Part shown: piece by piece, positions 1-64,000 of the stretch
Position numbering within the stretch: the first letter of the stretch is position 1
Layout: each line of letters starts with the position of its first letter
NCBI RefSeq assembly: GCF_014647155.1
Contig: NZ_BMOQ01000003.1
Location: forward strand, 370,512 to 434,511
Source of the DNA: Halarchaeum nitratireducens
Lineage (GTDB): Archaea > Halobacteriota > Halobacteria > Halobacteriales > Halobacteriaceae
DNA length: 64,000 bases
Direction of reading: 5' to 3'
Made by a program: the position numbers and the translations under genes
The notes under the pieces: generated by a model
What the model was told of the DNA's origin: nothing
Databases searched by the model: none
What the model saw: the letters and a program-made list of their open reading frames with translations, nothing else

Positions 1-77
1 ACGCGTACGTACCGCCTTCGCCGGTCCCCGTCGCGCCGAACGGACGGACTGAAATAGCCCCGCGGGCTACGCGGCGT

Positions 78-494
78 ATGCACCGCGAGGTCGTCCGCGC
101 GTCCGGTCACGGGAACGTCACCGCCGCGCACGCGAGCACGTTCGAAGTCACGACCGACGACTACCTCACGCCCGCCGGCGACTGCATCCTCGCCGTGGAG
201 GCCGATCGCGCCCCCGCCGACTTCGACGAGGCGTTCGTCGCCGCCGCGAGCGACGCCGACGCGACCATCACGGCGACGCTCGAAGCCGGCGGGCACGAAC
301 ACACCGTCACGGGACGCGGCGACCCCGCGCTCACCTACGCGAGCGACCGCTCCATGGTCGGGCGCACGAGCGACTACGTCGACGACCGGACGATCCTCCT
401 CGACGCAACGCACGCCGCCGAGGGAATCGATCGCGGCCTCGTCAGCGCGCTCGCCGACGGCGCCGAGGCGACGGTCACGCTCACCGTCGACTAG
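78..494 (+). CDS. DUF371 family protein
   Basis: 138-residue acidic protein with no signal peptide or membrane segment. The N-terminal stretch (residues about 7-40, containing ASGHGNVTAAH and LTPAGDCI) matches what I know of the archaeal family DUF371, a small single-domain protein of unknown biochemical role found widely in archaea. The ATG at 78 gives the family's usual length and starts just before the conserved block. The gene ends a few bases before the stop of the convergent metY gene. Assignment to the family is firm; no function is claimed. Confidence 0.85.
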   Translation: MHREVVRASGHGNVTAAHASTFEVTTDDYLTPAGDCILAVEADRAPADFDEAFVAAASDADATITATLEAGGHEHTVTGRGDPALTYASDRSMVGRTSDYVDDRTILLDATHAAEGIDRGLVSALADGAEATVTLTVD

Positions 495-497
495 GCG

Positions 498-1802
498 TTA
501 CGCCGTCGCGTCCTCGATGGCCCGGTCGAGGTCCGCGAGGACGTCCTCGGGGTCCTCGATGCCGACGGAGAGCCGCACCATGTCCGGCGTGACGCCCGCG
601 GCCTCCTGTTCTTCCTCCGTGAGTTGCTGGTGCGTCGTGCTCGCCGGGTGGATGATGAGCGTCTTCGCGTCGCCGACGTTCGCCAGCAGCGACGCCATCT
701 CCGCGTTCTCCACGGTCGCGCGCGCGGCGTCGTAGCCCGCCGCGAGGCCGAACGTGATCATGCCGCCGTAGCCGCCGTCCAGGTACTCGCTCGCCGTCTC
801 GTGGGTCTCGTGGGAGTCGAGGCCGGGGTAGTTCACCCACGCGACGTCGTCGTGATCGTCGAGGTACTCCGCGACGATCGCGGCGTTCTCGCAGTGGCGC
901 TCCATCCGCAGGGGGAGCGTCTGGACGCCCTGGAGGGTCTGCCACGCGTCGAAGGGCGATTGCTGATTGCCCAGATCGCGGAGGCCGCGCGCGATCGCGG
1001 CGTACGTGAACGCGGCGTCGCCGAAGCGCTCGGCGAAGTTCACGCCGTGGTAGGCGGGGTTGTCCGCGCCGACCTCCGGGTAGTCGTCCGCGTGCGCCGC
1101 CCAGTCGAAGTTCCCCGAGTCGACGATCGCGCCGCCGACCGTGGTGCCGGCGCCGTGGAGCCACTTCGTCGTGGAGTGCCAGACGAGGTCCGCGCCGTGT
1201 TCGATCGGGTTGCAGAGATACGGCGTGGCGAAGGTATTGTCGACGAGCAGCGGCGTGTCGTGCTCGTGGGCCACCTCGGCGATCGCCTCGATGTCCGGCG
1301 TGACGAGCGCGGGGTTGCCGATCGTCTCCAGGTGGACGAACGCGGTGTCCTCGTCGATCGCCTCGGCGTACGCCTCGACGTCCAGCGTGTCCACGAACCG
1401 CGTGGTGACGCCGCGGCGCTCGACGGTGTGCGTGAGGTACGTGTACGTGCCGCCGTAGAGCGCCGAGGCGGAGACGATGTTGTCCCCGGCCTCCGCGAGG
1501 ATGAACGTCGCGAGGTTGAGTGCGCCCATTCCTGAGGCGGTCGCCACCGCGCCGACCCCGCCTTCGAGCGCCGCGAGGCGCTCCTGCAACACGTCCACCG
1601 TCGGGTTCATCAACCGCGCGTAGATGTGGCCCGGTTTCTCCAGGGCGAACTGCCCCGCGGCGTCCTCCGCGTCGTCGAACTCGTAGGACGTCGTCTGGTA
1701 GATGGGCGTCGCCCGCGCCCCGGTCACCGGATCGGGTTTCGCGCCCGCGTGAACGCTCGTCGTGCGCAGTCCTCGCTCGCCGTCGGCTCCGTCCTCGGCC
1801 AT
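498..1802 (-). CDS. metY: O-acetylhomoserine sulfhydrylase (PLP-dependent Cys/Met metabolism enzyme)
   Basis: 434-residue fold-type I PLP enzyme that makes homocysteine from O-acetylhomoserine and sulfide in methionine synthesis. The family hallmarks are visible: GHIYARLMNPT near residue 58, the cofactor-binding aspartate in LLVDNTFATP (about 186-194) and the PLP lysine in STTKWLHG (K213). The longer open frame to 1892 would add 30 basic residues read through a repeat hairpin, so the ATG at 1802 (MAEDGADG) is preferred. Cystathionine gamma-synthase is related and cannot be excluded, but the length and TTSVHAGAKPDPVTGA start fit MetY. No metX lies in the window. Confidence 0.88.
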   Translation of the reverse strand: MAEDGADGERGLRTTSVHAGAKPDPVTGARATPIYQTTSYEFDDAEDAAGQFALEKPGHIYARLMNPTVDVLQERLAALEGGVGAVATASGMGALNLATFILAEAGDNIVSASALYGGTYTYLTHTVERRGVTTRFVDTLDVEAYAEAIDEDTAFVHLETIGNPALVTPDIEAIAEVAHEHDTPLLVDNTFATPYLCNPIEHGADLVWHSTTKWLHGAGTTVGGAIVDSGNFDWAAHADDYPEVGADNPAYHGVNFAERFGDAAFTYAAIARGLRDLGNQQSPFDAWQTLQGVQTLPLRMERHCENAAIVAEYLDDHDDVAWVNYPGLDSHETHETASEYLDGGYGGMITFGLAAGYDAARATVENAEMASLLANVGDAKTLIIHPASTTHQQLTEEEQEAAGVTPDMVRLSVGIEDPEDVLADLDRAIEDATA

Positions 1803-1840
1803 ACCGGCGCAATTTGAGAGGACGAGCAAAAGTCTGTCCC

Positions 1841-2306
1841 ACGACCTTTTACTGCGAGCGCCCTTCGGACGCTCTGGTAAAAGCTCGGCCACCGTAGGAA
1901 GCGAGGCTTCCTACTGTTCAGTCAGAACGCGGGGCGTTCTGACGACAAAAGCCGTCGTCGGGTGCTTCGCACCCTCTTCGGCCTCGCCTTCGGCGAGCGA
2001 ATCGGCGACCTTCCGGGCGCCGGGCGAGAACAAAGTTCTCGCTCGCCCACACTCGCTCCGCTCGCGTGGACTCCTCGAGCCGCTCGGTTGCCGAACGCTA
2101 GCCACGTGGCTTGTTCATCGAGTGTCGCTACCGAAGACGGACAAACAACGCGGCGAGCATCCGCGAGCGAGTGGCTTGAAAAGCCCGAGCGAAGCGGTTC
2201 ACTCGCGGCGAAGCCGCGAGGCCCGAGACCCACCGAAGGTGGGTCGCTGGGCTTTTGGCCGAGCTTTTGCCAGAGCGCGCCCGCAGGCGCGCTCGCAGTA
2301 AAAGAT
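1841..2306. repeat. Intergenic inverted-repeat element A (two stem-loop modules facing inwards)
   Basis: This 0.47-kb gene-free stretch is a run of GC-rich hairpins. Its left end (1846-1883, CTTTTAC...GTAAAAG) and right end (2264-2304, CTTTTGC...AAAAG) are inverted copies of each other, each followed inwards by GCTCGGCC. Inside the right end are a CCACC-TTCG-type hairpin near 2230 and a GCGGCGAAGCCGC hairpin near 2207-2220 next to TTCAC. The same order of motifs recurs at 19941-20392, 21120-21361 and 42083-42250. No open frame here looks real. The metY promoter, if leaderless, would lie at the left edge; the right hairpin sits 4-6 bases beyond the HxlR stop codon and may act as its terminator. 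Confidence 0.75.
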
Positions 2307-2309
2307 CGT

Positions 2310-2645
2310 CTAGAGCCACTCGTCCGCCCACGCCTCGATCTCGTCGAAGACGGGGCAGAGCGCGCCGCCCTTCTCGGTGAGGGCGTAGTAGGTGGCGACG
2401 GGCGCGTCCTCCTCGACGCGCCGGGAGACGAGTCCGGCGTCACCGAGGTCGTCGAGGACGCGCGAGAGCGTGCGCGCGTTCGCGCCGGTCGCGCGTTTGA
2501 GTTCGTTGAAGCGCTTCTCGCCGTCTTGGAGGGCGTAGAGGACGATGAGTCGCCACTGCGAGCCGATCAGCTCCAACGAATCGACGGCCGCACAGGCCTC
2601 CTCGTTCTCCGCCTCGATCTCGGTGCCTACTGACACGGATGTCAC
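2310..2645 (-). CDS. HxlR-family winged-helix transcriptional regulator
   Basis: 111-residue DNA-binding protein. The sequence ELIGSQWRLIVLYAL, then RFNELKRATGANARTLSRVLDDL and AGLVSRR, is the HxlR winged-helix core (residues about 25-75). It starts with GTG at 2645; only the first 20 residues are not conserved-looking. It is divergent from the DoxX-esterase pair and separated from it by about 125 bases carrying two short palindromes. HxlR proteins commonly sense reactive electrophiles, quinones or redox state and repress a divergent target, so control of the neighbouring pair and itself is a reasonable inference. It has no cysteine near the N terminus like those of YodB, apart from C18. Confidence 0.88.
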   Translation of the reverse strand: MTSVSVGTEIEAENEEACAAVDSLELIGSQWRLIVLYALQDGEKRFNELKRATGANARTLSRVLDDLGDAGLVSRRVEEDAPVATYYALTEKGGALCPVFDEIEAWADEWL

Positions 2646-2650
2646 CTACT

Positions 2651-2698
2651 TACCGGTACGTTCGCGGGGGAATAAGTAGTTCGCTACCGTATCAGGTA
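2651..2698. promoter_or_regulatory. Candidate HxlR operators in the divergent promoter region
   Basis: Two perfect dyads lie between the divergent HxlR and DoxX genes: TACCGGTA at 2651-2658 and TACC-gtatca-GGTA at 2685-2698. They share the TACC/GGTA half-site and are spaced by about three helical turns. HxlR dimers normally bind such dyads next to their own promoter. The identity of the bound protein is inference. Confidence 0.45.
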
Positions 2699-2771
2699 AC
2701 ACGATGCAATCAGTGTACGACATCGCGGCGGATTGGAACGGAATCGGCGGCCGGACGGACGGGGGGTCGCG

Positions 2772-3194
2772 ATGACGATCGCGAACACGCCGCTTGCCGG
2801 CGAGATCTTCCTCCTCGCACGGCTCTGCTTCGGGCTCACGCTGGCCTACATGGGGCTCAACCACTTCCGGGCGACGGACTACATGGCGGGCTACGCGGCG
2901 TCGAAGGGAATCCCCGCGCCGACGGCGGGCGTCCTCGTCTCCGGGGGGATGCTCGTCCTCGGCGGTCTCGCCATTGTCGTCGGCGCGTTCCCGGTGCTCG
3001 CGGCGGGCGCGCTCGCCGTCTTCCTGCTCGTCTCCGCGGTCACCATCCACGACTACTGGGCCGCGCCCGAGGACCAGCGGAGCGACGAGCAGACGTCGTT
3101 CCTGAAGAACGTCGGGCTCGCCGGCGGCGCGCTCTGCTTCCTCGCGCTCGGCGGCGTCGACTGGCAGTACGCCCTCAACGTCGGGGTGTTCTAG
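2772..3194 (+). CDS. DoxX family membrane protein
   Basis: 140-residue membrane protein with four predicted hydrophobic helices. The N-terminal LLARLCFGLTLAYMGLNHF is typical of DoxX/DoxD-like proteins, which are linked to quinone or thiol redox chemistry. The ATG at 2772 (MTIANTPLAG) is chosen over an upstream ATG at 2733, which would add 13 charged residues. The stop codon abuts the GTG start of the following esterase, so the two are co-transcribed. In Bacillus, DoxX-like CatD and the esterase MhqD are both under quinone-responsive control, which agrees with the divergent HxlR gene here. Confidence 0.85.
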   Translation: MTIANTPLAGEIFLLARLCFGLTLAYMGLNHFRATDYMAGYAASKGIPAPTAGVLVSGGMLVLGGLAIVVGAFPVLAAGALAVFLLVSAVTIHDYWAAPEDQRSDEQTSFLKNVGLAGGALCFLALGGVDWQYALNVGVF

Positions 3195-3839
3195 GTGGCG
3201 GCCACCGACCCTCACGCGGACGCTGGACTCGCCACTGCGGGTCCCGACCCGGCCGACGCCGGCGTCGGTGCGGTGCTGATCCACGGCCGCGGTGCCACCG
3301 CGCAGAGCGTCCTCGGCCTCGCCGAGGAGTTCGAGCGCGACGACGTCGCGTACCTCGCCCCGCAGGCCGCGAACCGGACGTGGTACCCAAATCCGTTCAC
3401 CGCGCCGACTGAAGCGAATCAGCCGCACCTCGACTCCGCGCTCGCCACCGTCGAGCGCGCCGTCGGCACGCTCACGGACGCCGGGATCGCGTGCGAGGAC
3501 GTCCTCCTGCTCGGCTTCTCGCAGGGAGCGTGTCTCACGACCGAGTACGCCGCGCGCGACGCCCGCCGATACGGCGGCCTCGCCGCCTTCTCCGGCGGCC
3601 TCATCGGCGAGACCGTCGAGCGCGAGCGCTACGGCGGCGACTTCGACGGGACGCCCGCGTTCGTCGGCTGTAGCGACTCCGACCCTCATATCCCCGAAGA
3701 GCGCGTCCGCGAGACGACCGCCGTCCTCAGCGACCTCGGGGCGGACGTCGACGAGCGTCTCTACCCGGACGCCCCGCACGGGATCTTCGCGGACGAGATC
3801 GACGCCGTGAACGACATCGTGAACGCCCTCGGCGCGTAG
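3195..3839 (+). CDS. Alpha/beta hydrolase (phospholipase/carboxylesterase, MhqD-like)
   Basis: 214-residue serine hydrolase. Visible features are the oxyanion-hole segment VLIHGRGAT (about 27-35), nucleophile elbow GFSQG (107-111, Ser109), the acid residue region GCSDSDPHIP and the catalytic histidine in DAPHGIF near the C terminus. It belongs to the small carboxylesterase/phospholipase family rather than the dienelactone hydrolases. The GTG start directly follows the DoxX stop codon with no gap. Together with DoxX and HxlR it suggests a role in detoxifying quinone-like or other electrophilic compounds; the substrate is unknown. Confidence 0.85.
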   Translation: MAATDPHADAGLATAGPDPADAGVGAVLIHGRGATAQSVLGLAEEFERDDVAYLAPQAANRTWYPNPFTAPTEANQPHLDSALATVERAVGTLTDAGIACEDVLLLGFSQGACLTTEYAARDARRYGGLAAFSGGLIGETVERERYGGDFDGTPAFVGCSDSDPHIPEERVRETTAVLSDLGADVDERLYPDAPHGIFADEIDAVNDIVNALGA

Positions 3840-3887
3840 CGGGCGCGGGCCGCCCCGCTTTTACTGCCGGCCGGCTATCCTCCTCAC

Positions 3888-4703
3888 ATGAGCGACGACG
3901 AGCCGACTCGAAACATCTCCGGGGGCGACGCGGGCGGCGGCGTGAGCGCGGCCTTCGACGCGAGCGACCATCCCGACACGCCGCTCGTCGAACGCGTCGT
4001 CGACCGCCTCGGCGAGCGCTACTGGCAGAAGACCTACGGCGGACGGGACGCCTTCGAGTGCCTCGTCCGCACGGTCCTCTCGCAGAACACGTCCGACGAG
4101 GCCAGTCAGCCCGCCCACGATTCCTTGATGGCGCGCTACGCCGACGGCGACGCCGACCTCGCCGAGGCGCTGGCGGACGCCCACCAGCCCGACCTCGCCG
4201 AGACGATCTCGTCTGCCGGGCTCTACAACCAGAAGTCGGAGACGATCATCAGACTCGCCGAGCGCGTCCTGACGGAGTACGGCGGCGCCGACGCGTTCGA
4301 CGGCTTCGTCCGCGAGGCCGACTACGCCGAGGTGCGCGCCGCTCTCCTCGACATGAAGGGCGTCGGGCCGAAGACCGCCGACTGCGTCCTGCTCTTCGCC
4401 GGCGGGCGCGACGGCGTCTTCCCGGTCGACACGCACGTCCATCGGATCGCGCGACGGATGGGGTTCGCGCCGCCTGACGCCGACCACGAGGGCGTCCGCG
4501 AGGCGATCGAGCGCGAGCTCCCCGCCGAGAAGTGCGGCTTCGGCCACACGGCGATGATCCAGTTCGGTCGGGATTTCTGCACCGCCCGTAAACCCGCGTG
4601 TCTCGACGATCCCGAGGCCTGCCCGATGGCCGACGTCTGCGCGCAGGTCGGCGTCTACCCCGACGCCGGCGACGTCGTCGACCCCGCGGACGCGACCGAC
4701 TAA
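3888..4703 (+). CDS. nth: Endonuclease III (DNA glycosylase/AP lyase)
   Basis: 271-residue base-excision repair enzyme that removes oxidised pyrimidines and cleaves the abasic site. The helix-hairpin-helix is DMKGVGPKTADCVL, with catalytic Lys162; the catalytic aspartate is Asp181 in PVDTHVHRIA. Four cysteines near the C terminus (231, 238, 245, 251) should hold a [4Fe-4S] cluster, but their spacing is C-X6-C-X6-C-X5-C, with four extra residues in the middle loop compared with the usual C-X6-C-X2-C-X5-C. The N terminus carries a 25-residue acidic, low-complexity extension. Confidence 0.92.
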   Translation: MSDDEPTRNISGGDAGGGVSAAFDASDHPDTPLVERVVDRLGERYWQKTYGGRDAFECLVRTVLSQNTSDEASQPAHDSLMARYADGDADLAEALADAHQPDLAETISSAGLYNQKSETIIRLAERVLTEYGGADAFDGFVREADYAEVRAALLDMKGVGPKTADCVLLFAGGRDGVFPVDTHVHRIARRMGFAPPDADHEGVREAIERELPAEKCGFGHTAMIQFGRDFCTARKPACLDDPEACPMADVCAQVGVYPDAGDVVDPADATD

Positions 4704-4719
4704 GCGTCCGCGGCCGCTC

Positions 4720-5103
4720 CTACTCGTCCGCGCCGATCTCGTCGGCGAGGCCGTCGATGACGTGTTCGGCCGACGAGAGATTCGTCGCCAGCGGGACGTC
4801 GTGCACGTCGCAGATACGCAACAGCGCCGAGATGTCCGGTTCGTGCGGCTGGGAGGTCAGCACGTCGCGGATGAAGATGATCGCCTCGCACGTCCCCTCC
4901 GCCACCTCCGCACCGATCATCATGTCGCCGCCGTACGGTCCCGAGGCCTTGCGCTCCACCTCCAGATTCGTCTCCTCCATGATCCGCTTCCCCGTCGTCC
5001 CCGTCCCGATGAGGTCGAACTGCGCCAGTCGCTCCTCGTGGTTCTGCGCGAAGTCGATGAGGTCCGGTTTCTTCTCGTCGTGCGCGATGAGCGCGATACG
5101 CAT
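4720..5103 (-). CDS. mgsA: Methylglyoxal synthase
   Basis: 127-residue enzyme converting dihydroxyacetone phosphate to methylglyoxal and phosphate. MRIALIAHDEKKPDLIDF at the start, the phosphate-binding LIGTGTTG (about 32-39), the catalytic segment SGPYGGDMMIGAEV (about 54-67) and the C-terminal DVPLATNLSSAEHVI match the family end to end. The ATG at 5103 reproduces the bacterial N terminus exactly; longer frames upstream have no family similarity. Methylglyoxal synthase is present in many haloarchaea. It converges on nth. Confidence 0.93.
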   Translation of the reverse strand: MRIALIAHDEKKPDLIDFAQNHEERLAQFDLIGTGTTGKRIMEETNLEVERKASGPYGGDMMIGAEVAEGTCEAIIFIRDVLTSQPHEPDISALLRICDVHDVPLATNLSSAEHVIDGLADEIGADE

Positions 5104-5432
5104 ATCGACACTCCGGGTGGTGGCAGTAAGAAGCTTGGTACGCGACCGCCTTCGTGTGCCAGCGCCCGCCCTCGCGCTCTGACCGGACGGGTGGTCTCGC
5201 GCAGTGACGAGAGGGCGTCGTCGTCTCGAACCGCGACTTCGCCCTCTCGCACGCGGACGCGGCGCCGACCACTGACGGCGGCCGGTCGCCTCGCGCCGAA
5301 GACGCGGCTTCGCGTGCACCGGAACGTCGCGCGCTCGCGCGGTGATGGACTCCCCGACGGAGCCCGTCTCGTCGGGCCGTGCTCGCCCTCCGGCCTCGGC
5401 GAGGCCGGGGCGCTGTGAACGGCCGGGTAGAG
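5104..5432. other. Gene-free stretch between mgsA and fttA with a long inverted repeat
   Basis: No plausible gene occupies these 329 bases. The mgsA promoter should lie at the left edge. A perfect 10-base inverted repeat, CGAGAGGGCG (5208-5217) and CGCCCTCTCG (5240-5249), could form a stem with a 22-base loop. The right part is GC-rich with short palindromes and lies downstream of fttA on the minus strand. I see no match to SRP RNA, RNase P RNA or a tRNA. Confidence 0.4.
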
Positions 5433-7352
5433 TCAGAGGAAACGGAACGTTTCGAGGTTCTTCGGCGCGAACGTCCGCATGTTGTAGTCGTGGTAGAGCG
5501 CGCTCGAGAGGTCCTGCGTGGAGCGCTCGTCGCCGTGGACGCACAGCACCTTCTCGGGGCGCGGGTTCATCGTGCGCACGAAGTTCTCGAGGCCCTGCCG
5601 GTCGGCGTGGCCGGAGAAGCCGTCGACGGTCTCGACGTCCATGTTGAGCTGGAGGTGCTGGGTGCGGCCCCCGGAGCCCCCGACGGGGATCTCGTCCCAC
5701 CCGCTCTGGATGCGCCGCCCCATCGTCCCCTGGGCCTGGTAGCCGACGAAGATCATCTGGTTGTCCTCCTGCGGACCGAGGTGTTCGAGCCACGACATGA
5801 TGGGGCCGCCGGTGACCATCCCGGACGTGGAGAGGACGATGCACTCCTCGCCCTCGGCGACGTCCATGCGCTCCTCCTCGCCGCCGTCGATGTGGTTGAA
5901 CTGCTCGGCGAGGAATGGGTTCTCGTCGTCGTGGAAGATCCGATCGCGGAGGTCGTCGCGGAGGTACTCGGGGTAGGTGGTGTGGATGGCGGTGGCCTCC
6001 CAGATCATGCCGTCGAGGTGGATGGGCATGGTCGGGATCTTGTCGTTGCGCATCGCCTCTTCGAGGACGAGCATGAGCTCCTGCGAGCGCCCGACGGCGA
6101 ACGCCGGGATGACGACTTTGCCCCCGCGCTCGTAGGCCTCGTTGATGACTTCGAGGAGCTTGCGCTCGGAGTCCTCCTGATCGGTCTGGTAGTCGTTCCG
6201 ACCGCCGTACGTCGACTCGAGGACGAGCGTCTCGACGCGCGGGAAGTCGTTGACCGCGCCGTTGAACAGGCGGGTGTCCTCGTAGTGGATGTCGCCGCTG
6301 AACGCGACGTTGTAGAGGCCGTCGCCGATGTGGAAGTGCGTGACGGCGCTCCCGAGGATGTGACCGGCGTTGTGGAAGGTGAGCTTGACGTCCGGCGCGA
6401 TGTCCGTCACGTCGCCGTAGTCGAGCGTGATACAGTGTTTGATGGCTTCTCGAACCATCTCGGAGTCGTAGGGCGGCGTTCGTCCCTCCTTGGCCGCGAC
6501 GTCGAGATAGTCGAGCGTGAGCAGGCCCATCAGATCGCGCGTCGGCTCCGTGCAGTAGATCGGGCCGTCGTAGCCGTATTTGAACAGCAGCGGGATGAAG
6601 GCGGAGTGATCGAGGTGCGCGTGGGTGAGGACGACGGCGTCGATGGTGTTCGCGCCGGCGCCGAGCGCCTCGGAGACTTGGAGGTAGGGCACTTCGTCCT
6701 CGCTCCCGGGCTTGTCGCCGCAGTCGATGAGGATGCGCGTCTCGGGCGTGCTGAGGATGAAGCTCGCGCGCCCGACCTCGCGGCAGCAGCCGAGCGTCGT
6801 GATGCGGACGTACTCGTCGTCGGACATCTCCTCTCGGTGGATCTGTCGGCCGACCTTTTCGAGGATGTCGCGTCGGTCGTCGCGCTCGGTCTTCAGGAAG
6901 TTCCGCACGTTCCGGACGGTGGACGACTCGATCGGCGGCGTGCGGACGACCTCGGGGGTCCAGCCCGCGCGCTGGGTGATCTCGCGCAGGGTCGAGCCGT
7001 GTCGGCCGATGACCATGCCCGGCTTCGAGGCCTCGATGACCACTTCGCCCGTGTCCTCGTGGAAGTCGAGGTCGGTGACGCCGGCGTCCTCCGGGACGAC
7101 GTCCATGATCTCCCCGCGGGCCTCGCGGGGCGGAGAGAGGACGTCCGGATCGGGGCGGACGGTGATTCGCTTTCGCAGCTGGGAGGCGAGTCGGCGGATG
7201 AGGTCGCCGTTCTCCGCGAACTTCTTCGGGTCGCGGGTGTAGACGACGAGTTCGGGACCCTCGTACTTGACCTCGGTGACCGAGATGTCCGGTGGCACTT
7301 CGTCCGCGATCGTCTGTTGTAGTTCTTCGAGTTGCGTGTCTACGGAGCTCAT
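5433..7352 (-). CDS. fttA: Transcription termination ribonuclease FttA (aCPSF1; KH-metallo-beta-lactamase/beta-CASP)
   Basis: 639-residue archaeal CPSF73-like nuclease that cleaves nascent transcripts at U-rich 3' ends and drives transcription termination. An N-terminal KH region (residues 1-140, with VIGRHG at 114-119) precedes the metallo-beta-lactamase domain (THAHLDHS, 243-250) and the beta-CASP insert (VVIPAFAVGRSQELM; C-terminal DGFSGHAD and VLCVHGDE). Start chosen at ATG 7352 (MSSVDTQLEE), which gives the usual length; the frame upstream is leader. The gene has a leader of about 150-190 bases before its promoter, unusual in a group where most mRNAs are leaderless. Confidence 0.95.
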   Translation of the reverse strand: MSSVDTQLEELQQTIADEVPPDISVTEVKYEGPELVVYTRDPKKFAENGDLIRRLASQLRKRITVRPDPDVLSPPREARGEIMDVVPEDAGVTDLDFHEDTGEVVIEASKPGMVIGRHGSTLREITQRAGWTPEVVRTPPIESSTVRNVRNFLKTERDDRRDILEKVGRQIHREEMSDDEYVRITTLGCCREVGRASFILSTPETRILIDCGDKPGSEDEVPYLQVSEALGAGANTIDAVVLTHAHLDHSAFIPLLFKYGYDGPIYCTEPTRDLMGLLTLDYLDVAAKEGRTPPYDSEMVREAIKHCITLDYGDVTDIAPDVKLTFHNAGHILGSAVTHFHIGDGLYNVAFSGDIHYEDTRLFNGAVNDFPRVETLVLESTYGGRNDYQTDQEDSERKLLEVINEAYERGGKVVIPAFAVGRSQELMLVLEEAMRNDKIPTMPIHLDGMIWEATAIHTTYPEYLRDDLRDRIFHDDENPFLAEQFNHIDGGEEERMDVAEGEECIVLSTSGMVTGGPIMSWLEHLGPQEDNQMIFVGYQAQGTMGRRIQSGWDEIPVGGSGGRTQHLQLNMDVETVDGFSGHADRQGLENFVRTMNPRPEKVLCVHGDERSTQDLSSALYHDYNMRTFAPKNLETFRFL

Positions 7353-7474
7353 AGTGAACTTGGCGGGCTTCGTCGGGGTGTCACGGCACGGCGCGGCGCG
7401 GACGAGACGGCCCGGCCGCGCGTCCCGTGCTCGGTGACTGGCCGAGAGATGACATCGTAGTGAGTGCGGTCGAC

Positions 7475-7493
7475 CCACGGGAGATGCCCGTGG
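7475..7493. other. Hairpin in the fttA leader
   Basis: CCACGGG (7475-7481) and CCCGTGG (7487-7493) form a perfect 7-base-pair stem with a 5-base loop inside the transcribed leader of fttA, about 125 bases before its start codon. It could be a structural or regulatory part of the leader; there is no direct evidence of function. Confidence 0.35.
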
Positions 7494-7530
7494 ATCCCGC
7501 GGGAGCAGTCGTGAAAACCCGCTTGCCCAG

Positions 7531-7554
7531 TTATATACCCGTGCGGTTATAAAA
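7531..7554. promoter_or_regulatory. Divergent TATA boxes for fttA and the gene at 7597
   Basis: TTATATA at 7531-7537 and GTTATAAAA at 7546-7554 stand out in very GC-rich DNA between two divergent genes. The second is about 43 bases before the rightward ATG, the position expected for a nearly leaderless start. Either, read on the minus strand, would start fttA transcription with a leader of about 150 bases or more. Confidence 0.6.
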
Positions 7555-7596
7555 CACCTTCGCAAGGTAGACGGTCGCCGCCGCGCGAGGTGGGGT

Positions 7597-8076
7597 ATGG
7601 ACGTGACACCGACGACAGTCCGCGCGGAACGCGAGCGGCTCTGCGGCCGCGCGGACGCGGTCGTTCCGGTCGTGAACGCCGTCCGCGCGGACCTCGGTGC
7701 GGCGTTCGACACCGACGTGCCCGGGATCGACGCCGACGACTACCGCGACGCGATCGACGCGGCCTTCGCCGACGGGGATCGGGCGGTCAACGTCACCGGA
7801 CTCGCGCTCTGTCTCCGCGAGCTCGACGTCCGGGGCGACTACCCGGGGTTCGTCGTGGACGAGCTGTTGGGCCGCGAGCTCGCCGCGACGATCGCCGGCG
7901 AGCAGCCCCTCCGACTGCTCGCGGAGGCGACGTTCCACTACGCGGACGTGACGGCGGTCGCGGACACGCCGGGCCGTGCGGGACTCGACGATCTCGACGC
8001 GGCGCTCGCGGCGGGCGTTCAGACGCGACTCCCCGGGTGGGCGTGGCGCGACGGCGAGAACCCCTTCGAACCGTAA
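7597..8076 (+). CDS. Conserved haloarchaeal protein of unknown function
   Basis: 159-residue soluble, acidic protein (DVTPTTVRAERERLCGRADAV at the start). I do not recognise a family. It has no signal peptide, membrane helix or metal-binding cluster; the composition and codon use match its neighbours, so it is very likely a real gene. It is predicted to be mainly helical, ending in WAWRDGENPFEP. It is divergent from fttA and has its own TATA box. Confidence 0.7.
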   Translation: MDVTPTTVRAERERLCGRADAVVPVVNAVRADLGAAFDTDVPGIDADDYRDAIDAAFADGDRAVNVTGLALCLRELDVRGDYPGFVVDELLGRELAATIAGEQPLRLLAEATFHYADVTAVADTPGRAGLDDLDAALAAGVQTRLPGWAWRDGENPFEP

Positions 8077-8151
8077 CGACGACCGCGTCGCCGGGACCTA
8101 CCTTCCCGGCGCGCGAAAACAATGGCCAGACCAGCGACCGACACCGACGGT

Positions 8152-8176
8152 GGCCGCGGCGGGGGACGCCGCGGCC
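8152..8176. terminator. Perfect hairpin between convergent genes
   Basis: GGCCGCGGC (8152-8160) and GCCGCGGCC (8168-8176) form a 9-base-pair stem with a 7-base loop, placed between the convergent genes ending at 8076 and 8187. There is no T-run, so a role as a terminator is only plausible; it may also act as an mRNA 3' stabiliser. Confidence 0.4.
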
Positions 8177-8186
8177 GGGGACTCCC

Positions 8187-8339
8187 TTAGTCGCTTCCGA
8201 TGGAGAGCTCGGTGTCCTCGGGCACGAACGGCTCCGACGGACCGTCGTCCTCGCGGAGCGCTCGATAGATCTCGCGCTCGCGACGCTGCTGGCGTTTGCC
8301 CATGCCCTTCCGTTCGCGACCGCGCTTCGTATCTCCCAT
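8187..8339 (-). CDS. Small basic-then-acidic haloarchaeal protein
   Basis: 50-residue protein starting MGDTKRGRERKGMGKRQQ, with a strongly basic first half and an acidic second half ending in PFVPEDTELSIGSD. The ATG at 8339 is preferred to upstream starts because the preceding residues look like intergenic sequence. Short proteins of this pattern occur in many haloarchaea near aminoacyl-tRNA synthetase genes, but I know of no function. The basic half could bind nucleic acid. It is divergent from proS, about 100 bases apart. Confidence 0.65.
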   Translation of the reverse strand: MGDTKRGRERKGMGKRQQRREREIYRALREDDGPSEPFVPEDTELSIGSD

Positions 8340-8440
8340 TACATCGTGGTATGTGTCCGCATGGCACTTAAGCCTGTCCCCCGTCCGGTCGGCGGGCCCC
8401 TTCAGGAGATTTAAGGCCGCAGTCGGCCTCGAAACCGACA

Positions 8441-9946
8441 ATGAGTGAGGATCAGGAGCTCGGCATCACCGAGCAGAAGGAGTACAACCCCGGCGAGTGG
8501 TACGCCGAGGTCGTCGAGAAGGCCGAACTCGCGAGCTACGCCCCGGAGGGGATGGGGGGGTTCATCGTCACGCGCCCGCGCGGGTACAGCCTCTGGGAGA
8601 GCGTGCAGGACAACCTCGATCGGTGGTTCGACGAGACCGGCGTCGAGAACGCCTACTTCCCGCTGTTCATCCCCGAGGACTACCTCGAACGCGAGAAGGA
8701 CGTTGTCGAGGGGTTCGATCCCGAGGTCGCGTGGGTGACCCACGGCGGACACGACGAGCTGGAGGAGCGCCTCGCCGTGCGCCCGACCTCCGAGTCGATC
8801 ATCGCGCCCTACATGGCCCAGTGGGTGCGCTCGCACCGCGACTTACCCCTCAGACTCAATCAGTGGTGTAGCGTCGTCCGCTGGGAGGCCACGGAGACGA
8901 AGCCGTTCTTCCGGACGAAGGAGTTCCTTTGGCAGGAGGGCCACACCGCCCACGAGGACGAAGCGGGCGCGTGGGAGGAGACCCTGACGCGACTCGATCA
9001 GTACCAGCGCCTCTACGAGGACGTCTTCGCGATGCCCGTGATGCGCGGCGCGAAACCCGACCACGATAAGTTCCCGGGCGCGGACACCACGACCACGGTC
9101 GAGGCGCTGATGCCGGACGGGAAGTCCGTGCAGGGCGCGACGTCGCACAACCTCGGACAGTCCTTCGCGGAGGCCTTCGACCTCACCTTCAGCGACGAGG
9201 ACGAGGTGGAGCGCGTCGCGCACACGACGTCGTGGGGGCTCTCGTGGCGCGCGCTCGGCGCGCTCATCATGACGCACTCCGACGATCAGGGGCTCGTGCT
9301 GCCGCCGACGGTCGCGCCCGAGCAGGTCGTGATCGTCCCGATCTGGCAGGAGGACACGAAGGAGTCAGTCCTCCAGTACTCGGCGGAGATCGCGGCGGAA
9401 CTGGAGGAGGCAGGCGTCCGCGTCCACCTCGACGACCGCGACGAGCGCAACCCCGGGTTCAAGTACAACGAGTGGGAGCTCAAGGGCGTCCCCCTGCGCC
9501 TGGAGATCGGCCCGAACGAGGTCGCGGACGGGGAGATCACCGCCGTCCATCGCCCCGACGGCGAGCAGACGACGACGGCGCGCGACACGCTCGTCGAGGA
9601 CGTCGAGGCGCATCTCGACGAGGTGTACGCGAAGCTCTACGCGACCGCCGAGGAGAACCTGGAGGAGAACGTCCGGGAGGCCGACAGCCCGGAGGAGATC
9701 ATGGGTACCATCGGCCAGCACGGCGGTTACGTCCGCACGCCGTGGTGCGGCGACGAGGCCTGCGAGGAGGCGATCAAGGAGAAGGTCCACGCAGAGATCG
9801 TCGCGGTTCCGCTCGACGAGTCGGCCGTCGAGGGCGACCACCGCGACAACGCCCACCGCGCGGAGGCGGTCCACGAACCGGGCGACGAGTGTACGGTCTG
9901 CGGCGACGACGCGGTCGAGACGGCGTACTTCGCCCGATCGTACTGA
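8441..9946 (+). CDS. proS: Prolyl-tRNA synthetase
   Basis: 501-residue class II aminoacyl-tRNA synthetase of the archaeal/eukaryotic type. Visible are the motif 1 region GYSLWESVQDNLDRWF, motif 2 around RPTSESIIAPYM and the proline/ATP site NQWCSVVRWE...FFRTKEFLWQEGHTAH, and motif 3 near SWGLSWRALGALIMTH. The anticodon-binding domain follows (VVIVPIW onwards), and a C-terminal zinc-type domain has cysteines at CGDEACEE and CTVCGDD. It lacks the bacterial editing insertion, as expected. The start ATG at 8441 gives normal length. Confidence 0.97.
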   Translation: MSEDQELGITEQKEYNPGEWYAEVVEKAELASYAPEGMGGFIVTRPRGYSLWESVQDNLDRWFDETGVENAYFPLFIPEDYLEREKDVVEGFDPEVAWVTHGGHDELEERLAVRPTSESIIAPYMAQWVRSHRDLPLRLNQWCSVVRWEATETKPFFRTKEFLWQEGHTAHEDEAGAWEETLTRLDQYQRLYEDVFAMPVMRGAKPDHDKFPGADTTTTVEALMPDGKSVQGATSHNLGQSFAEAFDLTFSDEDEVERVAHTTSWGLSWRALGALIMTHSDDQGLVLPPTVAPEQVVIVPIWQEDTKESVLQYSAEIAAELEEAGVRVHLDDRDERNPGFKYNEWELKGVPLRLEIGPNEVADGEITAVHRPDGEQTTTARDTLVEDVEAHLDEVYAKLYATAEENLEENVREADSPEEIMGTIGQHGGYVRTPWCGDEACEEAIKEKVHAEIVAVPLDESAVEGDHRDNAHRAEAVHEPGDECTVCGDDAVETAYFARSY

Positions 9947-10013
9947 GCCCCCGGTTCTTCGCCCTTCCACTCGACCGCTTTCGTTTGTTGCCATACCCAT
10001 CTCCTAATATTGT

Positions 10014-10040
10014 CTAAGGCTGTGGTTATATGTCCTAAGG
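10014..10040 (+). promoter_or_regulatory. gltB promoter with paired CTAAGG repeats
   Basis: A TATA-like GTTATAT lies at 10025-10031 in an AT-richer patch. It is flanked by two CTAAGG hexamers at 10014-10019 and 10035-10040, 21 bases apart (two helical turns). The gltB ATG follows at 10089, giving a predicted leader of about 35 bases. The hexamers could be a regulator site for nitrogen control; that is inference. Confidence 0.45.
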
Positions 10041-10088
10041 TGCTGATGGAAGGTGTTTTATGCGACGACCCGTGTCTTACAGTCACAT

Positions 10089-14567
<4,479 letters not shown>

Positions 14568-14572
14568 GATCC

Positions 14573-14594
14573 GACTGAAACGCCCGTTTCAGTC
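14573..14594 (+). terminator. gltB terminator hairpin
   Basis: GACTGAAAC (14573-14581) pairs perfectly with GTTTCAGTC (14586-14594) across a 4-base loop, six bases after the gltB stop codon. A T-rich stretch (CTTTTCT) follows at about 14605. Position and structure fit a transcript end, whether intrinsic or as a 3' stabilising hairpin. Confidence 0.6.
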
Positions 14595-14633
14595 CCCGAA
14601 ATCGCTTTTCTCGCCCGTCGCGTTACCGACGGT

Positions 14634-15197
14634 ATGGGCACACAGCTCTCACGACGCCGACTGTGCGGCGCGCTCGCCGGAACCGTGAGCGTCGCGCTCG
14701 CCGGCTGTTCGGGCGGGGCCGGCGGGAACGACGGTGATGGTGACGGCGACGACGGCGACGGGACGACGCCGCCCTTCGGGGAGTGCCCGTCGCTCCGTGC
14801 CGCCGACGCGACGGTCTGTGCGGCGAACGCGGACGCGCCCGTCGTCCTCCGGCCGTCGGCGACGACCGTCACGGCGCCGGGGACGCTCCAGTTCACGCTG
14901 TCGAACGGCGGCGAGTCGACGCTCGGTATGAACCCCTACGACTGGGCGGTCCACCGCGAGACGGCGGACGGCTGGGAGCGCGTCGCGCCGGACGCGACGA
15001 TCGAGCCGTGGCGCGAGATCCCGCCGGGGGCGTCGCAGGCGTGGATGCTCCAGGTCGGCGCGTCGCACGCGTCGCCCGCGAACGAGACGGTCGTCTGCGG
15101 CCCGCTCACTCTCGGCGCCGGAACCTATGCGTTCAGCGTCGTCGCCCGGGCGGACGGCGCGTGGACGGCGTACGTCGCGCGCTTCCGCGTCGCCTGA
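14634..15197 (+). CDS. Tat-exported lipoprotein with an immunoglobulin-like domain
   Basis: 187-residue secreted protein. The twin-arginine signal SRRRLCGALAG and lipobox LAGC (Cys near residue 23) are those of haloarchaeal lipoproteins exported folded by the Tat pathway. An Asp/Gly-rich linker follows (about residues 26-43). The remainder is beta-rich (VTAPGTLQFTLSNGGESTL, ...PPGASQAWMLQVG, ...AGTYAFSV), like an immunoglobulin-type fold, with cysteine pairs that may be oxidised. Binding partner or ligand is unknown. Confidence 0.8.
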   Translation: MGTQLSRRRLCGALAGTVSVALAGCSGGAGGNDGDGDGDDGDGTTPPFGECPSLRAADATVCAANADAPVVLRPSATTVTAPGTLQFTLSNGGESTLGMNPYDWAVHRETADGWERVAPDATIEPWREIPPGASQAWMLQVGASHASPANETVVCGPLTLGAGTYAFSVVARADGAWTAYVARFRVA

Positions 15198-15244
15198 GTC
15201 CGTCGTCCCGTCACCCCTTTTTGCGGGCCGCACGATCGGCCGGT

Positions 15245-16234
15245 ATGGACGAAGCGCTCGTCGTCGGCGGGACACGATTCATCGGTCGCCACACGGTCGA
15301 GGAGCTACTCGATCACGACTACCGCGTGACGGTCTTCAACCGCGGGGAGCACGCGTCCCCCTTCGCGGACCGCGAGGGCGTTCATCACTACGCGGGCGAC
15401 CGGACGAACGACCGCGAGCTCCTGACGGCGAAACGCGAGGTCGAACCCGACGTCGTGATCGACTGCGTCGCCTACCACCCGCGCGACGTCCGCAAGGCGA
15501 CGGAGGTCTTCGCCGACGTCGGCGCGTACGTCTACGTCTCCTCCGGGGCGGCGTACGCGGCCGAGGACGTCCCGAAGCGGGAGGACGAGACGCCGCTGTG
15601 CGACTGCTCGGCGGATCAGGCCGCGGACGACACGGACGCGACGTACGGGAACCGGAAGGCCGAGGGCGATCGGATGGTCTTCCGCGCGGCCGAGCGGGGG
15701 GTGAACGCGATGGCGGTGCGCCCGACGGTCGTCTACGGCCCCCACGACTACACGGAGCGCCTCGACTACTGGCTCCACCGCGTCGACGAGTACGATCGCG
15801 TCGTCGTCCCCGGCGACGGGACGAACCTCTGGCAGCGCGCCTACGTCGCGGACGTCGCGTCGGCGCTTCGGCTCGTCGCCGAGTCGGGAACGCCCGGCGA
15901 GGCGTACAACGTCGGGGATCGGAACGCGCTCACGCTCGCGGACACGCTGCGCGCGGCGGCGGACGCCCTCGATACGGACGTCGAACTCGTCCGCGCGAGC
16001 GACCGCGAACTCTCGACGGTCGGCCTCGAACTCGGGTCGTTCCCGCTCTACCGGCCCGCGCCGCACCTGCTCGACACGCACAAGCTGGCCGCGCTCGGCT
16101 GGGACTCGACGCCGGTCGCGGAAGCGATGGCGACCACGGCGCGGGAGCACCGCGAGGGCGACCGAACGGGGGTCGAGAACGGCCCGGAGCGCGCGGCCGA
16201 GGAGACCGTCCTCGACGTCCTCGAAACGATCTGA
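15245..16234 (+). CDS. NAD-dependent epimerase/dehydratase family protein (extended SDR)
   Basis: 329-residue Rossmann-fold protein. The N-terminal VVGGTRFIGRHTVEELL (residues about 6-22) is the dinucleotide-binding motif; YVYVSSGAAY and TYGNRKAEGD supply the Ser and Tyr-X3-Lys of the active site; RPTVVYGPHDYTERLDYW follows. It resembles the isoflavone-reductase/CSP41-like and haloarchaeal sugar-nucleotide epimerase groups. The substrate cannot be assigned from sequence. The ATG at 15245 is chosen because it places the glycine motif at the very N terminus. Confidence 0.85.
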   Translation: MDEALVVGGTRFIGRHTVEELLDHDYRVTVFNRGEHASPFADREGVHHYAGDRTNDRELLTAKREVEPDVVIDCVAYHPRDVRKATEVFADVGAYVYVSSGAAYAAEDVPKREDETPLCDCSADQAADDTDATYGNRKAEGDRMVFRAAERGVNAMAVRPTVVYGPHDYTERLDYWLHRVDEYDRVVVPGDGTNLWQRAYVADVASALRLVAESGTPGEAYNVGDRNALTLADTLRAAADALDTDVELVRASDRELSTVGLELGSFPLYRPAPHLLDTHKLAALGWDSTPVAEAMATTAREHREGDRTGVENGPERAAEETVLDVLETI

Positions 16235-16301
16235 GGGGGCCGTGGGAGCGGAGGGGAGAAGAGAGGACAACCGCTTTGTCGCGGGCCGCCGACGAACCGG
16301 T

Positions 16302-17360
16302 ATGTTCACCAAAACGTCGTGGATCAAGCTCCCGCGGAACGTGGTGGTCGGCCACGACGTCCTCGGGGAGGTTCGGGACGTCGTCGCGGACACGCACCTC
16401 CGCGGCCGTCCGCTCGTCGTCACCAGCCCGACGCCCCACGAGGTGGCGGCGGCCGACATCGTCGCGCAGTACGAGGCGGGCGGCACGGACCCCGCGATCG
16501 TCGAAGTCGACACGGCGAGCTTCGACGCCGTCGAACGCGTCATCGACGCCGCCGAAGCGAGCGACGCCGCGTACCTGATCGGCGTCGGCGGCGGGAAGGC
16601 GATCGACATCGCGAAGATGGCGAGCGACCGCTGCGACCTCGGCTTCGTCTCCGTGCCGACGGCGGCGAGCCACGACGGCATCGTCTCCGGGCGGGGTTCG
16701 GTCCCCGAGGGCGATACGCGTCACAGTGTCGCCGCGGATCCGCCGGTCGCCGTCGTCGCGGATACGGGCGTGCTCGCCGACGCGCCGTGGGAGCTCACGA
16801 CCGCTGGGTGTGCGGACATCATCTCGAACTACACCGCCGTGAAGGACTGGCGGCTCGCCAATCGGCTGAAGAACGTCGAGTACAGCGAGTACGCGGCGGC
16901 GCTCGCGGAGATGACGGCCGAACTCCTCGTGGAGAGCGCCGACAGCGTCCGTCCGGGTCTGGAGGAGGCCGCGTGGATGGTCGTGAAGGCGCTCGTCTCC
17001 TCGGGCGTGGCGATGAGCATCGCGGGCTCCTCGCGGCCGGCGTCGGGCGCCGAACACCTCGTGAGCCACCAGCTCGATCGGATCGCGCCCGGGAAGGCCC
17101 TCCACGGCCACCAGGTCGGCGTCGCCGCCATCGTCACCGAGTACCTCCACAGCGGGGAGCGCGGCGACTGGCGCGCCGTCCGCGACGCCCTCGACGCCAT
17201 CGACGCGCCGACGACCGCGGCGGGACTCGGGATCGACGACGAGCTCCTCCTAGAGGCGCTCACGACGGCCCACGAGATCAGGGACCGCTACACGATCCTC
17301 GGGAACGGTCTCAGCGAGGCCGCGGCGCGCGAGGCCGTGGCGAAGACCGGAGTCATCTGA
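16302..17360 (+). CDS. egsA: sn-Glycerol-1-phosphate dehydrogenase
   Basis: 352-residue NAD(P)-dependent enzyme that makes glycerol 1-phosphate from dihydroxyacetone phosphate, setting the stereochemistry of archaeal ether lipids. Features include the nucleotide site GVGGGKAIDIAKM (about 106-118), VPTAASHDGIVSGRGSV, and zinc ligands in DIISN (Asp), SGAEHLVSHQLD (His) and LHGHQVGVAAI (His). The ATG at 16302 gives the usual start MFTKTSWIKLPRNVVVG. It is downstream of the epimerase on the same strand, about 65 bases apart. Confidence 0.96.
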   Translation: MFTKTSWIKLPRNVVVGHDVLGEVRDVVADTHLRGRPLVVTSPTPHEVAAADIVAQYEAGGTDPAIVEVDTASFDAVERVIDAAEASDAAYLIGVGGGKAIDIAKMASDRCDLGFVSVPTAASHDGIVSGRGSVPEGDTRHSVAADPPVAVVADTGVLADAPWELTTAGCADIISNYTAVKDWRLANRLKNVEYSEYAAALAEMTAELLVESADSVRPGLEEAAWMVVKALVSSGVAMSIAGSSRPASGAEHLVSHQLDRIAPGKALHGHQVGVAAIVTEYLHSGERGDWRAVRDALDAIDAPTTAAGLGIDDELLLEALTTAHEIRDRYTILGNGLSEAAAREAVAKTGVI

Positions 17361-17363
17361 CGG

Positions 17364-17848
17364 TCACCAGACGCCGAGCGCGCTCCCGACGCCGTAGGCG
17401 GCCTTGGCGACGGTGACGCCGGCGCCGCGAACGATCCCGACGCCCTCGATGTCGACGTCGCCACGGTCGTAGGCGTCGAGCATGGAGCCAGCGGGGTCCT
17501 CGGACGCCGTCGCGTTACAGAGGACGGGCGCCGTCGTCGTGACGCGCAGGGTCGGGTCGACGCTGCCGTTCTCGATCTCCGCGACGTGCGCGCTTCCGTT
17601 CGTCACCAGGTGTACGTGTCGTTCACGCCGGTGACGTCGACGGCGACGCGCTCGTCGGCGAGCCGATCGCGGAGCATCCCGGGCAGTCGGTCGGTGCTGT
17701 CGTTGTAGCCGTCGACGAACGCCTCGACGTCAGACGCGTTGACGCCGCCGGTGGTACAGTCGTCGGCCGCTGCGGCGCTTCCGGGCGCGATGGCGAGGAG
17801 GAACGCAGCGACGAGCAGGACGCTGACGATCCGTATTCGCTGGCTCAT
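17364..17848 (-). pseudogene. Frame-broken secreted haloarchaeal protein
   Basis: Two overlapping frames on the minus strand look like one gene. The 5' part (17848 to 17603, 81 residues) has a Sec signal peptide (VLLVAAFLLAIAPGSAAAA) and ends ...VNDTYTW-stop. The 3' part (17606 to 17364, 80 residues; GTG overlapping the TGA) carries VAEIENGSVDPTLRV and YDRGDVDIEGVGIV, a tail that I know fused to such secreted N-terminal parts in other haloarchaea. Adding one C to the ACC run at about 17609-17615 would read ...DTYTLVTNGS... continuously. A recent mutation or a sequencing error is likely; programmed frameshifting or two genes is possible. Confidence 0.7.
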
Positions 17849-17957
17849 GGGCTGAGGAAGCGCCGGAGGAGCAAGAACGTGGCGCCGGCTCGAAAAGAGT
17901 AACTCGGCTCCTAGTAACCCCCGACCTTTTACCTCGCGGCGAGCGAAGCGAGCGGCA

Positions 17958-19712
17958 ATGAGGAACGCGAAGATCATCTGTACGCTCGGCCCGGCGACGG
18001 ACGCCCGGGATACGATCCGCGAACTCGCCGACGCCGGTATGTCGATCGCGCGACTGAACGCGAGCCACGGGACGGTCGAGGACCGCCGCGAGCGGATCCA
18101 CACCGTTCGGCAGGTCGACGACGTCACCGACGAACCGCTCGCCGTGATGCTCGACACGCAGGGTCCGGAGGTCCGGACGGCGGAGATCGACGACCCGATC
18201 GAAATCGAGACGGACGCGCGCGTGGAATTCGTCGTCGGCGACACCGCGACGCCCGAGCGTATCGGCCTCTCGAACGACATCACGGCGGTCGAACCCGGCG
18301 ACGTCGTCCTGCTCGACGACGGCCGGATCGAGACGCACGTTGAGGCCGTCGACGACGGCGTCATCACCGCGTCCGTCGTCAGCGGCGGCACGCTCGGGTC
18401 GCGCAAGGGCGTGAACGTCCCCGGCGTCGAACTCGACCTCGACATCGTCACGGAGAAGGACCGACGCGATCTGCGGCTCGCCGCCGAGGAGAACGCGGAC
18501 TTCGTCGCGGCGTCGTTCGTCCGGAGCGCGGACGACGTCTACGAGATCTCCTCGACGCTGGAGGAGTTCGGCGCGGACATCCCGATCATCGCTAAGATCG
18601 AGCGCGCGGGCGCGGTCGAGAACCTCGACGAGATCATCGACGCCGCGTACGGCGTGATGGTCGCGCGCGGCGACCTCGGCGTCGAGTGCCCGATGGAGGA
18701 CGTCCCCGTGACGCAGAAGCGAATCATCCGCAAGTGCCGCAACGCGGGATCGCCGGTCATCACGGCGACGGAGATGCTGGACTCGATGGTCCACTCGCGG
18801 CGCCCCACCCGCGCGGAGGCGAGCGACGTGGCCAACGCCGTCCTCGACGGGACGGACGGCGTGATGCTCTCCGCCGAGACCGCGGTCGGCGACGACCCCG
18901 TGCACGTCGTCGAGACGATGGACCGCATCGTCCGCGAGGCCGAGGCGAGCGACGAGTACGACGAACTGCGAGAGCAGCGCGTGCCCAAGGCCGACGAGTC
19001 GCGAACGGACGCGCTCGCGCGCTCCGCGCGCTACCTCGCGCGCGACGTGGACGCGACCGCGGTCGTCGTCGCCTCGGAGTCCGGGTACACCGCCCGGAAG
19101 GCCGCGAAGTTCCGCCCCGCGATGCCGGTCGTCGCCACGACGCCGAACGACGACGTCCGCCGGCAGCTCGCGCTCTCCTGCGGGGTCGCGCCGCAGTACG
19201 CCGACTACACGAACGGCGGCGCCTCCGCGGTCATCGAGAACGCCGTCTCCGCGGCGATCGACGCGGGGGTCGTCGAGTCGGGCGACACCGTCGTCGTCAT
19301 CTCCGGGATGATGACAGAAATCGCTGGGACGGACACGACGAACACCCTGAAGGTCCACGTCGCCGCCGAGACGGTCGCCACGGGGCGGTCGGTGGTCGGC
19401 GGCCGCGTGAGCGGTCCCGTCCACCGCGTCACGAACGGCGACCTTGCGGACGCCCCCGACGACGCAATCGCGGTCCTCTCCGCCGACTTCGAGGGCGAGC
19501 TCGAGGGCGACCTCGAACGGCTCGCGGGCGTCATCAGCGCCGACACCGGGCTGACGGGGTACGCGGCGATGGTCGCGCGCGAACTCGATCTCCCGATGGT
19601 CGGCAGCGCGGCGCTCAGCGACGACGTCGCGGACGGTGACGTCGTCACCATCGACGGTGAACGCGGCGTCGTCTACGCCGGCAGTATCAGTGGCGGCGAG
19701 AGTGAGCGGTGA
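17958..19712 (+). CDS. pyk: Pyruvate kinase
   Basis: 584-residue glycolytic enzyme converting phosphoenolpyruvate and ADP to pyruvate and ATP. The start MRNAKIICTLGPA, substrate loop ARLNASHGT, the catalytic Lys in IIAKIERAGAVEN and Mg-binding MVARGDLGVE are intact. After the usual C-terminal effector domain comes an extra region of about 110 residues (ADFEGELEG ... TGLTGYAAMVARELDLPMV) similar to the PEP-utilising mobile domain, as in Bacillus pyruvate kinase, but without the phosphorylatable histidine. The small membrane protein gene downstream overlaps its stop codon. Confidence 0.96.
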   Translation: MRNAKIICTLGPATDARDTIRELADAGMSIARLNASHGTVEDRRERIHTVRQVDDVTDEPLAVMLDTQGPEVRTAEIDDPIEIETDARVEFVVGDTATPERIGLSNDITAVEPGDVVLLDDGRIETHVEAVDDGVITASVVSGGTLGSRKGVNVPGVELDLDIVTEKDRRDLRLAAEENADFVAASFVRSADDVYEISSTLEEFGADIPIIAKIERAGAVENLDEIIDAAYGVMVARGDLGVECPMEDVPVTQKRIIRKCRNAGSPVITATEMLDSMVHSRRPTRAEASDVANAVLDGTDGVMLSAETAVGDDPVHVVETMDRIVREAEASDEYDELREQRVPKADESRTDALARSARYLARDVDATAVVVASESGYTARKAAKFRPAMPVVATTPNDDVRRQLALSCGVAPQYADYTNGGASAVIENAVSAAIDAGVVESGDTVVVISGMMTEIAGTDTTNTLKVHVAAETVATGRSVVGGRVSGPVHRVTNGDLADAPDDAIAVLSADFEGELEGDLERLAGVISADTGLTGYAAMVARELDLPMVGSAALSDDVADGDVVTIDGERGVVYAGSISGGESER

Positions 19713-19936
19713 TGGCCGGGAGCGACCGCGCGGACGACGGTGGCGACGACGCGGACGCCGGCGACGAGCAGTGGCGCTTCGGCGTCAACGAGGTCGGCGA
19801 GGACGGCGTCGTGGAATCCGAGCGTCCGGAGCCATCGCCGCTCGAACCCGGCTCACCGAGCTCCGAGAACGTCGTCTTCTTCGTCGCCGGCGTCGCGCTC
19901 GCGGTCGGCGTCTTCGCACTCCTGCTCGTCGGCTGA
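19712..19936 (+). CDS. Small single-pass membrane protein
   Basis: 74-residue protein. A long acidic N-terminal part (about 45 residues, with EQWRFGVNEVGEDG) is followed by one hydrophobic helix at the C terminus (NVVFFVAGVALAVGVFALLLVG). The ATG overlaps the pyk stop codon as TGATG, so translation is probably coupled to pyk. Haloarchaea carry related short proteins behind other genes; I know of no function. The topology suggests a tail-anchored protein with its acidic part in the cytoplasm. Confidence 0.75.
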   Translation: MAGSDRADDGGDDADAGDEQWRFGVNEVGEDGVVESERPEPSPLEPGSPSSENVVFFVAGVALAVGVFALLLVG

Positions 19937-19940
19937 CGCA

Positions 19941-20392
19941 CGACCTTTTGCAGCGCGCGCTATGCGCGCTTGCAAAAACTCGACAAAAAGCCTTCCTCGC
20001 CCCCTGACGGGGATTCGTCGGCCTCGCCCTCCGGGCGAGTGAACCGCGCGACGAGCGGCGACCGCTCGTCGCGCGGACGCTGACCAGTTGGAACGTTCGG
20101 CAGCCGAAACGTGGTCAAACCACGGTATAAGCGTTCGGCGATCGAGTAGTCCGTCAAGACCCGGAGTCGGGCGAGAACTCCGTTCTCTCTGAGTCACACT
20201 CGGCCCTGCGGCCTCGCGTGACGCCCGCCGGTTCCGGAGCGACTCCGTCGCGCCGATCGCGTTCGTTCGCGGTACTCACTTGCGAAGCCACCGAGCGCGA
20301 AGCGCTCGGGCGCAACGACCACCGAAGGTGGTCCGCTGCGCTTTTGGTCGAGCTTTTGCCAGCGAGCCGAAGGCGAGCGCAGCAAAAGGTCG
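19941..20392. repeat. Intergenic inverted-repeat element B (two stem-loop modules facing inwards)
   Basis: The stretch 19937-20430 has no gene. Its left module opens with TTTTGCA...TGCAAAA (19946-19977), then an ACTCGAC-AAAAAGCC block, a CCCCTGACGGGG hairpin, CCTCGCCCTCCGGGCGAG followed by TGAA, and a perfect 15-base-pair stem (20044-20058 with 20062-20076), then GGACGCTGACC. Its right module (20353-20388, CTTTTGC...GCAAAAG) is the inverted counterpart with GGTCGAGC and an ACCACCGAAGGTGGT hairpin at about 20321-20335. The first hairpin begins nine bases after the preceding stop codon. Shares order and sequence with elements A, C and D. Confidence 0.78.
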
Positions 20393-20430
20393 CGGGTAAC
20401 GTTCTTCCCGGTCGCACCCCGAGTACCCGT

Positions 20431-21030
20431 ATGGCGGACCTATTCGGCGCGTCGCTCTCGCTCGTCCTCGTCGTCGCGGGCGTTGCGCTCTGCATCGCGG
20501 AGGCGTTCGCGCCCGGTGCCCACTTCGTCGTCATCGGCGTCGCGCTCCTCGTTGCGGGCCTCGCCGGCGTGCTCCTTCCGGGCGTCGTCACGCCCGTCGT
20601 GCTCGCCCTCCTCGTCTTCGTCGTGGGCGTGCTGGCGCTCTGGGGCTACCGGCGCTTCGAACTGTACGAGGGAAGCGGTCGCGGGAAGACGGAGGGATCG
20701 ACGTCGCTGCGCGGCGCGCGTGGCGTCGTCACGGACCGGGTCACGGGCTCGTCGGGACAGATTCGACTGACCGACGCCGGGGGGTTCGACCCGACGTACG
20801 CCGCCCGCACCATCGACGGCGCCGACGCGATCGAGGAGGGAACGGACGTGATCGTCGTCGACCCTGGGGGTGGGAACGTACTCACCGTCGCGGAGACCGA
20901 CGGCGCGGACGACATCGACCGCGAACTCGCAACGGGACGGGAGGCGGCGGCGGAACGAGAAGCGGAGGCGAACGCGGAACGAAACGCGGAGGCGGAGGAG
21001 ACGGACGGCGAGGCGGAGCGGGAGCGGTAG
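20431..21030 (+). CDS. NfeD-like membrane protein
   Basis: 199-residue partner of stomatin-type proteins. Three hydrophobic helices occupy residues about 5-72 (LSLVLVVAGVALCIAEAFAPG, VVIGVALLVAGLAGVLL, VLALLVFVVGVLALWGY), followed by a soluble OB-fold domain (GARGVVTDRV ... DAIEEGTDVIVVDPGGGNVLTVAE). The last 45 residues are Glu/Ala/Arg-rich low complexity. It lacks the serine protease domain of long NfeD proteins. The stomatin gene downstream fits the conserved NfeD-stomatin pairing in membrane quality control. The stop codon falls inside the first unit of a 19-base tandem repeat. Confidence 0.85.
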   Translation: MADLFGASLSLVLVVAGVALCIAEAFAPGAHFVVIGVALLVAGLAGVLLPGVVTPVVLALLVFVVGVLALWGYRRFELYEGSGRGKTEGSTSLRGARGVVTDRVTGSSGQIRLTDAGGFDPTYAARTIDGADAIEEGTDVIVVDPGGGNVLTVAETDGADDIDRELATGREAAAEREAEANAERNAEAEETDGEAERER

Positions 21031-21119
21031 GCGGATGCGGGAGTGGTAGGCGGATGCGGGGGCGGTAGGCGGATGCGGGAGTGGTAGGCGGATGCGGGGG
21101 CGGTGGGCGGATGCGGTAC
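21026..21119. repeat. 19-bp minisatellite, about five units
   Basis: A 19-base unit beginning GGTAGGCGGATGCGGG recurs with starts at 21026, 21045, 21064, 21083 and 21102; the last is slightly diverged (GGTGGG) and truncated. The 17th to 19th bases alternate between AGT and GGC. The first unit contains the TAG stop codon of the NfeD-like gene, so the array is its 3' untranslated region. Length variation between strains would be expected. Confidence 0.9.
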
Positions 21120-21361
21120 GGGAACCGCGAGCGATCCTGCTCGCGCCTTCGCCGCGAGGTCCGAAGACCCCTCCCGTGGAGGGGTCTGACGGACATTTTG
21201 CGTGCGAGACGCCTTCGGCGTGGTTCGAGACGGCGGAGCCGTCTCGTCATCACGAAAGACGCGTCGCGTCTTTCGAACGATCTCGCTGCATAGACAGAAA
21301 TCGAAGATTTCCGGCGATGGTCGAGCTTTCGCAAGCGCCGAAGGCGCGCGGCAAAAGGTCG
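21120..21361. repeat. Intergenic stem-loop element D
   Basis: Between the minisatellite and the stomatin gene is a run of hairpins: ACCCCTC...GAGGGGT near 21170-21187, GACGCCTTCGGCGT near 21208-21221, GACGGCGGAGCCGTC near 21230-21244, and AAAGACGCGTCGCGTCTTT near 21254-21272. It closes with the module terminus GGTCGAGCTTTCGC...GCAAAAGGTC (21319-21360), the same terminus as elements A, B and C. There is no partner terminus on its left side, where the minisatellite starts. No gene is seen. The stomatin promoter (GCTTTATCCC, about 21369-21378) lies just beyond it. Confidence 0.65.
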
Positions 21362-21400
21362 GGGCGAAGCTTTATCCCCGAATTGTGTGATCGTTTACGC

Positions 21401-22609
21401 ATGGTCCCACTCACCCCGCTGCAGCTCGGCGGGAGCCTGCCGCTCACGATCGTGGCAGTGCTCCTCGTCGCGCTCGCGACGGTCACGGTCTATCAGATGG
21501 TGGAGATCGTGGACGCCTACGAGAAGAAGGCGCTCACGGTCTTCGGGGAGTACCGCGGCCTCTTGGAACCGGGTATCAACTTCATCCCGCCGTTCGTCTC
21601 GCGGACGTACACGTTCGACATGCGGACGCAGACGATCGACGTGCCGCGACAGGAAGCGATCACGCGCGACAACTCGCCGGTGACGGCGGACGCCGTCGTC
21701 TACATCCGCGTGATGAACGCCAAACGCGCCTTCCTCGAAGTCGACGACTACAAGCGCGCCGTCTCGAACCTCGCGCAGACGACGCTGCGCGCCGTGATCG
21801 GCGACATGGAGCTTGACGACACGCTCAACAAGCGTCAGGAGATCAACGCGCGCATCCGCAAGGAGCTCGACGAACCCACGGACGAGTGGGGGATCCGCGT
21901 CGAGAGCGTCGAGGTCCGCGAGGTCAATCCGTCGAAGGACGTCCAGCAGGCGATGGAGCAACAGACGTCCGCGGAACGCAAGCGCCGCGCGATGATCCTC
22001 GAAGCGCAGGGAGAACGCCAGTCCGCGATCGAGGAGGCGCAGGGTGCGAAGCAGTCGGACATCATCCGCGCGCAGGGGCAAAAGCAGTCTCAAGTCCTCG
22101 AAGCGCAGGGTGACGCCGTCTCGACCGTCCTCCGCGCGAAGTCCGCCGAATCGATGGGCGAGCGCGCCGTCATCGAGCGGGGGATGGAGGCGATCGAGCG
22201 CATGGGCGAGAGCGAGTCGACGACGTTCGTCCTCCCGCAGGAGCTCACGAGCCTCGTCGGACGATACGGGAAGCACCTCACGGACAGCGACGTGGCGACG
22301 CAGGCCGAGGGGCTCGACAGCCTCGACTTCGACGAGGAGACGCGCGAACTCCTCGGGCTCGACAGCATCGACGAGCTGCTGAACGAGATCAGCGAGGAGG
22401 CGGACGTCGATCCGGAGAAGCTCGAACAGCAGGCCGAGGAAGTGATGGCCGGACAGGACACGGGCGCGACCGAGACCGATCAGGTCATCGAGGAGATGGA
22501 CGCCGAGTTCGAGGGCGGCGATACCGGGAGCGCGTCACCCGCGGAGACGTCTGGGTCGACGACCCCCGACGCGACCGACGACGCCGAGACCGAGACGGAG
22601 CGGTCGTAG
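21401..22609 (+). CDS. Stomatin/prohibitin-family (SPFH) membrane protein
   Basis: 402-residue protein. One N-terminal membrane helix (SLPLTIVAVLLVALATVTVYQMV) is followed by the SPFH domain (about residues 35-200; EYRGLLEPGINFIPPF, DMRTQTIDVPRQEAITRDN, WGIRVESVEVREVNP) and a long Ala/Gln/Glu-rich coiled coil (AERKRRAMILEAQGERQSAIEEA repeats, about 190-265). The C-terminal 100 residues are acidic. Such proteins assemble into large membrane rings and act with NfeD and membrane proteases. Start ATG 21401 follows a TATA-like sequence; longer upstream frames run through the repeat element. Confidence 0.9.
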   Translation: MVPLTPLQLGGSLPLTIVAVLLVALATVTVYQMVEIVDAYEKKALTVFGEYRGLLEPGINFIPPFVSRTYTFDMRTQTIDVPRQEAITRDNSPVTADAVVYIRVMNAKRAFLEVDDYKRAVSNLAQTTLRAVIGDMELDDTLNKRQEINARIRKELDEPTDEWGIRVESVEVREVNPSKDVQQAMEQQTSAERKRRAMILEAQGERQSAIEEAQGAKQSDIIRAQGQKQSQVLEAQGDAVSTVLRAKSAESMGERAVIERGMEAIERMGESESTTFVLPQELTSLVGRYGKHLTDSDVATQAEGLDSLDFDEETRELLGLDSIDELLNEISEEADVDPEKLEQQAEEVMAGQDTGATETDQVIEEMDAEFEGGDTGSASPAETSGSTTPDATDDAETETERS

Positions 22610-22653
22610 CGCGTCCGAAACTTTTTGCGCGAGCCCGACGTACTCGTGCCCGA

Positions 22654-23250
22654 ATGGGGATCGACGAGAGCAAGCGCGCGACCCTCCGGCGGTTCGCGGC
22701 GGTCGGAGCCGCGAGCCCGCTCGTCGGTCTCGCCGACGAGGCGGCGGGCGAGAGCGACGTCCCCGGGGCGATCGGTGGCTATCTGACGACGACGCCCGGC
22801 GCACACTTCTCGAAGCTCCGCGACGACCTCCAGCTCGGTACCGGCGAGGCCCAACACCACCTCCGCCGGCTCGTCGATGCCGGCGCGGTCGAGAGTTACC
22901 GGGACGGCGACTATCGGCGGTTCTACCCCGCGGGGGAGTTCGCCGACCTCGAGAAGATCACGCTCGGCTACCTCCGCCGCGAGACGCCCCGATCGATGCT
23001 CGTCACCCTCCTCCGCGACCCGGACGCGGACGGCGCGGCGCTCGCCGACGCCGCGGACGTCTCGCGCGGCACGATCAGTAAGTACGCCGCGGAGCTCGAG
23101 GGCGTCGGCCTCCTCTCTCGAGACGACGGATACGCGATCACACAGCCCGAGATGGTGCTCGTCCTCGTCGTCCGCTACGCGGACTCGTTCGGCGACGCGG
23201 CGGCCGCCCTCGCGCGCGAGGCCGACGCGCTCGTCGCCTACGACCCCTGA
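22654..23250 (+). CDS. Transcriptional regulator with two winged-helix domains
   Basis: 198-residue protein. After a 33-residue N-terminal segment come two helix-turn-helix regions: GAHFSKLRDDLQLGTGEAQHHLRRLVDAGAVESYRDGDYRRFYP (about 50-95, ArsR-like) and ADAADVSRGTISKYAAELEGVGLLSRDDG (about 130-160). This tandem architecture is common in haloarchaeal regulators. Target genes are unknown; it could act on the adjacent stomatin or glycosyltransferase genes. It converges with the small winged-helix gene at 23252. Confidence 0.8.
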   Translation: MGIDESKRATLRRFAAVGAASPLVGLADEAAGESDVPGAIGGYLTTTPGAHFSKLRDDLQLGTGEAQHHLRRLVDAGAVESYRDGDYRRFYPAGEFADLEKITLGYLRRETPRSMLVTLLRDPDADGAALADAADVSRGTISKYAAELEGVGLLSRDDGYAITQPEMVLVLVVRYADSFGDAAAALAREADALVAYDP

Positions 23251-23251
23251 C

Positions 23252-23500
23252 TCAGACCGAGACCTTCCACGTCGTCGCGGAGGAGTACCCCCACTTCTCG
23301 ACGGTGATCCCGTACTCCCCCTCTTGGAGCGCCGTCATGTTCGTCCCGACCTCCTTCGCGGAGAGATCGAGCGCGTCGCCGATGAGCCGCGATTTGAAGT
23401 AGGTGCGCGTGCCCGCGTGTTCGCGGAGGTACGCGAGGATCCGTTCCTGCTTCGGGGTGAGGGTGCTCGTCGCCGCGGTCGCGCTCGTGCTCGTGCTCAT
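23252..23500 (-). CDS. Small winged-helix protein (DUF7123-like)
   Basis: 82-residue protein. A Ser/Thr/Ala-rich N terminus is followed by LTPKQERILAYLREHAGTRTYFKSRLIGDALDLSAKEVGTNMTAL and a C-terminal VEKWGYSSATTWKV, the pattern I associate with a haloarchaeal single-domain winged-helix family. The KSRLIGDALDLSAKEVG part is the recognition helix region. ATG at 23500 is preferred over an upstream frame rich in unlikely residues. Probably DNA-binding; target unknown. Confidence 0.75.
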   Translation of the reverse strand: MSTSTSATAATSTLTPKQERILAYLREHAGTRTYFKSRLIGDALDLSAKEVGTNMTALQEGEYGITVEKWGYSSATTWKVSV

Positions 23501-23724
23501 ACGTGACGAGAGGGGTCGATCGGCTATAGGGGGTTTGGTACGTCCGTTAAAACGCCGTATTTGAGGGGTAAGGGGCCACAAAACGGGGCATTAGAGTGAA
23601 CTGCGTGTGCCCGCGAACGGCCGTTCGGGGCCGGCCTGGTAGGATGGCGAAACAGGCCGCCGACCCCGACCGCCGATGGCGGAGAGCAGAAGGTACTTAC
23701 TCGGAGCGTGGCGAGTAGTGGTAG

Positions 23725-25557
23725 ATGAGCGACCGGCAGACCGAGGTCAGCGTCGTCCTCCCCGCGTACAACGAGGAGGACACGATCGAACACACCGTCC
23801 GCACGACGCGCGACGCGCTCGGTGCGTTCCTCCCCGCCGGGAGCTACGAGGTCGTCGTGGCCGAGGACGGCTGCGACGACCGAACGCCCGACATCGCGGA
23901 CGAACTCGCCGCCGCGTTCGACGACGTTCGACACTTCCACAGCGACGAGCGTCTCGGCCGCGGCGGTGCGCTCGACGCGGCCTTCGCGGCCGCCCACGGC
24001 GACGTCCTCGTCTACTTCGACACGGATATGGCGACGGACATGCGCCACCTCGAACACCTCGTCGAGAGCGTCCGCTCGGGCGACTACGACGTCGCGACGG
24101 GATCGCGGTGGATGTCCGAGAACGTCGCGGATCGCCCGGCGAAGCGCGGCATCCCCTCCCGCGGCTTCAACTTGGCCGCGCGGCTCTTCCTCGGGTCCGA
24201 GCTGCGCGATCACCAGTGCGGCTTCAAGTCGTTCTCGCGCGAGGCGTTCGAGCGTCTCGAACCCGACGTCGAGGACGAACACTGGTTCTGGGACACGGAG
24301 ATGCTCGTCCGCGCACAGCGGGCGGGTCTCCGCGTCCACGAGTTCCCGGTCGATTGGGAGCCGAAGGGCGACTCGAAGGTTGATCTCGTGCGCGACGTCT
24401 TCGGGATGGGCTCGCAGGTCGTGCGCTGCTGGTGGGAGTTCAGCGTCGAGCCGTACGTGACGCGGCGGACGGGCGCGCTCGCGGGCATCGTGCTCACGCT
24501 CGTCGCGCTCGGGCTGATGCTCTTCTACCTCGATCCGAGCTCGGTGCTCGCCGCGATGGCGGACGCGGACCCGGCGATCGTCGCGCTCGGGGCGGTCGTC
24601 TACGCGCTCTCGTGGCCGCTGCGCGGGCTGCGCTACCGGGACATCCTCTCCGAACTCGGTTACAGGGAGGACGTCTGGTTCCTCACCGGGGCGGTGTTCG
24701 TCTCGCAGACGGGGAACCTCGTCTTCCCGATGCGCGGGGGCGACTTCATCCGCGCGTACGTCGTGAAGGCCCGGCGGCGCGTCCCCTACACCTCCGGGTT
24801 CGCGTCGCTCGCCGTCGAGCGCGTCTTCGACCTGCTCACGATCACGCTCCTCGCGGGATCGGTCCTGCTCGGCCTCGCCGCCTTCGCGCCCGAGCAGGTG
24901 GCGGCGATCGCCGGGGCCGTGTCGGGCGACGCGCTCGGGGCCGACCAGCGGAGCGCGGAGACCGCCCTCGCCGTCGCGGGGCTCGTGGGCGCGCTCGCCG
25001 TCGCGGCCGTCGTCGCCATCGTCGCGTCCGCACGCATGGACGGCGGCTACGCCCGTCGCCTGATCGAGTGGGCGAGCGACGACGGCTACGTCGAACTCGT
25101 CGCGGGCGTCGTCGAGTCGTTCGTCGCCGACGTGCAGACCGTCGCGGCGGACGGGCCGGCGTTCGCGCGCGTCGGCGCGACGAGCGTTCTCGTCTGGGCG
25201 ATCGACGTCCTCACCGCGCTCTGCGTGCTCCTCGCGTTCGGCGTCGACCTCCCGCTCTCGACGCTCCTCGCCACGGGCTTCTTCGCGGTCTCCGTGGGGA
25301 ACCTCGCTAAGGTCCTCCCGCTCTCGCCGGGTGGGATCGGGCTCTACGAGGGGGCGTTCACGCTGCTCGTCGTCGCGCTCACGCCGATCGGCGCGCCCGC
25401 GGCGCTCGCGGTCGCTCTCGTCGATCACGCCGTGAAGAACGCCGTCACGGTCGTCGGCGGCGTCGTCAGCATGCTCACGCTCAACGTCTCGCTCACCGAG
25501 GCCGTCGAGGGGCCGGGCGCGGACGCGATGGAGACTGAGGCCGGAACGACCGATTAG
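23725..25557 (+). CDS. AglD-like glycosyltransferase fused to a UPF0104/flippase-like membrane domain
   Basis: 610-residue fusion. Residues 1-240 are a GT2 glycosyltransferase (VVLPAYNEEDTIEHTV; metal-binding DTDMATD near residue 95; DHQCGFKSF; EDEHWFWDTEML). Residues about 250-600 carry eight or so membrane helices of the lysylphosphatidylglycerol-synthase/UPF0104 type (PLRGLRYRDIL, QTGNLVFPMRGGDFIRAYV, LSPGGIGLYEG). This is the architecture of Haloferax AglD, which attaches hexose to dolichol phosphate for S-layer N-glycosylation. The Asp residues expected for catalysis are present. Orthology to AglD is likely but paralogues of this architecture exist. Confidence 0.85.
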   Translation: MSDRQTEVSVVLPAYNEEDTIEHTVRTTRDALGAFLPAGSYEVVVAEDGCDDRTPDIADELAAAFDDVRHFHSDERLGRGGALDAAFAAAHGDVLVYFDTDMATDMRHLEHLVESVRSGDYDVATGSRWMSENVADRPAKRGIPSRGFNLAARLFLGSELRDHQCGFKSFSREAFERLEPDVEDEHWFWDTEMLVRAQRAGLRVHEFPVDWEPKGDSKVDLVRDVFGMGSQVVRCWWEFSVEPYVTRRTGALAGIVLTLVALGLMLFYLDPSSVLAAMADADPAIVALGAVVYALSWPLRGLRYRDILSELGYREDVWFLTGAVFVSQTGNLVFPMRGGDFIRAYVVKARRRVPYTSGFASLAVERVFDLLTITLLAGSVLLGLAAFAPEQVAAIAGAVSGDALGADQRSAETALAVAGLVGALAVAAVVAIVASARMDGGYARRLIEWASDDGYVELVAGVVESFVADVQTVAADGPAFARVGATSVLVWAIDVLTALCVLLAFGVDLPLSTLLATGFFAVSVGNLAKVLPLSPGGIGLYEGAFTLLVVALTPIGAPAALAVALVDHAVKNAVTVVGGVVSMLTLNVSLTEAVEGPGADAMETEAGTTD

Positions 25558-26315
25558 GGGAGCGCGAGTCGGATCCGGCTCCCGGCCTCGACGCCGAACG
25601 CCGCGTCGCCGCGTCCCCGGTTCACCGCGAGTTCGACGTTGCCGTGACTCCCGACCGTCACCAGTCGTTCGTCCGTCTCGACGGCGTCGTACGTTCGCGC
25701 GACCGGGACGCGCTCACCGTCAACGCGGGCGTACGCTCCCCGGCGACCGGCGAGGAAGTCGCCGGGGACGTTCGTGATGGCGTTCCCGAAACCGTCGACG
25801 ACGAGCACCTCGCCGCGTGCCTCGCCGCCCCGGACGGTGGCCTCCGGGAAGGCGAGATCGACCGGATCGTCCACGGTGGGGTAGTCGAGGCCGTCGGGTC
25901 CCGTCTCGTGGACGGCGGCCGCGGCGGGCGCGAAGACGTCGCGGCCGTGGAACGTCGTGCTCTCGGGGTCGTCGACGGGGACCTCGTAGCACGAGACGGC
26001 CGCGCCGTCGTCGCCCTCGGCGAGCGCGCGGGCGGCGGGCAGGAGGAGGCCGTTGTCGGGGCCGACGAGGGCGTGCTCGCCGGCGGTGACGACGATCGGT
26101 CGACGGTCAGTGCCGACGCCGGGGTCGACGACGGCGAGGTGGACGGCGGCCGGGAAGGTGGGGAGGAGTTCGCGGAGCCAGAACGCGGCGGTTCGGACGT
26201 CCTGTCTGGGGAAGTCGTGCGCGACGTCGACGAGGCGGGCGTCGGTGCGCGAGCAGAGGACGCCGCGCATCGCCGCTGGATAGGGCGATCCGAAGTCGGA
26301 GGCGAGCGTGATCAC
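25554..26315 (-). CDS. S-adenosyl-L-methionine hydrolase (DUF62, adenosine-forming)
   Basis: 253-residue enzyme of the fluorinase/chlorinase superfamily, most members of which hydrolyse SAM to adenosine and methionine using a bound hydroxide. LASDFGSPY at the start, the VVDPGVGTDRRPI segment and VGPDNGLLLPA supply the conserved Asp, Arg and His-type active-site environment; the C-terminal barrel has VDGFGNAITN. The GTG start at 26315 gives the family N terminus ITLASDFG directly. It lies 43 bases downstream of nadM on the same strand, so the two are probably co-transcribed. Confidence 0.9.
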   Translation of the reverse strand: MITLASDFGSPYPAAMRGVLCSRTDARLVDVAHDFPRQDVRTAAFWLRELLPTFPAAVHLAVVDPGVGTDRRPIVVTAGEHALVGPDNGLLLPAARALAEGDDGAAVSCYEVPVDDPESTTFHGRDVFAPAAAAVHETGPDGLDYPTVDDPVDLAFPEATVRGGEARGEVLVVDGFGNAITNVPGDFLAGRRGAYARVDGERVPVARTYDAVETDERLVTVGSHGNVELAVNRGRGDAAFGVEAGSRIRLALP

Positions 26316-26358
26316 GTCGGGTGCGAACGCGAGCGAGGGACAAAAGCGAGGGGATCGG

Positions 26359-26886
26359 TCAGTCGTTCGGGGTGGCCTCGACGTCGGTGTCGCTCACCCG
26401 TCTGATCCGCTCGATGCCGTCGACCTCCGAGACGACGCGCTCGACGGCGTCGGGGACGAGGTCGGACCAGTCGTCGCCCGCGACCATCCGCTCGCGGATC
26501 TCGGTGCCGCGCAGGACTTCGCGGTCGAACATGGGCGACCCGCGGACCTCGATGCCGGCCTCCTCGAAGAGGCGGACGACGAGCGGGTTGTTGGAGTACG
26601 CGACGTCGAAGTTCGGGCTCATCGATCGGACGTGACTCACCCACACGGCGTTCCGGTTGATGTCCTCTAGGGGGACGGCGTACGTCACGAGGTCGAGGTC
26701 GGCCAGCGCCTTCGTGATCATCATGATCCGTTCGCCGCCGGTGAAGGGGTTGCGGACGCTGTGCGATTGATCCGCGCTTCCGATGCCGACGACGAGCTCG
26801 TCGACCTCCTCGGCGATGTCCGCGATGACGCGGTGGTGACCCTGGTGGTACGGCTGGAACCGCCCGATGTAGAACCCACGAGTCAT
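26359..26886 (-). CDS. nadM: Nicotinamide-nucleotide adenylyltransferase
   Basis: 175-residue archaeal NMN adenylyltransferase that makes NAD from NMN and ATP. GRFQPYHQGH (residues 8-17) is the nucleotidyltransferase (H/T)XGH signature; GSADQSHSVRNPFTGGERIMMI and the later ISGTEIR-like VLRGTEIRERM complete the active site. Length and start are standard for archaeal NadM. It is divergent from lonB and precedes the SAM hydrolase gene. Confidence 0.95.
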   Translation of the reverse strand: MTRGFYIGRFQPYHQGHHRVIADIAEEVDELVVGIGSADQSHSVRNPFTGGERIMMITKALADLDLVTYAVPLEDINRNAVWVSHVRSMSPNFDVAYSNNPLVVRLFEEAGIEVRGSPMFDREVLRGTEIRERMVAGDDWSDLVPDAVERVVSEVDGIERIRRVSDTDVEATPND

Positions 26887-27014
26887 GATCGGTTGTTACG
26901 GTACCCACACCCACCCGCCGGGCCCGCATAAGCGTGGCGACGGCGGCGTCACCGACCCGCGAATATCCGCTTCTCCGCGCCGGTGTCCGGCGTTTTCGTC
27001 GCTCCTCGGAGGGA

Positions 27015-27029
27015 GAAAGTATATCAATC
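27015..27029 (+). promoter_or_regulatory. lonB promoter
   Basis: GAAAGTATATCAATC, with the TATA box at 27020-27025, lies about 40 bases before the lonB ATG. This spacing predicts a short leader of under 20 bases. It is the clearest AT-rich element between nadM and lonB. Confidence 0.6.
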
Positions 27030-27064
27030 GCGCTCCCCTTCCATCACCTAGCGATAAGGGTTCT

Positions 27065-29110
27065 ATGAGCAACGACCGTACGACCGACACTCCCTACGAG
27101 GGGGAGAACGACACCGACACCCGCCCGGACCCCTCGCCCGACGGCGACCTCGACGACCTCGGCAGTGAAGTGGACGTCGAGGGCGACGTCGAGATCGACG
27201 AGGACGCCGCGGAGGACGACCTCCTCGGCGGCCTCAAGGTCGATTCGACGGCGGACATCAAGGTGCCAGAGCGACTGGTCGATCAGGTGATCGGCCAGGA
27301 GGAGGCCCGCGACATCGTGATGCGCGCGGCCAAACAGCACCGTCACGTGATGATGATCGGCACTCCGGGGACGGGGAAGTCCATGCTGGCGAAGGCGATG
27401 AGCCAACTCCTCCCGAAGGAGAGCCTGCAGGACGTCCTCGTTTACCACAACCCGGACGACTCGAACGAACCGAAGGTCCGGACCGTCCCCGCCGGGAAGG
27501 GCGACCAGATCGTCGAGGCCCACCAGGAGGAAGTGCGAAAGCGCAACCAGATGCGCACGTTCCTCATGTGGATCGTCCTCGCGGTCGTGGTCGGCTACGC
27601 CTTCCTCGTCGAGGGCGCGATCCTTCTCGGTATCCTCGCGGCGGGGATCATCTACTTCGCGTTCCGCTACTCGAACCGCGGGAGCGACGCGATGATCCCG
27701 AAGCTCCTGATCAACAACGCCGAGCGTCAGACGGCGCCCTTCGAGGACGCGACCGGTGCGCACGCCGGCGCGCTCCTCGGCGACGTCCGGCACGACCCGT
27801 TCCAGTCCGGCGGCATGGAGACCCCGGCCCACGAGCGCGTCGAGGCCGGCGCGATCCACAAGTCCAACAAGGGCGTGTTGTTCATCGACGAGATCAACAC
27901 GCTCGACGTCCGCTCCCAGCAGCACCTGATGACGGCGATTCAGGAGGGCGAGTTCGGCATCACCGGCCAGTCCGAGCGTAGTTCGGGCGCGATGGTGCAG
28001 ACCGAGCCCGTCCCCTGTGACTTCATCATGGTCGCCGCGGGGAACATGGACGCGATGGAGAACATGCACCCGGCGCTGCGCTCGCGCATCAAGGGGTACG
28101 GCTACGAGGTGTACATGGACGACACCATCGACGACACCCCGGAGATGCGCCGCAAGTTCGCGCGCTTCGTCGCCCAGGAGATCGAGCGCGACGGCCAGCT
28201 CCCGGACTTCACGCCGGACGCCGTCCGCGAGGTCATCCTCGAGGCGAAGCGCCGCGCGGGCCGCAAGGAGCACCTCACGCTCGAACTGCGTAACCTCGGT
28301 GGGCTCGTCCGCGTCGCCGGCGACATCGCCCGCTCGAAGGGCCACGAGCACACCGAGCGCGACGACGTCCTGGAGGCGAAAAAGCGCTCGCGCTCCATCG
28401 AGCAGCAGGTCGCGGACAACTACATCGCGCGCCGCAAGGATTACGAGCTGAAGACCTCCGACGGCGAAGCCGTCGGCCGCGTCAACGGCCTCGCCGTCAT
28501 GGGCGGGGACTCCGGCATCATGATGCCCGTCATGGCCGAAGTCACGCCCCGCCAGGGCGAGGGCGGCGAGATCTACGCGACCGGGAAACTCCAGGAGATC
28601 GCCCAGGAGGCCGTCGAGAACGTCTCCGCGATCATCAAGAAGTACACGGGCGAATCCATCGCGGACAAGGACATCCACATCCAGTTCGTGCAGTCCTACG
28701 AGGGCGTCGAGGGCGACTCCGCCTCCATCACGGTCGCCACCGCCGTCATCAGCGCCCTCGAGAACATCCCGATCGCACAGGACCTCGCCATGACCGGCAG
28801 TCTGTCCGTGCGCGGGGACGTCCTCCCCGTCGGGGGCGTGACACACAAGATCGAGGCCGCCGCGAAGGCCGGCTGCGATCGCGTCATCATCCCGAAGGCG
28901 AACGAACAGGACGTCATGATCGAGGACGAGTACAAAGACCAGATCGAGGTCATCCCGGTCAGCCACATCAGCGAGGTCCTCGATCTCGCGCTCGTCGGCG
29001 AGCCCGAGAAGGACTCGCTCGTCGCTCGGCTGAAGAACATCACCGGTGAGGCCTTGGAGAAGGGCAAGAGCAGCGCCGGCGCGCAGGGCGGGAGCCCGTC
29101 GCCGCAGTAG
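27065..29110 (+). CDS. lonB: Membrane-anchored ATP-dependent protease LonB
   Basis: 681-residue archaeal Lon. An acidic N-terminal segment (1-60) precedes the AAA+ domain with Walker A GTPGTGKS (99-106) and Walker B VLFIDEIN (271-278). A membrane hairpin is inserted between them (about 165-200, FLMWIVLAVVVGYAFL ...), which anchors the hexamer to the membrane. The protease domain has the Ser-Lys dyad at Ser552 (EGDSAS) and Lys595 (VTHKIEAA), spaced as in E. coli Lon. In haloarchaea LonB is reported to be essential and to regulate membrane lipid and carotenoid metabolism. All catalytic residues are intact. Confidence 0.97.
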   Translation: MSNDRTTDTPYEGENDTDTRPDPSPDGDLDDLGSEVDVEGDVEIDEDAAEDDLLGGLKVDSTADIKVPERLVDQVIGQEEARDIVMRAAKQHRHVMMIGTPGTGKSMLAKAMSQLLPKESLQDVLVYHNPDDSNEPKVRTVPAGKGDQIVEAHQEEVRKRNQMRTFLMWIVLAVVVGYAFLVEGAILLGILAAGIIYFAFRYSNRGSDAMIPKLLINNAERQTAPFEDATGAHAGALLGDVRHDPFQSGGMETPAHERVEAGAIHKSNKGVLFIDEINTLDVRSQQHLMTAIQEGEFGITGQSERSSGAMVQTEPVPCDFIMVAAGNMDAMENMHPALRSRIKGYGYEVYMDDTIDDTPEMRRKFARFVAQEIERDGQLPDFTPDAVREVILEAKRRAGRKEHLTLELRNLGGLVRVAGDIARSKGHEHTERDDVLEAKKRSRSIEQQVADNYIARRKDYELKTSDGEAVGRVNGLAVMGGDSGIMMPVMAEVTPRQGEGGEIYATGKLQEIAQEAVENVSAIIKKYTGESIADKDIHIQFVQSYEGVEGDSASITVATAVISALENIPIAQDLAMTGSLSVRGDVLPVGGVTHKIEAAAKAGCDRVIIPKANEQDVMIEDEYKDQIEVIPVSHISEVLDLALVGEPEKDSLVARLKNITGEALEKGKSSAGAQGGSPSPQ

Positions 29111-29212
29111 CGACGCCCCAACCCGCGCGTTCGCGCCCGCCCCTCGCTTCTCTCCGCTCCGTCGAGTGAGAGGACCGCGTTTAAGAGCCACCCCGCTCTA
29201 TACCGCGTAACC

Positions 29213-29644
29213 GTGAGTGTCAACCGTCGGGGCGTCGTCGCGGCCGCCCTCTCCGTGATCTATCCGGGGATCGGACACGCGTACCTCCGAGCGTGGCTCC
29301 GCGCGGTCGGCTGGATCGTGCTCTCGTTCGCCACCGCGTACGTCCTCGTGCCCGATTCTTTGATCCAGACGTACCAGGTCGCGCTCTCGAACGGCGACTT
29401 CGGCGCGCTCAGCGCCGCGGCGCTTCCGGCGGACGCGGCCGCCGCGCTGCTGGTCGTCCGACTCTGTAACGTTATCGATGCCTACTTCGTCGCCGTCCGG
29501 CAGTCGACGCCGGCGCGGACGGCGAGCGACGAGCCGACGTGTCCCGTCTGCGGGAAGGAACTCGACACCGACCTCGACTTCTGCCCGTGGTGTACGACCG
29601 AACTCGAGTGGGAGTATCCGGGCGAGGAGACGCGGGACGCGTAG
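29213..29644 (+). CDS. Membrane protein with C-terminal zinc ribbon
   Basis: 143-residue protein starting with GTG. Two to three hydrophobic segments (VVAAALSVIYPGIGHAYL; VGWIVLSFATAYVLV; ALPADAAAALLVVRLCNVIDAYFVAV) precede a zinc ribbon, CPVCGKELDTDLDFCPWCT, at residues about 113-131. The GIGHAYL segment resembles the glycine-rich start of TM2-type proteins. The ribbon should face the cytoplasm. Function unknown; such proteins are widespread in haloarchaea. Confidence 0.8.
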   Translation: MSVNRRGVVAAALSVIYPGIGHAYLRAWLRAVGWIVLSFATAYVLVPDSLIQTYQVALSNGDFGALSAAALPADAAAALLVVRLCNVIDAYFVAVRQSTPARTASDEPTCPVCGKELDTDLDFCPWCTTELEWEYPGEETRDA

Positions 29645-29668
29645 CGGCCCGCGTGCGGTCGGGGCTCG

Positions 29669-30787
29669 CTACTTCTCGATGATCCGCTCTTCGACCTGCT
29701 CGCCGAAGTGACGCCCGCCCTCCTGCGTGAAGACCTTGACGCGGTCGCCGGCCTCGACGTCGGTGATGGCGGTGCGTCCGTCCTCGGTCTCGACTTTGAT
29801 GGTCTCCGCGTTCTGGATGAGGGTGTCGATCCGATCGCCGTCGTCGGTCTCGGCGGTGAGGCGGAACATCGGGCGGCGCTCGATCTTCGCGCGCCCCACC
29901 ACGGCTTCGCGGGTGTGCCCCTCGACGTCGACGACCTGCACCTCGTCGCCGCTCTCGAGTTCGGCGAGGTATTTCGTCCCGCCGTCGGGCGTCCGGATGT
30001 AAGCGTGGACCGCGCCGGCGTTCACGCGGAAGGGACGGGAGGCGACGTACGGTGACTCCGCCGTTTCGGCGTAGACGAAGAAGAGCCCGCGGCTCATCGA
30101 TCCGACGAGCATCCCCTCGTCGCCGTCCATGAGCGTTCCCGTGTCGACGCAGACCCGATCGGCCGCGCCGGCCTCGGCTATCTCGACGACCTCCGCCCAT
30201 TCGAGGTCGAGCGTCTCGCGCTCGGCCCGATCGCGGACGCCGACGGTGCGGCGGATCTCGTCGGGGTCGTCGCTGTCGAGGAGGACGGCGTCGGCGCCGA
30301 TGTCGAGCGTCTCGAAGGCGGTGTCGGCTTCCTCGGCGGTGGTGACGCCCGCGACGAGCGTGGTCTCGTCGCCGATGCGTGCGATGAGGTTCTCGAGGGG
30401 GATGATCGTCCAGTCCTCACCGACGACGAACGTGTAGTCGGCGTCGGCGGCGGCGGCCTCGGCGAACGACTCGTACTCCGTCCCGAGGATGCGGACGTAG
30501 GCACCGGCCACCTCGTCGTTCCGGCGCAGCGTGGTGAGGTCGGCGCTCCCGGAGAAGTCGCTCGGGAGCTCGACCGTTCCGTCGTCCTCGGCCTCGCCGA
30601 TCACGTCGGCGTCCTCGCTCGTGAACGCGGCGACGTTCACCTGCCCGAGTTCGCGGACGCGCGCGACGTCCGCCTCGTCGACGAGCACCCAGTCGACGCC
30701 GGCTTCGAGACCGGCGGTGATCCGTCGCTTCCGGGCCTCCCAGTCGCCGACGGCGCCGTCGGCCTTCAGCCACACTTCGCGTGTCAT
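29669..30787 (-). CDS. 3-Dehydroquinate synthase II (archaeal shikimate pathway)
   Basis: 372-residue NAD-dependent enzyme that oxidises and cyclises 2-amino-3,7-dideoxy-D-threo-hept-6-ulosonate to 3-dehydroquinate, the archaeal replacement for bacterial AroB. VWLKADGAVGDWEARKRRIT at the start, GMLVGSMSRGLFFVYAET, RPFRVNAGAVHAYI and GGTKYLAELESGDEV match the family throughout. The ATG at 30787 is the only reasonable start. It closes the minus-strand aromatic cluster, downstream of the SDR and the enzyme that makes its substrate. Confidence 0.95.
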   Translation of the reverse strand: MTREVWLKADGAVGDWEARKRRITAGLEAGVDWVLVDEADVARVRELGQVNVAAFTSEDADVIGEAEDDGTVELPSDFSGSADLTTLRRNDEVAGAYVRILGTEYESFAEAAAADADYTFVVGEDWTIIPLENLIARIGDETTLVAGVTTAEEADTAFETLDIGADAVLLDSDDPDEIRRTVGVRDRAERETLDLEWAEVVEIAEAGAADRVCVDTGTLMDGDEGMLVGSMSRGLFFVYAETAESPYVASRPFRVNAGAVHAYIRTPDGGTKYLAELESGDEVQVVDVEGHTREAVVGRAKIERRPMFRLTAETDDGDRIDTLIQNAETIKVETEDGRTAITDVEAGDRVKVFTQEGGRHFGEQVEERIIEK

Positions 30788-30870
30788 TAGTTGCACCTCA
30801 GTACGCGACGGCTTGAACGTGGCGACTACGGCCACGCTCGGGCCGTCGCGTGGGGACGCGGCCGACGCCG

Positions 30871-31659
30871 TCAGGTCACGAGCCACCCGCCGTCGACGGT
30901 CACCGTCTCGCCCGTCACGTAGCCCGCGTCCTCGCTCGCGAGCCAGAGAAACGCGCCCGCGACGTCCGCGGGCGTGCCGGCGCGGCCGAGCGGGAGGGGC
31001 TTGAGGAGGTCGCTCTCGCGGTCGTACGAGCGCGCCTCCGCCGTCCACCCCTCGGTGATCTCCGTGCCGATGTGGCCGGGCGCGACCGCGTTCACGCGGA
31101 CGCCGTGCTCGCCGAGTTCGAGGGCGGCCCCGCGCGTCGCCATCCCCACCGCGGCCTTCGAAACGTCGTAGGCGGACTGGCCGAACTGGCTCACCTCCGC
31201 GCTGATCGAGGAGGTGTTGACGACACAGCCCGGATCGTCGCGCTCGATCATGTCGCGGCCCGCGGCCTGCGTGCCGACGAAGACCCCCTTCACGTTCACC
31301 CCGTAGAGCGCGTCGAGGTCGTCGGGGTCGATGTCGAGGAACGGCGCCTGTCGACTGATCCCCGCGTTGTTCACCATCACGTCGACGCCGCCGAACTCGT
31401 GAGCGGCGTCGACGACGCTCTCGACCTCGTCGGGATCACAGACGTCTGTCTCGACGAAGTGCGCCTCGCCCCCGTCGTCGCGGATACGCTGTGCGGTCGG
31501 CACGACGGCGTCCACGTCGTGCGGTTCCTCGTCCACGTCGGCGACGAGTACCGTCGCGCCCGCGTCGCCGAAGCGCGTGGCGACCGCGCGCCCGATGCCG
31601 GAGCTCCCGCCGGTCACGATCACCGTCTCGCCCTCGAAGTCGTAGCTGAGTCGTCCCAC
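30871..31659 (-). CDS. Short-chain dehydrogenase/reductase (FabG-like)
   Basis: 262-residue classical SDR. TGGSSGIGRAVA is the cofactor motif, VADVDEE follows the second beta strand (an Asp there favours NAD), NNAG at mid-protein, and Ser-Tyr-Lys are in NTSSISAE and SAYDVSKAA. VNAVAPGHIGTEITEGW is typical of 3-ketoacyl reductase-like members. GTG start at 31659. It is set between the two archaeal shikimate-entry genes, all on the same strand, but no SDR is required for that step, so its role there is open. Confidence 0.85.
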   Translation of the reverse strand: MGRLSYDFEGETVIVTGGSSGIGRAVATRFGDAGATVLVADVDEEPHDVDAVVPTAQRIRDDGGEAHFVETDVCDPDEVESVVDAAHEFGGVDVMVNNAGISRQAPFLDIDPDDLDALYGVNVKGVFVGTQAAGRDMIERDDPGCVVNTSSISAEVSQFGQSAYDVSKAAVGMATRGAALELGEHGVRVNAVAPGHIGTEITEGWTAEARSYDRESDLLKPLPLGRAGTPADVAGAFLWLASEDAGYVTGETVTVDGGWLVT

Positions 31660-31702
31660 GGTGACCGATCGGCGCCGCGGGGAAAAAAGGAACCGGCGGG
31701 CT

Positions 31703-32482
31703 TCAGTCGAAGTACGCGAGGGCGTCGTCCACGCTGGCGTCGTCGTGGACGACGGCGGAGACGGCGCGCGCCATCGCCTCGGGGTCGTCGTGCTGGAAGA
31801 TCGAGCGCCCCATGGAGACGCCGCGGCCGCCGGCGTCCATCGCGCCGCGGACGGCGGCGAGCGTCGCGCGATCTCCCTCGGGGCTGCCACCGGCGATGAT
31901 GACGGGCTTGGCGGTGGAGCCGACGACGTGCTCGAAGCTCTCGGTGTCGCCCGAGTAGGCGGTCTTCACGAGGTCCGCGCCGAGCTCCTCGGCGAGGCGG
32001 ACGGCGTGCCCGAGCGACTCGGGGTCGTGGCCGTCGACGCCGGGACCGCGGGCGTACGCCATGGCGAGCACGGGCAGTCCCAACCGATGGGCCTCGCTCG
32101 TCACCTCGGAGAGCGCGGTGAGCTGCTCGGGCTCGTGGTCGCTCCCGACGTTGATGTGGAACGAGACGGCGTCCGCGCCGGCGCGCACGGCGTCCTCGAC
32201 CGTGCCCGTCTGGCGCTTGTCGTTCTCGTCCGGGCCGATGACGGTCGAGCCGTTGAGGTGGACGATGTAGCCCGCGTCGTTCTTGTTCGGGTGGACGCGC
32301 TCGGCGATCCCCTTCTGCGTGAGGACGGCGTCCGCGCCGCCGCGCGTCACCGCGTCGATCGTGGTCTCGATGTCGCGCAGGCCCGCGACCGGCCCGAGCG
32401 TGACCCCGTGGTCCATCGGGACTGTGAGGTAGTTGCCGTCCGTGCCGATCCGGTCGAGGCGCGCCCGTGTACCCGTGTGCAT
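31703..32482 (-). CDS. 2-Amino-3,7-dideoxy-D-threo-hept-6-ulosonate synthase
   Basis: 259-residue class I aldolase-type barrel that condenses L-aspartate semialdehyde with a 6-deoxy-5-ketofructose phosphate, the first step of the archaeal route to 3-dehydroquinate. TVPMDHGVTLGPVAGL, the Schiff-base lysine in ADLVKTAYSGD, and VIIAGGSPEGDR with GGRGVSMGRSIFQ are family motifs. It could be confused with class I fructose-bisphosphate aldolase, but its co-location with dehydroquinate synthase II and trpCBA supports this role. Start ATG 32482. Confidence 0.92.
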   Translation of the reverse strand: MHTGTRARLDRIGTDGNYLTVPMDHGVTLGPVAGLRDIETTIDAVTRGGADAVLTQKGIAERVHPNKNDAGYIVHLNGSTVIGPDENDKRQTGTVEDAVRAGADAVSFHINVGSDHEPEQLTALSEVTSEAHRLGLPVLAMAYARGPGVDGHDPESLGHAVRLAEELGADLVKTAYSGDTESFEHVVGSTAKPVIIAGGSPEGDRATLAAVRGAMDAGGRGVSMGRSIFQHDDPEAMARAVSAVVHDDASVDDALAYFD

Positions 32483-32489
32483 CGTGTTG

Positions 32490-32505
32490 GTACGTGGTAC
32501 CGTAC
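32490..32505. promoter_or_regulatory. Palindrome upstream of the aminodideoxyheptulosonate synthase gene
   Basis: GTACG-tggtac-CGTAC is a dyad placed 8-23 bases before the ATG at 32482, in the 26-base gap after trpA. A TATA-like ACAAAGTA would then fall in the 3' end of trpA. The position, between a promoter and a leaderless start, is typical of archaeal repressor sites. Confidence 0.35.
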
Positions 32506-32508
32506 GGG

Positions 32509-33342
32509 CTACTTTGTCGTTTCCGGTTCGGGCGCTTCGCCCCGCGTGGCGTCCTCGATCCCGGCGCTCAGCTCCGCCGCCTTCTCGCGGAGGGCGTCGG
32601 CGGCCGCCTCCACGCTCTCCGCCGCGGCGATCGCGTCGACGAAGACGCTGCCGGCGACGACGCCGTCCGCGCCGCCCTCGACGATCGCCCTCGCGTGTTC
32701 GCGCTCGCTCACGCCGAAGCCGACCGCGTAGGGGAGATCCCCCTCGGGGAGGCGCTCCAGGCTCTCGTAGGTGTCCTCGGAGACGTCGGTGCGCGCGCCC
32801 GTCGTCCCCATGCGCGCCTGCACGTAGATGAACCCCGAGGCGCGTTCGAGGATGCGCTCGATGCGCTCCGGGGTGGTGGTCGGCGCGACGATGAAGATCA
32901 GCGCGACGTCGTGTGCCTCGCAGGCGGCTTCGAGCGCCGTGGACTCCTCCACGGGGAGGTCGGGAATGATGAGCCCCGAGACGCCCGCGTCCGCGGCGGC
33001 TTCGACGAACGCGTCGACCCCGTCCCCCTCGCCGTACTGCAGGAGGAGGTTGTAGTACGTCATGCAGACGATGGGGACGTCGACGTCGAGGTCGCGTACG
33101 AGGTCGAGGTAGCGCGCTGGCGTCATTCCGGCGTCGAGCGCGCGCCGGATGCCCTCCTGGATCGTCGGACCGTCCGCGATCGGCTCGCTGAACGGGAGGC
33201 CGAGCTCGATCACGTCCGCGCCGCCCTCGACGAGCGCTTCGACGTACGTTTCGGTGGCGTCGGCGCTCGGATCGCCCGCGACGACGTACGGCACGAGCGC
33301 GGGGCCGTCCGCGAACGCCGCGGTGACGTCGTCGGCGCTCAC
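32509..33342 (-). CDS. trpA: Tryptophan synthase alpha subunit
   Basis: 277-residue TIM barrel that splits indole-3-glycerol phosphate into indole and glyceraldehyde 3-phosphate. Catalytic Glu46 and Asp57 are in [19 protein letters not shown]; the phosphate-binding [10 protein letters not shown] and [12 protein letters not shown] segments are intact. The GTG start overlaps the trpB stop codon by four bases, implying coupled translation and equal subunit supply. The C-terminal tail of about 15 residues is acidic and non-conserved. Confidence 0.97.
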
Positions 33343-34607
33343 GCGCGGAACACCTCCATGTCCGGGGCCTCCTCGAGGTCCCGCTTCTCGGACTCCTCGA
33401 TGACGGTGTCGAGGTCCTTGTCGCCGCGCCCGGAGACGTTCACGATCACGGGGCCGTCCCCCTCGTAGTGTTCGAGGTAAGCGATCGCGTGGCTCGACTC
33501 CAAGGCGGGGATGATTCCCTCCTCGCGCGAGAGCCGGTGGAACGCCGCGAGCGCCGCGTCGTCATCGACGTTCACGGGCGTCACGCGCTCCGAATCGACG
33601 AGGTGCGCGAGCTCGGGGCCCACGCCCGCGTAGTCGAGGCCGGCGGAGACCGAGTGGGACTCGACGATCTGTCCCTCCGCCGTCTGGAGGAGCTTCGTCT
33701 TCGCGCCGTGGAGCACGCCCACGGTACCGGTGCCGAGGCTCGCGGAGTTCGGCGCGTACTCCTCAGATGCCTCGACGCCGAGGCCGGACCCGCCCGCTTC
33801 GACCGCGTAGAGGGCGACGTCCTCGTCGTCGACGAACTCGTGGAACGCGCCCATCGTGTTCGAGCCGCCGCCCGCGCAGGCGACGACGGCTTCCGGGAGC
33901 CGGCCGAGCTGATCCAGCGCCTGCTCGCGGGCCTCCTCGCTGATGACGGACTGGAAGTCGCGCACCATCGTCGGGAACGGATGGGGTCCGACGACGGAGC
34001 CGATGACGTAGTGGGTGTCCTCGACCGTCGTCGCCCAGTCGCGCATCGCCTCGTTCGTCGCCTCCTTCAACGTCCCAGAACCGACGGTCACGGGGTTGAC
34101 CTCGGCGCCGTGGGTGCGCATCCGGAAGACGTTGGGACGCTGGCGGTTGATGTCCGTCCGGCCCATGTATATCTCGCAGGGCATGTCGAGGTACGCGGCG
34201 GCCATCGCCGTCGCGGTGCCGTGCTGGCCCGCGCCCGTCTCCGCGATGATCCGCTCCTTGCCCATGTACTTCGCCAGGAGGACCTGCCCGAGCGCGTTGT
34301 TCAGCTTGTGCGCGCCGCCGTGGAGGAGGTCCTCGCGCTTGAGGTAGACGTCGAGGCCGTACCGCTCGGAGAGGTTGTCCGCGCGTCCCAGCGGCGTGGG
34401 TCGCCCGCCGAAGTCGCGCAGGCGCTCGCGGAAGTCGTCCACGAAGCCGTCCTCGTTGTTCAGGACGTATCGCTCGTAGGCGTCGGTGAGTTCCTCGACC
34501 GCGGGCATCAGGACCTCGGGGACGTACTGGCCGCCGTAGCGACCGAACTTCCCCGCGCCATCGTCCGCGTTCGTGCTCGCGTCCGTGGCGGTCTCGCGTC
34601 GGCTCAT
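33339..34607 (-). CDS. trpB: Tryptophan synthase beta subunit
   Basis: 422-residue PLP enzyme joining indole and serine. The PLP lysine is Lys101 in [13 protein letters not shown]; the catalytic glutamate is in [11 protein letters not shown], and the phosphate cup GGGSNTMG and [10 protein letters not shown] follow. It is the TrpB1 type, as expected with an adjacent trpA. A 20-residue low-complexity N-terminal extension ([14 protein letters not shown]) precedes the conserved [11 protein letters not shown]. It overlaps trpC by four bases. Confidence 0.97.
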
Positions 34608-35371
34608 GTGGACTCCACCACCTCCGCGTTCACCAACGCTTCGGTGTTCGCGGCGACGTCGCCGTCCATGATCGCGGAGCCCACGAGGAGCGCGTCCGCG
34701 CCGGCCGCGCGCATCCGTCGGACGTCCGCGGGCGAGGTGATCCCGCTCTCCGCGATCAGCGTCACGTCGTCGGGGACCGCGGGTGCCACTTCCTCGAACG
34801 TCCCGAGGTCGACGTCGAGCTCGGCGAGATCGCGGTTGTTCACGCCGATGTATTCGGCGCCCGCGTCGAGCGCGCGCGCGACCTCCTCGCGGTCGTGGAC
34901 CTCTACGAGCACCTGAAAGCCACGCTCGCGCGCCGCGTCGTGGAGGCGTCCGAGGTCGTCGCCGACGAACCGCGCGATGAGGAGCACGACGTCGGCCTCG
35001 ACGGCGTCCAGTTGCGCCTCGCGCACCACGAAATCCTTGCGGAGGACGGGGACGTCGACGGCCGCCCGTATCCGTTCGAGGTTCGCCGTCGAGCCGCCGA
35101 AGTGCTCGGGCTCGGTGAGCACCGAGAGGGCGCTCGCGCCGCCGGCGACCATCGCCTCGGCGAGCTCGACGGGGTCGTCGCGTCGCTCGCCCTCGGTCGT
35201 CGGGCTCGTCGGTTTCACCTCCGCGATCACGGGCACCCGTCCGTCCGCCTTGGCGTCCGCGACGGCCGCTCCGAGCGAGCGCGGGTCGACCGACACCCGG
35301 CCGCCCGCGACGTCGCGCTCGCGCGCCGCGCGCAGGATCGAGCGCACCTGTGGTGCGAAATCATCGTCCAT
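34604..35371 (-). CDS. trpC: Indole-3-glycerol phosphate synthase
   Basis: 255-residue TIM barrel that closes the indole ring. [14 protein letters not shown] (catalytic Lys), [29 protein letters not shown] and IAESGI are the canonical segments in order. It is the first gene of trpC-trpB-trpA and starts at ATG 35371, directly next to phased TGTACA boxes, so it is probably leaderless. trpD, E, F and G are not in the window; they lie elsewhere, as is usual in haloarchaea. Confidence 0.96.
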
Positions 35372-35374
35372 TAC

Positions 35375-35400
35375 TGTACACTAATGCACGCATCTGTACA
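35375..35400 (-). promoter_or_regulatory. Phased TGTACA boxes at the trpCBA promoter
   Basis: TGTACA occurs at 35375-35380 and 35395-35400, with a degenerate TGCACG at 35385-35390, so three hexamers start exactly 10 bases apart. They occupy about -4 to -30 relative to the trpC ATG, where a leaderless transcript would have its TATA box and start site. TGTACA is the known TRP box bound by TrpY in Methanothermobacter. Tryptophan-dependent repression is therefore a reasonable inference, although no TrpY homologue lies in the window. Confidence 0.6.
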
Positions 35401-35465
35401 AGAGCGTTTCCCTCCGATCGCCCGGACCACGAACCTTGAAGTCCGCGCTGGCCGACCGGACCCGT

Positions 35466-35921
35466 ATGGACGCCGGCATCTACGCGTTCGCCCCGACGTA
35501 CCTCGATCGCTACGTGCAACTCGGCGTCGCCGGCGACCGCATCATCGACGTCTCCTTCCCCAAGGACCCGGACGACGACGCGCGGGACGACCACCCGCTC
35601 TTCGAGCGACTGAACGCCTACTTCGAGGGCGTGGCCGACGACTTCGCCGACGTCGCCGTCGGGCTCACGATGGCGACCGACCAGCGCGCCGTCCTCGAAA
35701 CGGTGCGCCAGATCGGCTACGGCGAGCAGGTCACCGTCGAGACGCTCACCCGTATGACGGCCGGTCTCGACGCCGACGAGGAGGCCGACCGCCAGCTGGC
35801 GCGCACCGCGCTCGCGGAGAACCCCGTTCCGCTCGTCGTCCCCGATCATCGCGTTCGGGACGCCCCGAGCGGCGCGCCGCCGGAGGTCGAGCAGAAACTC
35901 CGGAGCCTCGAAGGCCTGTAA
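35466..35921 (+). CDS. MGMT-like protein with the catalytic cysteine replaced by aspartate
   Basis: 151-residue protein of the O6-alkylguanine-DNA alkyltransferase superfamily. Residues about 1-68 resemble the small N-terminal domain; AVLETVRQIGYGEQVTVETLTRMTAG and QLARTALAENPVPLVVPDHRV (about 75-130) match the DNA-binding and active-site part. Where alkyltransferases have PCHRV, this has PDHRV with Asp127, so suicide alkyl transfer is impossible. Alkyltransferase-like proteins, usually with Trp or Ala at this place, flag lesions for nucleotide excision repair, which is the best functional guess. It is divergent from trpC, just upstream of secE. ATG 35466 gives MDAGIYAF. Confidence 0.8.
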   Translation: MDAGIYAFAPTYLDRYVQLGVAGDRIIDVSFPKDPDDDARDDHPLFERLNAYFEGVADDFADVAVGLTMATDQRAVLETVRQIGYGEQVTVETLTRMTAGLDADEEADRQLARTALAENPVPLVVPDHRVRDAPSGAPPEVEQKLRSLEGL

Positions 35922-35996
35922 CCTCGCGTCGACGCCCCACCACGCTGGCGCGGACCGTTGCGGAAGATAGAAAAGGACCGACGACGAACCTCCCGT

Positions 35997-36173
35997 ATGG
36001 ACGTTCCCCTAGAGCTTTCAGCGTACACGCGGGTGCTGAAACTGGCGAGCACCCCGGAGTGGGAGGAGTTCTCCCAGATCGCCCTCATCGCCGGGGCCGG
36101 TATCCTCCTCATCGGCATCATCGGCTTCGTCATCTTCCTCGTCATGGGCTTCATCCCCGGGACGGGTGTCTGA
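35997..36173 (+). CDS. secE: Preprotein translocase subunit SecE (Sec61 gamma)
   Basis: 58-residue single-pass membrane protein that clamps SecY. The amphipathic ELSAYTRVLKLASTPEWEEFSQIA is followed by one membrane helix (LIAGAGILLIGIIGFVIFLVMGFIPG). ATG 35997 is preferred to 35958 because it matches the usual archaeal length. It is followed three bases later by spt5, a conserved archaeal pairing of secretion and transcription elongation genes. Confidence 0.95.
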   Translation: MDVPLELSAYTRVLKLASTPEWEEFSQIALIAGAGILLIGIIGFVIFLVMGFIPGTGV

Positions 36174-36176
36174 CGC

Positions 36177-36614
36177 ATGGGAGTGTTCGCCGTCAAGACG
36201 ACCGCGAGTCAGGAGCAGACGGTCGCCAGCATGATCGCCAACCGCGAGGAGAACGAGATCCACGCCGTTCTCGCGCCCGACGCGCTCACCAGCTACGTGA
36301 TGGTCGAGGCGGACAACGACGCCGTCATCTCGCGCGTCATGGAGGAGATCCCGCACGCGCGCAGCATGGTGCCCGGCGAGTCCTCGATCAGCGAGGTCGA
36401 GCACTTCCTCAGCCCGAAGCCCGACGTCGAGGGCATCGCGGAGGGGGACATCGTCGAACTCATCGCCGGCCCGTTCAAGGGCGAAAAAGCGCAGGTCCAG
36501 CGCATCGACGAGGGCAAAGATCAGGTCACCGTCGAACTCTACGAGGCGACCGTCCCCATCCCGGTCACGGTCCGGGGCGACCAGATCCGCGTGCTCGACA
36601 GCGAGGAACGCTGA
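36177..36614 (+). CDS. spt5: Transcription elongation factor Spt5 (archaeal NusG)
   Basis: 145-residue factor that binds the RNA polymerase clamp and promotes processive elongation; with FttA it also stimulates termination. The NGN domain spans residues 1-85 ([24 protein letters not shown]) and the KOW domain follows ([23 protein letters not shown], about 87-110). Length is standard for archaea. It is in an operon with secE, three bases away. Confidence 0.96.
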
Positions 36615-36674
36615 GCAGAGCGGAGCGCTCCTCGGCGATACGAGCGCGGGACGAGTCGACCCGTGCGCGATTCG

Positions 36675-37781
36675 TCAGTGCTCGTGACCGGGAACGAGCG
36701 ACGGACGCGTCATCTCGCGGTCGTCGGCCTTCTGCAGCGCCGTCGAGACGTCGACGAGGTCGAACCCCGCGTCGATCAACTCCGCGTAGGGGTAGCGCTC
36801 GACGGTGCGCGAGAGGAAGTCGAGGCCCTTGCCGAGATACCACGGGTCGTAGTGCATTGTCGGCGTCACCTGGATGTTCTTGCGCGTGAGGAGCGCGGGG
36901 TCGAACTCGGTCGTGTGGCCGGGCGTGATGTTCCCGATCTCGAGGTAGCGCGCGCCGTTGCGCAGGAGGTGTGGGCCCTCCGCGAAGGCCTCGGGGACGC
37001 CCGCGACCTCGACGCCGATGTCGGCGCCGCGGCCGTCCGTGAGCTCGGCGACGCGATCCGCGCGGGCCTCGACGGTGTCGTACTCGCGGAAGTCGACGAC
37101 GTGGTCGACGCCGAAGTCGCGCGCGCGCTCGATGCGCTCTTCGACGCCCTCGACGAGGATCGTCTCCGCGCCGAACTCGTTCGCAACGGCGATGGCGTTC
37201 TGCCCGAGGCCACCGCCGCCCTGGATGACGACGGTCTCGCCGTAGGAGAGGTCCACTTCCTCGAGCCCGAAGAGCACCTGCGTGAGCGCGCAGTTCGCGG
37301 CCGCCGCGACGCCCTCGGGGATGTTCTCCGGGACCTTGTAGAAGTACTGTTCGGGGTGGACATAGTAGTGCGTCCCGAAGGTCCCGTGGAAGTGCGGGAA
37401 CTCGTCGGGGTGTTTCACCCAGTGGGAGAGGGCGTTCTCGCAGGAGCGGAACTCCCCGCGGCCGCACGCCGCGCACTTCCCGCAGGCGACGAAGTAGGTG
37501 GGCGCGACGAGGTCGCCCTCCGCGATCGGTTCGCCGTCGTAGTCGGTCGTCACGCCCTCGCCGAGGTCGCTGACGCGACAGAGGGCCTCATGACCGAGCA
37601 CCATCCGGTCGAGGAGCGGATGGGTCCCGTTCCAGATGTGCAGCTCGGAGCCACAGACGTTCGCGCGGACGACTTCGGTGACAAGCGCGCCCGGTTCGGG
37701 GTCGGGGACCGGATACTCGCGGATCTCGACCTCGCGTTCGCCTGCGAGGTACGCGAGTCGGCCCGTGGCGTTCGTCGGCAC
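36675..37781 (-). CDS. Zinc-dependent medium-chain alcohol dehydrogenase family protein
   Basis: 368-residue MDR enzyme. Catalytic zinc ligands are in VCGSELH (Cys) and LGHEALCRV (His-Glu); the structural zinc site is CGKCAACGRGEFRSC with four cysteines. The Rossmann motif is VVIQGGGGLGQNAIAVA, and ILVEGVEER after it has no Asp, suggesting some latitude for NADP. Closest in pattern to threonine/sorbitol dehydrogenase-type enzymes; the substrate is not clear. GTG start at 37781. Stand-alone gene. Confidence 0.87.
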   Translation of the reverse strand: MPTNATGRLAYLAGEREVEIREYPVPDPEPGALVTEVVRANVCGSELHIWNGTHPLLDRMVLGHEALCRVSDLGEGVTTDYDGEPIAEGDLVAPTYFVACGKCAACGRGEFRSCENALSHWVKHPDEFPHFHGTFGTHYYVHPEQYFYKVPENIPEGVAAAANCALTQVLFGLEEVDLSYGETVVIQGGGGLGQNAIAVANEFGAETILVEGVEERIERARDFGVDHVVDFREYDTVEARADRVAELTDGRGADIGVEVAGVPEAFAEGPHLLRNGARYLEIGNITPGHTTEFDPALLTRKNIQVTPTMHYDPWYLGKGLDFLSRTVERYPYAELIDAGFDLVDVSTALQKADDREMTRPSLVPGHEH

Positions 37782-37890
37782 ACCGGTATCGATACGAACG
37801 AGCGGTATAGTCCTTGCCCCGCGAACGACCCGCTTTCCACTCGCTCACGGCCGTGCCGTCCGCTGACGGCGCGGTGGCGGCTCCGTTCGG

Positions 37891-38175
37891 TTAATCCACG
37901 TAGCCGAAGGCGTTCGCCGCGAACTCGGCGTCGACGTAATCCCGACCGTGATCGGTGAGTCGGTAGTACGCGCCCGCCGCGCCGGCGTCGAGCGTCTCGA
38001 CCACGTCGCGCTCGGCGAGGGCGTCGAGGGCCGCCTCGACGTCGGTGATCGAGAGGTGTTCGTCGAGGAGCGCGTCGGCGTTCGCGGCGATTCCGGCGGG
38101 TGAGACGCCGATCGCGCCCTGCGAGAGGACGCGGAGCACGGCGTCGATGTCGTCGTCGCGCCAGTCGTCGGGCAT
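37891..38175 (-). CDS. Small winged-helix DNA-binding protein
   Basis: 94-residue protein. DIDAVLRVLSQGAIGVSPAGIAANADALLDEHLSITDVEAALDALAERDVVETL followed by GAYYRLTDHGRDYVD is a PhiH1/PadR-like winged helix with its wing. It starts at ATG 38175 (MPDDWRDDD). Haloarchaeal genomes encode many such small repressors. It is divergent from the PHP-domain gene by about 90 bases, so it may control that gene or itself. Confidence 0.78.
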   Translation of the reverse strand: MPDDWRDDDIDAVLRVLSQGAIGVSPAGIAANADALLDEHLSITDVEAALDALAERDVVETLDAGAAGAYYRLTDHGRDYVDAEFAANAFGYVD

Positions 38176-38266
38176 GATCGGTAGCGTCTCGCGGCGCGTA
38201 GAAAAAGCGTCCGGCCGGGCGCGCGAAAGTGTAACGCTAAAAGCCTCGCCCCGCGTACGCCGTCGC

Positions 38267-39022
38267 GTGACGGAGACCCGCGTCGATCCACACGTGAAAG
38301 TCCTGGACGCCGACGTCGCGGCGCGCGCGAAGGCCCGCGGCATCGACGTGCTCGTGTACGCACCGCACTTCACGCGCCTCCCCGCGATCCGCGAGCGCGC
38401 CGACGCGTTCACCGACGACGACCTCCTCGTCGTGCCGGCGCGCGAGGTGTTCACCGGCCCGTGGCAGGAGCGCAGACACGTGCTCGCGCTCGGTCTCGAC
38501 GATCCCGTCCCGGACTTCATCACGCTCGACGGCGCGTTCGAGGCGTTCGACGCGCAGGACGCGACGGTGCTCGCGCCCCACCCGACGTTCGCCACGGTGA
38601 GCCTCGGGTCCGCGGACGTCGAGCGCTACGGCGATCGGATCGCCGCCGGCGAAGTGTACAACCCCAAGCAGTGGCCGTACCAGAACGATCGCGCCCGCGA
38701 ACTCGTCGAGGCGCACGGCCTCACCGCTTTCGGGTCGAGTTACGCCCACCGGCGCGCGACGGTCGGCGAGGTGTGGACGACGTTCGAGCGCGACATCCAG
38801 AGCGCGGCCGACCTCTGTGCGGCCTTCGAGGCGGGTGCGCCGCGGCGCGTCGAACACCGGACGGGCTGGCGACACACCCTCCGCTGTCGCGCGGAGTTCT
38901 GCCACCTCGCGTGGGAGAACACCTACGAGAAGGCGGATCGCATCCTTCTCTCGGGCATGGAACCGACGCACCCGCGCCACATCGCGTACGAGGAGCGTTT
39001 CGACGACGTGCGGGTCTACTGA
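38267..39022 (+). CDS. PHP-domain protein (putative metal-dependent phosphoesterase)
   Basis: 251-residue protein. It starts with GTG at 38267, giving TETRVDPHVKVLDADVAARAKARGIDVLVYAPHFTRLPAI, in which DPHVK takes the place of the first PHP metal motif (usually DLHVH/DxHxH) and APHF the second. EVFTGPWQERRHVLAL and APHPTF, then GSSYAHR, match later metal-binding positions. The set of His/Asp residues suggests a metal-dependent phosphoesterase. The substrate is not evident. Confidence 0.78.
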   Translation: MTETRVDPHVKVLDADVAARAKARGIDVLVYAPHFTRLPAIRERADAFTDDDLLVVPAREVFTGPWQERRHVLALGLDDPVPDFITLDGAFEAFDAQDATVLAPHPTFATVSLGSADVERYGDRIAAGEVYNPKQWPYQNDRARELVEAHGLTAFGSSYAHRRATVGEVWTTFERDIQSAADLCAAFEAGAPRRVEHRTGWRHTLRCRAEFCHLAWENTYEKADRILLSGMEPTHPRHIAYEERFDDVRVY

Positions 39023-39038
39023 AACCGAGACCGTTCCC

Positions 39039-39551
39039 TCAGACCCCCGACCCCAGGGCCTGCACGGAGACGGAGACCGCGGAGAGATCGACGGTCGGGA
39101 TGACGCTCGGCGCGTAGGTCAGCAGGGCGTAGATCGCGCCGAGCTCGACGAGCGTGATGACGATCGTGATCACCGTCGCGTACTGCGAGGACGTCGTGAC
39201 GCCGACGGGCGTGCCGAACTCCTCGTCCCAGAGCGGGTAGAAGAGCGCGATGCCGCGCTTCGAGCCGAGGACGTCGAGGACGAAGTGGGAGACGACGCCG
39301 ATCCACACCCACTGGAGGTTCGAGAAGTAGATCGTGTAGCCGTAGAGGACGGCGACGACGAAGACGTTGTGCAGGGTCTTTCGGTGCCGGCCGAACTCGG
39401 TGTCGATGTCGGGGACCAGCGCGCCGAGGACGACGGGGACGAAGACGGCGGCCATCGTGACGAGCGTCTGGACGTTCCCCTCCGGGTGGAGGACGAAGCC
39501 GAGGCCGATCCCGAGCAGGCCGCCGTTGAGGATGTGGTCTTTCTTGTTCAC
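39039..39551 (-). CDS. DUF457/YdjM-like membrane-bound metal-dependent hydrolase
   Basis: 170-residue membrane protein with about four helices. NKKDHILNGGLLGIGLGFVL at the start, LGALVPDIDTEFGRHRKTLHN and VWIGVVSHFVLDVLGSKRGIALFYPLW carry the conserved His and Asp residues typical of the YdjM/DUF457 membrane hydrolases, which are distantly related to phospholipase-type enzymes. GTG start at 39551 overlaps the pncC stop codon by four bases, so translation is coupled. Substrate unknown. Confidence 0.85.
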   Translation of the reverse strand: MNKKDHILNGGLLGIGLGFVLHPEGNVQTLVTMAAVFVPVVLGALVPDIDTEFGRHRKTLHNVFVVAVLYGYTIYFSNLQWVWIGVVSHFVLDVLGSKRGIALFYPLWDEEFGTPVGVTTSSQYATVITIVITLVELGAIYALLTYAPSVIPTVDLSAVSVSVQALGSGV

Positions 39552-40063
39552 TCGCGGGCCTCCACGGCGGCGAGGACGTCGTCGAGCGCCCGCCGCGCGA
39601 TCTGTTCTTTGATCTCGGTGCGATCGCCGTCGAAGACGTAGCGCTCGACGGTCGTGTAGGTGTCGTCCGCACCCCACTCGCCGGCGTGCGCGACGCCGAC
39701 GTAGACGGTGCCGACGGGTTTCTCCCCGCTCCCGCCCGTCGGGCCGGCGATCCCGGTCGTGGAGACGCCCCACGTCGTCCCCGCGGCGTCGCGGACGGCG
39801 CGCGCCATCTCGCGGGCGACGGGCTCGCTCACCGCGCCGTGGCCGTCGAGGGCCTCGCGGGAGACGCCCGTGTCGAGTTTCGCGTCGTACGTGTAGGTGA
39901 CGTACGTTCGATCGAAGTAGTCCGAGGAGCCGGGAACGTCCGTGAGGAGCGACCCGACGAGGCCGCCCGTGCAGGACTCCGTCGTGGCGATCGTGTCACC
40001 GGCGGAACGGAGGGCGTCGCCGAGGCGCTCCTCGATCGGCGGGTCGTCGGCGTAGTCACGCAT
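39548..40063 (-). CDS. pncC: CinA C-terminal-domain protein (nicotinamide-nucleotide amidase)
   Basis: 171-residue enzyme that deamidates NMN to nicotinic acid mononucleotide, recycling NAD breakdown products. ESCTGGLVGSLLTDVPGSSDYFDRTYVTYT, KLDTGVSREALDGHGAVSEPVAREMA and GVSTTGIAGPTGGSGEKPVGTVYVG match the CinA C-terminal family throughout. It lacks the N-terminal CinA domain. It is followed by the DUF457 gene with a four-base overlap. Confidence 0.93.
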   Translation of the reverse strand: MRDYADDPPIEERLGDALRSAGDTIATTESCTGGLVGSLLTDVPGSSDYFDRTYVTYTYDAKLDTGVSREALDGHGAVSEPVAREMARAVRDAAGTTWGVSTTGIAGPTGGSGEKPVGTVYVGVAHAGEWGADDTYTTVERYVFDGDRTEIKEQIARRALDDVLAAVEARE

Positions 40064-40137
40064 ACCCCGGCGTAGTCGCGGGGAGGGTATTGCAGTTGCG
40101 GGCGTCCCGCGCTCGCCGCGGCACTGTCGTACTGTCC

Positions 40138-40497
40138 TCAGACCGTGTCCCGATCCGTGTAGGTGTAGCGCCGCGCGATGAACCCCTCCCCGTCGAACTC
40201 GTGGAAGTCGGCGAAGCCGAAGGCGACCGACTCGCCGTCCTGTACGCCCTCGAAGCGTCCGCGGACGGCCACGGTGTCGCCGTCGGCGACGACGTCGAAG
40301 ACGGTGTGCTCGCCGTCTTCGAGCGGGCGGCCGGTCTCGTAGAACGCCTCCATGTCCGCGAGCCCCTCGATGGCCGGCTGTCCGGGGCGTTCGTAGACGA
40401 CATCGGGACTGAAGAGGCCGAGCAACCCCTCGTAGTCCTCGTCGTCGACGAGGTCGTAGTAGCGTCGCGCCGCGTCCGGGTCCGCGTTGTCCGTCAT
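40138..40497 (-). CDS. SnoaL/NTF2-like protein
   Basis: 119-residue protein with the NTF2-like cone fold: DAARRYYDLVDDEDYEGLLGLFSPDVVYERPGQPAIEGLADMEAFYETGRPLEDGEHTVFDVVADGDTVAVRGRFEG, in that order, then FADFHEFDGEGFIARRYTYTDRD. Such proteins may be small isomerases or ligand-binding domains. No signal peptide. Substrate unknown. It stands alone, about 75 bases upstream of pncC on the same strand. Confidence 0.85.
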   Translation of the reverse strand: MTDNADPDAARRYYDLVDDEDYEGLLGLFSPDVVYERPGQPAIEGLADMEAFYETGRPLEDGEHTVFDVVADGDTVAVRGRFEGVQDGESVAFGFADFHEFDGEGFIARRYTYTDRDTV

Positions 40498-40624
40498 ACC
40501 CGTGATGGGGAGCGTCGGCTACCTAAGCGGTTCGGCCCCGCGGCGCGACGGTCCTATTGGCCGACGTGCGCGCTGTACTCACCTACCCACTCCCCCACCG
40601 CGCCGTCCGCCCGATCGGGGGACA

Positions 40625-40632
40625 GCTATATG
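40625..40632 (+). promoter_or_regulatory. TATA box of the zinc-ribbon gene
   Basis: GCTATATG lies 33-40 bases before the ATG at 40665, in an otherwise GC-rich region, giving a predicted leader of about 10 bases. Confidence 0.55.
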
Positions 40633-40664
40633 GTTCATGCCAACAGACGGCAATACGGATCGCC

Positions 40665-40949
40665 ATGCAACCGTGCCAGAACTGTGAGTCGGTCATCGAC
40701 GAGTACGTCCTGGACAAACAACTCGAACCCCTCCGCGACCTGACGGTCGACGACTTCAACGTCTGCGCCGACTGCGCGACGGTCGTCGCGGACGCGTGTG
40801 TCGAGTGCGGCGGTGCGGTGTACGTCCCGCGGAGCGCCGAGGAGGCCCCCGATTACTGCCCGGCGTGCCGGGCGGGGCGCATCGCGCGGACCGGGCGCGA
40901 TCCCGGGTGGACGCGCGACGCGGCCTCGTCCTCGTCGGGAAGCGCTTAA
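40665..40949 (+). CDS. Small cysteine-rich zinc-ribbon protein
   Basis: 94-residue protein with four CXXC pairs: CQNC (residues 4-7), CADC, CVEC and CPAC. They should form two zinc ribbons. The tail is Ser-rich. It begins at ATG 40665, close to a TATA box. The aminotransferase gene starts 25 bases after its stop codon, so the two may be co-transcribed. Zinc-ribbon proteins of this size in haloarchaea are mostly uncharacterised; nucleic-acid or protein binding is likely. Confidence 0.8.
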   Translation: MQPCQNCESVIDEYVLDKQLEPLRDLTVDDFNVCADCATVVADACVECGGAVYVPRSAEEAPDYCPACRAGRIARTGRDPGWTRDAASSSSGSA

Positions 40950-40974
40950 CCGCCTCGCGGCCGCGCTCCCCCGT

Positions 40975-42072
40975 ATGGAGTACGAGGAACCGCTTTTCTT
41001 CACGGTGATGCAGTACGCGGACGCCGCCGAGCGCGATGTCGTCGACATGGTGTCGGGGAACCCCGACTGGGGCGCGCCCGACGGGATCAGCGAGGGCCTC
41101 CACGACTACGCGGACACCGGCGGCGAACAGTTCCAGTATCCGCCGAGCGCCGGCCTCCGCGAGCTCCGCGAGCGAATCGCCGAGCGCCGCGGCGTCGCCA
41201 CGGAGCGCGTGATCGTGACGAACGGCGGCGGGATGGCGAACACGCTCGGGATGGCGCGCGCCCTCGAACGCTTCGACGGCTCCGAGGTCCTGATGGCCGA
41301 TCCCGTCTACCCCTACTACCCCGGTAAGGCGGAGATGCTCGGCGGCGTCCAGCGCTTCGTTCCCGTCGACGACACGGGTTGCCTCGACGCCGCCGACGTC
41401 CGCGCCGCGGCGAGCGACGAGACGGCCTGCATCGTCGTCAACACGCCGAACAACCCCACGGGGGCCGTCTACCGCGAGGAGACGATGCGCGAACTCGCCG
41501 CCGTCGCCGAGGACTACGACGCCATGCTCGTCTCTGATGAGGTGTACGACCACTTCGACTTCACGGGCGAGTTCACGTCGGCGCTCGCGCTCAACTCGGA
41601 GCACGTCGTCGTCACGAACTCCTTCTCGAAGACGTACGCCATCACGGGCTTCCGCGTCGGCTACGTGGTTCTCCCCGCGCGCGACGCCCCCGCGGCCCGG
41701 ACGCGGAACATGTTGACGAACGTGGCGACGAGCCGCCCCGCGCAGGCCGCGGTCCTGGAGGCGCTGCGAACGACGGACGCCTCCTACCACGAGGCGAACC
41801 GCGAGCGCCTCCGCGAGCGGGTCGAGACCTTCACCGCCGCCCTCGATCGCGCCGGCGCGGCGTACACCACGCCCGAGGGGGCCTTCTACGTCCTCGCGCG
41901 CTTCCCCGACTACCCCGGCACGATGGCGAACGCGAAGCGCCTCATCGACGAAGCCGGCGTCGCCGGGATGCCCGGCGAGGCATTCGGAGCGGCCAGAAGC
42001 GACTGGCTCCGCTTCGCGCTCGTCTCCCCGCGCGTCGACACCGCCGCCGAACGACTGGCTGAGTACTTCTAA
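40975..42072 (+). CDS. Class I/II PLP-dependent aminotransferase
   Basis: 365-residue fold-type I enzyme. Visible: VSGNPDWGAPDG at the start, GGEQFQYPPSAGLRELRERIA, VNTPNNPTGAVY (the conserved NNPTG), SDEVYDHFDF (cofactor Asp and Tyr) and the PLP lysine in NSFSKTYAITGFRVGYVV. Family assignment is secure; specificity (aspartate, aromatic or other amino acid) cannot be read from the sequence. A stem-loop module starts 16 bases after its stop codon. Confidence 0.92.
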   Translation: MEYEEPLFFTVMQYADAAERDVVDMVSGNPDWGAPDGISEGLHDYADTGGEQFQYPPSAGLRELRERIAERRGVATERVIVTNGGGMANTLGMARALERFDGSEVLMADPVYPYYPGKAEMLGGVQRFVPVDDTGCLDAADVRAAASDETACIVVNTPNNPTGAVYREETMRELAAVAEDYDAMLVSDEVYDHFDFTGEFTSALALNSEHVVVTNSFSKTYAITGFRVGYVVLPARDAPAARTRNMLTNVATSRPAQAAVLEALRTTDASYHEANRERLRERVETFTAALDRAGAAYTTPEGAFYVLARFPDYPGTMANAKRLIDEAGVAGMPGEAFGAARSDWLRFALVSPRVDTAAERLAEYF

Positions 42073-42082
42073 ACGACCTAAC

Positions 42083-42250
42083 GTACCCTTTGCCGCGCTC
42101 GTTCGCTTCGCTCACTCGCTGGCAAAAGCTACGACAAAAGCGCATCGGACCCCCTTCAGGGGTCCTCGCGCCTCGCGGCGAAGCCGCGAGTGAATCGCGG
42201 GACTACCGGGTCCTGTCGGACCACTCGTCCCGCGAACGCTGGCCCGCGTC
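42083..42250. repeat. Intergenic stem-loop module C
   Basis: This begins with CTTTGCC...GGCAAAAG (42088-42128), then a block ACGACAAAAGCGCATCGG, a CCCCTTCAGGGG hairpin (about 42150-42161), CCTCGCGGCGAAGCCGCGAG with TGAA after it, and a two-tier stem: CGCGGGAC (42196-42203) with GTCCCGCG (42227-42234) enclosing GGTCC (42209-42213) with GGACC (42218-42222). GAACGCTGGCC follows. Motif order and spacing match the left half of element B and the right half of element A inverted. I see no clear opposite terminus; the remainder to 42361 has no gene. Confidence 0.75.
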
Positions 42251-42332
42251 GTTCGACTCGCCGTCGCTCGTCGTGGAACGGGCGTCCGGTCTGTTGCCTA
42301 TCGAATGACTGAGTAGGAACACCCCCTGAAAG

Positions 42333-42345
42333 TATCTGACAGATA
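42333..42345. promoter_or_regulatory. 13-bp palindrome before the lipoprotein gene
   Basis: TATCTG-A-CAGATA is a perfect dyad 17 bases before the ATG at 42362. It may combine a promoter element and an operator. It lies in AT-richer DNA together with the gene that follows. Confidence 0.4.
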
Positions 42346-42361
42346 ACCATCAGCTCAGTAT

Positions 42362-42682
42362 ATGGTCCGTGTCTCCCTCCACACCTTCGTTGCAGTGTGC
42401 TTAATCGTCCTTGCAGGCTGTGCCGCTATAAACCCTCTATCGCCATCGAACAACCAGAACTCACAGTACCACCTTCACGTTCAGCAAGCAGACGGGAACG
42501 TTTCATCCGGCGATGCGGTCCAATTCGATGAGCTGACTCCTGCCCAACAGCGGGTCTTCAAGCACGCGCTTCAGAAGGGGATCGCTGACGTGCCGAAGAA
42601 TGTCAGTGTCCACCCGTGGACTCACTACCGCTACGTGAGATATGACAACCACACGTATGACGCGGTCGTGTCCACGCAGTAG
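42362..42682 (+). CDS. Small AT-richer lipoprotein
   Basis: 106-residue secreted protein. The signal peptide FVAVCLIVLAGC has a lipobox cysteine near residue 20 and no twin arginine, so Sec export is likely. The mature part has FDELTPAQQRVFKHALQKGIADV, a short helical motif seen in other haloarchaeal surface proteins, then VRYDNHTYDAVVSTQ. Base composition is about half G+C (30 of 60 bases in 42421-42480), against 46 of 60 in 43021-43080, which suggests transfer from a different source. Function unknown. Confidence 0.72.
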   Translation: MVRVSLHTFVAVCLIVLAGCAAINPLSPSNNQNSQYHLHVQQADGNVSSGDAVQFDELTPAQQRVFKHALQKGIADVPKNVSVHPWTHYRYVRYDNHTYDAVVSTQ

Positions 42683-42784
42683 GCTGATCCGCCCTCTATC
42701 GAACGTTCAATGGCTGCTCTACGTCGAACGTTCCCGGTGTGGTCTGCGGTTCAGCGTACTCGCTCTGTCGGCGCGAGTTTCATC

Positions 42785-42810
42785 GGTCGCCTCCAGCGAC
42801 CGGGAGTTTT
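42785..42810 (+). terminator. Terminator-like hairpin before the Get3/ArsA gene
   Basis: GGTCGC (42785-42790) and GCGACC (42796-42801) form a perfect 6-base-pair stem with a 5-base loop, followed at 42807 by TTTT. It is about 100 bases after the lipoprotein stop codon. The structure would fit an intrinsic-type terminator isolating the ATPase gene. Confidence 0.45.
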
Positions 42811-42903
42811 CCCCCTCGCGGGACCTCCGGCCCCGCTAGTCGCTTACTTACTTCGCTCGCGCGGACCAGAGAGCCTACCCCTCCGGAACTCCCTCATCCA
42901 CGT

Positions 42904-43965
42904 ATGAGCGAACTCGAAGTGGAGGCCGTCGAGGACCTCGACGCGCCGAGCGTCGCGGCGGGCACGGCGGAGTACGTCCTCTACGGCGGGAAGGGCGGCG
43001 TCGGGAAGACGACGATGGCGGCGGCGACGGGACTGGCGAGCGCGACCGACGGGACGCCGACGCTCGTCGTCTCGACCGACCCGGCGCACAGCCTCTCCGA
43101 CACGTACGGGGTCGACGTGCCGAATCGACCCGGGCGGCTCCGCGAGGACGTCCCGCTCTGGGGCGTCGAGATCGACCCGGACGAGGCGATGGAGCGCGCG
43201 GGCGCGATGGGCCTCGGCGGCGAGGAGGGTGCGGGCGCGGGACCGATGGGCGGCCTCGGCGACCTGCTGGGCGGTGCGGGCGGGGAGTCGGCGAATCCCC
43301 TCGGCGGACCGATGCCGGGCGCTGACGAGGCGGCGGCGATGCAGTTGCTCGTCGAGTACCTCGACGACGATCGCTTCGAGCGCGTCGTCGTCGACACCGC
43401 GCCGACCGGTCACACGCTCCGCCTGCTCGAACTCCCCGAGTTGATGGATTCGATGATGGGCCGCATGCTGAAGTTCCGGGAGAAGATGGGCGGGATGATG
43501 GACTCGATGAAGGGGATGTTCGGCGCCGGTGACGACGCGGGCGCGGACGCGGGGACGGCCGGCGTCGAGGAGGTCCGCGAGCGCGTGACGCGTCTGCGCG
43601 CCGTCCTGACCGACCCCGCGCGGACGGACTTCCGGATCGTCACCGTCCCCGAGGGGATGAGCGTCGTCGAGGCGACGCGCTTACGCGAGCGCTTGGCCGA
43701 GTTCGACATCCCGGTCTCGACGGTCGTCGTCAACAAAGTGATGGAGCCGCTCGTGGACGTGGTGCCTGAGATCCCCCCGGAGACGTTCGTCTCGCCGAAC
43801 CTCGACGAGTGTGAGTTCTGCCAACGCCGCTGGGACGTCCAGCAGGACGCGCTCGCGGAGGCCCACGACCTCTTCCGCGGTCACGACGTGAAACGCGTCC
43901 CGCTGTTGGCCGAGGAGGTCCGCGGCCCCGACGCGCTCCGGGTCGTCGCGGCGTGTCTCGCCTGA
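42904..43965 (+). CDS. ArsA/Get3-type ATPase
   Basis: 353-residue deviant Walker A ATPase. KGGVGKTTMAA (residues 30-40) is the P-loop with the signature lysine; STDPAHSLSDTYG is switch I and VVDTAPTGHTLRLLELP is switch II. A Gly/Met-rich insert (MDSMMGRMLKFREKMGGMMDSMKGMFG, about 182-208 overall) corresponds to the hydrophobic client groove of Get3/TRC40. CEFC at 303-306 is the dimer zinc site of Get3. That favours a tail-anchored protein targeting factor over an arsenite pump. ATG at 42904 is preferred to longer starts. Confidence 0.9.
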   Translation: MSELEVEAVEDLDAPSVAAGTAEYVLYGGKGGVGKTTMAAATGLASATDGTPTLVVSTDPAHSLSDTYGVDVPNRPGRLREDVPLWGVEIDPDEAMERAGAMGLGGEEGAGAGPMGGLGDLLGGAGGESANPLGGPMPGADEAAAMQLLVEYLDDDRFERVVVDTAPTGHTLRLLELPELMDSMMGRMLKFREKMGGMMDSMKGMFGAGDDAGADAGTAGVEEVRERVTRLRAVLTDPARTDFRIVTVPEGMSVVEATRLRERLAEFDIPVSTVVVNKVMEPLVDVVPEIPPETFVSPNLDECEFCQRRWDVQQDALAEAHDLFRGHDVKRVPLLAEEVRGPDALRVVAACLA

Positions 43966-43976
43966 CGGGCGAAACG

Positions 43977-43987
43977 ATAATGATTAT
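43977..43987 (+). promoter_or_regulatory. AT-rich dyad in the gntP promoter
   Basis: ATAAT-G-ATTAT is a perfect 11-base dyad about 30 bases before the permease start, in the place where a TATA box is expected. It may simply be the promoter, or may double as an operator. Confidence 0.4.
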
Positions 43988-44014
43988 TACTAGGGGTGAC
44001 GCACTCCCGTGCGT

Positions 44015-45376
44015 ATGCTACAGGGATACGCACTCCTCGCGCTCTTGCTCCTCGCCGTCGCGTTCATCGTCGTCGCGACGGCGCGCCTCGAACTGCACGC
44101 GTTCCTGACGCTGCTCGTCGCCGCGTACGGGACGGCGCTCCTCGGCGGAATCGATCCCGCGCGGGCCGCCACGCTCGTCACCGACGGCTTCGGCGGGACG
44201 CTCGGCTACATCGGGATCGTTATCCTCGCGGGCACGATCATCGGCACCATCCTGGAGAAGTCCGGCGGCGCGATCGTCATCGCCGAGACCGTCCTCGGCC
44301 TCTTCGGTGAGGACCTGACGACGGAGGCGCTCGCGGCCACGGGCGGCCTCGTCAGCATTCCCGTCTTCTGCGATTCCGGGTTCGTCATCCTCTCCGGGCT
44401 GAACCGCGCGATCGCGGAGCGCTCGTCGCTGTCGCTCGCCACCGTCGCCGTCGCGCTCGCCGGCGGCCTCTACACGACGCACGTCTTCGTCCCGCCGACG
44501 CCCGGCCCCATCGCGGCCGCGGGCATCCTCCACGCTCCCATCGGGCTCGTGATGCTCGCTGGGATCGTCGTCAGCATCCCCGTGATCTTCGCCGCCGCGA
44601 AGTGGGCCGATCGCGTCGCCTCGAACTACGAGATCGACCCCGCACCTGAGACGACCGTCGAGGAGATCGAGGCCGAATACGGACACCTCCCCTCGCCGGC
44701 CGCGGCGTTCGCCCCGCTCGTCGTCCCCATCGTCCTCATCGCCGTCGGGAGCGTCGCCACCTACCCGAGCGCGGAGGACCCCGCGTTCGTCACCGGCCAG
44801 CTCCAGAGCGCGCTCCAGTTCGTCGGCGACCCCTCGGTCGCGCTCATCATCGGCGCGTTCGTCGGCTTCGCCACCGTCCCCACGTACACCGACGAGATGT
44901 CGAGCGAGTGGGTGAGCGAGGGGCTGACGAACGCCGCCGTCATCCTCGCCGTCACCGGGGCGGGCGGCGCCTTCGGTAGCGTCCTCGGCGCACTCCCGCT
45001 GCGCGACTTCGTCGGGAACGCCCTCGGCGGCCTCGGCCTCGGCCTGATCGCCGTCTTCGTCCTCGCCGCGGCGCTCAAGACGACGCTCGGATCCTCGACC
45101 GTCTCCATCCTCACCACCGCCGGGATCGTCGCGCCGCTCCTCCCCAACCTCGGCCTCGCCGGCACGTGGGGCAGCGTCTTCGCCGTCCTCGCCATCGGCG
45201 CGGGGAGCATGACGGTCAGCCACGCCAACGACTCCTACTTCTGGATCATCACCGAGTTCTCCGACATGGAGACCGCGACGGCCTACCAGGCGTGGACGCT
45301 CGCCACGCTCGCGCTCGGGATCGTCAGCATCGTCTGGATCGTCATCCTCAAGAACATCGTCGTCGCCGTGGCCTGA
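44015..45376 (+). CDS. GntP-family permease (gluconate or glycerate type)
   Basis: 453-residue membrane protein with about 12 helices, of the gluconate:H+ symporter family. GTIIGTILEKSGGA, SIPVFCDSGFVILSGLNRAIA and HVFVPPTPGPIAAAGIL are family signatures, with AALKTTLGSSTVSILTTAGI and GSMTVSHANDSYFW later on. ATG at 44015 chosen; a GTG two codons earlier is an alternative. The convergent glycerate kinase next door suggests that D-glycerate or a related sugar acid is carried. Confidence 0.9.
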   Translation: MLQGYALLALLLLAVAFIVVATARLELHAFLTLLVAAYGTALLGGIDPARAATLVTDGFGGTLGYIGIVILAGTIIGTILEKSGGAIVIAETVLGLFGEDLTTEALAATGGLVSIPVFCDSGFVILSGLNRAIAERSSLSLATVAVALAGGLYTTHVFVPPTPGPIAAAGILHAPIGLVMLAGIVVSIPVIFAAAKWADRVASNYEIDPAPETTVEEIEAEYGHLPSPAAAFAPLVVPIVLIAVGSVATYPSAEDPAFVTGQLQSALQFVGDPSVALIIGAFVGFATVPTYTDEMSSEWVSEGLTNAAVILAVTGAGGAFGSVLGALPLRDFVGNALGGLGLGLIAVFVLAAALKTTLGSSTVSILTTAGIVAPLLPNLGLAGTWGSVFAVLAIGAGSMTVSHANDSYFWIITEFSDMETATAYQAWTLATLALGIVSIVWIVILKNIVVAVA

Positions 45377-45382
45377 CGCGGG

Positions 45383-46690
45383 TCACCCGACGACGAGCAC
45401 CCGGAGGTCGTTCACGTTCGTCCCCGTCGCCCCCGTCGTGACGAGCGCGTCCGCGTCGTCGAGCACGGGGAGCGCGTCGTTCTCGCGGAGCGCCCGCCGC
45501 GCCGCCCGCCGGTCCGCGAGCGTCGCCGCGTCCACGACCGCACCCGCCGCGGCCGTCGCGCCATCGATGCCGTCCGTATCGACGGCGCAGAGCGCCGTCT
45601 CCCCGTCGAGTTCGAGCGCCGCCGACAGCGCGAACTCCAGGTTCGGCCCGCCCTCGCCGTCCCCCCGCACCGTCACCGTGCACTCGCCGCCGGAGACGAC
45701 GACGCAAGGCGGGGAGAGCGGATCGCCCGTCGCCAGCGCCTCCTCCGCGATCGCGACGTGGGTCTTCGCGGCCTCGCGGGCCTCGCCCCGGACGCGCGTC
45801 GAGAGCACGAGCGGCTCGTAGCCCGCCTCGCGCGCCCGCCCGACCGCGGCGTCCACCGCCGTCCGGTTCGTCGCCAAGACGTGCGTCGAGACGCGTTCGA
45901 ACGCCGGATCGTCCGCGCCGGGGGTCTCCGCGCGCTCACCGGCGGCACCGCGTTCGAGGTGCCCGCGGATCGCCTCGGGTACCGCTACGTCGTAGTCGTC
46001 GAGGACGGCGAGCGCGTCCGCGTACGTCGAGGGGTCCGCCACCGTGGGCCCGCTTCCGATGACCGAGAGGTCGTCGCCGACGACGTCGCTGAAGACGAGC
46101 GTGGCGACGCGCGCCGGCGCGAGACGCGCCGCGAGGCGGCCGCCCTTGAGGGCCGAGCAGTGCTTGCGGACGGCGTTCACCTCGTTGATCGTCGCCCCGC
46201 TGTCCAGCAGGGCGTCCGTCGTCGCGCGGAGGTCGGCGAGCGTGAGCCCCGCCGCCGGCGCGGGGAGGAGCGCGCTCGCGCCGCCCGTGATCACCGCGAG
46301 GACGAGCGTCCGCTCGTCGACCGCGTCGGCCGCCTCGCACAACGCCTGTGTCGACGCGACGCCGCGCTCGCTCGGCACCGGGTGATCGCCCGGTCGCACG
46401 TCGACGCGTTCGGTCTCCGCCGGATCGTCCGTGACGACGACGCCGCCCGCGAGCGCGTCTCCGAGGACGTCTTCGAGCGCCGCCGCGACCTGCGAGGCCG
46501 CGTTGCCGCCGCCGAGGACGACGACCGTCTCGTAGTCGTCGCAGTCGATCGTCGCCCCGCCGATGCGGAGGCGTCCGCCGTCCAGCGCGACTTCCTCGCG
46601 GACCACCGTCGCCGGATGCGCGGCCTCGAATCCCGCCAGCGCGCACTCGCGCGCGAGGTCCCGGCGCGCCTCGGCGTCGCTCGCGACCAT
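45383..46690 (-). CDS. Glycerate 2-kinase (MOFRL/GckA family)
   Basis: 435-residue enzyme phosphorylating D-glycerate to 2-phosphoglycerate. VVVLGGGNAASQVAAALE, VRPGDHPVPSERGVAS, VLAVITGGASALLPAPAAGLTL, INEVNAVRKHCSALKGGRLA and VIGSGPTVADPSTY are in the N-terminal domain; the C-terminal MOFRL domain has GGECTVTVRGDGEGGPNLEF and VDTDGIDGATAAAGAVVD. It is not the GlxK type. The ATG at 46690 overlaps the stop codon of the upstream SDR gene (TGATGG), so the two are co-translated. It ends seven bases from the stop of the GntP permease, in convergent orientation. Confidence 0.93.
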   Translation of the reverse strand: MVASDAEARRDLARECALAGFEAAHPATVVREEVALDGGRLRIGGATIDCDDYETVVVLGGGNAASQVAAALEDVLGDALAGGVVVTDDPAETERVDVRPGDHPVPSERGVASTQALCEAADAVDERTLVLAVITGGASALLPAPAAGLTLADLRATTDALLDSGATINEVNAVRKHCSALKGGRLAARLAPARVATLVFSDVVGDDLSVIGSGPTVADPSTYADALAVLDDYDVAVPEAIRGHLERGAAGERAETPGADDPAFERVSTHVLATNRTAVDAAVGRAREAGYEPLVLSTRVRGEAREAAKTHVAIAEEALATGDPLSPPCVVVSGGECTVTVRGDGEGGPNLEFALSAALELDGETALCAVDTDGIDGATAAAGAVVDAATLADRRAARRALRENDALPVLDDADALVTTGATGTNVNDLRVLVVG

Positions 46691-47511
46691 CAGGCGAGAT
46701 CGTAGAGCGCGTTCACGACGCGATCGCGCAGCCGATCCGGGAGGTAGCGCGCGAGGCTCATCGCCTTCGCCGCCGGGCCGACGGGGTATCGCGCCGCGGG
46801 TCGGGTCGTGCTCGCCGCCTCGAGGACCGCCGCCGCGACGTCCTCGGGCGCGCTCGTCGCGAACCCGTTCGAGACGGTATCGAAGCCCTCTAGGAACCGA
46901 TAGACGCGATCGTACGCACCCGAGGAGCCGACCGGTTCGAGCTCCTCGCTGACGCGCTCGCCGAACTCGGTGTCCACCGGTCCCGGCTCGATCAGCGCGA
47001 CGTCGATGCCGTGGGGTTCGACCTCGCCGCGCAGCGCGTCGCTGAGCGCTTCGAGCGCGAACTTCGAGGCGGCGTAGACGCCCTGTCCGGGCGTCGAGAC
47101 GCGCCCGACGACGCTGGAGACGTTGACGATCGTCCCCGCCTCGCGCTCGCGCATGTGCGGGAGCACCGCGCGGACGAGCCGGTGGGGCCCGTAGACGTTC
47201 ACGTCGAACTGCTTGTGCACCCGGCGCGTCGGGACGTCCTCGACCGCGCCCATCTGCCCGTAGCCCGCGTTGTTCACGAGACAATCAAGGCGTCCCTCCG
47301 CCGCGACGAGCTCCTCTACGACCTCCTGGCACTGCGCGGGCTTCGTCACGTCCAGCTCGGCGGTGCGCGCACCCGCCTCGCGGAGCGCCGCCAGATCGCT
47401 CTCGTCGCGCGCCGTCGCCCACACCGTCCACTCCGCCGCGAGGAACGCCTCCGCCGTCGCCCGTCCGATCCCGGACGAACAGCCCGTGATGAGTATGGTC
47501 TCGTCTGTCAT
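46690..47511 (-). CDS. Short-chain dehydrogenase/reductase
   Basis: 273-residue classical SDR. TGCSSGIGRATAEAF (residues 9-23) is the cofactor motif; NNAG, VNVSSVVGRVS and VYAASKFALEALSDAL give the Asn-Ser-Tyr-Lys set, and IEPGPVDTEF follows. ATARDESDLAAL after the second strand contains Arg, suggesting NADP(H). It lies upstream of and overlaps the glycerate kinase gene, so a role in sugar-acid metabolism, such as reduction of tartronate semialdehyde or hydroxypyruvate, is possible but not shown. Confidence 0.86.
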   Translation of the reverse strand: MTDETILITGCSSGIGRATAEAFLAAEWTVWATARDESDLAALREAGARTAELDVTKPAQCQEVVEELVAAEGRLDCLVNNAGYGQMGAVEDVPTRRVHKQFDVNVYGPHRLVRAVLPHMREREAGTIVNVSSVVGRVSTPGQGVYAASKFALEALSDALRGEVEPHGIDVALIEPGPVDTEFGERVSEELEPVGSSGAYDRVYRFLEGFDTVSNGFATSAPEDVAAAVLEAASTTRPAARYPVGPAAKAMSLARYLPDRLRDRVVNALYDLA

Positions 47512-47599
47512 ACGCGTCCGGTCGCGCGCCGGGCAGTTAAGCGTGGGCGAAGCGGTCCCGTCCGCGGCTCCGCACGCCCCGCTCCGGTCGATGCGTTCA

Positions 47600-47704
47600 T
47601 GGCGACTCGCTAGTCCTTCGTCGCCACGCTACTCGCGTGTCGCTCTCGGTGCTCCCGCTCGCTTCCTCGTGGCGACTCGCTAGTCCCTCGTCGCCACGCT
47701 ACTC
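47600..47704. repeat. Duplicated 35-bp hairpin repeat
   Basis: A 35-base sequence starting TGGCGACTCGCTAGTCC occurs at 47600-47634 and again at 47670-47704, one mismatch apart and exactly 70 bases between starts. Each copy contains a dyad, TGGCGAC...GTCGCCA, so both can form a hairpin with a 7-base-pair stem. The second copy contains the TAG stop codon of endonuclease V. The spacing DNA between them is pyrimidine-rich with CTCG and CTCGCT runs. Confidence 0.85.
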
Positions 47705-48505
47705 TCCCGTCACGTCACCGACGGCCGCGTCCGCGAGGCGGGTCGGCTCGGGGAGCTTGTACCCCGCGCAGGTCGCGGCGACGAGATCCGTCGCCGTCCC
47801 CGTCGCCACCCGGTGGCCCGGGCTGACGACGAGCGGATTGACGTGGCGGCGCTCGGGGTGATCGTACTGACGCGACTGGTAGAAGTGGCCGATCGTCGTC
47901 CCCGCCGGACACGTCTCGACTTCCTCGTTCGCCTCGATACCGACGCGCTCGCCCGCGTCGAGGTAGCGGCCCTCGACGTCCGCGACCGGCGTCCCGCAGA
48001 GGAGGTTCTTGGCGACGCCGACGGTCGGGGCGTCGAAGAGCACACCGACGTGCGTGGCGATACCGGCCTCGCGGTAGTGGATCCGCCCGCTCCCGTCGAG
48101 GACGAGCAGATCCGGCCCGACCGAGAGCGATTCGAGCGCGTCGACGATCGCGCTGCCCTCGCGGAAGGCGAGCAGCCCGGGAACGTACGGGATTTCGAGG
48201 GGCGCGCGCCCGACCGCCCGCTCGATGACCCGCCCGCCGCGGAGCGCCACCGCGACCGAGACGGCCTCGTCCTCCCGGAAGGCCTGATCGACGCCGGCGA
48301 CGACCGGCCCGTCGCCGTCGAGCGTCGCCTGCGCAGGCTCCACCGACTCTCCCGCCTCGATCCGGTCGTCGACCCGGATCGCGTCCGGAGCGAGGCCGTG
48401 GTCGTCCGCGAACGTCGCGTCCGCGGCGATATCGCGCTGCATCGCCTCCATCGCCGCGGCGTCGAGCGCGGGGTCCGGGAGGTACGCCGGACGGACGACC
48501 TCCAT
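47699..48505 (-). CDS. nfi: Endonuclease V
   Basis: 268-residue nuclease that nicks DNA near deoxyinosine and deaminated bases. VVAGVDQAFREDEAVSVAVAL carries the first metal aspartate; PYVPGLLAFREGSAIVDALE is the diagnostic PYxPGxLxFRE segment; DLLVLDGSGRIHYREAGIATHVGVL and VGVAKNLLCG complete the active site. An N-terminal 60-residue extension precedes the core, as in other haloarchaeal versions. The stop codon lies in a duplicated hairpin repeat. Confidence 0.92.
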   Translation of the reverse strand: MEVVRPAYLPDPALDAAAMEAMQRDIAADATFADDHGLAPDAIRVDDRIEAGESVEPAQATLDGDGPVVAGVDQAFREDEAVSVAVALRGGRVIERAVGRAPLEIPYVPGLLAFREGSAIVDALESLSVGPDLLVLDGSGRIHYREAGIATHVGVLFDAPTVGVAKNLLCGTPVADVEGRYLDAGERVGIEANEEVETCPAGTTIGHFYQSRQYDHPERRHVNPLVVSPGHRVATGTATDLVAATCAGYKLPEPTRLADAAVGDVTGE

Positions 48506-49399
48506 TCAGATGCGCCCCCGACCGGGTCCACCCGGGCCGCCCGGCCCGCCGCCGAGCGTGAGTTCGTCCGGCGCACGCCCGCCCTGCGACTTGAGGTACG
48601 CGCCGTAGACGAGGCCGACCGCGAGGCCGGCGAGGTGCGCGACCTGCGCGACGCCGCCGCTCCCGATGCCGCCGACCGAGGTGACGAACAGGGAGTAGGC
48701 GGCGAACCCGAGCGTGAACAGCCAGAGCGGGACGGGGAGGATGAAGTAGATGTACACCCGCAGGCTCGGGTTCAAGACGGTGAGGACGCCCATCACGGCC
48801 ATGATCGCGCCGCTCGCGCCGAGGACCGCCGCGTACTGTCCGAGGAACGCCGCGGTGCCGACCTGCGCGAGGCCGGCGAGCGCGCCCGCGCCGAGGAACA
48901 GCGCGGCGAAGCGCCCTGATCCCACCCGTCGCTCGACCGTCGGCCCGAAGAAGTAGAGGGCGATCCCGTTGACGAGAAGGTGGGCGAACCCGCCGTGCGC
49001 GAAGATCGAGGTGAACCACGGGTAGACCCAGAGGAGGTTCGTCGTGTTCAGCGTGAAGAGGTTCTGCGCGGAGACCGATGAGATCCCGAGCGTCGAGACG
49101 ACCCCCTGGAGCCCGACCGTGAGCACCATCAGCCCGAGGAAGACGTACGCGACGTTCCCTCGGAGGTAGCCGAGCGGCCCGCCCGTCGCACCGACCGACT
49201 GGACGGCGCGCTCGACGCGCGATTTCTCCTCTCGGCCGGTCTCCTCCGGCCCGAAGACGCCCGCCGGGTCGTCCCACTCGTCGAGGCCCGGACAGTCGTG
49301 GTTCTCCGGGAGGCGGTGCTCCTCGCAGTACGTGCCGCCGCAGAACCGACACCGATAGGGCATCCCCACCTGTCTTCCGCAGCGGTCACACGTCGCCAT
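48506..49399 (-). CDS. Rhomboid intramembrane serine protease with an AN1-type zinc finger
   Basis: 297-residue fusion. Residues 1-38 are an AN1-like zinc finger (CDRCGRQ, YRCRFCGGTYCEEHRLPENHDCPG). Residues about 85-270 contain six or so membrane helices with the rhomboid Ser in VLGASGAIMAV and the His in QVAHLAGLAVG; SIFAHGGFAHLLVNGIALYFFG is also diagnostic. The last 25 residues are Gly/Pro-rich. The gene lies one base upstream of endonuclease V on the same strand, so they are probably co-transcribed. The zinc finger is a common haloarchaeal addition whose role is unknown. Confidence 0.92.
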   Translation of the reverse strand: MATCDRCGRQVGMPYRCRFCGGTYCEEHRLPENHDCPGLDEWDDPAGVFGPEETGREEKSRVERAVQSVGATGGPLGYLRGNVAYVFLGLMVLTVGLQGVVSTLGISSVSAQNLFTLNTTNLLWVYPWFTSIFAHGGFAHLLVNGIALYFFGPTVERRVGSGRFAALFLGAGALAGLAQVGTAAFLGQYAAVLGASGAIMAVMGVLTVLNPSLRVYIYFILPVPLWLFTLGFAAYSLFVTSVGGIGSGGVAQVAHLAGLAVGLVYGAYLKSQGGRAPDELTLGGGPGGPGGPGRGRI

Positions 49400-49563
49400 T
49401 ACCGACGTGTCGGGACGGCTCCCGGTTAGTGACTTCGGTCCCGCGATCGGTCTTCGCTCACGGGTCGCGTCGCTCCCCGTTCGCGTTTTCGTGGGCCCTC
49501 ACGTTCGTTCGGCCCCACGCTCTCCCCCCAGCCTACAAGGCCACACCCGACGTCCACGGACGC

Positions 49564-50052
49564 ATGAAGGAGTACGAGCGCAAGGGGCTCTTGGAGCGTA
49601 TCGGACGCGAGTCCGCGACCGTCGGCGCGACGATCCCCGACGAGATCGCCCTCAGTGGCGAGTCGTTCCCCCTCCGCGAGTTCGTCTTCGAGACGAGCGG
49701 GCTCGATCGGATCCCCCCCGAGCGCCGCGAGGAAGTCGAGGACGCGAAACGCACGCTCCGACGCGCGCGCCGCGAGCGCGTTGAGCGCTTGGAGGAGGCC
49801 GAAATCGACTACGCGGAGGGCGAGACGCTCGCCGACGAGGTCATCGGCATCGATCGCGCGCTCAACGCGCTCGAATCGCTCGACACCGCGGACATCGAAC
49901 GCGAGATCGAGGCGAAGGAGGCCGCCGACACGAAACGCTGGCACACCTTCCTGAAGAAGGCGCTCGGACGCGACGACGACGGCTCGCGGGGCCGCGGCCG
50001 CGGTCGCGGGAACGGCGTCGGCGGTGCCGGACACGGCGGGGGGCGACGGTGA
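49564..50052 (+). CDS. DUF5788 family protein
   Basis: 162-residue haloarchaeal protein. MKEYERKGLLERIGRESATVGATIPDEIALSGESFPLREFVFE in that order, then an Arg/Glu-rich helical stretch (RREEVEDAKRTLRRARRERVERLEEAEIDYAEGETLADEVIGIDRALNALE across about 58-108) match the family. The C terminus is Gly/Arg-rich (about 25 residues), which could bind nucleic acid. It overlaps the polX GTG start by four bases, so coupling with DNA polymerase X suggests a DNA repair role; no biochemical function is known to me. Confidence 0.85.
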   Translation: MKEYERKGLLERIGRESATVGATIPDEIALSGESFPLREFVFETSGLDRIPPERREEVEDAKRTLRRARRERVERLEEAEIDYAEGETLADEVIGIDRALNALESLDTADIEREIEAKEAADTKRWHTFLKKALGRDDDGSRGRGRGRGNGVGGAGHGGGRR

Positions 50053-51800
50053 GCCGGAACGCCGAGGTCGCCGCCGTCCTCGATGAGTACGCCGACCTGC
50101 TGGAGGCGATGGGCGACGACTACCGCCCGAGCGTCTACCGGCGCGCCGCCGACAACGTCCGCGATCACCCCGAGGCCATCGAGGACCTGGTCGACGAGGG
50201 GGCCGACGCGGTCGAACGGATCGACGGCGTCGGTGAGGGGATCGCGGATCACGTCGTCGACTACGTCGAGACGGGCTCCTTCGCGGAACTCGAGGACGCG
50301 CGTGACGAACTCCCGGTCGAGATGGACGCCCTGACGCGCGTCGAGGGGGTCGGGCCGAAGACCGTCAAGAAGCTCTACGACGCGCTCGGCGTGACGACCC
50401 TCGACGACCTCGAAGACGCGGCAGAGAGCGGCGAGATCAGCGGGGTCTCGGGGTTCGGCGCGAAGACGGAGGCGAACATCCGCGAGGGCATCCCGTTCGC
50501 CCGTCAGGCCGGCGAGCGCGCCCTCCTCGGCGAGACGCGCCCGCTCGCCGACGACGTGGTCGACCATCTCGAAACGCACGACGCCGTGGAGCGCGCGGCG
50601 ATCGCGGGCTCGATCCGCCGGTGGCGCGAGACGAACGGCGACGTGGACGTCCTCGCGGCGAGCGACGCGGGTCAGCGCGTCGGCGATCACCTCGCCGACT
50701 GGGAGCGCGTCGGCGACGTCATCGAGACGGGCGAGACGAAGACCTCGGTGCGCGTCGACGGCCTGCGCGTCGACCTCCGCGTCGTCGTCGACGCCGAGTT
50801 CGGCGCGGCGCTCCAGTACTTCACGGGCTCGAAGGCCCACAACGTCACGCTGCGCAACCACGCCATCGCACAGGGCAAGAAGGTCAACGAGTACGGCGCC
50901 TTCGATATTGCTGACGTCGACGACCCCGACGCGGGCCAGCGCGTCGGCGACCTGCTCGCCGCCGAGACCGAGGCGGGCGTGTACGACGCGCTCGGCCTGC
51001 CGTGGATCCCGCCGGAGCTCCGTGAGGATCGCGGGGAGATCGACGCCGCGCGCGAGGGGGCGCTTCCGGACCTCGTCGCCGAGGACGACCTCCGGGGCGA
51101 CCTCCACGTCCACACCGACTGGTCCGACGGCGGGCACTCGCTCCGCGAGATGATCGAGGCCGCGGCCGAGTTCGGCCACGATTACGTCTGCATCACCGAC
51201 CACGCCGAGGGTCCGGGCGTCTTCGGGGACTCCGGACTGAGCGACGCCGACCTCCGCGAGCAGATGGACGCCGTCGACGACGTCCGAGACGACGTCGCCG
51301 TCGAGGTGCTCCACGGCGTCGAGGCGAACGTCGACGCCGACGGCGACGTGGGCTCGGTGAGCGACGACGTCCTCGCCGATCTCGACCTCGTGATCGCCTC
51401 CCCCCACTCGGGGTTGGGAGACGACGGCGGCGATCGCACCGCCCGCCTCGTCGCGGCCGTCGAGCACCCGCGCGTCGACGTCCTCGGACACCCCTCGGGT
51501 CGCCTGCTCACCGAGCGGCCGGCGATGGCGTTCGACGCCGCCGCGCTCGCCGCCGCGGCCGCCGACGCCGGGACGGCGCTCGAGGTGAACGCCAACTACC
51601 ACCGCCTCGATCTGTGGGGGACCGCGGTCCGGGCGGCCGTCGACGCCGGCGCGACCATCGCCGTCGATACCGACGCGCACTCGCCCGCGGAGTACGCCCA
51701 ACGACCCTACGGCGTCCACACCGCCCGGCGCGGGTGGGCCGAAGCCGGCGACGTGCTGAACGCGCGCGACGCCGACGGGCTCCGCGCGTTCCTCGACTGA
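50049..51800 (+). CDS. polX: DNA polymerase X with PHP domain
   Basis: 583-residue repair polymerase. Two helix-hairpin-helix elements (VERIDGVGEGIADHVV; LTRVEGVGPKTVKKLY, residues about 55-110) precede the palm with GSIRRWRETNGDVDVL, giving Asp198 and Asp200, and the third Asp242 in RVDLRV. The PHP domain begins at about residue 350 (GDLHVHTDWSDGG; CITDHAEG; LHGVEANVD; SPHSGLGDD; LGHPSGRLL; DTDAHSP) with all metal ligands, so it should have nuclease or phosphatase activity. GTG start at 50049. It overlaps DUF5788 upstream and the Mut7-C gene downstream. Confidence 0.95.
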   Translation: MSRNAEVAAVLDEYADLLEAMGDDYRPSVYRRAADNVRDHPEAIEDLVDEGADAVERIDGVGEGIADHVVDYVETGSFAELEDARDELPVEMDALTRVEGVGPKTVKKLYDALGVTTLDDLEDAAESGEISGVSGFGAKTEANIREGIPFARQAGERALLGETRPLADDVVDHLETHDAVERAAIAGSIRRWRETNGDVDVLAASDAGQRVGDHLADWERVGDVIETGETKTSVRVDGLRVDLRVVVDAEFGAALQYFTGSKAHNVTLRNHAIAQGKKVNEYGAFDIADVDDPDAGQRVGDLLAAETEAGVYDALGLPWIPPELREDRGEIDAAREGALPDLVAEDDLRGDLHVHTDWSDGGHSLREMIEAAAEFGHDYVCITDHAEGPGVFGDSGLSDADLREQMDAVDDVRDDVAVEVLHGVEANVDADGDVGSVSDDVLADLDLVIASPHSGLGDDGGDRTARLVAAVEHPRVDVLGHPSGRLLTERPAMAFDAAALAAAAADAGTALEVNANYHRLDLWGTAVRAAVDAGATIAVDTDAHSPAEYAQRPYGVHTARRGWAEAGDVLNARDADGLRAFLD

Positions 51801-52258
51801 TGGCGGGCAACGGCGACGGCGACGGACCGCTGCTGCTCGACGTCATGCTCGGAACGCTCGCGCGCGTCCTCCGCATGTGCGGCTACGACGCCGCGTACGC
51901 CCTCGATCGCGGCGTCGAGGACGACGATCGGCTGCGCGAGATCGCGGCCCGCGAGGGACGCACGCTCCTCACGCGCGACGAGGAGCTGGCGCGGCGCACG
52001 CCGGAGAGCGTCCTCTTACGGACGCGCCACGTCGACGACCAGCTCGCGGAGCTCGACGAGCGCGGGTTCGCCCTCTCGCTCCCCAACGAACCCGAGCGGT
52101 GTGCGTCCTGCAACGGCCGGCTGGCGGACGCCGATCCGCCCCATCCCGAACACGTCCCCGACGACGCGGAGCGCGTGTGGCGCTGCGTCGACTGCGGACA
52201 ACGCTACTGGACGGGGAGCCACTGGGACGACGTCCGAGCGCGGTTGGCGTCGCTCTGA
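51800..52258 (+). CDS. Mut7-C RNase domain protein
   Basis: 152-residue protein of the PIN-like Mut7-C (DUF82) family. LLLDVMLGTLARVLRMCGYDAAYALDRGVEDDDRLREIAAREGRTLLTRDEELA gives the metal-binding aspartates; RCASCNGRLA and RCVDCGQRYWTGSHWDD form the C-terminal zinc ribbon. The ATG overlaps the polX stop as TGATG, so it is co-translated with the repair polymerase. Likely an RNase; substrate unknown. Confidence 0.9.
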   Translation: MAGNGDGDGPLLLDVMLGTLARVLRMCGYDAAYALDRGVEDDDRLREIAAREGRTLLTRDEELARRTPESVLLRTRHVDDQLAELDERGFALSLPNEPERCASCNGRLADADPPHPEHVPDDAERVWRCVDCGQRYWTGSHWDDVRARLASL

Positions 52259-52262
52259 CGCC

Positions 52263-53129
52263 CTACTCTCGCGTCCACTGCTCGCAGGCGTCCATGTCGT
52301 CCATGAGCTCGTCGTGGTAGCCACAGTACGGTCGGATGTCGCCGTCGTCGGTCCGGACGTAGTCGAAGTGGGTACAGCTCCCGCAGTAGCGGTCGGGACC
52401 GACGTCGGGTTCCGACTCCGACGATTCGGCCTCGCGCTCCCCGTTCGGGACGTCCCGAACGTCCGGCGTCGTCGCGCCGCCGTCGGATGTCGGCCGTGGA
52501 CCGTGGTCCTCGCGCTCGACGCCGCCGAAGACGCCGACGCCGCCGAACGAGCCCGTGTCGTCGCCCGAGACCGCGGTGCGCGCGTCGAGGTCCTCGCGGG
52601 GTACCTCGACGGTCCTCGTCCGCCCGTCCTCGGTGACGGTGAGGGTGACGGTTCCGCCGGGGGCGTTTCGGGTCTTGAACGTGGCGACGGCGGTGAACAG
52701 ACACCAGAAGATGACGATGAGCGCGAAGACGTAGACGAGCGCGCCGGCGAGCGCCGTCGTCGAGGGGACGGAGCCGCCGCCCGCGTACCACCGCGTCGGG
52801 TAGGCATAGCGGAGGACGAGCGTCCCGGCGACGGCGACGAGCGCGCCCGCGGCGGCCGCGACGCGGTAGAACCGACTCGCTGGCAGGACGGTGAAGACGC
52901 CGACGAAGATGGCGGGGACGCCGAGGCACCCGAGCGTCAAGCCGAGTTCGCGCGCGGCGAACTTCGCGGCCGTCGAGGGGGTCGGCCCCATCACGAGGTG
53001 GGTCGCCCCGGCGAGGATGCCGGCGACCACGAGCAGCGCGCCCGCCCCGAAGAGCGCGGTCCCCGCGTAGACGCGACGCTGGCTCGCGCCGTTGGCGTCG
53101 CGCTGATACGCGTCCGCGAGGCTGGTCAT
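52263..53129 (-). CDS. Membrane protein with zinc-binding C-terminal tail (DUF7139-like)
   Basis: 288-residue protein. Four to five hydrophobic helices (about residues 22-140) are followed by a beta strand region (NAPGGTVTLTVTEDGRTRTVEVPREDLDA), an acidic linker with many Asp/Ser, and a cysteine cluster at the C terminus (YCGSCTHFDYVRTD ... YCGYHDELMDDMDACEQW) that should bind zinc. The N-terminal ATG at 53129 gives the usual cytoplasmic start. Function unknown. Confidence 0.8.
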   Translation of the reverse strand: MTSLADAYQRDANGASQRRVYAGTALFGAGALLVVAGILAGATHLVMGPTPSTAAKFAARELGLTLGCLGVPAIFVGVFTVLPASRFYRVAAAAGALVAVAGTLVLRYAYPTRWYAGGGSVPSTTALAGALVYVFALIVIFWCLFTAVATFKTRNAPGGTVTLTVTEDGRTRTVEVPREDLDARTAVSGDDTGSFGGVGVFGGVEREDHGPRPTSDGGATTPDVRDVPNGEREAESSESEPDVGPDRYCGSCTHFDYVRTDDGDIRPYCGYHDELMDDMDACEQWTRE

Positions 53130-53230
53130 ACCTCCACATACGACCCCGAGCGTAAAAACGGTACGTCAGACGCCGGTCCCCGGGCGCGCGCACCGAAAGC
53201 CCTAATCGGCGGCCCGCCGACACCTCACGT

Positions 53231-53608
53231 ATGGCAGACGACGACGAGGAGGCGGCGGAGCCCGCGGTCGAACTCGGTCCGGGCGCTCCCGTCGAGGGCG
53301 CGCCGATCGCGCGCGTCGCCTCGCGTTTCACGTGGGGGATCCAGCGGAGCGAGATCGTCCGCCGCGACGGCGAGACGACGATTCGGACGCCGACGGGTCC
53401 CCGGCGTCTCGCGGACGTCCTCGCGCACTGCGACGTCCCGTACTTCGAGTCGCGCCGCGAGTTCGTCGAGACGGTGCGCGAACAGATCGGCGACGGGCCG
53501 GTGCCCGCGGGCGCGGCGGGCGACGAGACGGCGACCGACGCCGACGCGGAAAGCGACGACGGTGCGGACGGCACTGCGGACGCGGAAAGCGACGACGCCG
53601 GGGAGTAA
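53231..53608 (+). CDS. Small acidic haloarchaeal protein of unknown function
   Basis: 125-residue protein. The core ARVASRFTWGIQRSEIVRRDGETTIRTPTGPRRLADVLAHCDVPYFESRREFVETVRE (about residues 29-86) resembles a haloarchaeal conserved family that I cannot name with confidence. The last 35 residues are Asp/Ala/Glu-rich low complexity. No signal peptide. A (CCGAT)n microsatellite begins a few bases after the stop codon. Confidence 0.72.
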   Translation: MADDDEEAAEPAVELGPGAPVEGAPIARVASRFTWGIQRSEIVRRDGETTIRTPTGPRRLADVLAHCDVPYFESRREFVETVREQIGDGPVPAGAAGDETATDADAESDDGADGTADAESDDAGE

Positions 53609-53611
53609 CGA

Positions 53612-53641
53612 CCGATCCGATCCGATCCGATCCGATCCGAT
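53612..53641. repeat. (CCGAT)6 microsatellite
   Basis: CCGAT is repeated six times without interruption at 53612-53641, in the 42-base gap between two convergent genes. Such arrays mutate by slippage. Length variation here would not affect either reading frame. Confidence 0.95.
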
Positions 53642-53650
53642 TCTCGCGTC

Positions 53651-54427
53651 TCAGCCGAGCAGGCCCGAGGCCTGCTGGAGCTGATCGCCGTACGCGATGG
53701 AGACGTAGAGCAGTCCGAACTGCGTCGCGTTGTACGCGCCGTGGACGAGCGCCGGGACGGTGAGGTTGCCGGTGTACTCGTAGAGGCCGCCGAGGACGAG
53801 CGAGATGACGAAGAGCGCGCCGATCGTGACGACCCGTCCCGTGAGCGCGCCCGAGAGCGACGTGAAGTGAACGCTGGCGAAGATGAGGCTGGCGAGCACG
53901 ACCGCGGGGACGCGTCCGAAGCGCTCGCGGAGCGTCCCCTGAACGACGCCGCGGAAGAGCAACTCCTCGCCGGGTCCGACGAGGAGGAAGGAGAGCGGGA
54001 CGAGGACCAACAGGACCTCGGGATGTTCGAGACCGTAGTTCGCCACCTCGTTGCTCGCCGTCGGCGCGTTCGCCGACTGGAGGACGAGCGAGATGACGAC
54101 GAGCGCACCGAGCGCGCCGAGCCAGCCCGCGACGGCGAGCCCGACCTCGCGGATCGTCGGGACGCGGAAGGTGATGAACCGACCCGGGTCGTCGCGGTAG
54201 TTCGCGTAGGCGTACGCGACCGTGCCGAACGCGACGCCCTGCAGGAGGACGACGCTGAGGACGATGGAGAGCGACGGCGTGAGCGTGAACCCGGCGAACC
54301 GGACGCCGGCGGCCGCGGCGAGCGTGAGCGCGAAGCCGAAGGCGAGGCCGCCGAGTCCGACGCCGGTCGCCAGCGCGAACGTCTTCGCCTGTGCCCCGCG
54401 ATCGGGGGCTGCGGAGGGACGTGCCAT
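53651..54427 (-). CDS. CPBP-family intramembrane metalloprotease
   Basis: 258-residue membrane protein with about eight helices. GEELLFRGVVQG (the EEXXXR motif), FASVHFTS (FXXXH) and ALVHGAYNATQ (HXXXN-like) are the three conserved motifs of the CAAX-protease/Abi group. In eukaryotes such proteases trim prenylated proteins; archaeal targets are unknown. ATG at 54427 chosen, since the longer frame runs through the neighbouring gene on the same strand. Confidence 0.88.
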   Translation of the reverse strand: MARPSAAPDRGAQAKTFALATGVGLGGLAFGFALTLAAAAGVRFAGFTLTPSLSIVLSVVLLQGVAFGTVAYAYANYRDDPGRFITFRVPTIREVGLAVAGWLGALGALVVISLVLQSANAPTASNEVANYGLEHPEVLLVLVPLSFLLVGPGEELLFRGVVQGTLRERFGRVPAVVLASLIFASVHFTSLSGALTGRVVTIGALFVISLVLGGLYEYTGNLTVPALVHGAYNATQFGLLYVSIAYGDQLQQASGLLG

Positions 54428-54497
54428 TAGCGTGCGGTTGGAGCGGGGCCCACAAAGGTACTCCTCTCTGCGCACGCCCCGAGCGCGACGCGCGACG

Positions 54498-54827
54498 TCA
54501 CCGCCCGTCCCCTCGCGGCGGCGCGTCGCCCGGGGCCCGTTCGCTCTCGTCGCGGTCGCTCCCGTCGTCCTCGGCGCGATCGCGTCCGTCGTCCTCGTCG
54601 TCGCCCACGCGATCGCGGAGGGCGTCGACTTCGCGTTCGAGCTCTTCGAGACGCTCGTCGCGCCGCGAGGAGCGCGCGAACAGATAGCCGCCGCCACCGA
54701 GCAGGAGGAGCGTCGGGATGCCGAAGACGCAGGCGGCGATGAGGAGGATCACGAGCAGTTCTATCCCACCGGGGAACCCGCCGAGGAAGGCCGGCGCGGG
54801 CGGAGCGAGCGCGTGGAGGGCGTTCAT
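54498..54827 (-). CDS. Single-pass membrane protein with acidic coiled-coil tail
   Basis: 109-residue protein. A Pro/Gly-rich start leads to one membrane helix (ELLVILLIAACVFGIPTLLLLGGGGYLFA), then RSSRRDERLEELEREVDALRDRV, a short predicted coiled coil, and a 40-residue Asp/Glu/Arg tail. The arrangement of a short N terminus, GG-x-EL, one helix and an amphipathic region is reminiscent of TatA, but I do not see the conserved FG hinge in the right place, so I leave it unnamed. It lies 34 bases downstream of nreA and 70 bases upstream of the CPBP protease on the same strand. Confidence 0.72.
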   Translation of the reverse strand: MNALHALAPPAPAFLGGFPGGIELLVILLIAACVFGIPTLLLLGGGGYLFARSSRRDERLEELEREVDALRDRVGDDEDDGRDRAEDDGSDRDESERAPGDAPPRGDGR

Positions 54828-54861
54828 ACACGTCCGTAGTGCGCCGTCCGTTGTAAGTCTT

Positions 54862-56133
54862 CTACGCCCAATCGTCCAGTCCGGTCTGGAGGCCGGCGAC
54901 CATCGTCGACTTCCGGCGGAGCGCCGCGAGGCTCACGGGGAGGTGCTCGGCGAGGTCTCGAACCGCGCCGTGGAGCGTCTCGGCGTCGGCGGCCTCGCGC
55001 TCGAAGGCGTGCCGGACGCTCTCTCTGACCTGCCAGACGCCGACGGGCGCCCAGTAGTCGTCGCTCACTTCGCGGAGGACGAGCGCCTTCGCCTGCCGGC
55101 CCCGCTCCGCTAAGTGTTCGAGGACGCCGAGCCGGGCGGCGTAGTACGCGCCCGCCGTCTCCTCGACGTAGCCCGAGCGCCCCTCGTATCCCTCGCTCGC
55201 GGCCGCCATCCAGACGTCCCCCGAGGGATCGGGGTTCCAGACGCTCCCCGGAGACTTCATCTCGACGAGCTCGAACTCCCAGCTCCCGGGCGCGAGCACG
55301 ACCCAGTAGCGATTCCCCATGTACTCGTTCAATCGCACCTCGACGCCGTCGACGCTCGGCGCGTCGCGGATCTGCCCGCGGAGGTATTGCCCGACGGTGT
55401 CGTCGACGGCCGTGATCGACCAGCGCGTCGGGACCAGTCTCCTGTTCTCGCCCTGTCCGAGCGCGCCGACGGAGAGCACGCGGTTGACGTCGTAGACGTC
55501 GAGACCGTGCTCGTAGAGGTAGACCATCGCGCCCTGCGCGCGCCAGTCGTCGTCCTCAAGGGTCTTCTCGACCGCGCGCGGGACGTGAGGGTTCTCGGTC
55601 AGGTCGGCCGATTCGACGGACGCGTTCGGCCCGCTCGGCGCGTTCGCCGTCGGCTGGGCGTACTGGTCGGGATCGAAGTCGGGCGTCGAGGCGAGGCCGA
55701 TCTCGACGTCCACCGGCCGGTCCGCGATGGCGACCTCGCGTTGCGTGCCGACGAAGCCGTCCCAGACGTCCTCGACGTTCACGTCCGCCGAGCGCCGGGA
55801 GTTCAGTAACCCGGTCCGGTACTGGAGGACGTTGTCGATGCCGAGGCCGCGCTCGTACCACGCACCGCTCGTCGCGTAGTCGTCCGCGTCAGCCCCCGAC
55901 TCCTCGGCGACGGGCGAGAGGATACCGGCGGAGACGTTCGGGTACGACGAGCGGCCGACGAAGACCGAGGGGGCGGTCGCCCCGTAGAGCGAGTCGCCCT
56001 GTTTGACGGCCTCGAAGGAGGCGCGCGCGTCGTCGAGGTAGTCCGTGATCGCGTAGGACTTCTCCTCGGCGAGTTTCCGCCGCTCGTACTCCTCGTCGGG
56101 CTTCAGCCCCTCGACGTAGTCGTCAAGCCGCAT
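54862..56133 (-). CDS. nreA: DNA repair protein NreA with C-terminal PCNA-binding motif
   Basis: 423-residue archaeal Nre-family protein. FVGRSSYPNVSAGILSP, MKSPGSVWNPDP-type segments and the region LGIDNVLQYRTGLLNSRRS match the family. The last residues, LQTGLDDWA, form a PIP box (Q-x-x-L-x-x-W) at the very end, as described for Haloferax NreA, which binds PCNA and acts in repair of interstrand or mitomycin-type damage. Start ATG at 56133 (MRLDDYVEGL); an in-frame ATG at 56178 would add a Pro-rich stretch that looks untranslated. Confidence 0.9.
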   Translation of the reverse strand: MRLDDYVEGLKPDEEYERRKLAEEKSYAITDYLDDARASFEAVKQGDSLYGATAPSVFVGRSSYPNVSAGILSPVAEESGADADDYATSGAWYERGLGIDNVLQYRTGLLNSRRSADVNVEDVWDGFVGTQREVAIADRPVDVEIGLASTPDFDPDQYAQPTANAPSGPNASVESADLTENPHVPRAVEKTLEDDDWRAQGAMVYLYEHGLDVYDVNRVLSVGALGQGENRRLVPTRWSITAVDDTVGQYLRGQIRDAPSVDGVEVRLNEYMGNRYWVVLAPGSWEFELVEMKSPGSVWNPDPSGDVWMAAASEGYEGRSGYVEETAGAYYAARLGVLEHLAERGRQAKALVLREVSDDYWAPVGVWQVRESVRHAFEREAADAETLHGAVRDLAEHLPVSLAALRRKSTMVAGLQTGLDDWA

Positions 56134-56342
56134 CGCGACGGGGTTGGGCCGCGGCGGGCTTAAGCCCACGGCCCGCACGCGACTGTCGGATTGGATCTAC
56201 GTGGCGATATACGGGACAATATACACAAATCGTACGGTAATTGGGGGAATACTACGCTAGTACACCATGAGAACGATCAAATTACCGAACGTACAGCCGA
56301 TAGTTATTAGTGGGTGTGGCACACAGTACGTCGTGAAGGACG

Positions 56343-56486
56343 ATGGCTACGATCACACACCTCGCGACGCAACTCCTGTCCGATCCCACGGATCACGACT
56401 TCGAATGTCGGCTCTGCGGGCAGGCGTACGAAGCGCCGCGGGAGAACTGCCCGGCCTGCGGGAGCCTCGACATCGAGGCCCGTTGA
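56343..56486 (+). CDS. 47-residue two-CXXC zinc-finger miniprotein
   Basis: A short frame from ATG 56343 to TGA 56484-56486 encodes MATITHLATQLLSDPTDHDF, then ECRLCGQAYEAPRENCPACGS and DIEAR. The pairs CRLC and CPAC, 13 residues apart, form one zinc ribbon. Haloarchaea express many such CPXCG-type proteins of under 70 residues, some with regulatory phenotypes. An AT-rich upstream region with TATAC and ATATACAC sequences (about 56209-56225) could hold the promoter, though its distance is large. Codon use is haloarchaeal. Confidence 0.72.
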   Translation: MATITHLATQLLSDPTDHDFECRLCGQAYEAPRENCPACGSLDIEAR

Positions 56487-56738
56487 GACACTCATGGAGT
56501 CGAACGAGACACACACCGACAGAACCGCACACCGACCGATGCCATATCGACCATCGACTCCCACGTATCGACGGGCCGCCCACGCGGCACCCGCACGCCG
56601 CCCATCCGCGGAGGTGAGTCGTCACTGATCAACCACGGCGGTACGACGATCACCGACGCGACGTCAGTCGAGCAGTCGGTGACCTGCGCCGGGCGCCTCG
56701 ACGCGCCCTACCCTGCCATTGTTTTCCGGTTCCATGCT
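56487..56738. other. Gene-free stretch downstream of the zinc-finger miniprotein
   Basis: I see no plausible gene in these bases. They are lower in G+C than the surroundings and contain no clear repeats, apart from short ACACAC-type and GACACTC-type runs. The topA 3' end follows. Confidence 0.4.
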
Positions 56739-56760
56739 GCGACCCCCACGCGGGGGTCGC
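56739..56760. terminator. Perfect hairpin downstream of topA
   Basis: GCGACCCCC (56739-56747) and GGGGGTCGC (56752-56760) form a perfect 9-base-pair stem with a 4-base loop, about ten bases after the topA stop codon (minus strand). There is no T-run after it on either strand, so its role as a terminator or transcript stabiliser is inferred from position alone. Confidence 0.5.
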
Positions 56761-56770
56761 GTGCTCAGTC

Positions 56771-59251
56771 TCAGTCCGCCTTCGCCTGCCAGTCGCGGAC
56801 TCGCTCGGCGCTGACGCCCTCGACGGTCTCGGCGACGCCCTCCGCGTCCGCGTCCGCGAGATCCGCGAGGTCCTTGATACCCGCCTCGGCGAGCTTCTCC
56901 TTCGTCTTCGGGCCGATCCCGTCGATCCCGTCGAGGCCCCGTCGCGCCCGGTACTCCTCGTAGTTGCAGATCGGACAGCCGAGCTCCCACGGCTCCTCGC
57001 TGCCCTCGTCGTGGACGACGAGCTCGGGGAGGTCGTGCTCCTCGCAGTACTCGTCCGTGACCTCGATCTCGCCCCGCCGCGGGAGCGGGAGCGAGTACTC
57101 GCAGTCCGGGTAGCGCGTACAGCCCACGAGGCGCGACCCCGACTGGAGCTTCCGGATGGCGAGCTCGCCGCCGTGTTCCTCGTTACACGCGGGACACGGC
57201 CCGATGATCCGGTCCTCCGTCTCCGCGGCCTCCTCCGCCGCGCAGAGCGGGCAACCGTGGACGAACGTGTTCCGCCCGGCGAGCATCTTCACCTCGTTGA
57301 GGCCGTGCTCCTCGCACTCCGCGTCGAGCACGACCGGCTCGCCCGTCGACGGGAGCGGGAGCGTGAACCGACACTCCGGGTAGCCGTCGCAACCGACGAA
57401 GTACGACCCCTGTCGGCTCCGGCGCACGAGCAGGTCGGAGCCGCACTTCGGACACGGCCCGAGGCGCTTGTCGGCCTTCAGCGACTCGCGGAGGTGTTCG
57501 CCGATCTCCTCGCGCGATTCGTCGAGCGCCTCGAAGACGCGATCCAGGATCTCGCGGGACTCCTCGGTCACCGAATCGAGGCTCGTCTCGCCCTCCGCGA
57601 TCGCCGTCATGTCGGCCTCGAGTTCGGCCGTCATCTCCTCGGAGACGACGAGGTCCGCGTACTCCTCGGCGGCCTCCACGACCGCCATCGCCAGCCGCGT
57701 GGGTCGGGGCGGATCGTTCTCGATGTACCCCCGGTCGTAGAGCTTCTCGATCACGTTGTGTCTGGTCGATTTCGTCCCGATCCCCATCTCCTCCATCGTC
57801 TCGATGAGCCGCGACTGGCCGTACCGCCGGGGCGGCTGGGTCTGCTTCGCCTCGATTCGGGCGTCCGCGATGGCCAGCTCCTCGCCCTCCGTGACGTCCG
57901 GGACGTGGTTCTCGTCCGTTCCGTAGTAGGGGTAGACCGCGTGATACCCCTCCTCGACGAGGCGGCGGCCGTTCGCCTTCAGACGCTCGCCGTCCGCGTC
58001 CGCCACCACGCGGAGGTGCTCCCACTCCGCGGGCTCGGCGAGCGTGGCGAAAAAGCGCCGCACGACGAGTTCGTACACCTCCCACTCGTCCTCCGAGAGG
58101 TCGCCCTTGCTCGGGAGGTCGGCCGTCGGGTGGATCGGCGGGTGGTCCGTCGTCTCCTCGTCGCCCCGCGTCGCCGTCAGCTCGTCGAGCCCTTCGAGCA
58201 GCTCGACCGACTCGGCGAAATCGCGCTGTGCGGAGAGGGCGTCCAACAGGTCGGCGGGGTCGAGGTCCTCAGGGTAGACCGTGTTGTCGGTGCGCGGGTA
58301 GGTGATGTACCCCGCGGTGTAGAGGTCCTCCGCGATGCTCATCGCGCGGCCCGCGGCGTACCCCAGCGAGCTCGCGGCGCGGATGAACTGCGTCGTGTTG
58401 AACGGCGCGGGCGGGTCGTCCGTCCGCGTGCGACGTCGGACGGACTCGACGACCGCCGTCGCCGCCTCGCGCAGGACGTCGAAGGCCGCGTCGGCGTCGT
58501 CCTCGTTCCAGACGCGCTCGGCCTCGTTGTCGTCCTCGTCGAGGTAGAAGTACTGGGCCTCGAAGCTCGCCTCGTCCTTCTCCAGGTCGGCGAACAGCTC
58601 CCAGTAGTCCTCGGGATCGAACGCCTCGATCTCCCGCTCCTTGTCGACGATGAGCTTCAGGGTCGGGGACTGGACCCGACCGACGGAGATGAAGTCGTCG
58701 CCGACCTGCCGCGCGGAGAGCGAGAGGAAGCGCGTGAGCGCCGCCCCCCAGATCAGGTCGATGATCTGTCGGGCCTCGCCCGCCGCCGCGAGGTCGAAGT
58801 CGAGGTCGTCCGGGTCCGCGAACGCCGACTTCACCTCGTTCTCCGTGATCGAGGAGAAGCGCACTCGCGAGACCGGGACGTCTTCGTTGGCCTCGCGGAC
58901 GAGCTCGTAGGCCTCCTTCCCGATGAGCTCGCCCTCGCGGTCGTAGTCGGTGGCGATGATGACCGAGTCGGCCTCCCCCGCGAGGCGCTTGAGGACGTTC
59001 ACGATGGACTCCTGCGTCGGCGTCTTCGTCACCGGGGCGTCCGCGAGCTCCGCCGGCTCGACGTCCCGCCAATCGCTGTACTCCGGGGGGAAATCGACGC
59101 CGACGACGTGTCCGGAGAGGCCGATGCACCGCCGGCCGCCCCACTCGTAGACGTCGACGCCCCCGCTACGCTCTGTGGACGCGCCGCCGTCGCTCAGGAT
59201 GTCGGCGATGCGACGGGCGGCGTTGTCCTTCTCTGTGATGATGAGTTCCAC
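56771..59251 (-). CDS. topA: DNA topoisomerase I (type IA)
   Basis: 826-residue enzyme that relaxes negative supercoils. The Toprim domain has Glu7 (LIITEKD) and TDYDREGE (Asp102, Asp104); the catalytic tyrosine is Tyr318 in YITYPRTDN. GIGTKSTRHNVIEKLYDRGYI follows. The C-terminal 230 residues hold four cysteine clusters (CPKC...CDGYPEC; CEEH...CPLC; CPAC...CTRYPDC; CEEH...CPIC) and a final helix-hairpin-helix-like GLDGIDGIGPKTKEKLAEAGI. Length is as in other haloarchaeal TopA proteins. Confidence 0.96.
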   Translation of the reverse strand: MELIITEKDNAARRIADILSDGGASTERSGGVDVYEWGGRRCIGLSGHVVGVDFPPEYSDWRDVEPAELADAPVTKTPTQESIVNVLKRLAGEADSVIIATDYDREGELIGKEAYELVREANEDVPVSRVRFSSITENEVKSAFADPDDLDFDLAAAGEARQIIDLIWGAALTRFLSLSARQVGDDFISVGRVQSPTLKLIVDKEREIEAFDPEDYWELFADLEKDEASFEAQYFYLDEDDNEAERVWNEDDADAAFDVLREAATAVVESVRRRTRTDDPPAPFNTTQFIRAASSLGYAAGRAMSIAEDLYTAGYITYPRTDNTVYPEDLDPADLLDALSAQRDFAESVELLEGLDELTATRGDEETTDHPPIHPTADLPSKGDLSEDEWEVYELVVRRFFATLAEPAEWEHLRVVADADGERLKANGRRLVEEGYHAVYPYYGTDENHVPDVTEGEELAIADARIEAKQTQPPRRYGQSRLIETMEEMGIGTKSTRHNVIEKLYDRGYIENDPPRPTRLAMAVVEAAEEYADLVVSEEMTAELEADMTAIAEGETSLDSVTEESREILDRVFEALDESREEIGEHLRESLKADKRLGPCPKCGSDLLVRRSRQGSYFVGCDGYPECRFTLPLPSTGEPVVLDAECEEHGLNEVKMLAGRNTFVHGCPLCAAEEAAETEDRIIGPCPACNEEHGGELAIRKLQSGSRLVGCTRYPDCEYSLPLPRRGEIEVTDEYCEEHDLPELVVHDEGSEEPWELGCPICNYEEYRARRGLDGIDGIGPKTKEKLAEAGIKDLADLADADAEGVAETVEGVSAERVRDWQAKAD

Positions 59252-59328
59252 GGTGGGTATCCCGCCCTCGCGGCGGGTCGATACTCACCGGTATGCCGGA
59301 CGGGCTTCTAAACCTTTCGGGCCCGAAA

Positions 59329-59373
59329 CGCGCGTTTTCGCGCGCCTGAGGGCGTGTACGCGCTTCCGCGTAC
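59329..59373. other. Twin hairpins in the topA divergent region
   Basis: CGCGCG-TTTT-CGCGCG (59329-59344) and GTACGCG-CTTC-CGCGTAC (59356-59373) are two adjacent perfect hairpins between topA and the rightward gene at 59445. They lie upstream of the topA TATA-like sequence (near 59306-59311). GC-palindromes can respond to supercoiling by extruding as cruciforms, which would be a fitting control point for a topoisomerase gene, but this is speculation. Confidence 0.4.
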
Positions 59374-59444
59374 GCCGGTGTGCGCACTCGATCGCGCGCC
59401 CGCGAGGTGATGGATACTTGGGGACGGCCGACCCAGGGGACGCC

Positions 59445-59810
59445 ATGGCCCTCACGTTCCGCCGCTTCGGCTATCTCGGCGCGTTCCTCCTCGTCCTCGC
59501 CGCCGCGTTCTTCGCCGTCTTCGGGGCACCAGCCCTCGACGGTGCCACCGGCGTCCAGCTCGCCGTCTTCGTCGTCGCGGGCGTCTTCGAACTCCTCGGC
59601 GGTGTCCCGAACCCGATCCGCGAACGCGTCGGCGCGCTCCGGCTCGTTGGGGTCGGTCACGTTTGTCTCGGCGCGTCGATGTGCCTCGGTGCGCTCACCG
59701 GTCAGGGACTGCTCTTTCGCGGCCTGTTCGCGCTCTCCGGGCTCGTCCTCGTCGCCTTCGGCGTCGACTACCTCCGCGGCGGCACCTACTTCGAGACGCC
59801 CGAAGCGTAG
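59445..59810 (+). CDS. Small membrane protein of unknown function
   Basis: 121-residue protein with four predicted helices: GYLGAFLLVLAAAFFAVFG, VQLAVFVVAGVFELLGGV, VGVGHVCLGASMCLGALTG and LFRGLFALSGLVLVAFGV. No catalytic motif is visible. ATG at 59445. The frame, codon use and stop codon context are typical for the genome, so it is probably real. Function unknown. Confidence 0.7.
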   Translation: MALTFRRFGYLGAFLLVLAAAFFAVFGAPALDGATGVQLAVFVVAGVFELLGGVPNPIRERVGALRLVGVGHVCLGASMCLGALTGQGLLFRGLFALSGLVLVAFGVDYLRGGTYFETPEA

Positions 59811-59916
59811 GCCGCCCCGGAGGCCGTGCTAGTGACGTCCCCGTCGCCGCCTGCGTGTGAACGCAGTACGAATAGTAGAGGAGCCGCGCCGGCGGCCCCG
59901 AGGCGAACCCGGCGGA

Positions 59917-60597
59917 TCAGTAGATGAGCTCCTCGTCGTTCTCGACCATGTAGAGCGTCCGCGCGGCGATGTTCACCGCGTGGTCGCCGACGCGTTCGAG
60001 GTCGCGGACGGTGAGGAGCATCCGGGAGACGTCCTGCATGAGCGCCTCGACGTCGTCCTCGCCGTCGTCGGCGTCGAGTTCGGTCTCGATGAGGTCGCGG
60101 ACGACGGTCTGGGAGGCGCGCTCGCAGAGCTGGTCGAGCTCGTCGTCGCGCGCGGCGATGTCGTAGCAGGCCTCGTCGTCGCGGGTCTCGTAGGCCGCCA
60201 TCGCGTCCTCGAGCATCTCCACGGTGAGGTCGCCGATCGCGTTGATGTCGACCTCGGGGAACATGTCCTGTTGGGAGTCGAGGGTGTGCTCGCCGAGGTT
60301 GACCGCGAGGTCCCCGACGCGTTCGAGGTCGGTGATGATCTTGAACGAGGAGGCGATGAGACGGAGGTCCCCGGCGACGGGCTGTTGAAGCGCGAGCAGG
60401 TCGATGCAGTCCTGCTCCAACTCCAGGTAGAGGTCGTTGATCTCGTCGTCGCCGTCGATGACTTCCATCGCGGCTTCCTCGTCCTTTTGCTCCATCGCTT
60501 CGAGCGCGAGCCGGAGGCGGTCGATGACGACCTCGCTCATGTAGAGGACGTCCTCTTGCATGTCCGCCAGTTGCGCTTGGTAACTTTCGCGTGGCAT
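59917..60597 (-). CDS. phoU: Phosphate signalling protein PhoU
   Basis: 226-residue helical protein of two PhoU repeats (about 7-110 and 113-215), each with its acidic metal-binding motif: DLERVGDLAVNLGEH and DLERVGDHAVNIAAR. PhoU couples the Pst transporter to phosphate-responsive control; in archaea, without PhoR/PhoB, it probably acts on transport directly. It is 41 bases downstream of pstB on the same strand. ATG at 60597 gives a normal N terminus MPRESYQAQLADM. Confidence 0.95.
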   Translation of the reverse strand: MPRESYQAQLADMQEDVLYMSEVVIDRLRLALEAMEQKDEEAAMEVIDGDDEINDLYLELEQDCIDLLALQQPVAGDLRLIASSFKIITDLERVGDLAVNLGEHTLDSQQDMFPEVDINAIGDLTVEMLEDAMAAYETRDDEACYDIAARDDELDQLCERASQTVVRDLIETELDADDGEDDVEALMQDVSRMLLTVRDLERVGDHAVNIAARTLYMVENDEELIY

Positions 60598-60638
60598 GGC
60601 TGTGGGTGTGCGTGGGGTCTTGTAAAGCGTTCGGGGGA

Positions 60639-61514
60639 TTACCCGAACTTACCGGTGATGTAGTCCTCGACGCGCTGACTCTGCGGGTTCTCGAAGATCT
60701 GGTCGGTGTCGCCGTACTCGACGAGCTCGCCGCCGGTGAGGAAGACGGCCGTCTGATCCGAGATACGCGCGGCCTGTTGCATGTTGTGCGTGACGATCAC
60801 GACGGTGTACTCCTCGGCGAGGTCCTCGACGAGGTCCTCGATCTTCGAGGTGGCGATGGGGTCGAGGGCGGACGCCGGCTCGTCCATGAGCAGGACGTCC
60901 GGGCCGACCGCGAGCGCGCGGGCGATGCAGAGACGCTGTTGTTGCCCGCCGGAGAGCCCGAGGGCGTTGTCGTCGAGCCGGTCGTGGACCTCGTCCCAGA
61001 GCGCGGCCCCGCGGAGACAGCGCTCGACGAGCTCTTCTTCCTCGTCGCGGTCGTCGCGGCCGAGGAGGCGGGCGACGAGCCCCGTGTCGATGTCGCCGTG
61101 CTTGCGCGGCCCGTAGGAGATGTTCTCTCGGATTGACTTCGGGAAGGGGTTCGGGCTCTGGAAGACCATCCCGATGCGTTTGCGCAGCTCGACGAGGTTG
61201 ACGTCGTCGTCGTAGATGTTCTCGCCGGCGAACTCAACGGTACCTTCGACGCGCGCGGCGTCGATGCGGTCGTTCATCCGATTGAGACACCGGAGGAACG
61301 TCGATTTCCCACAGCCGGAGGGGCCGATGAGAGCGGTGACTGACTTCTCCGGGATGTCCATGTCGATGGACTGGAGCGCCTGATCGTTCCCGTAGAAGAC
61401 GTCGAGGTCCTCCACCGAGAGGGCGGTCTCGCCGTCGAATTCGTATTCGAGCCACTCGTCGCGGATCTGTTCTTCGGTCTCTCCGGTCGTGGTTTGCGTT
61501 TCTATCTGGCTCAT
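60639..61514 (-). CDS. pstB: Phosphate ABC transporter ATP-binding protein PstB
   Basis: 291-residue ATPase. Walker [10 protein letters not shown], then the Q loop [14 protein letters not shown], signature [17 protein letters not shown] and Walker [14 protein letters not shown] are all present, with [32 protein letters not shown] at the end. PstB-specific features include [11 protein letters not shown] 35-residue acidic extension precedes the core. The ATG at 61514 overlaps the pstA stop by four bases. Confidence 0.96.
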
Positions 61515-63061
61515 TGGCGGAGTTTCTTCCTGAAGTAGATACGCGTGGTGATGCCGATGGCGTAGAAGAACATGACGACGCACAGCAGGACGAGGGCGGT
61601 CCCCCAGCCGAACTCCTGACTCGCACCGACGCCGGCGGTGATGACGGCGAAGAGCTGGTAGGGGAGCGCGGTCGCCGGGCCGAGGAGCGCGTCGTTCGTG
61701 ATGAACGGCGCGGTGGCGGTGAAGTGGAACGATCCGAGTACGCTCGGCGTGGACGCGGAGAACGGTTCGCGGACGAGCACGAGCAGGATCGGTGCGGTCT
61801 CGCCGGCGATCCGACCGATACCGAGGATGATCCCGGTGAGGACGCCCGGTATCGCGGCGGGGAGGACGACGCTCCGGATCGTCTGCCACTGAGTGACACC
61901 GAGCGCGGCGCTGGCGTCGCGGTACTCGTCTGGGACGTTCTGTAGGGCCTCACGGCTCGTGATGAGGACGAGCGGGAGGAGCATGAACCCCAAGACGAGT
62001 TGCCCGGTGAGGAGCGTGACGTCGTTCTGAATACGCGGGAGGAGGAACGCGAACGCGAAGAGGCCGTAGACGATGCTCGGCGTGCTCCAGAGGCCGTTGG
62101 TCGCGGTTTCGACGATCCGCGTGAAGCGACCTTGGTCGGCGTACTCGGTGAGGTAGACGGCCGCGCCGACCGCGAGCGGGACGGCGAAGACGACCGCGCC
62201 GACGACGAGCCAGACGGTGCCGACGATCGCCGGGAAGATCCCGTTGACGTCGTACTGAAGCCCGTAGCCGTTCAGGACGAACGGGAGCTTGAACGGCCAG
62301 AGCTGGGCGCCCTTCAGCACCTGATTGAGACCGTTCTGTACCACGAAGATGATGAGGAGCGCGAGGATGGCGAGAAGCGCGACCGCGTAGGTAGAGATGA
62401 GGGCGTACGCTCCCAGCTCGCGGCCGCGCGATCCGAACCCCTTCGAGGCGTTCGTTCCGGCCCAGACACAGAGGAGACTACCGACCATGGCGAACGCCGC
62501 GATGGCGATGGGACCGACGAAGGAAGCCGAGAACCCGTTCGGGCTCCACACCCACGACGGCCCGATGACGTCGGTGAGGACGACGAGTCCGACGACGAGT
62601 TCGAACGCGGCGACGGGGAGGGTGACGCCGAGATCCTCGGGAACGCCCAAGACGACGCCCGCAACGAGGACGGCAGCGACGAGACTCGTGGGGAACCACA
62701 CGGTGGCTCCCGTACCGAGCGTCTGTGAGGCCGTGAGCCCGACACCGATGAACGCGATCGCGCCGAAGGCGAGCGCGGTGAACAGGCCCGTGGAGTCGTC
62801 GGGTTCGGTGTCGACGATACCGGTCGTCGAGAAGATTCCGACGGCGCAGAGGACGGCCGCGGCGAGGAGGTGACCGATGGAAAGCAGCGTCGCGTACTCG
62901 ATGCCCGCTAGCGTGTCGGTGACGCTGATCCAGCGGAAGACGATCGCCCACCCGACGACGAACGCGATGGCGCCGAAGGTGGCCGGGATGACCGCGAGCT
63001 GATCGACTGCGGAGGTCTCGGCGACGATGTTCGCACGCTCGTCCCCGTAGCTCTCGCTCAT
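61511..63061 (-). CDS. pstA: Phosphate ABC transporter permease PstA (long form)
   Basis: 516-residue membrane protein. The C-terminal 300 residues are a normal PstA permease domain ([60 protein letters not shown], the EAA loop that contacts PstB). About 220 additional N-terminal residues contain six or so further helices with no motif that I recognise; such extensions are seen in other haloarchaea. ATG at 63061 overlaps the pstC stop. Confidence 0.93.
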
Positions 63062-64000
63062 TGCTCACCCCCCAGCGTCTGTTGCATCCGACGTTCGATG
63101 GTCTGGGAGACGATGCTGAGCGCGAGCACGACGATGAAGAGGACGACGCCGGCGGCGAACAGCGCGGAGAGCTGCATCGGCCGGCCGGCCGCGACCCCGT
63201 ACTGGCTGGCGATCGCGGACGTGAGGGTGATGGTGTTGCCGAACACGTCGTACAGGGGTTCGGGGAGCGTCGTAACGTTGGCGAGGATGACCGTGGCGGC
63301 CATCGTCTCGCCGAGCGCACGTCCGACCCCGAGGATGACGGCGGCGGAGATCCCGGAGATCGCCGCGGGAATGGAGACGCTCTTCGTCGTCTGCCAGTCG
63401 GTCGAGCCGAGCGCGACCGACCCGTCTTTCATCGCGTTCGGGACTGCGTTGAGCGCGTCCTCGGAGACGGAGATGACTGTCGGGAGCGCCATCACGCCGA
63501 TGACGAGCCCGACGATAAACAGGCTCCCAGTCGTCGGGAGCCGGAAGAGATCCATCATGTAGGAGTTGAGGACGACGAACCCGATGAATCCGTACACGAT
63601 CGAGGGGATACCGGCGAGTAGCTCGATCGCTGGCTTAACTGCTTCTCGGACTGATTTGGGTGCGATCTCACTGATGAAGACGGCCCCGGCGACGCCGAGC
63701 GGCGCGGAGACGAGCGTCGCGATGATGGTGGTGATGAGCGTGCCCCACATCATCGTCGCGAGCCCGTATCGGTTCGCGTGCACGTCCCACGTCGAACTCG
63801 TGAGGAGCGAGGCGCCCATTCGTCGGGCGATGGGCACCGCCTGGACGAACAGATAGACGGTGATCACCCCGAGGATGACGAGCGTCGAGGCCGTAGCGAG
63901 GAACGTCAACGATCGCGCCGTTTCGGCCTGATACGTGAACCAGCCGTAGAGCGCGACGGCGGCGAACACGGCGGCCGGGAAGACGACGGCGCCCGGCCGT
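63058..64000 (-). CDS. pstC: Phosphate ABC transporter permease PstC (5' end beyond the window)
   Basis: At least 313 residues, continuing past the right edge: the reading frame is open to position 64000 with no start codon that matches an expected N terminus. TLITTIIATLVSAPLGVAGAVFISEIAP, then ELLAGIPSIVYGFIGFVVL and the EAA loop EDALNAVPNAMKDGSVALGSTDWQT identify PstC. A GTG at 63969 could start translation but would cut the first helix short. Normally pstS lies upstream, outside this window. Confidence 0.92.
   Translation of the reverse strand, partial: RPGAVVFPAAVFAAVALYGWFTYQAETARSLTFLATASTLVILGVITVYLFVQAVPIARRMGASLLTSSTWDVHANRYGLATMMWGTLITTIIATLVSAPLGVAGAVFISEIAPKSVREAVKPAIELLAGIPSIVYGFIGFVVLNSYMMDLFRLPTTGSLFIVGLVIGVMALPTVISVSEDALNAVPNAMKDGSVALGSTDWQTTKSVSIPAAISGISAAVILGVGRALGETMAATVILANVTTLPEPLYDVFGNTITLTSAIASQYGVAAGRPMQLSALFAAGVVLFIVVLALSIVSQTIERRMQQTLGGEQ

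Follow-up and report, generated by a model that had tools for sequence, protein, structure and literature searches.

What becomes of an alkyltransferase when its nucleophilic cysteine is replaced by aspartate is the question raised by a gene in the window, i.e., the whole 64,000-nucleotide stretch of Halarchaeum nitratireducens DNA analysed here (contig NZ_BMOQ01000003.1). The gene, referred to as MGMT-L, encodes an MGMT-fold protein. The best reading of the results is that MGMT-L is neither a classical alkyltransferase (AGT) nor a classical alkyltransferase-like protein (ATL), and that its Cys replacement, to judge from the sequences, is ancient and clade-wide.

Gene and predicted fold

The gene and the codon in question are the following.

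35466..35921, plus strand: MGMT-L gene, an open frame from ATG to TAA, 151 amino acids plus stop (PF01035; AlphaFold model)
35844..35846, plus strand: GAT codon of Asp127, in the place of the AGT nucleophile Cys (sequence; family alignment)

The translation contains NPVPLVVPDHRVRDAP, with Asp as residue 127. The motif is NPVPLVVPDHRV, in which Asp127 occupies the AGT Cys position (PCHR to PDHR). PF01035 covers residues 73-133 with 29.2 bits (Pfam gathering score 27), and the NCBIfam model TIGR00589 (ogt) yields 23.7 bits, below its cut-off of 46.4.

The AlphaFold model, obtained with a 44-row alignment, presents a mean pLDDT of 95.1 and a pTM of 0.87. Structural comparison with VIA yielded a Z of 18.5 against Sulfolobus OGT (4zyd; 139 aligned residues, 1.8 A), a Z of about 14 to 15 against human AGT, and a Z of 5.9-6.3 over 73-75 residues against single-domain ATLs, among which S. 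pombe Atl1 (Z of 6.3, 74 residues) aligns to residues 68-151 only. The Foldseek ranking of families agrees with VIA. The predicted structure is thus a full two-domain MGMT/AGT fold, in which Asp127 starts a short helical turn, as read from the DSSP string. The sequence-only reading had proposed an MGMT fold devoid of the nucleophilic Cys, which PF01035, AlphaFold, VIA, Foldseek and Asp127 itself bear out.

Conservation of residue 127

All but one of 391 Halobacteria genomes, a set that includes the H. nitratireducens genome itself, contain an MGMT-L homologue (390/391), mostly with one match each, and it occurs in 86/86 genera, which rules out a chance open reading frame. The sole genome with no MGMT-L match (G340) is 88% complete, and its trpC match is weak too.

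Residue 127 is Asp in 131, Ser in 4 and Gly in 1 of the 136 distinct crown haloarchaeal proteins, up to 80 of whose loci came from one contig pattern scan that contained PD and is therefore biased to Asp; loci from the class-wide homologue search, from the hand-chosen divergent haloarchaeal genomes and from the f4 pattern described below are free of this bias. Neither Cys nor Trp occurs at this position among the 136. Comparing residues 5-149 only, the distribution is Asp 130, Ser 4 and Gly 1 of 135, and an earlier set of 133 distinct haloarchaeal proteins gave Asp 125, Ser 6 and Cys 2. The five early-branching haloarchaeal proteins carry Ser (3) or Cys (2), and the relatives from other lineages of the phylum, which serve as outgroup, carry Cys in 20/20, these loci having been hand-chosen among the better-scoring matches.

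The three nearest relatives (90%, 80% and 71% identity) likewise have Asp; together with the crown count, this rules out a sequencing error or an isolated mutation. Hence, Asp is conserved in relatives, the point on which the sequence-only reading had made its proposal depend. Its alternative, that relatives carry Cys and Asp is peculiar to this gene, fails for the crown haloarchaea and survives only in that two early-branching relatives do carry Cys. The protein with 90% identity is that of Halarchaeum rubridurum; there and in one matching genome (L033, L004), the Arg after His is replaced by Cys, giving PDHC.

The most divergent large family (f4) was searched with the pattern N-P-x-P-phi3-P-x-H, which matched in 96/99 genomes. 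The 143 matches listed comprise 94 with Asp and 49 with Cys, distributed as Asp only in 48 genomes, both in 46 and Cys only in 2. The f4 MGMT-L genes located by profile search have Asp, including that of G054, where the pattern match is Cys only. In another family, f9 (L188, L184, L133, L185, L187, L182), Asp, Ser and Gly all occur at the active-site position, and the constraint on residue 127 seems to have eased there. Given Ser or Gly stands at this position in 5/136 crown proteins, Asp is not indispensable.

Recognition helix, base-flipping Tyr and active-site loop

The remaining residues of the active site and DNA-binding region are placed as follows.

35736..35738, plus strand: Val91, at the base-flipping Tyr position (column counts in crown, early-branching and outgroup proteins)
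35781..35816, plus strand: recognition-helix equivalent, residues 106-117, acidic (DSSP of the AlphaFold model; net-charge counts)
35820..35822, plus strand: Asn119, the Asn hinge (136/136 crown, 20/20 outgroup)
35847..35849, plus strand: His128, counterpart of the AGT catalytic-network His (136/136 crown, 20/20 outgroup)
35856..35879, plus strand: active-site loop, apparently rebuilt, residues 131-138 (His128-Glu149 spacing; column conservation)
35910..35912, plus strand: Glu149, counterpart by alignment of human AGT Glu172 (136/136 crown, 20/20 outgroup)

Residues were counted at fixed offsets from the Asn hinge, with indels ignored. Over the 13 residues that precede the hinge, net charge averages -2.38 (-5 to 1) in the 136 crown proteins and +2.70 (1 to 4) in the 20 outgroup AGTs; the helix of the five early-branching proteins has a mean of -3.4. 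To control for adaptation to salt, the same count was made in 23 Ogts of Halobacteria that bear Cys (3 initial ones plus 20 out of the 39 strong-match genomes described below), and these present a mean of -0.04 (-2 to 1). The DNA-facing Gly of AGTs (G105; Arg113 in the window protein) is Arg in 124/136 crown proteins and in all five early-branching ones, and is kept in 23/23 control proteins, 19 of which have Arg or Lys before the hinge. The position of Lys-110 is mostly Glu (67) or Ala (39) among the 136 crown proteins.

The base-flipping Tyr is absent from the entire crown (Val 118, Leu 9, others 9, Tyr 0 of 136) and kept in 5/5 early-branching proteins, in 20/20 outgroup proteins and in all 23 control Ogts (22 by pattern, one by eye). 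His128 and Glu149 are separated by 21 residues in 132 of the 136 crown proteins and by 20 in the other 4, compared with 25 in 18 and 30 in 2 of the 20 outgroup proteins, and 25 in 5/5 early-branching ones. The active-site loop is thus about four residues shorter in the crown than in AGTs, with a crown consensus of about R-D-G-P-S-x-A-P. The sequence-only reading had held that the recognition-helix region remains, a claim these results do not support: the helix is acidic, the Gly has become Arg, the base-flipping Tyr has become Val, and the loop is shorter.

What took the place of the AGT loop is itself conserved in the crown (P138 0.985, P134 0.919, D132 0.904), while different residues mostly occupy 131, 132, 134 and 138 in the outgroup. 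Asp127 ranks 22nd of 151 columns in conservation, and eight columns are invariant in 136/136, five of them between the hinge helix and Glu149. Because the new loop is conserved and Asp127 ranks so high, the crown active site looks like a rebuilt pocket rather than decay. Arg131 is present in 111/131 proteins with Asp127 and in 0/5 with Ser or Gly, in raw counts that include kinship, and Asp127 and Arg131 may form a pair.

The Arg-finger position is Gln in the window protein and Arg in 19/136 crown proteins. Its loss was considered as proof of lost function and dropped, since 0/23 Cys-bearing haloarchaeal Ogts have Arg there, the residue being Val, Ile or Gln in 23/23.

Other MGMT-family genes in haloarchaea

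The Cys-bearing haloarchaeal Ogts (L001:1243-1779, L199-L218) form a patchy separate lineage that keeps Cys and Tyr and has no arginine finger. One of them is encoded on another contig of the same H. nitratireducens genome (88.2 bits). When PF01035 was applied to 116 genomes of the class, a separate strong match (at least 62 bits) was present in 39, with Cys confirmed in 21 of these genes (L001 and 20 others). The early Cys form only was present in 1 genome, and weaker Asp/Ser-type matches only in 76, in a tally made by eye; a further weak match occurs in two of the 76 (G052, G092). Hence, MGMT-L seems to be the only MGMT-family gene in 76/116 genomes. Either it still serves alkylation damage in an ATL-like manner, or many haloarchaea manage without an AGT.

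Comparison with known systems

MGMT-L has in common with the AGT/MGMT/Ogt proteins (SsOGT 4ZYE, StOGT 1WRJ, human 1T38) the two-domain fold, the Asn hinge, the His and Glu residues and the P-x-H-R-V motif, yet it differs from them by the missing nucleophilic Cys and Tyr, the shorter loop and the acidic recognition helix. With the ATLs (Atl1 3GVA/3GX4, V. parahaemolyticus 2KIF) it shares a replaced Cys and the C-terminal domain fold. However, it has Asp rather than Trp, two domains rather than one, no Tyr and an acidic helix; the matched ATL chains are 102-108 residues long and consist of the C-terminal domain only, compared with 151 residues and two domains in MGMT-L. Another ATL form has Ala at the Cys position. 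ATLs usually replace Cys by Trp and retain the HTH, the Tyr and the Arg finger, according to passages of a review (PMC10779285) that make no mention of Asp at this position; the sequence-only reading had likewise named Trp or Ala for ATLs and called Asp unfamiliar.

At published sites, MGMT-L resembles the man-made variant SsOGT-H5 more than an ATL. The relevant passages describe H5 as carrying S100A, R102A, M106T and K110E (PMC9519396), among five HTH changes in all (PMC5751216), and as unable to bind DNA while retaining the reaction with benzylguanine (PMC9519396, PMC5751216). The same four places are altered in MGMT-L: sites S100, R102, M106 and K110 correspond to Asp, Gln, Thr and Glu in the window protein, with Arg at G105 in addition. 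Unlike MGMT-L, however, H5 retains Cys and the reactivity that goes with benzylguanine. The best PDB sequence matches of the MGMT-L family profile are 6ga0 (29.5 bits) and 8aes (29.0 bits), followed by SNAP-tags, and SsOGT itself reaches 25.7 bits (4zyd, with modified DNA) and 24.6 bits (4zye). The titles of 6ga0 and 8aes refer to a self-labelling tag derived from a thermophilic alkyltransferase, and we take both to be H5-type tags. By analogy, this likeness gives the strongest indication so far that MGMT-L may have lost canonical DNA binding. Given the changes in helix, Tyr and loop, together with the likeness to an SsOGT-H5 that is dead in DNA binding, it is doubtful that Asp127 lies inside a working lesion pocket.

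AGTendoV fusions, described in part of PMC10779285, are likewise archaeal AGT-domain proteins with altered roles, from which MGMT-L (151 aa) differs in having no endonuclease V domain fused to it. In the open-access PMC literature, we found no description of Asp at the AGT Cys place or of an MGMT-L protein, nor of an AGT descendant with new Asp chemistry or small-molecule sensing. No matching passage was found in "The core and unique proteins of haloarchaea" (PMC3287961), and no halophile passage in PMC7216122; the literature consulted also included PMC8305020, PMC9263693, PMC5626487 and PMC6737238.

Phylogeny and gene neighbourhood

In a tree of 77 hand-chosen rows, whose bootstrap had not settled and whose outgroup differs from the haloarchaea in letter make-up, all MGMT-L proteins group together (100/99), separate both from the outgroup AGTs and from the haloarchaeal Ogts that bear Cys. 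The Cys form of family f5 is the first to branch (99/77, unstarred), followed by f11, with one Cys and three Ser encoded by TCN codons, and then by the crown, which stands on a long branch (0.9, 100/100) and in which Asp is the usual residue. Inside this Asp crown, Ser recurs (with AGY codons in 3 of 4), as does Gly. Since Arg already replaces the Gly and the helix is already acidic in the five early proteins, which still keep the Tyr and the long loop, the helix change seems to have come before, or together with, the loss of Cys; this order of losses on the tree is probable. L136 and L139, which are early-branching Cys forms with an acidic HTH, are possible alkyltransferases acting without canonical DNA binding.

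Wide flanks were inspected in three f11 genomes, one with the Cys and two with the Ser form; in each of them nadM and lonB both lie within ~7 kb of MGMT-L, and a crown genome of f9 (G060) presents the gene order nadM-lonB-CPBP-MGMT-L-trpCBA. This shared synteny (lonB, nadM) supports orthology of the early and crown forms. Of 80 named loci, with names taken from profile matches, 43 contain CPBP, 41 lonB and 45 trpC; no nadM, lonB, CPBP or trpC neighbour was found in the f5 genome (19 kb) or in G129, G002 and G136 (18 kb each). The MGMT-L of G370 (L137 / L141) has an in-frame insertion of ~20 residues between the two domains.

In the window, the gene is flanked by the following features.

34604..35371, minus strand: trpC, divergent neighbour (NF041303, 429.8 bits); trpB, 33339-34607, comes next
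35375..35400, no strand: TGTACA box pair, 20 bp apart, just upstream of trpC and conserved across haloarchaea
35997..36173, plus strand: secE
36177..36614, plus strand: spt5

An operon partnership with secE and spt5 was considered and found to be local only, these genes being near MGMT-L in 9/167 loci: in 6 they share its strand (all Halarchaeum, three of these being the window's own locus), and in 3 they lie on the opposite strand. The trpC gene is upstream on the opposite strand in 103/167 loci with an MGMT-L match, a set in which loci overlap and 20 are non-haloarchaeal; the distance is mostly at most a few hundred bases and in a few cases up to 3.7 kb. TGTACAT occurs in 37/44 trpC/MGMT-L intergenic regions, versus 0.35 in simple shuffles, and the TGTACA pair is the sole exact one in the window's genome. 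In five hand-chosen genomes where the two genes are apart, TGTACA is upstream of trpC in 5/5 (as a pair in 2/5) and of MGMT-L in 0/5, with a 5-base core, TGTAC or GTACA, upstream of the unlinked MGMT-L in 3/5. TGTACA is the TRP-box core of TrpY of Methanothermobacter, and the pair is likely a haloarchaeal trp operator. Since TGTACA accompanies trpC rather than MGMT-L in unlinked genomes, the proximity of the two genes is probably not due to regulation by MGMT-L. A trpC match is present in 382/382 genomes, 371 of them above cut-off, so that a co-absence test with MGMT-L is uninformative.

Alternative explanations

An ATL-like lesion sensor, which would bind alkylated bases without repairing them and hand the site to UvrABC NER, with Asp standing in for the ATL Trp, is suggested by the C-terminal fold common to MGMT-L and Atl1, by the loss of the nucleophile while His, the Asn hinge and Glu remain, and by the apparent lack of any other MGMT-family gene in 76/116 genomes. 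Moreover, AGT mutants that lack the Cys, namely human C145S and SsOGT C119A, were crystallised with lesion DNA, as a passage of PMC4605297 states. ATLs, however, retain HTH, Tyr and Arg finger, as cited above, while MGMT-L has no Tyr in 136 proteins, an acidic helix and a shorter loop, and its two domains set it apart from the short ATL chains. We regard this explanation as unlikely, yet as the strongest of the alternatives. If the protein were instead a dispensable relic with a drifting active site, the Ser and Gly that re-arise inside the Asp clade, and the mixture of Asp, Ser and Gly in f9, would be expected; such relaxed decay is nevertheless very improbable, given the retention in 390/391 genomes, the rank of Asp127 and the invariant columns from hinge helix to Glu149.

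The position beside trpC and the conserved intergenic TGTACA pair would fit a regulator that acts on the divergent trpCBA operon via its HTH. Against this stand the acidic recognition helix, the match of TGTACA to the core of the TrpY box, and the five unlinked genomes, where the box stays with trpC in all five and with MGMT-L in none, a result that bears on a self-regulating regulator; we therefore give this explanation very little credence. Scarcely credible is a working nucleophile, in which Asp127, together with His128 and Glu149, would form a hydrolysable ester as in haloalkane dehalogenases and act as a turnover dealkylase. The invariance of His and Glu despite the loss of Cys speaks for it, but several lineages carry Ser or Gly instead of Asp, neither the substrate loop of AGTs nor the Tyr is left, and a carboxylate is, by general chemistry, a poor nucleophile toward O6-alkylguanine.

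Repurposing as the preferred reading

MGMT-L is conserved across the class, has the predicted fold of an AGT, and has lost catalytic and DNA-binding residues. We favour, with moderate confidence, the reading that it is a near-universal haloarchaeal pseudo-alkyltransferase derived from an archaeal AGT, with a rebuilt and conserved pocket repurposed for binding. This is preferred to a lesion sensor because the Tyr loss, the loop change and the acidic helix argue against binding in the ATL way. Counted against it are the retention of His, Asn and Glu, which could mean the lesion pocket is still used; the 76/116 genomes with apparently no MGMT-family gene besides MGMT-L, a pattern that agrees with a persisting alkylation role; the 5/136 proteins with Ser or Gly at residue 127; the 19/136 crown proteins with the Arg-finger Arg; and the fact that halophilic proteins can have acidic DNA-binding surfaces.

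Under repurposing, MGMT-L would have been inherited from an archaeal AGT whose DNA-binding helix was altered first or simultaneously with the later losses. The nucleophilic Cys would then have given way to Ser or Asp, and the Tyr that flips the base would have disappeared together with the active-site loop typical of AGTs. The scaffold of two domains would have been retained, as would the Asn hinge and the His-Glu pair. Alkyl uptake on Cys would no longer be possible, and flipping of O6-alkylguanine in the AGT manner, and with it canonical lesion binding, is very probably absent. Asp127 would hold a rebuilt, strongly conserved pocket (PDHRV-RDGPSxAP), most likely for a different ligand or for a partner protein, in a binding or scaffolding role. 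Hence, judging by its residues, the protein has probably lost the usual DNA repair and may have acquired a new role.

We consider it improbable that the AGT has turned into a new protein whose Asp-His-Glu pocket does new chemistry or senses a small molecule. Such chemistry, which is as improbable as the sensing of a small molecule, could be that of a turnover dealkylase or hydrolase with Asp as its nucleophile; alternatively, the pocket could be an acidic one that accommodates nucleotides or cationic alkylated purines.

Significance

The family, whose Cys, Ser and Asp forms can be placed on a single tree, presents a route from a suicide repair protein to a core protein that a whole class conserves and that is non-catalytic or works differently. 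Annotating MGMT-L as MGMT or Ogt would assign these organisms a repair activity that is very likely missing in them. The results also suggest many haloarchaea (76/116 sampled) are without a recognisable Cys alkyltransferase, which bears on how they handle O6-alkylguanine.

Follow-up and report, generated by a model that had tools for sequence, protein, structure and literature searches.

We analysed a 64-kb window of a Halarchaeum genome (the window being the whole stretch of DNA, at its full length) in which hairpin modules lie at the ends of genes. One complete copy, module D, begins behind an aminotransferase-like ORF, whose stop codon TAA lies at 42070-42072, and is followed by a small orphan ORF. 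The modules of the window, their hairpins (P1 to P5) and the matches to our covariance model (CM) are as follows.

42083..42240, plus strand: module D, complete (P1 to P5 plus GAACGCT); CM match 42124-42240, 128.5 bits
42083..42131, plus strand: P1 of module D, the T-run end of the module; foot GTA/TAC with a C.C mismatch, stem CCTTTGC/GCAAAAG and an apical hairpin
42140..42171, plus strand: P2 of module D; outer GCGC/GCGC and inner GGACCCC/GGGGTCC, from pair counts
42172..42190, plus strand: P3 of module D; CTCGCGGC/GCCGCGAG, then TGAA, from pair counts
42195..42235, plus strand: P4 of module D; TCGCGGGAC/GTCCCGCGA around P5 and the conserved unpaired ACCG / ACTC, from pair counts
42209-42222, plus strand: P5 of module D, inside P4; GGTCC/GGACC, from pair counts
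42234..42240, plus strand: conserved end motif GAACGCT of module D (GRAYGCT in the family), from alignment A3
42362..42682, plus strand: 106-aa orphan ORF adjoining module D, with an N-terminal signal/lipobox-like stretch
1842..2099, plus strand: module A-left, with hairpin insertions; CM match 1942-2099, 57.7 bits
2156..2308, minus strand: inverted module A-right; lies behind a minus-strand gene that ends in TAG; CM match 2156-2268, 117 bits
19941..20081, plus strand: module B-left, behind a TGA stop; CM match 19974-20081, 67.9 bits
20258..20392, minus strand: inverted module B-right, located upstream of the following gene; CM match 20258-20357, 53.6 bits
21140..21361, minus strand: degenerate module (terminus at 21357); partial CM match 21140-21194, 25 bits

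All six termini named in the original prediction were found in place, and all fit one covariance model, the one at 21357 only as a degenerate partial copy. The compensatory change quoted in that prediction is exact: the pair G42200-C42230 of module D corresponds to C20049-G20071 in element B. Orthologous modules occur in two other Halarchaeum genomes for module D and at two loci (L155 and L156) for module A-right. Two tandem repeats were also seen in the window, one of about 20 bp (GGTAGGCGGATGCGGGAGT..) at 21025-21115, at and behind an ORF 3' end and just before the degenerate module, and a short CGATC repeat at 53609-53650 that fills the gap between two converging ORFs.

We built the covariance model (R1) on the core P2-P5, with 116 positions and 33 pairs, from 11 copies, the window termini 42124 and 2156- (two of the six) among them, and ran the search of this genome and of other haloarchaea that had been proposed. 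The model finds 37-40 copies in this genome and 20-37 in each of the four genomes of the genus; element B, used as a sequence query, hit about 28 further places in the genome. Module copies are present in 24 of the 26 genomes of the family and in 87 of 194 genomes of the class (haloarchaea), mostly at 1-6 copies per genome outside the family but at 11-12 in one genus. Among 197 genomes of the phylum there were no matches outside Halobacteria, and all 17 positives belong to the same order as this genome. Halobacterium is the largest other genus of the family; one genome of the same genus (G012; 2.4 Mb, 99% complete) holds no module, against 14-33 in its congeners. Rfam, at gathering and at relaxed thresholds, gave no match to the module in the window or the element loci, and neither did collections of plasmids, phages and viruses, searched with a single exact pattern and a single query; we found no paper on such a family in the open-access literature. 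The module family is apparently unnamed, in keeping with the original prediction, which knew of no named family to fit.

Read inward from the gene, a module follows the stop codon with P1, a linker with a second A-run, P2, P3, TGAA, P4 around P5, and GRAYGCT, giving five hairpins over 165 bp or more. The end had been proposed as GNACGCTGRCC; a conserved end motif is indeed there, but its true form is GRAYGCT. The foot of P1 consists of 3 bp that covary over 84 copies (CGA/TCG, GTA/TAC, GAA/TTC, GCA/TGC), and pairing ends abruptly outside it. Above the foot stands CTTTTGC/GCAAAAG, then a variable apical hairpin, and a second flavour of P1 reads CTTTTTGC or CTTTTTCC. P2 combines 4 outer bp with an inner hairpin, and the P4/P5 region holds conserved unpaired CGGG and CCRCTCG. 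Modules stand singly, in head-on (inverted) pairs, or in pairs around a small orphan gene. Close pairs in Halobacterium leave 26-29 bp between their GRAYGCT ends in nearly every case, the lone exception being a 94-bp gap with an extra module-like insert, while pairs in Halarchaeum are separated by 35-69 bp or by 190-1,400 bp that hold a small low-GC orphan ORF, usually membrane- or secreted-looking. No Pfam family scored over cut-off for these orphan cargo ORFs, the 106-aa ORF next to module D included. A coding role of the module interior was rejected, since the cargo ORFs differ and match no family over cut-off, and the idea of helical phasing between 28- and 49-bp linkers was dropped because of too few cases.

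Some modules harbor other hairpin elements. A twin hairpin of 55-67 bp, TGGTTCGA-stem-TCATCAC-GA-stem-CGAACGAY, is nested in the degenerate module at 21221-21281 and recurs at other loci (L037, L141, L169, L274-L291), with 46 exact matches to its pattern in 26 genomes and none to the reversed pattern. In about 12 of the 20 loci viewed it is nested in P1 or P2 loops of a module; it also occurs between CCTCGGGGTCAAG and CCCGAGG stretches (possibly IS200/605-like right ends) and, apparently, within a Y1 transposase gene. Further nested hairpin pairs with shared sequence lie in P5, P1 or P2 loops (window 1985-2090, L034, L126, L031) and read GGGCGAGA..TCTCGCTYGCCC or GGGCGACCC..GTYGCCC..GGCCAGNGGGACG; such pairs were seen in Halarchaeum, the second type also in another haloarchaeal family.

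In 60 of the 95 modules with a clear T-run, this run starts within 14 nt of a stop codon, with a sharp peak at 4-7 nt; a stop codon was counted if its frame was open for at least 100 codons. When positions were drawn at random from these loci, 5.6% had such a stop codon within 20 nt. Since T-stretches are the intergenic termination signal in Haloferax (PMC7237163), the T-run of a module is probably the transcription terminator of its gene. Like the Haloferax T-stretch terminators with hairpins (PMC7237163), the modules combine hairpins with a T-run just behind the gene; they differ in that their hairpins, built of several parts and conserved at the level of DNA, come after the T-run. By a rough gene call, only 5 of the 28 window genes with a gap of >30 bp have a T4 run within 80 nt. 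Some module ends lie upstream of genes rather than behind them.

RNA genes are occupied as well. Two modules lie directly behind tRNA genes (L104 and L167); five more, at L124, L129, L136, L043 and L117, come directly after a 20-27 nt copy of a tRNA 3' end, located 74-111 nt behind the intact tRNA. Five genomes that belong to other families or genera (L105 and L125-L128) have the module behind the 3' end of a conserved non-coding sequence, with a repeat of this end on the far side of the module.

Two further observations were made at such sites. The insert between a tRNA and its duplicated 3' end also holds an inverted piece of the T-arm. Tandem cassette arrays lie behind conserved non-coding sequence at L292 (6739-9574), L293 (6498-7615), L296 (5017-7033) and L295; the non-coding sequence, perhaps an H/ACA RNA, has no Rfam match. 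Repeats ending CTACTAGTAGA..GTAGTGTTCCGGGCGTACA divide the cassettes, whose genes are of toxin-antitoxin type (UPF0175 with DUF3368, DUF5615 with DUF433, Fic/Doc), and one cassette in these arrays is the hairpin module.

We used pair counts as a read-out for the conservation of structure. In alignment A3, 91% of cells are paired and 60 cells show two-sided changes, against 21 in shuffles. In alignment A4, which comprises 122 distinct copies, 89.7% of cells are paired against a comparison value of 67%, the covariation score is 0.40 against 0.13, and two-sided changes occur at all 33 of the 33 pairs. The proposed conservation of structure under changing letters is borne out by these counts across many copies. 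The observation also exceeds chance: GACCTTTTGC-like sites number 9 with 1.0 expected, the model hits this genome 37-40 times, and the 197 phylum genomes gave no hit outside Halobacteria.

Strong covariation and a position behind coding genes are what a structured RNA, either a 3' UTR element or a small RNA, would display. An RNA under selection would be expected to tolerate G.U but not A.C. The modules contain 26 G.U and 29 A.C in 22 well-paired columns (45 and 48 overall, and 17 and 22 in single modules alone), whereas the SRP RNA of 30 haloarchaea, our control, contains 272 and 9. One-sided and two-sided changes stand at 22:481 in the modules and at 203:286 in SRP RNA. The loops point the same way. 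Several had been read as TTCG, as in stable RNA tetraloops; in perfect stems they are instead C(TTC)G triloops whose opposite strand reads C(GAA)G, and the sense-strand loops, C(TNC)G, are neither UUCG nor GNRA. Loops of the types TNC/TNNC or GNA/GNNA close 182 of 285 distinct hairpins (64%) versus 45 of 357 control hairpins (13%), and these 182 place GNA/GNNA on the bottom strand in 141 cases and on the top strand in 41 (p 5e-14). GNA/GNNA-type loops form exceptionally stable DNA mini-hairpins (PMC4686876). Folding energies computed with DNA parameters favour the bottom strand in 111 of 122 modules, with a weaker bias in control windows (147 vs 94). Because G.U equals A.C, one-sided changes are few and DNA-type loops lie mostly on the bottom strand, whatever maintains the pairing acts on DNA: the shape of the module is conserved in DNA, not in RNA. 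Correction at the DNA level could in principle mask an RNA signature, but the likely terminator T-run also comes before the hairpins and Rfam offers no match, and we regard the RNA reading as very improbable. Of the original alternative, "RNA or cruciform", the DNA half gains support from the mini-hairpin loops and their strong bottom-strand bias, and the RNA half is left unsupported by pairing that is strand-symmetric, unlike that of the SRP RNA of the same organisms.

Two processes would keep pairing at the DNA level, selection for the folded DNA itself and correction of palindromes by template switching, and they are indistinguishable here. The modules could in the extreme be largely neutral palindromes, perfected by template switching during replication (quasi-palindrome correction) under little or no selection. 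Two-sided changes dominate and intermediates are rare; template switching, too, gives two-sided changes and strand symmetry, and stable bottom-strand hairpins would favour such events. Yet the C.C mismatch at the P1 foot is left uncorrected in 52 of 84 copies, unpaired motifs are conserved and the 26-29 bp spacing is fixed, which argues that correction alone is insufficient. The order and lengths of the hairpins are likewise kept and occupancy is conserved across genera, and a neutral origin seems improbable to us.

Orthologous gene ends carry modules in at least two genomes in 25 groups, two of which span Halarchaeum and Halobacterium. By Pfam, the occupied gene ends include those of TBP, release factor aRF1, a KaiC-like ATPase, PAC2, the thermosome and a SurE-like protein. 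Occupancy at such core genes, together with the fixed distance to stop codons and the placing of both ends of pairs usually behind the stop codons of converging genes, would suit an element that acts at the gene end in cis only, as a boundary and a terminator in both directions. Its DNA hairpins or cruciforms would block read-through or, like BIMEs, hold supercoiling, and it would be inherited vertically and move rarely or never. We consider this doubtful, though a possibility of some weight. Sharing a gene end makes copies hardly more similar (0.851 vs 0.836 for copies at other sites, p 0.07), orphan genes lie between inverted ends, near-identical tracts occur at ectopic sites, and a cruciform does not need strand-biased loops. 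Some copies at thermosome genes are clearly orthologous and show paired changes in P1. We rejected vertical descent of individual copies and claim conserved occupancy alone, not descent of the sequence, because orthologous-site copies do not resemble each other significantly more than other copies do.

The contents of shared sites differ. Site D has the ORF in the genome of the window, while G003 has another insert there, G002 has none and G001 differs in sequence; at the TBP end, two species share a lipoprotein-like gene that two others replace with different content; and the site of module B-right has no element in genome G003 (L142). The ectopic tracts, 96% identical over 148 bp and 98% over 130 bp, connect two site pairs with unrelated flanks; the ~148-bp tract, detected by BLAST, lies in module A-left and in a module elsewhere in the genome (L035). 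As the sites are shared while their contents differ, and as near-identical tracts occur ectopically, stable occupancy is combined with turnover of sequence and cargo.

Inverted termini, copy number, cargo and presence or absence between species are also what one would expect of the ends of a plain selfish non-autonomous transposon (MITE), with terminal inverted repeats and no role at gene ends. Known haloarchaeal MITEs resemble these elements in being non-coding, with inverted ends and 400-500 bp long; in the modules, however, the ends are structural units of varying sequence, and gene-end occupancy is conserved. The outermost bases vary with pairing, leaving no conserved terminal repeat, many copies are single-ended, and the distance to the stop codon is fixed. 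No clean empty site with a target duplication was found at protein genes, the compared species being too divergent, and there is no partner transposase. We deem such a transposon improbable, if a little less so than a neutral origin.

The reading we tentatively favour, at somewhat less than an even chance, is that the modules are site elements of folded single-stranded DNA. They would be dispersed or homogenised in trans and kept at the ends of genes, where their T-run probably terminates transcription. The bottom strand, when single-stranded, would be recognised through its fold by a putative recombinase or copying machinery acting in trans, and the same machinery may have dispersed the copies and may still homogenise them. 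Copies at gene ends would be retained because the T-run 4-7 nt behind the stop codon would serve as a terminator, on both sides where genes converge. Movement or recombination of modules may be read from the ectopic identity, the differences in cargo at site D and the duplicated 3' ends at RNA genes. No recombinase or transposase was linked to the modules, and nothing in the functions of the cargo genes would account for mobility. The Y1/RAYT transposase was rejected as the mover: Y1 (PF01797) is absent from G000, G016 and G019, which nevertheless carry about 30 or more copies, whereas the module-free G012 has it.

Two known systems come close to this picture. REP elements and BIMEs are bacterial palindromes of conserved sequence, 20-40 bp long, marked by a GTAG or CGTC tag and associated with a RAYT transposase of the Y1 type. 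The modules share with them many extragenic copies near gene 3' ends (as in the 60 of 95 above), hairpins and frequent inverted pairs, but are at least 165 bp long with five hairpins and free sequence, and this genome has no Y1 gene. In place of a conserved palindrome with a tetranucleotide tag, every one of the 33 pairs shows two-sided change. Integron attC sites resemble the modules in conserving fold over sequence, in favouring the bottom strand, in a GAA-type loop triplet (PMC2727003) and in lying directly behind a stop codon; unlike attC sites, the modules lie behind core genes and have five hairpins instead of one. The attC boxes RYYYAAC/GTTRRRY occur in 0 of 122 copies, and no integron integrase (IntI; TIGR02249) scored over cut-off in 26 genomes. 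As membership in both families failed when tested, we propose that the modules are REP- and attC-like in logic but neither. A stronger version, which we think rather unlikely, makes them single-stranded DNA recombination sites at haloarchaeal gene ends, an attC counterpart with a putative recombinase through which orphan genes and toxin-antitoxin cassettes would be inserted and exchanged behind core and RNA genes.

Covariation is usually taken as proof of RNA structure, and here a large module family bears the opposite signature. Counting G.U against A.C, together with loop type by strand, provides a simple computational test for telling folded DNA from folded RNA. The family points to a putative machinery that works on single-stranded DNA where archaeal genes end, and G012 offers a natural comparison for finding the cognate factor of the module. 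The modules also point to a place where orphan genes enter otherwise stable chromosomes. If the attC counterpart is true, small orphan and toxin-antitoxin genes would be exchanged in these archaea behind core and RNA genes.
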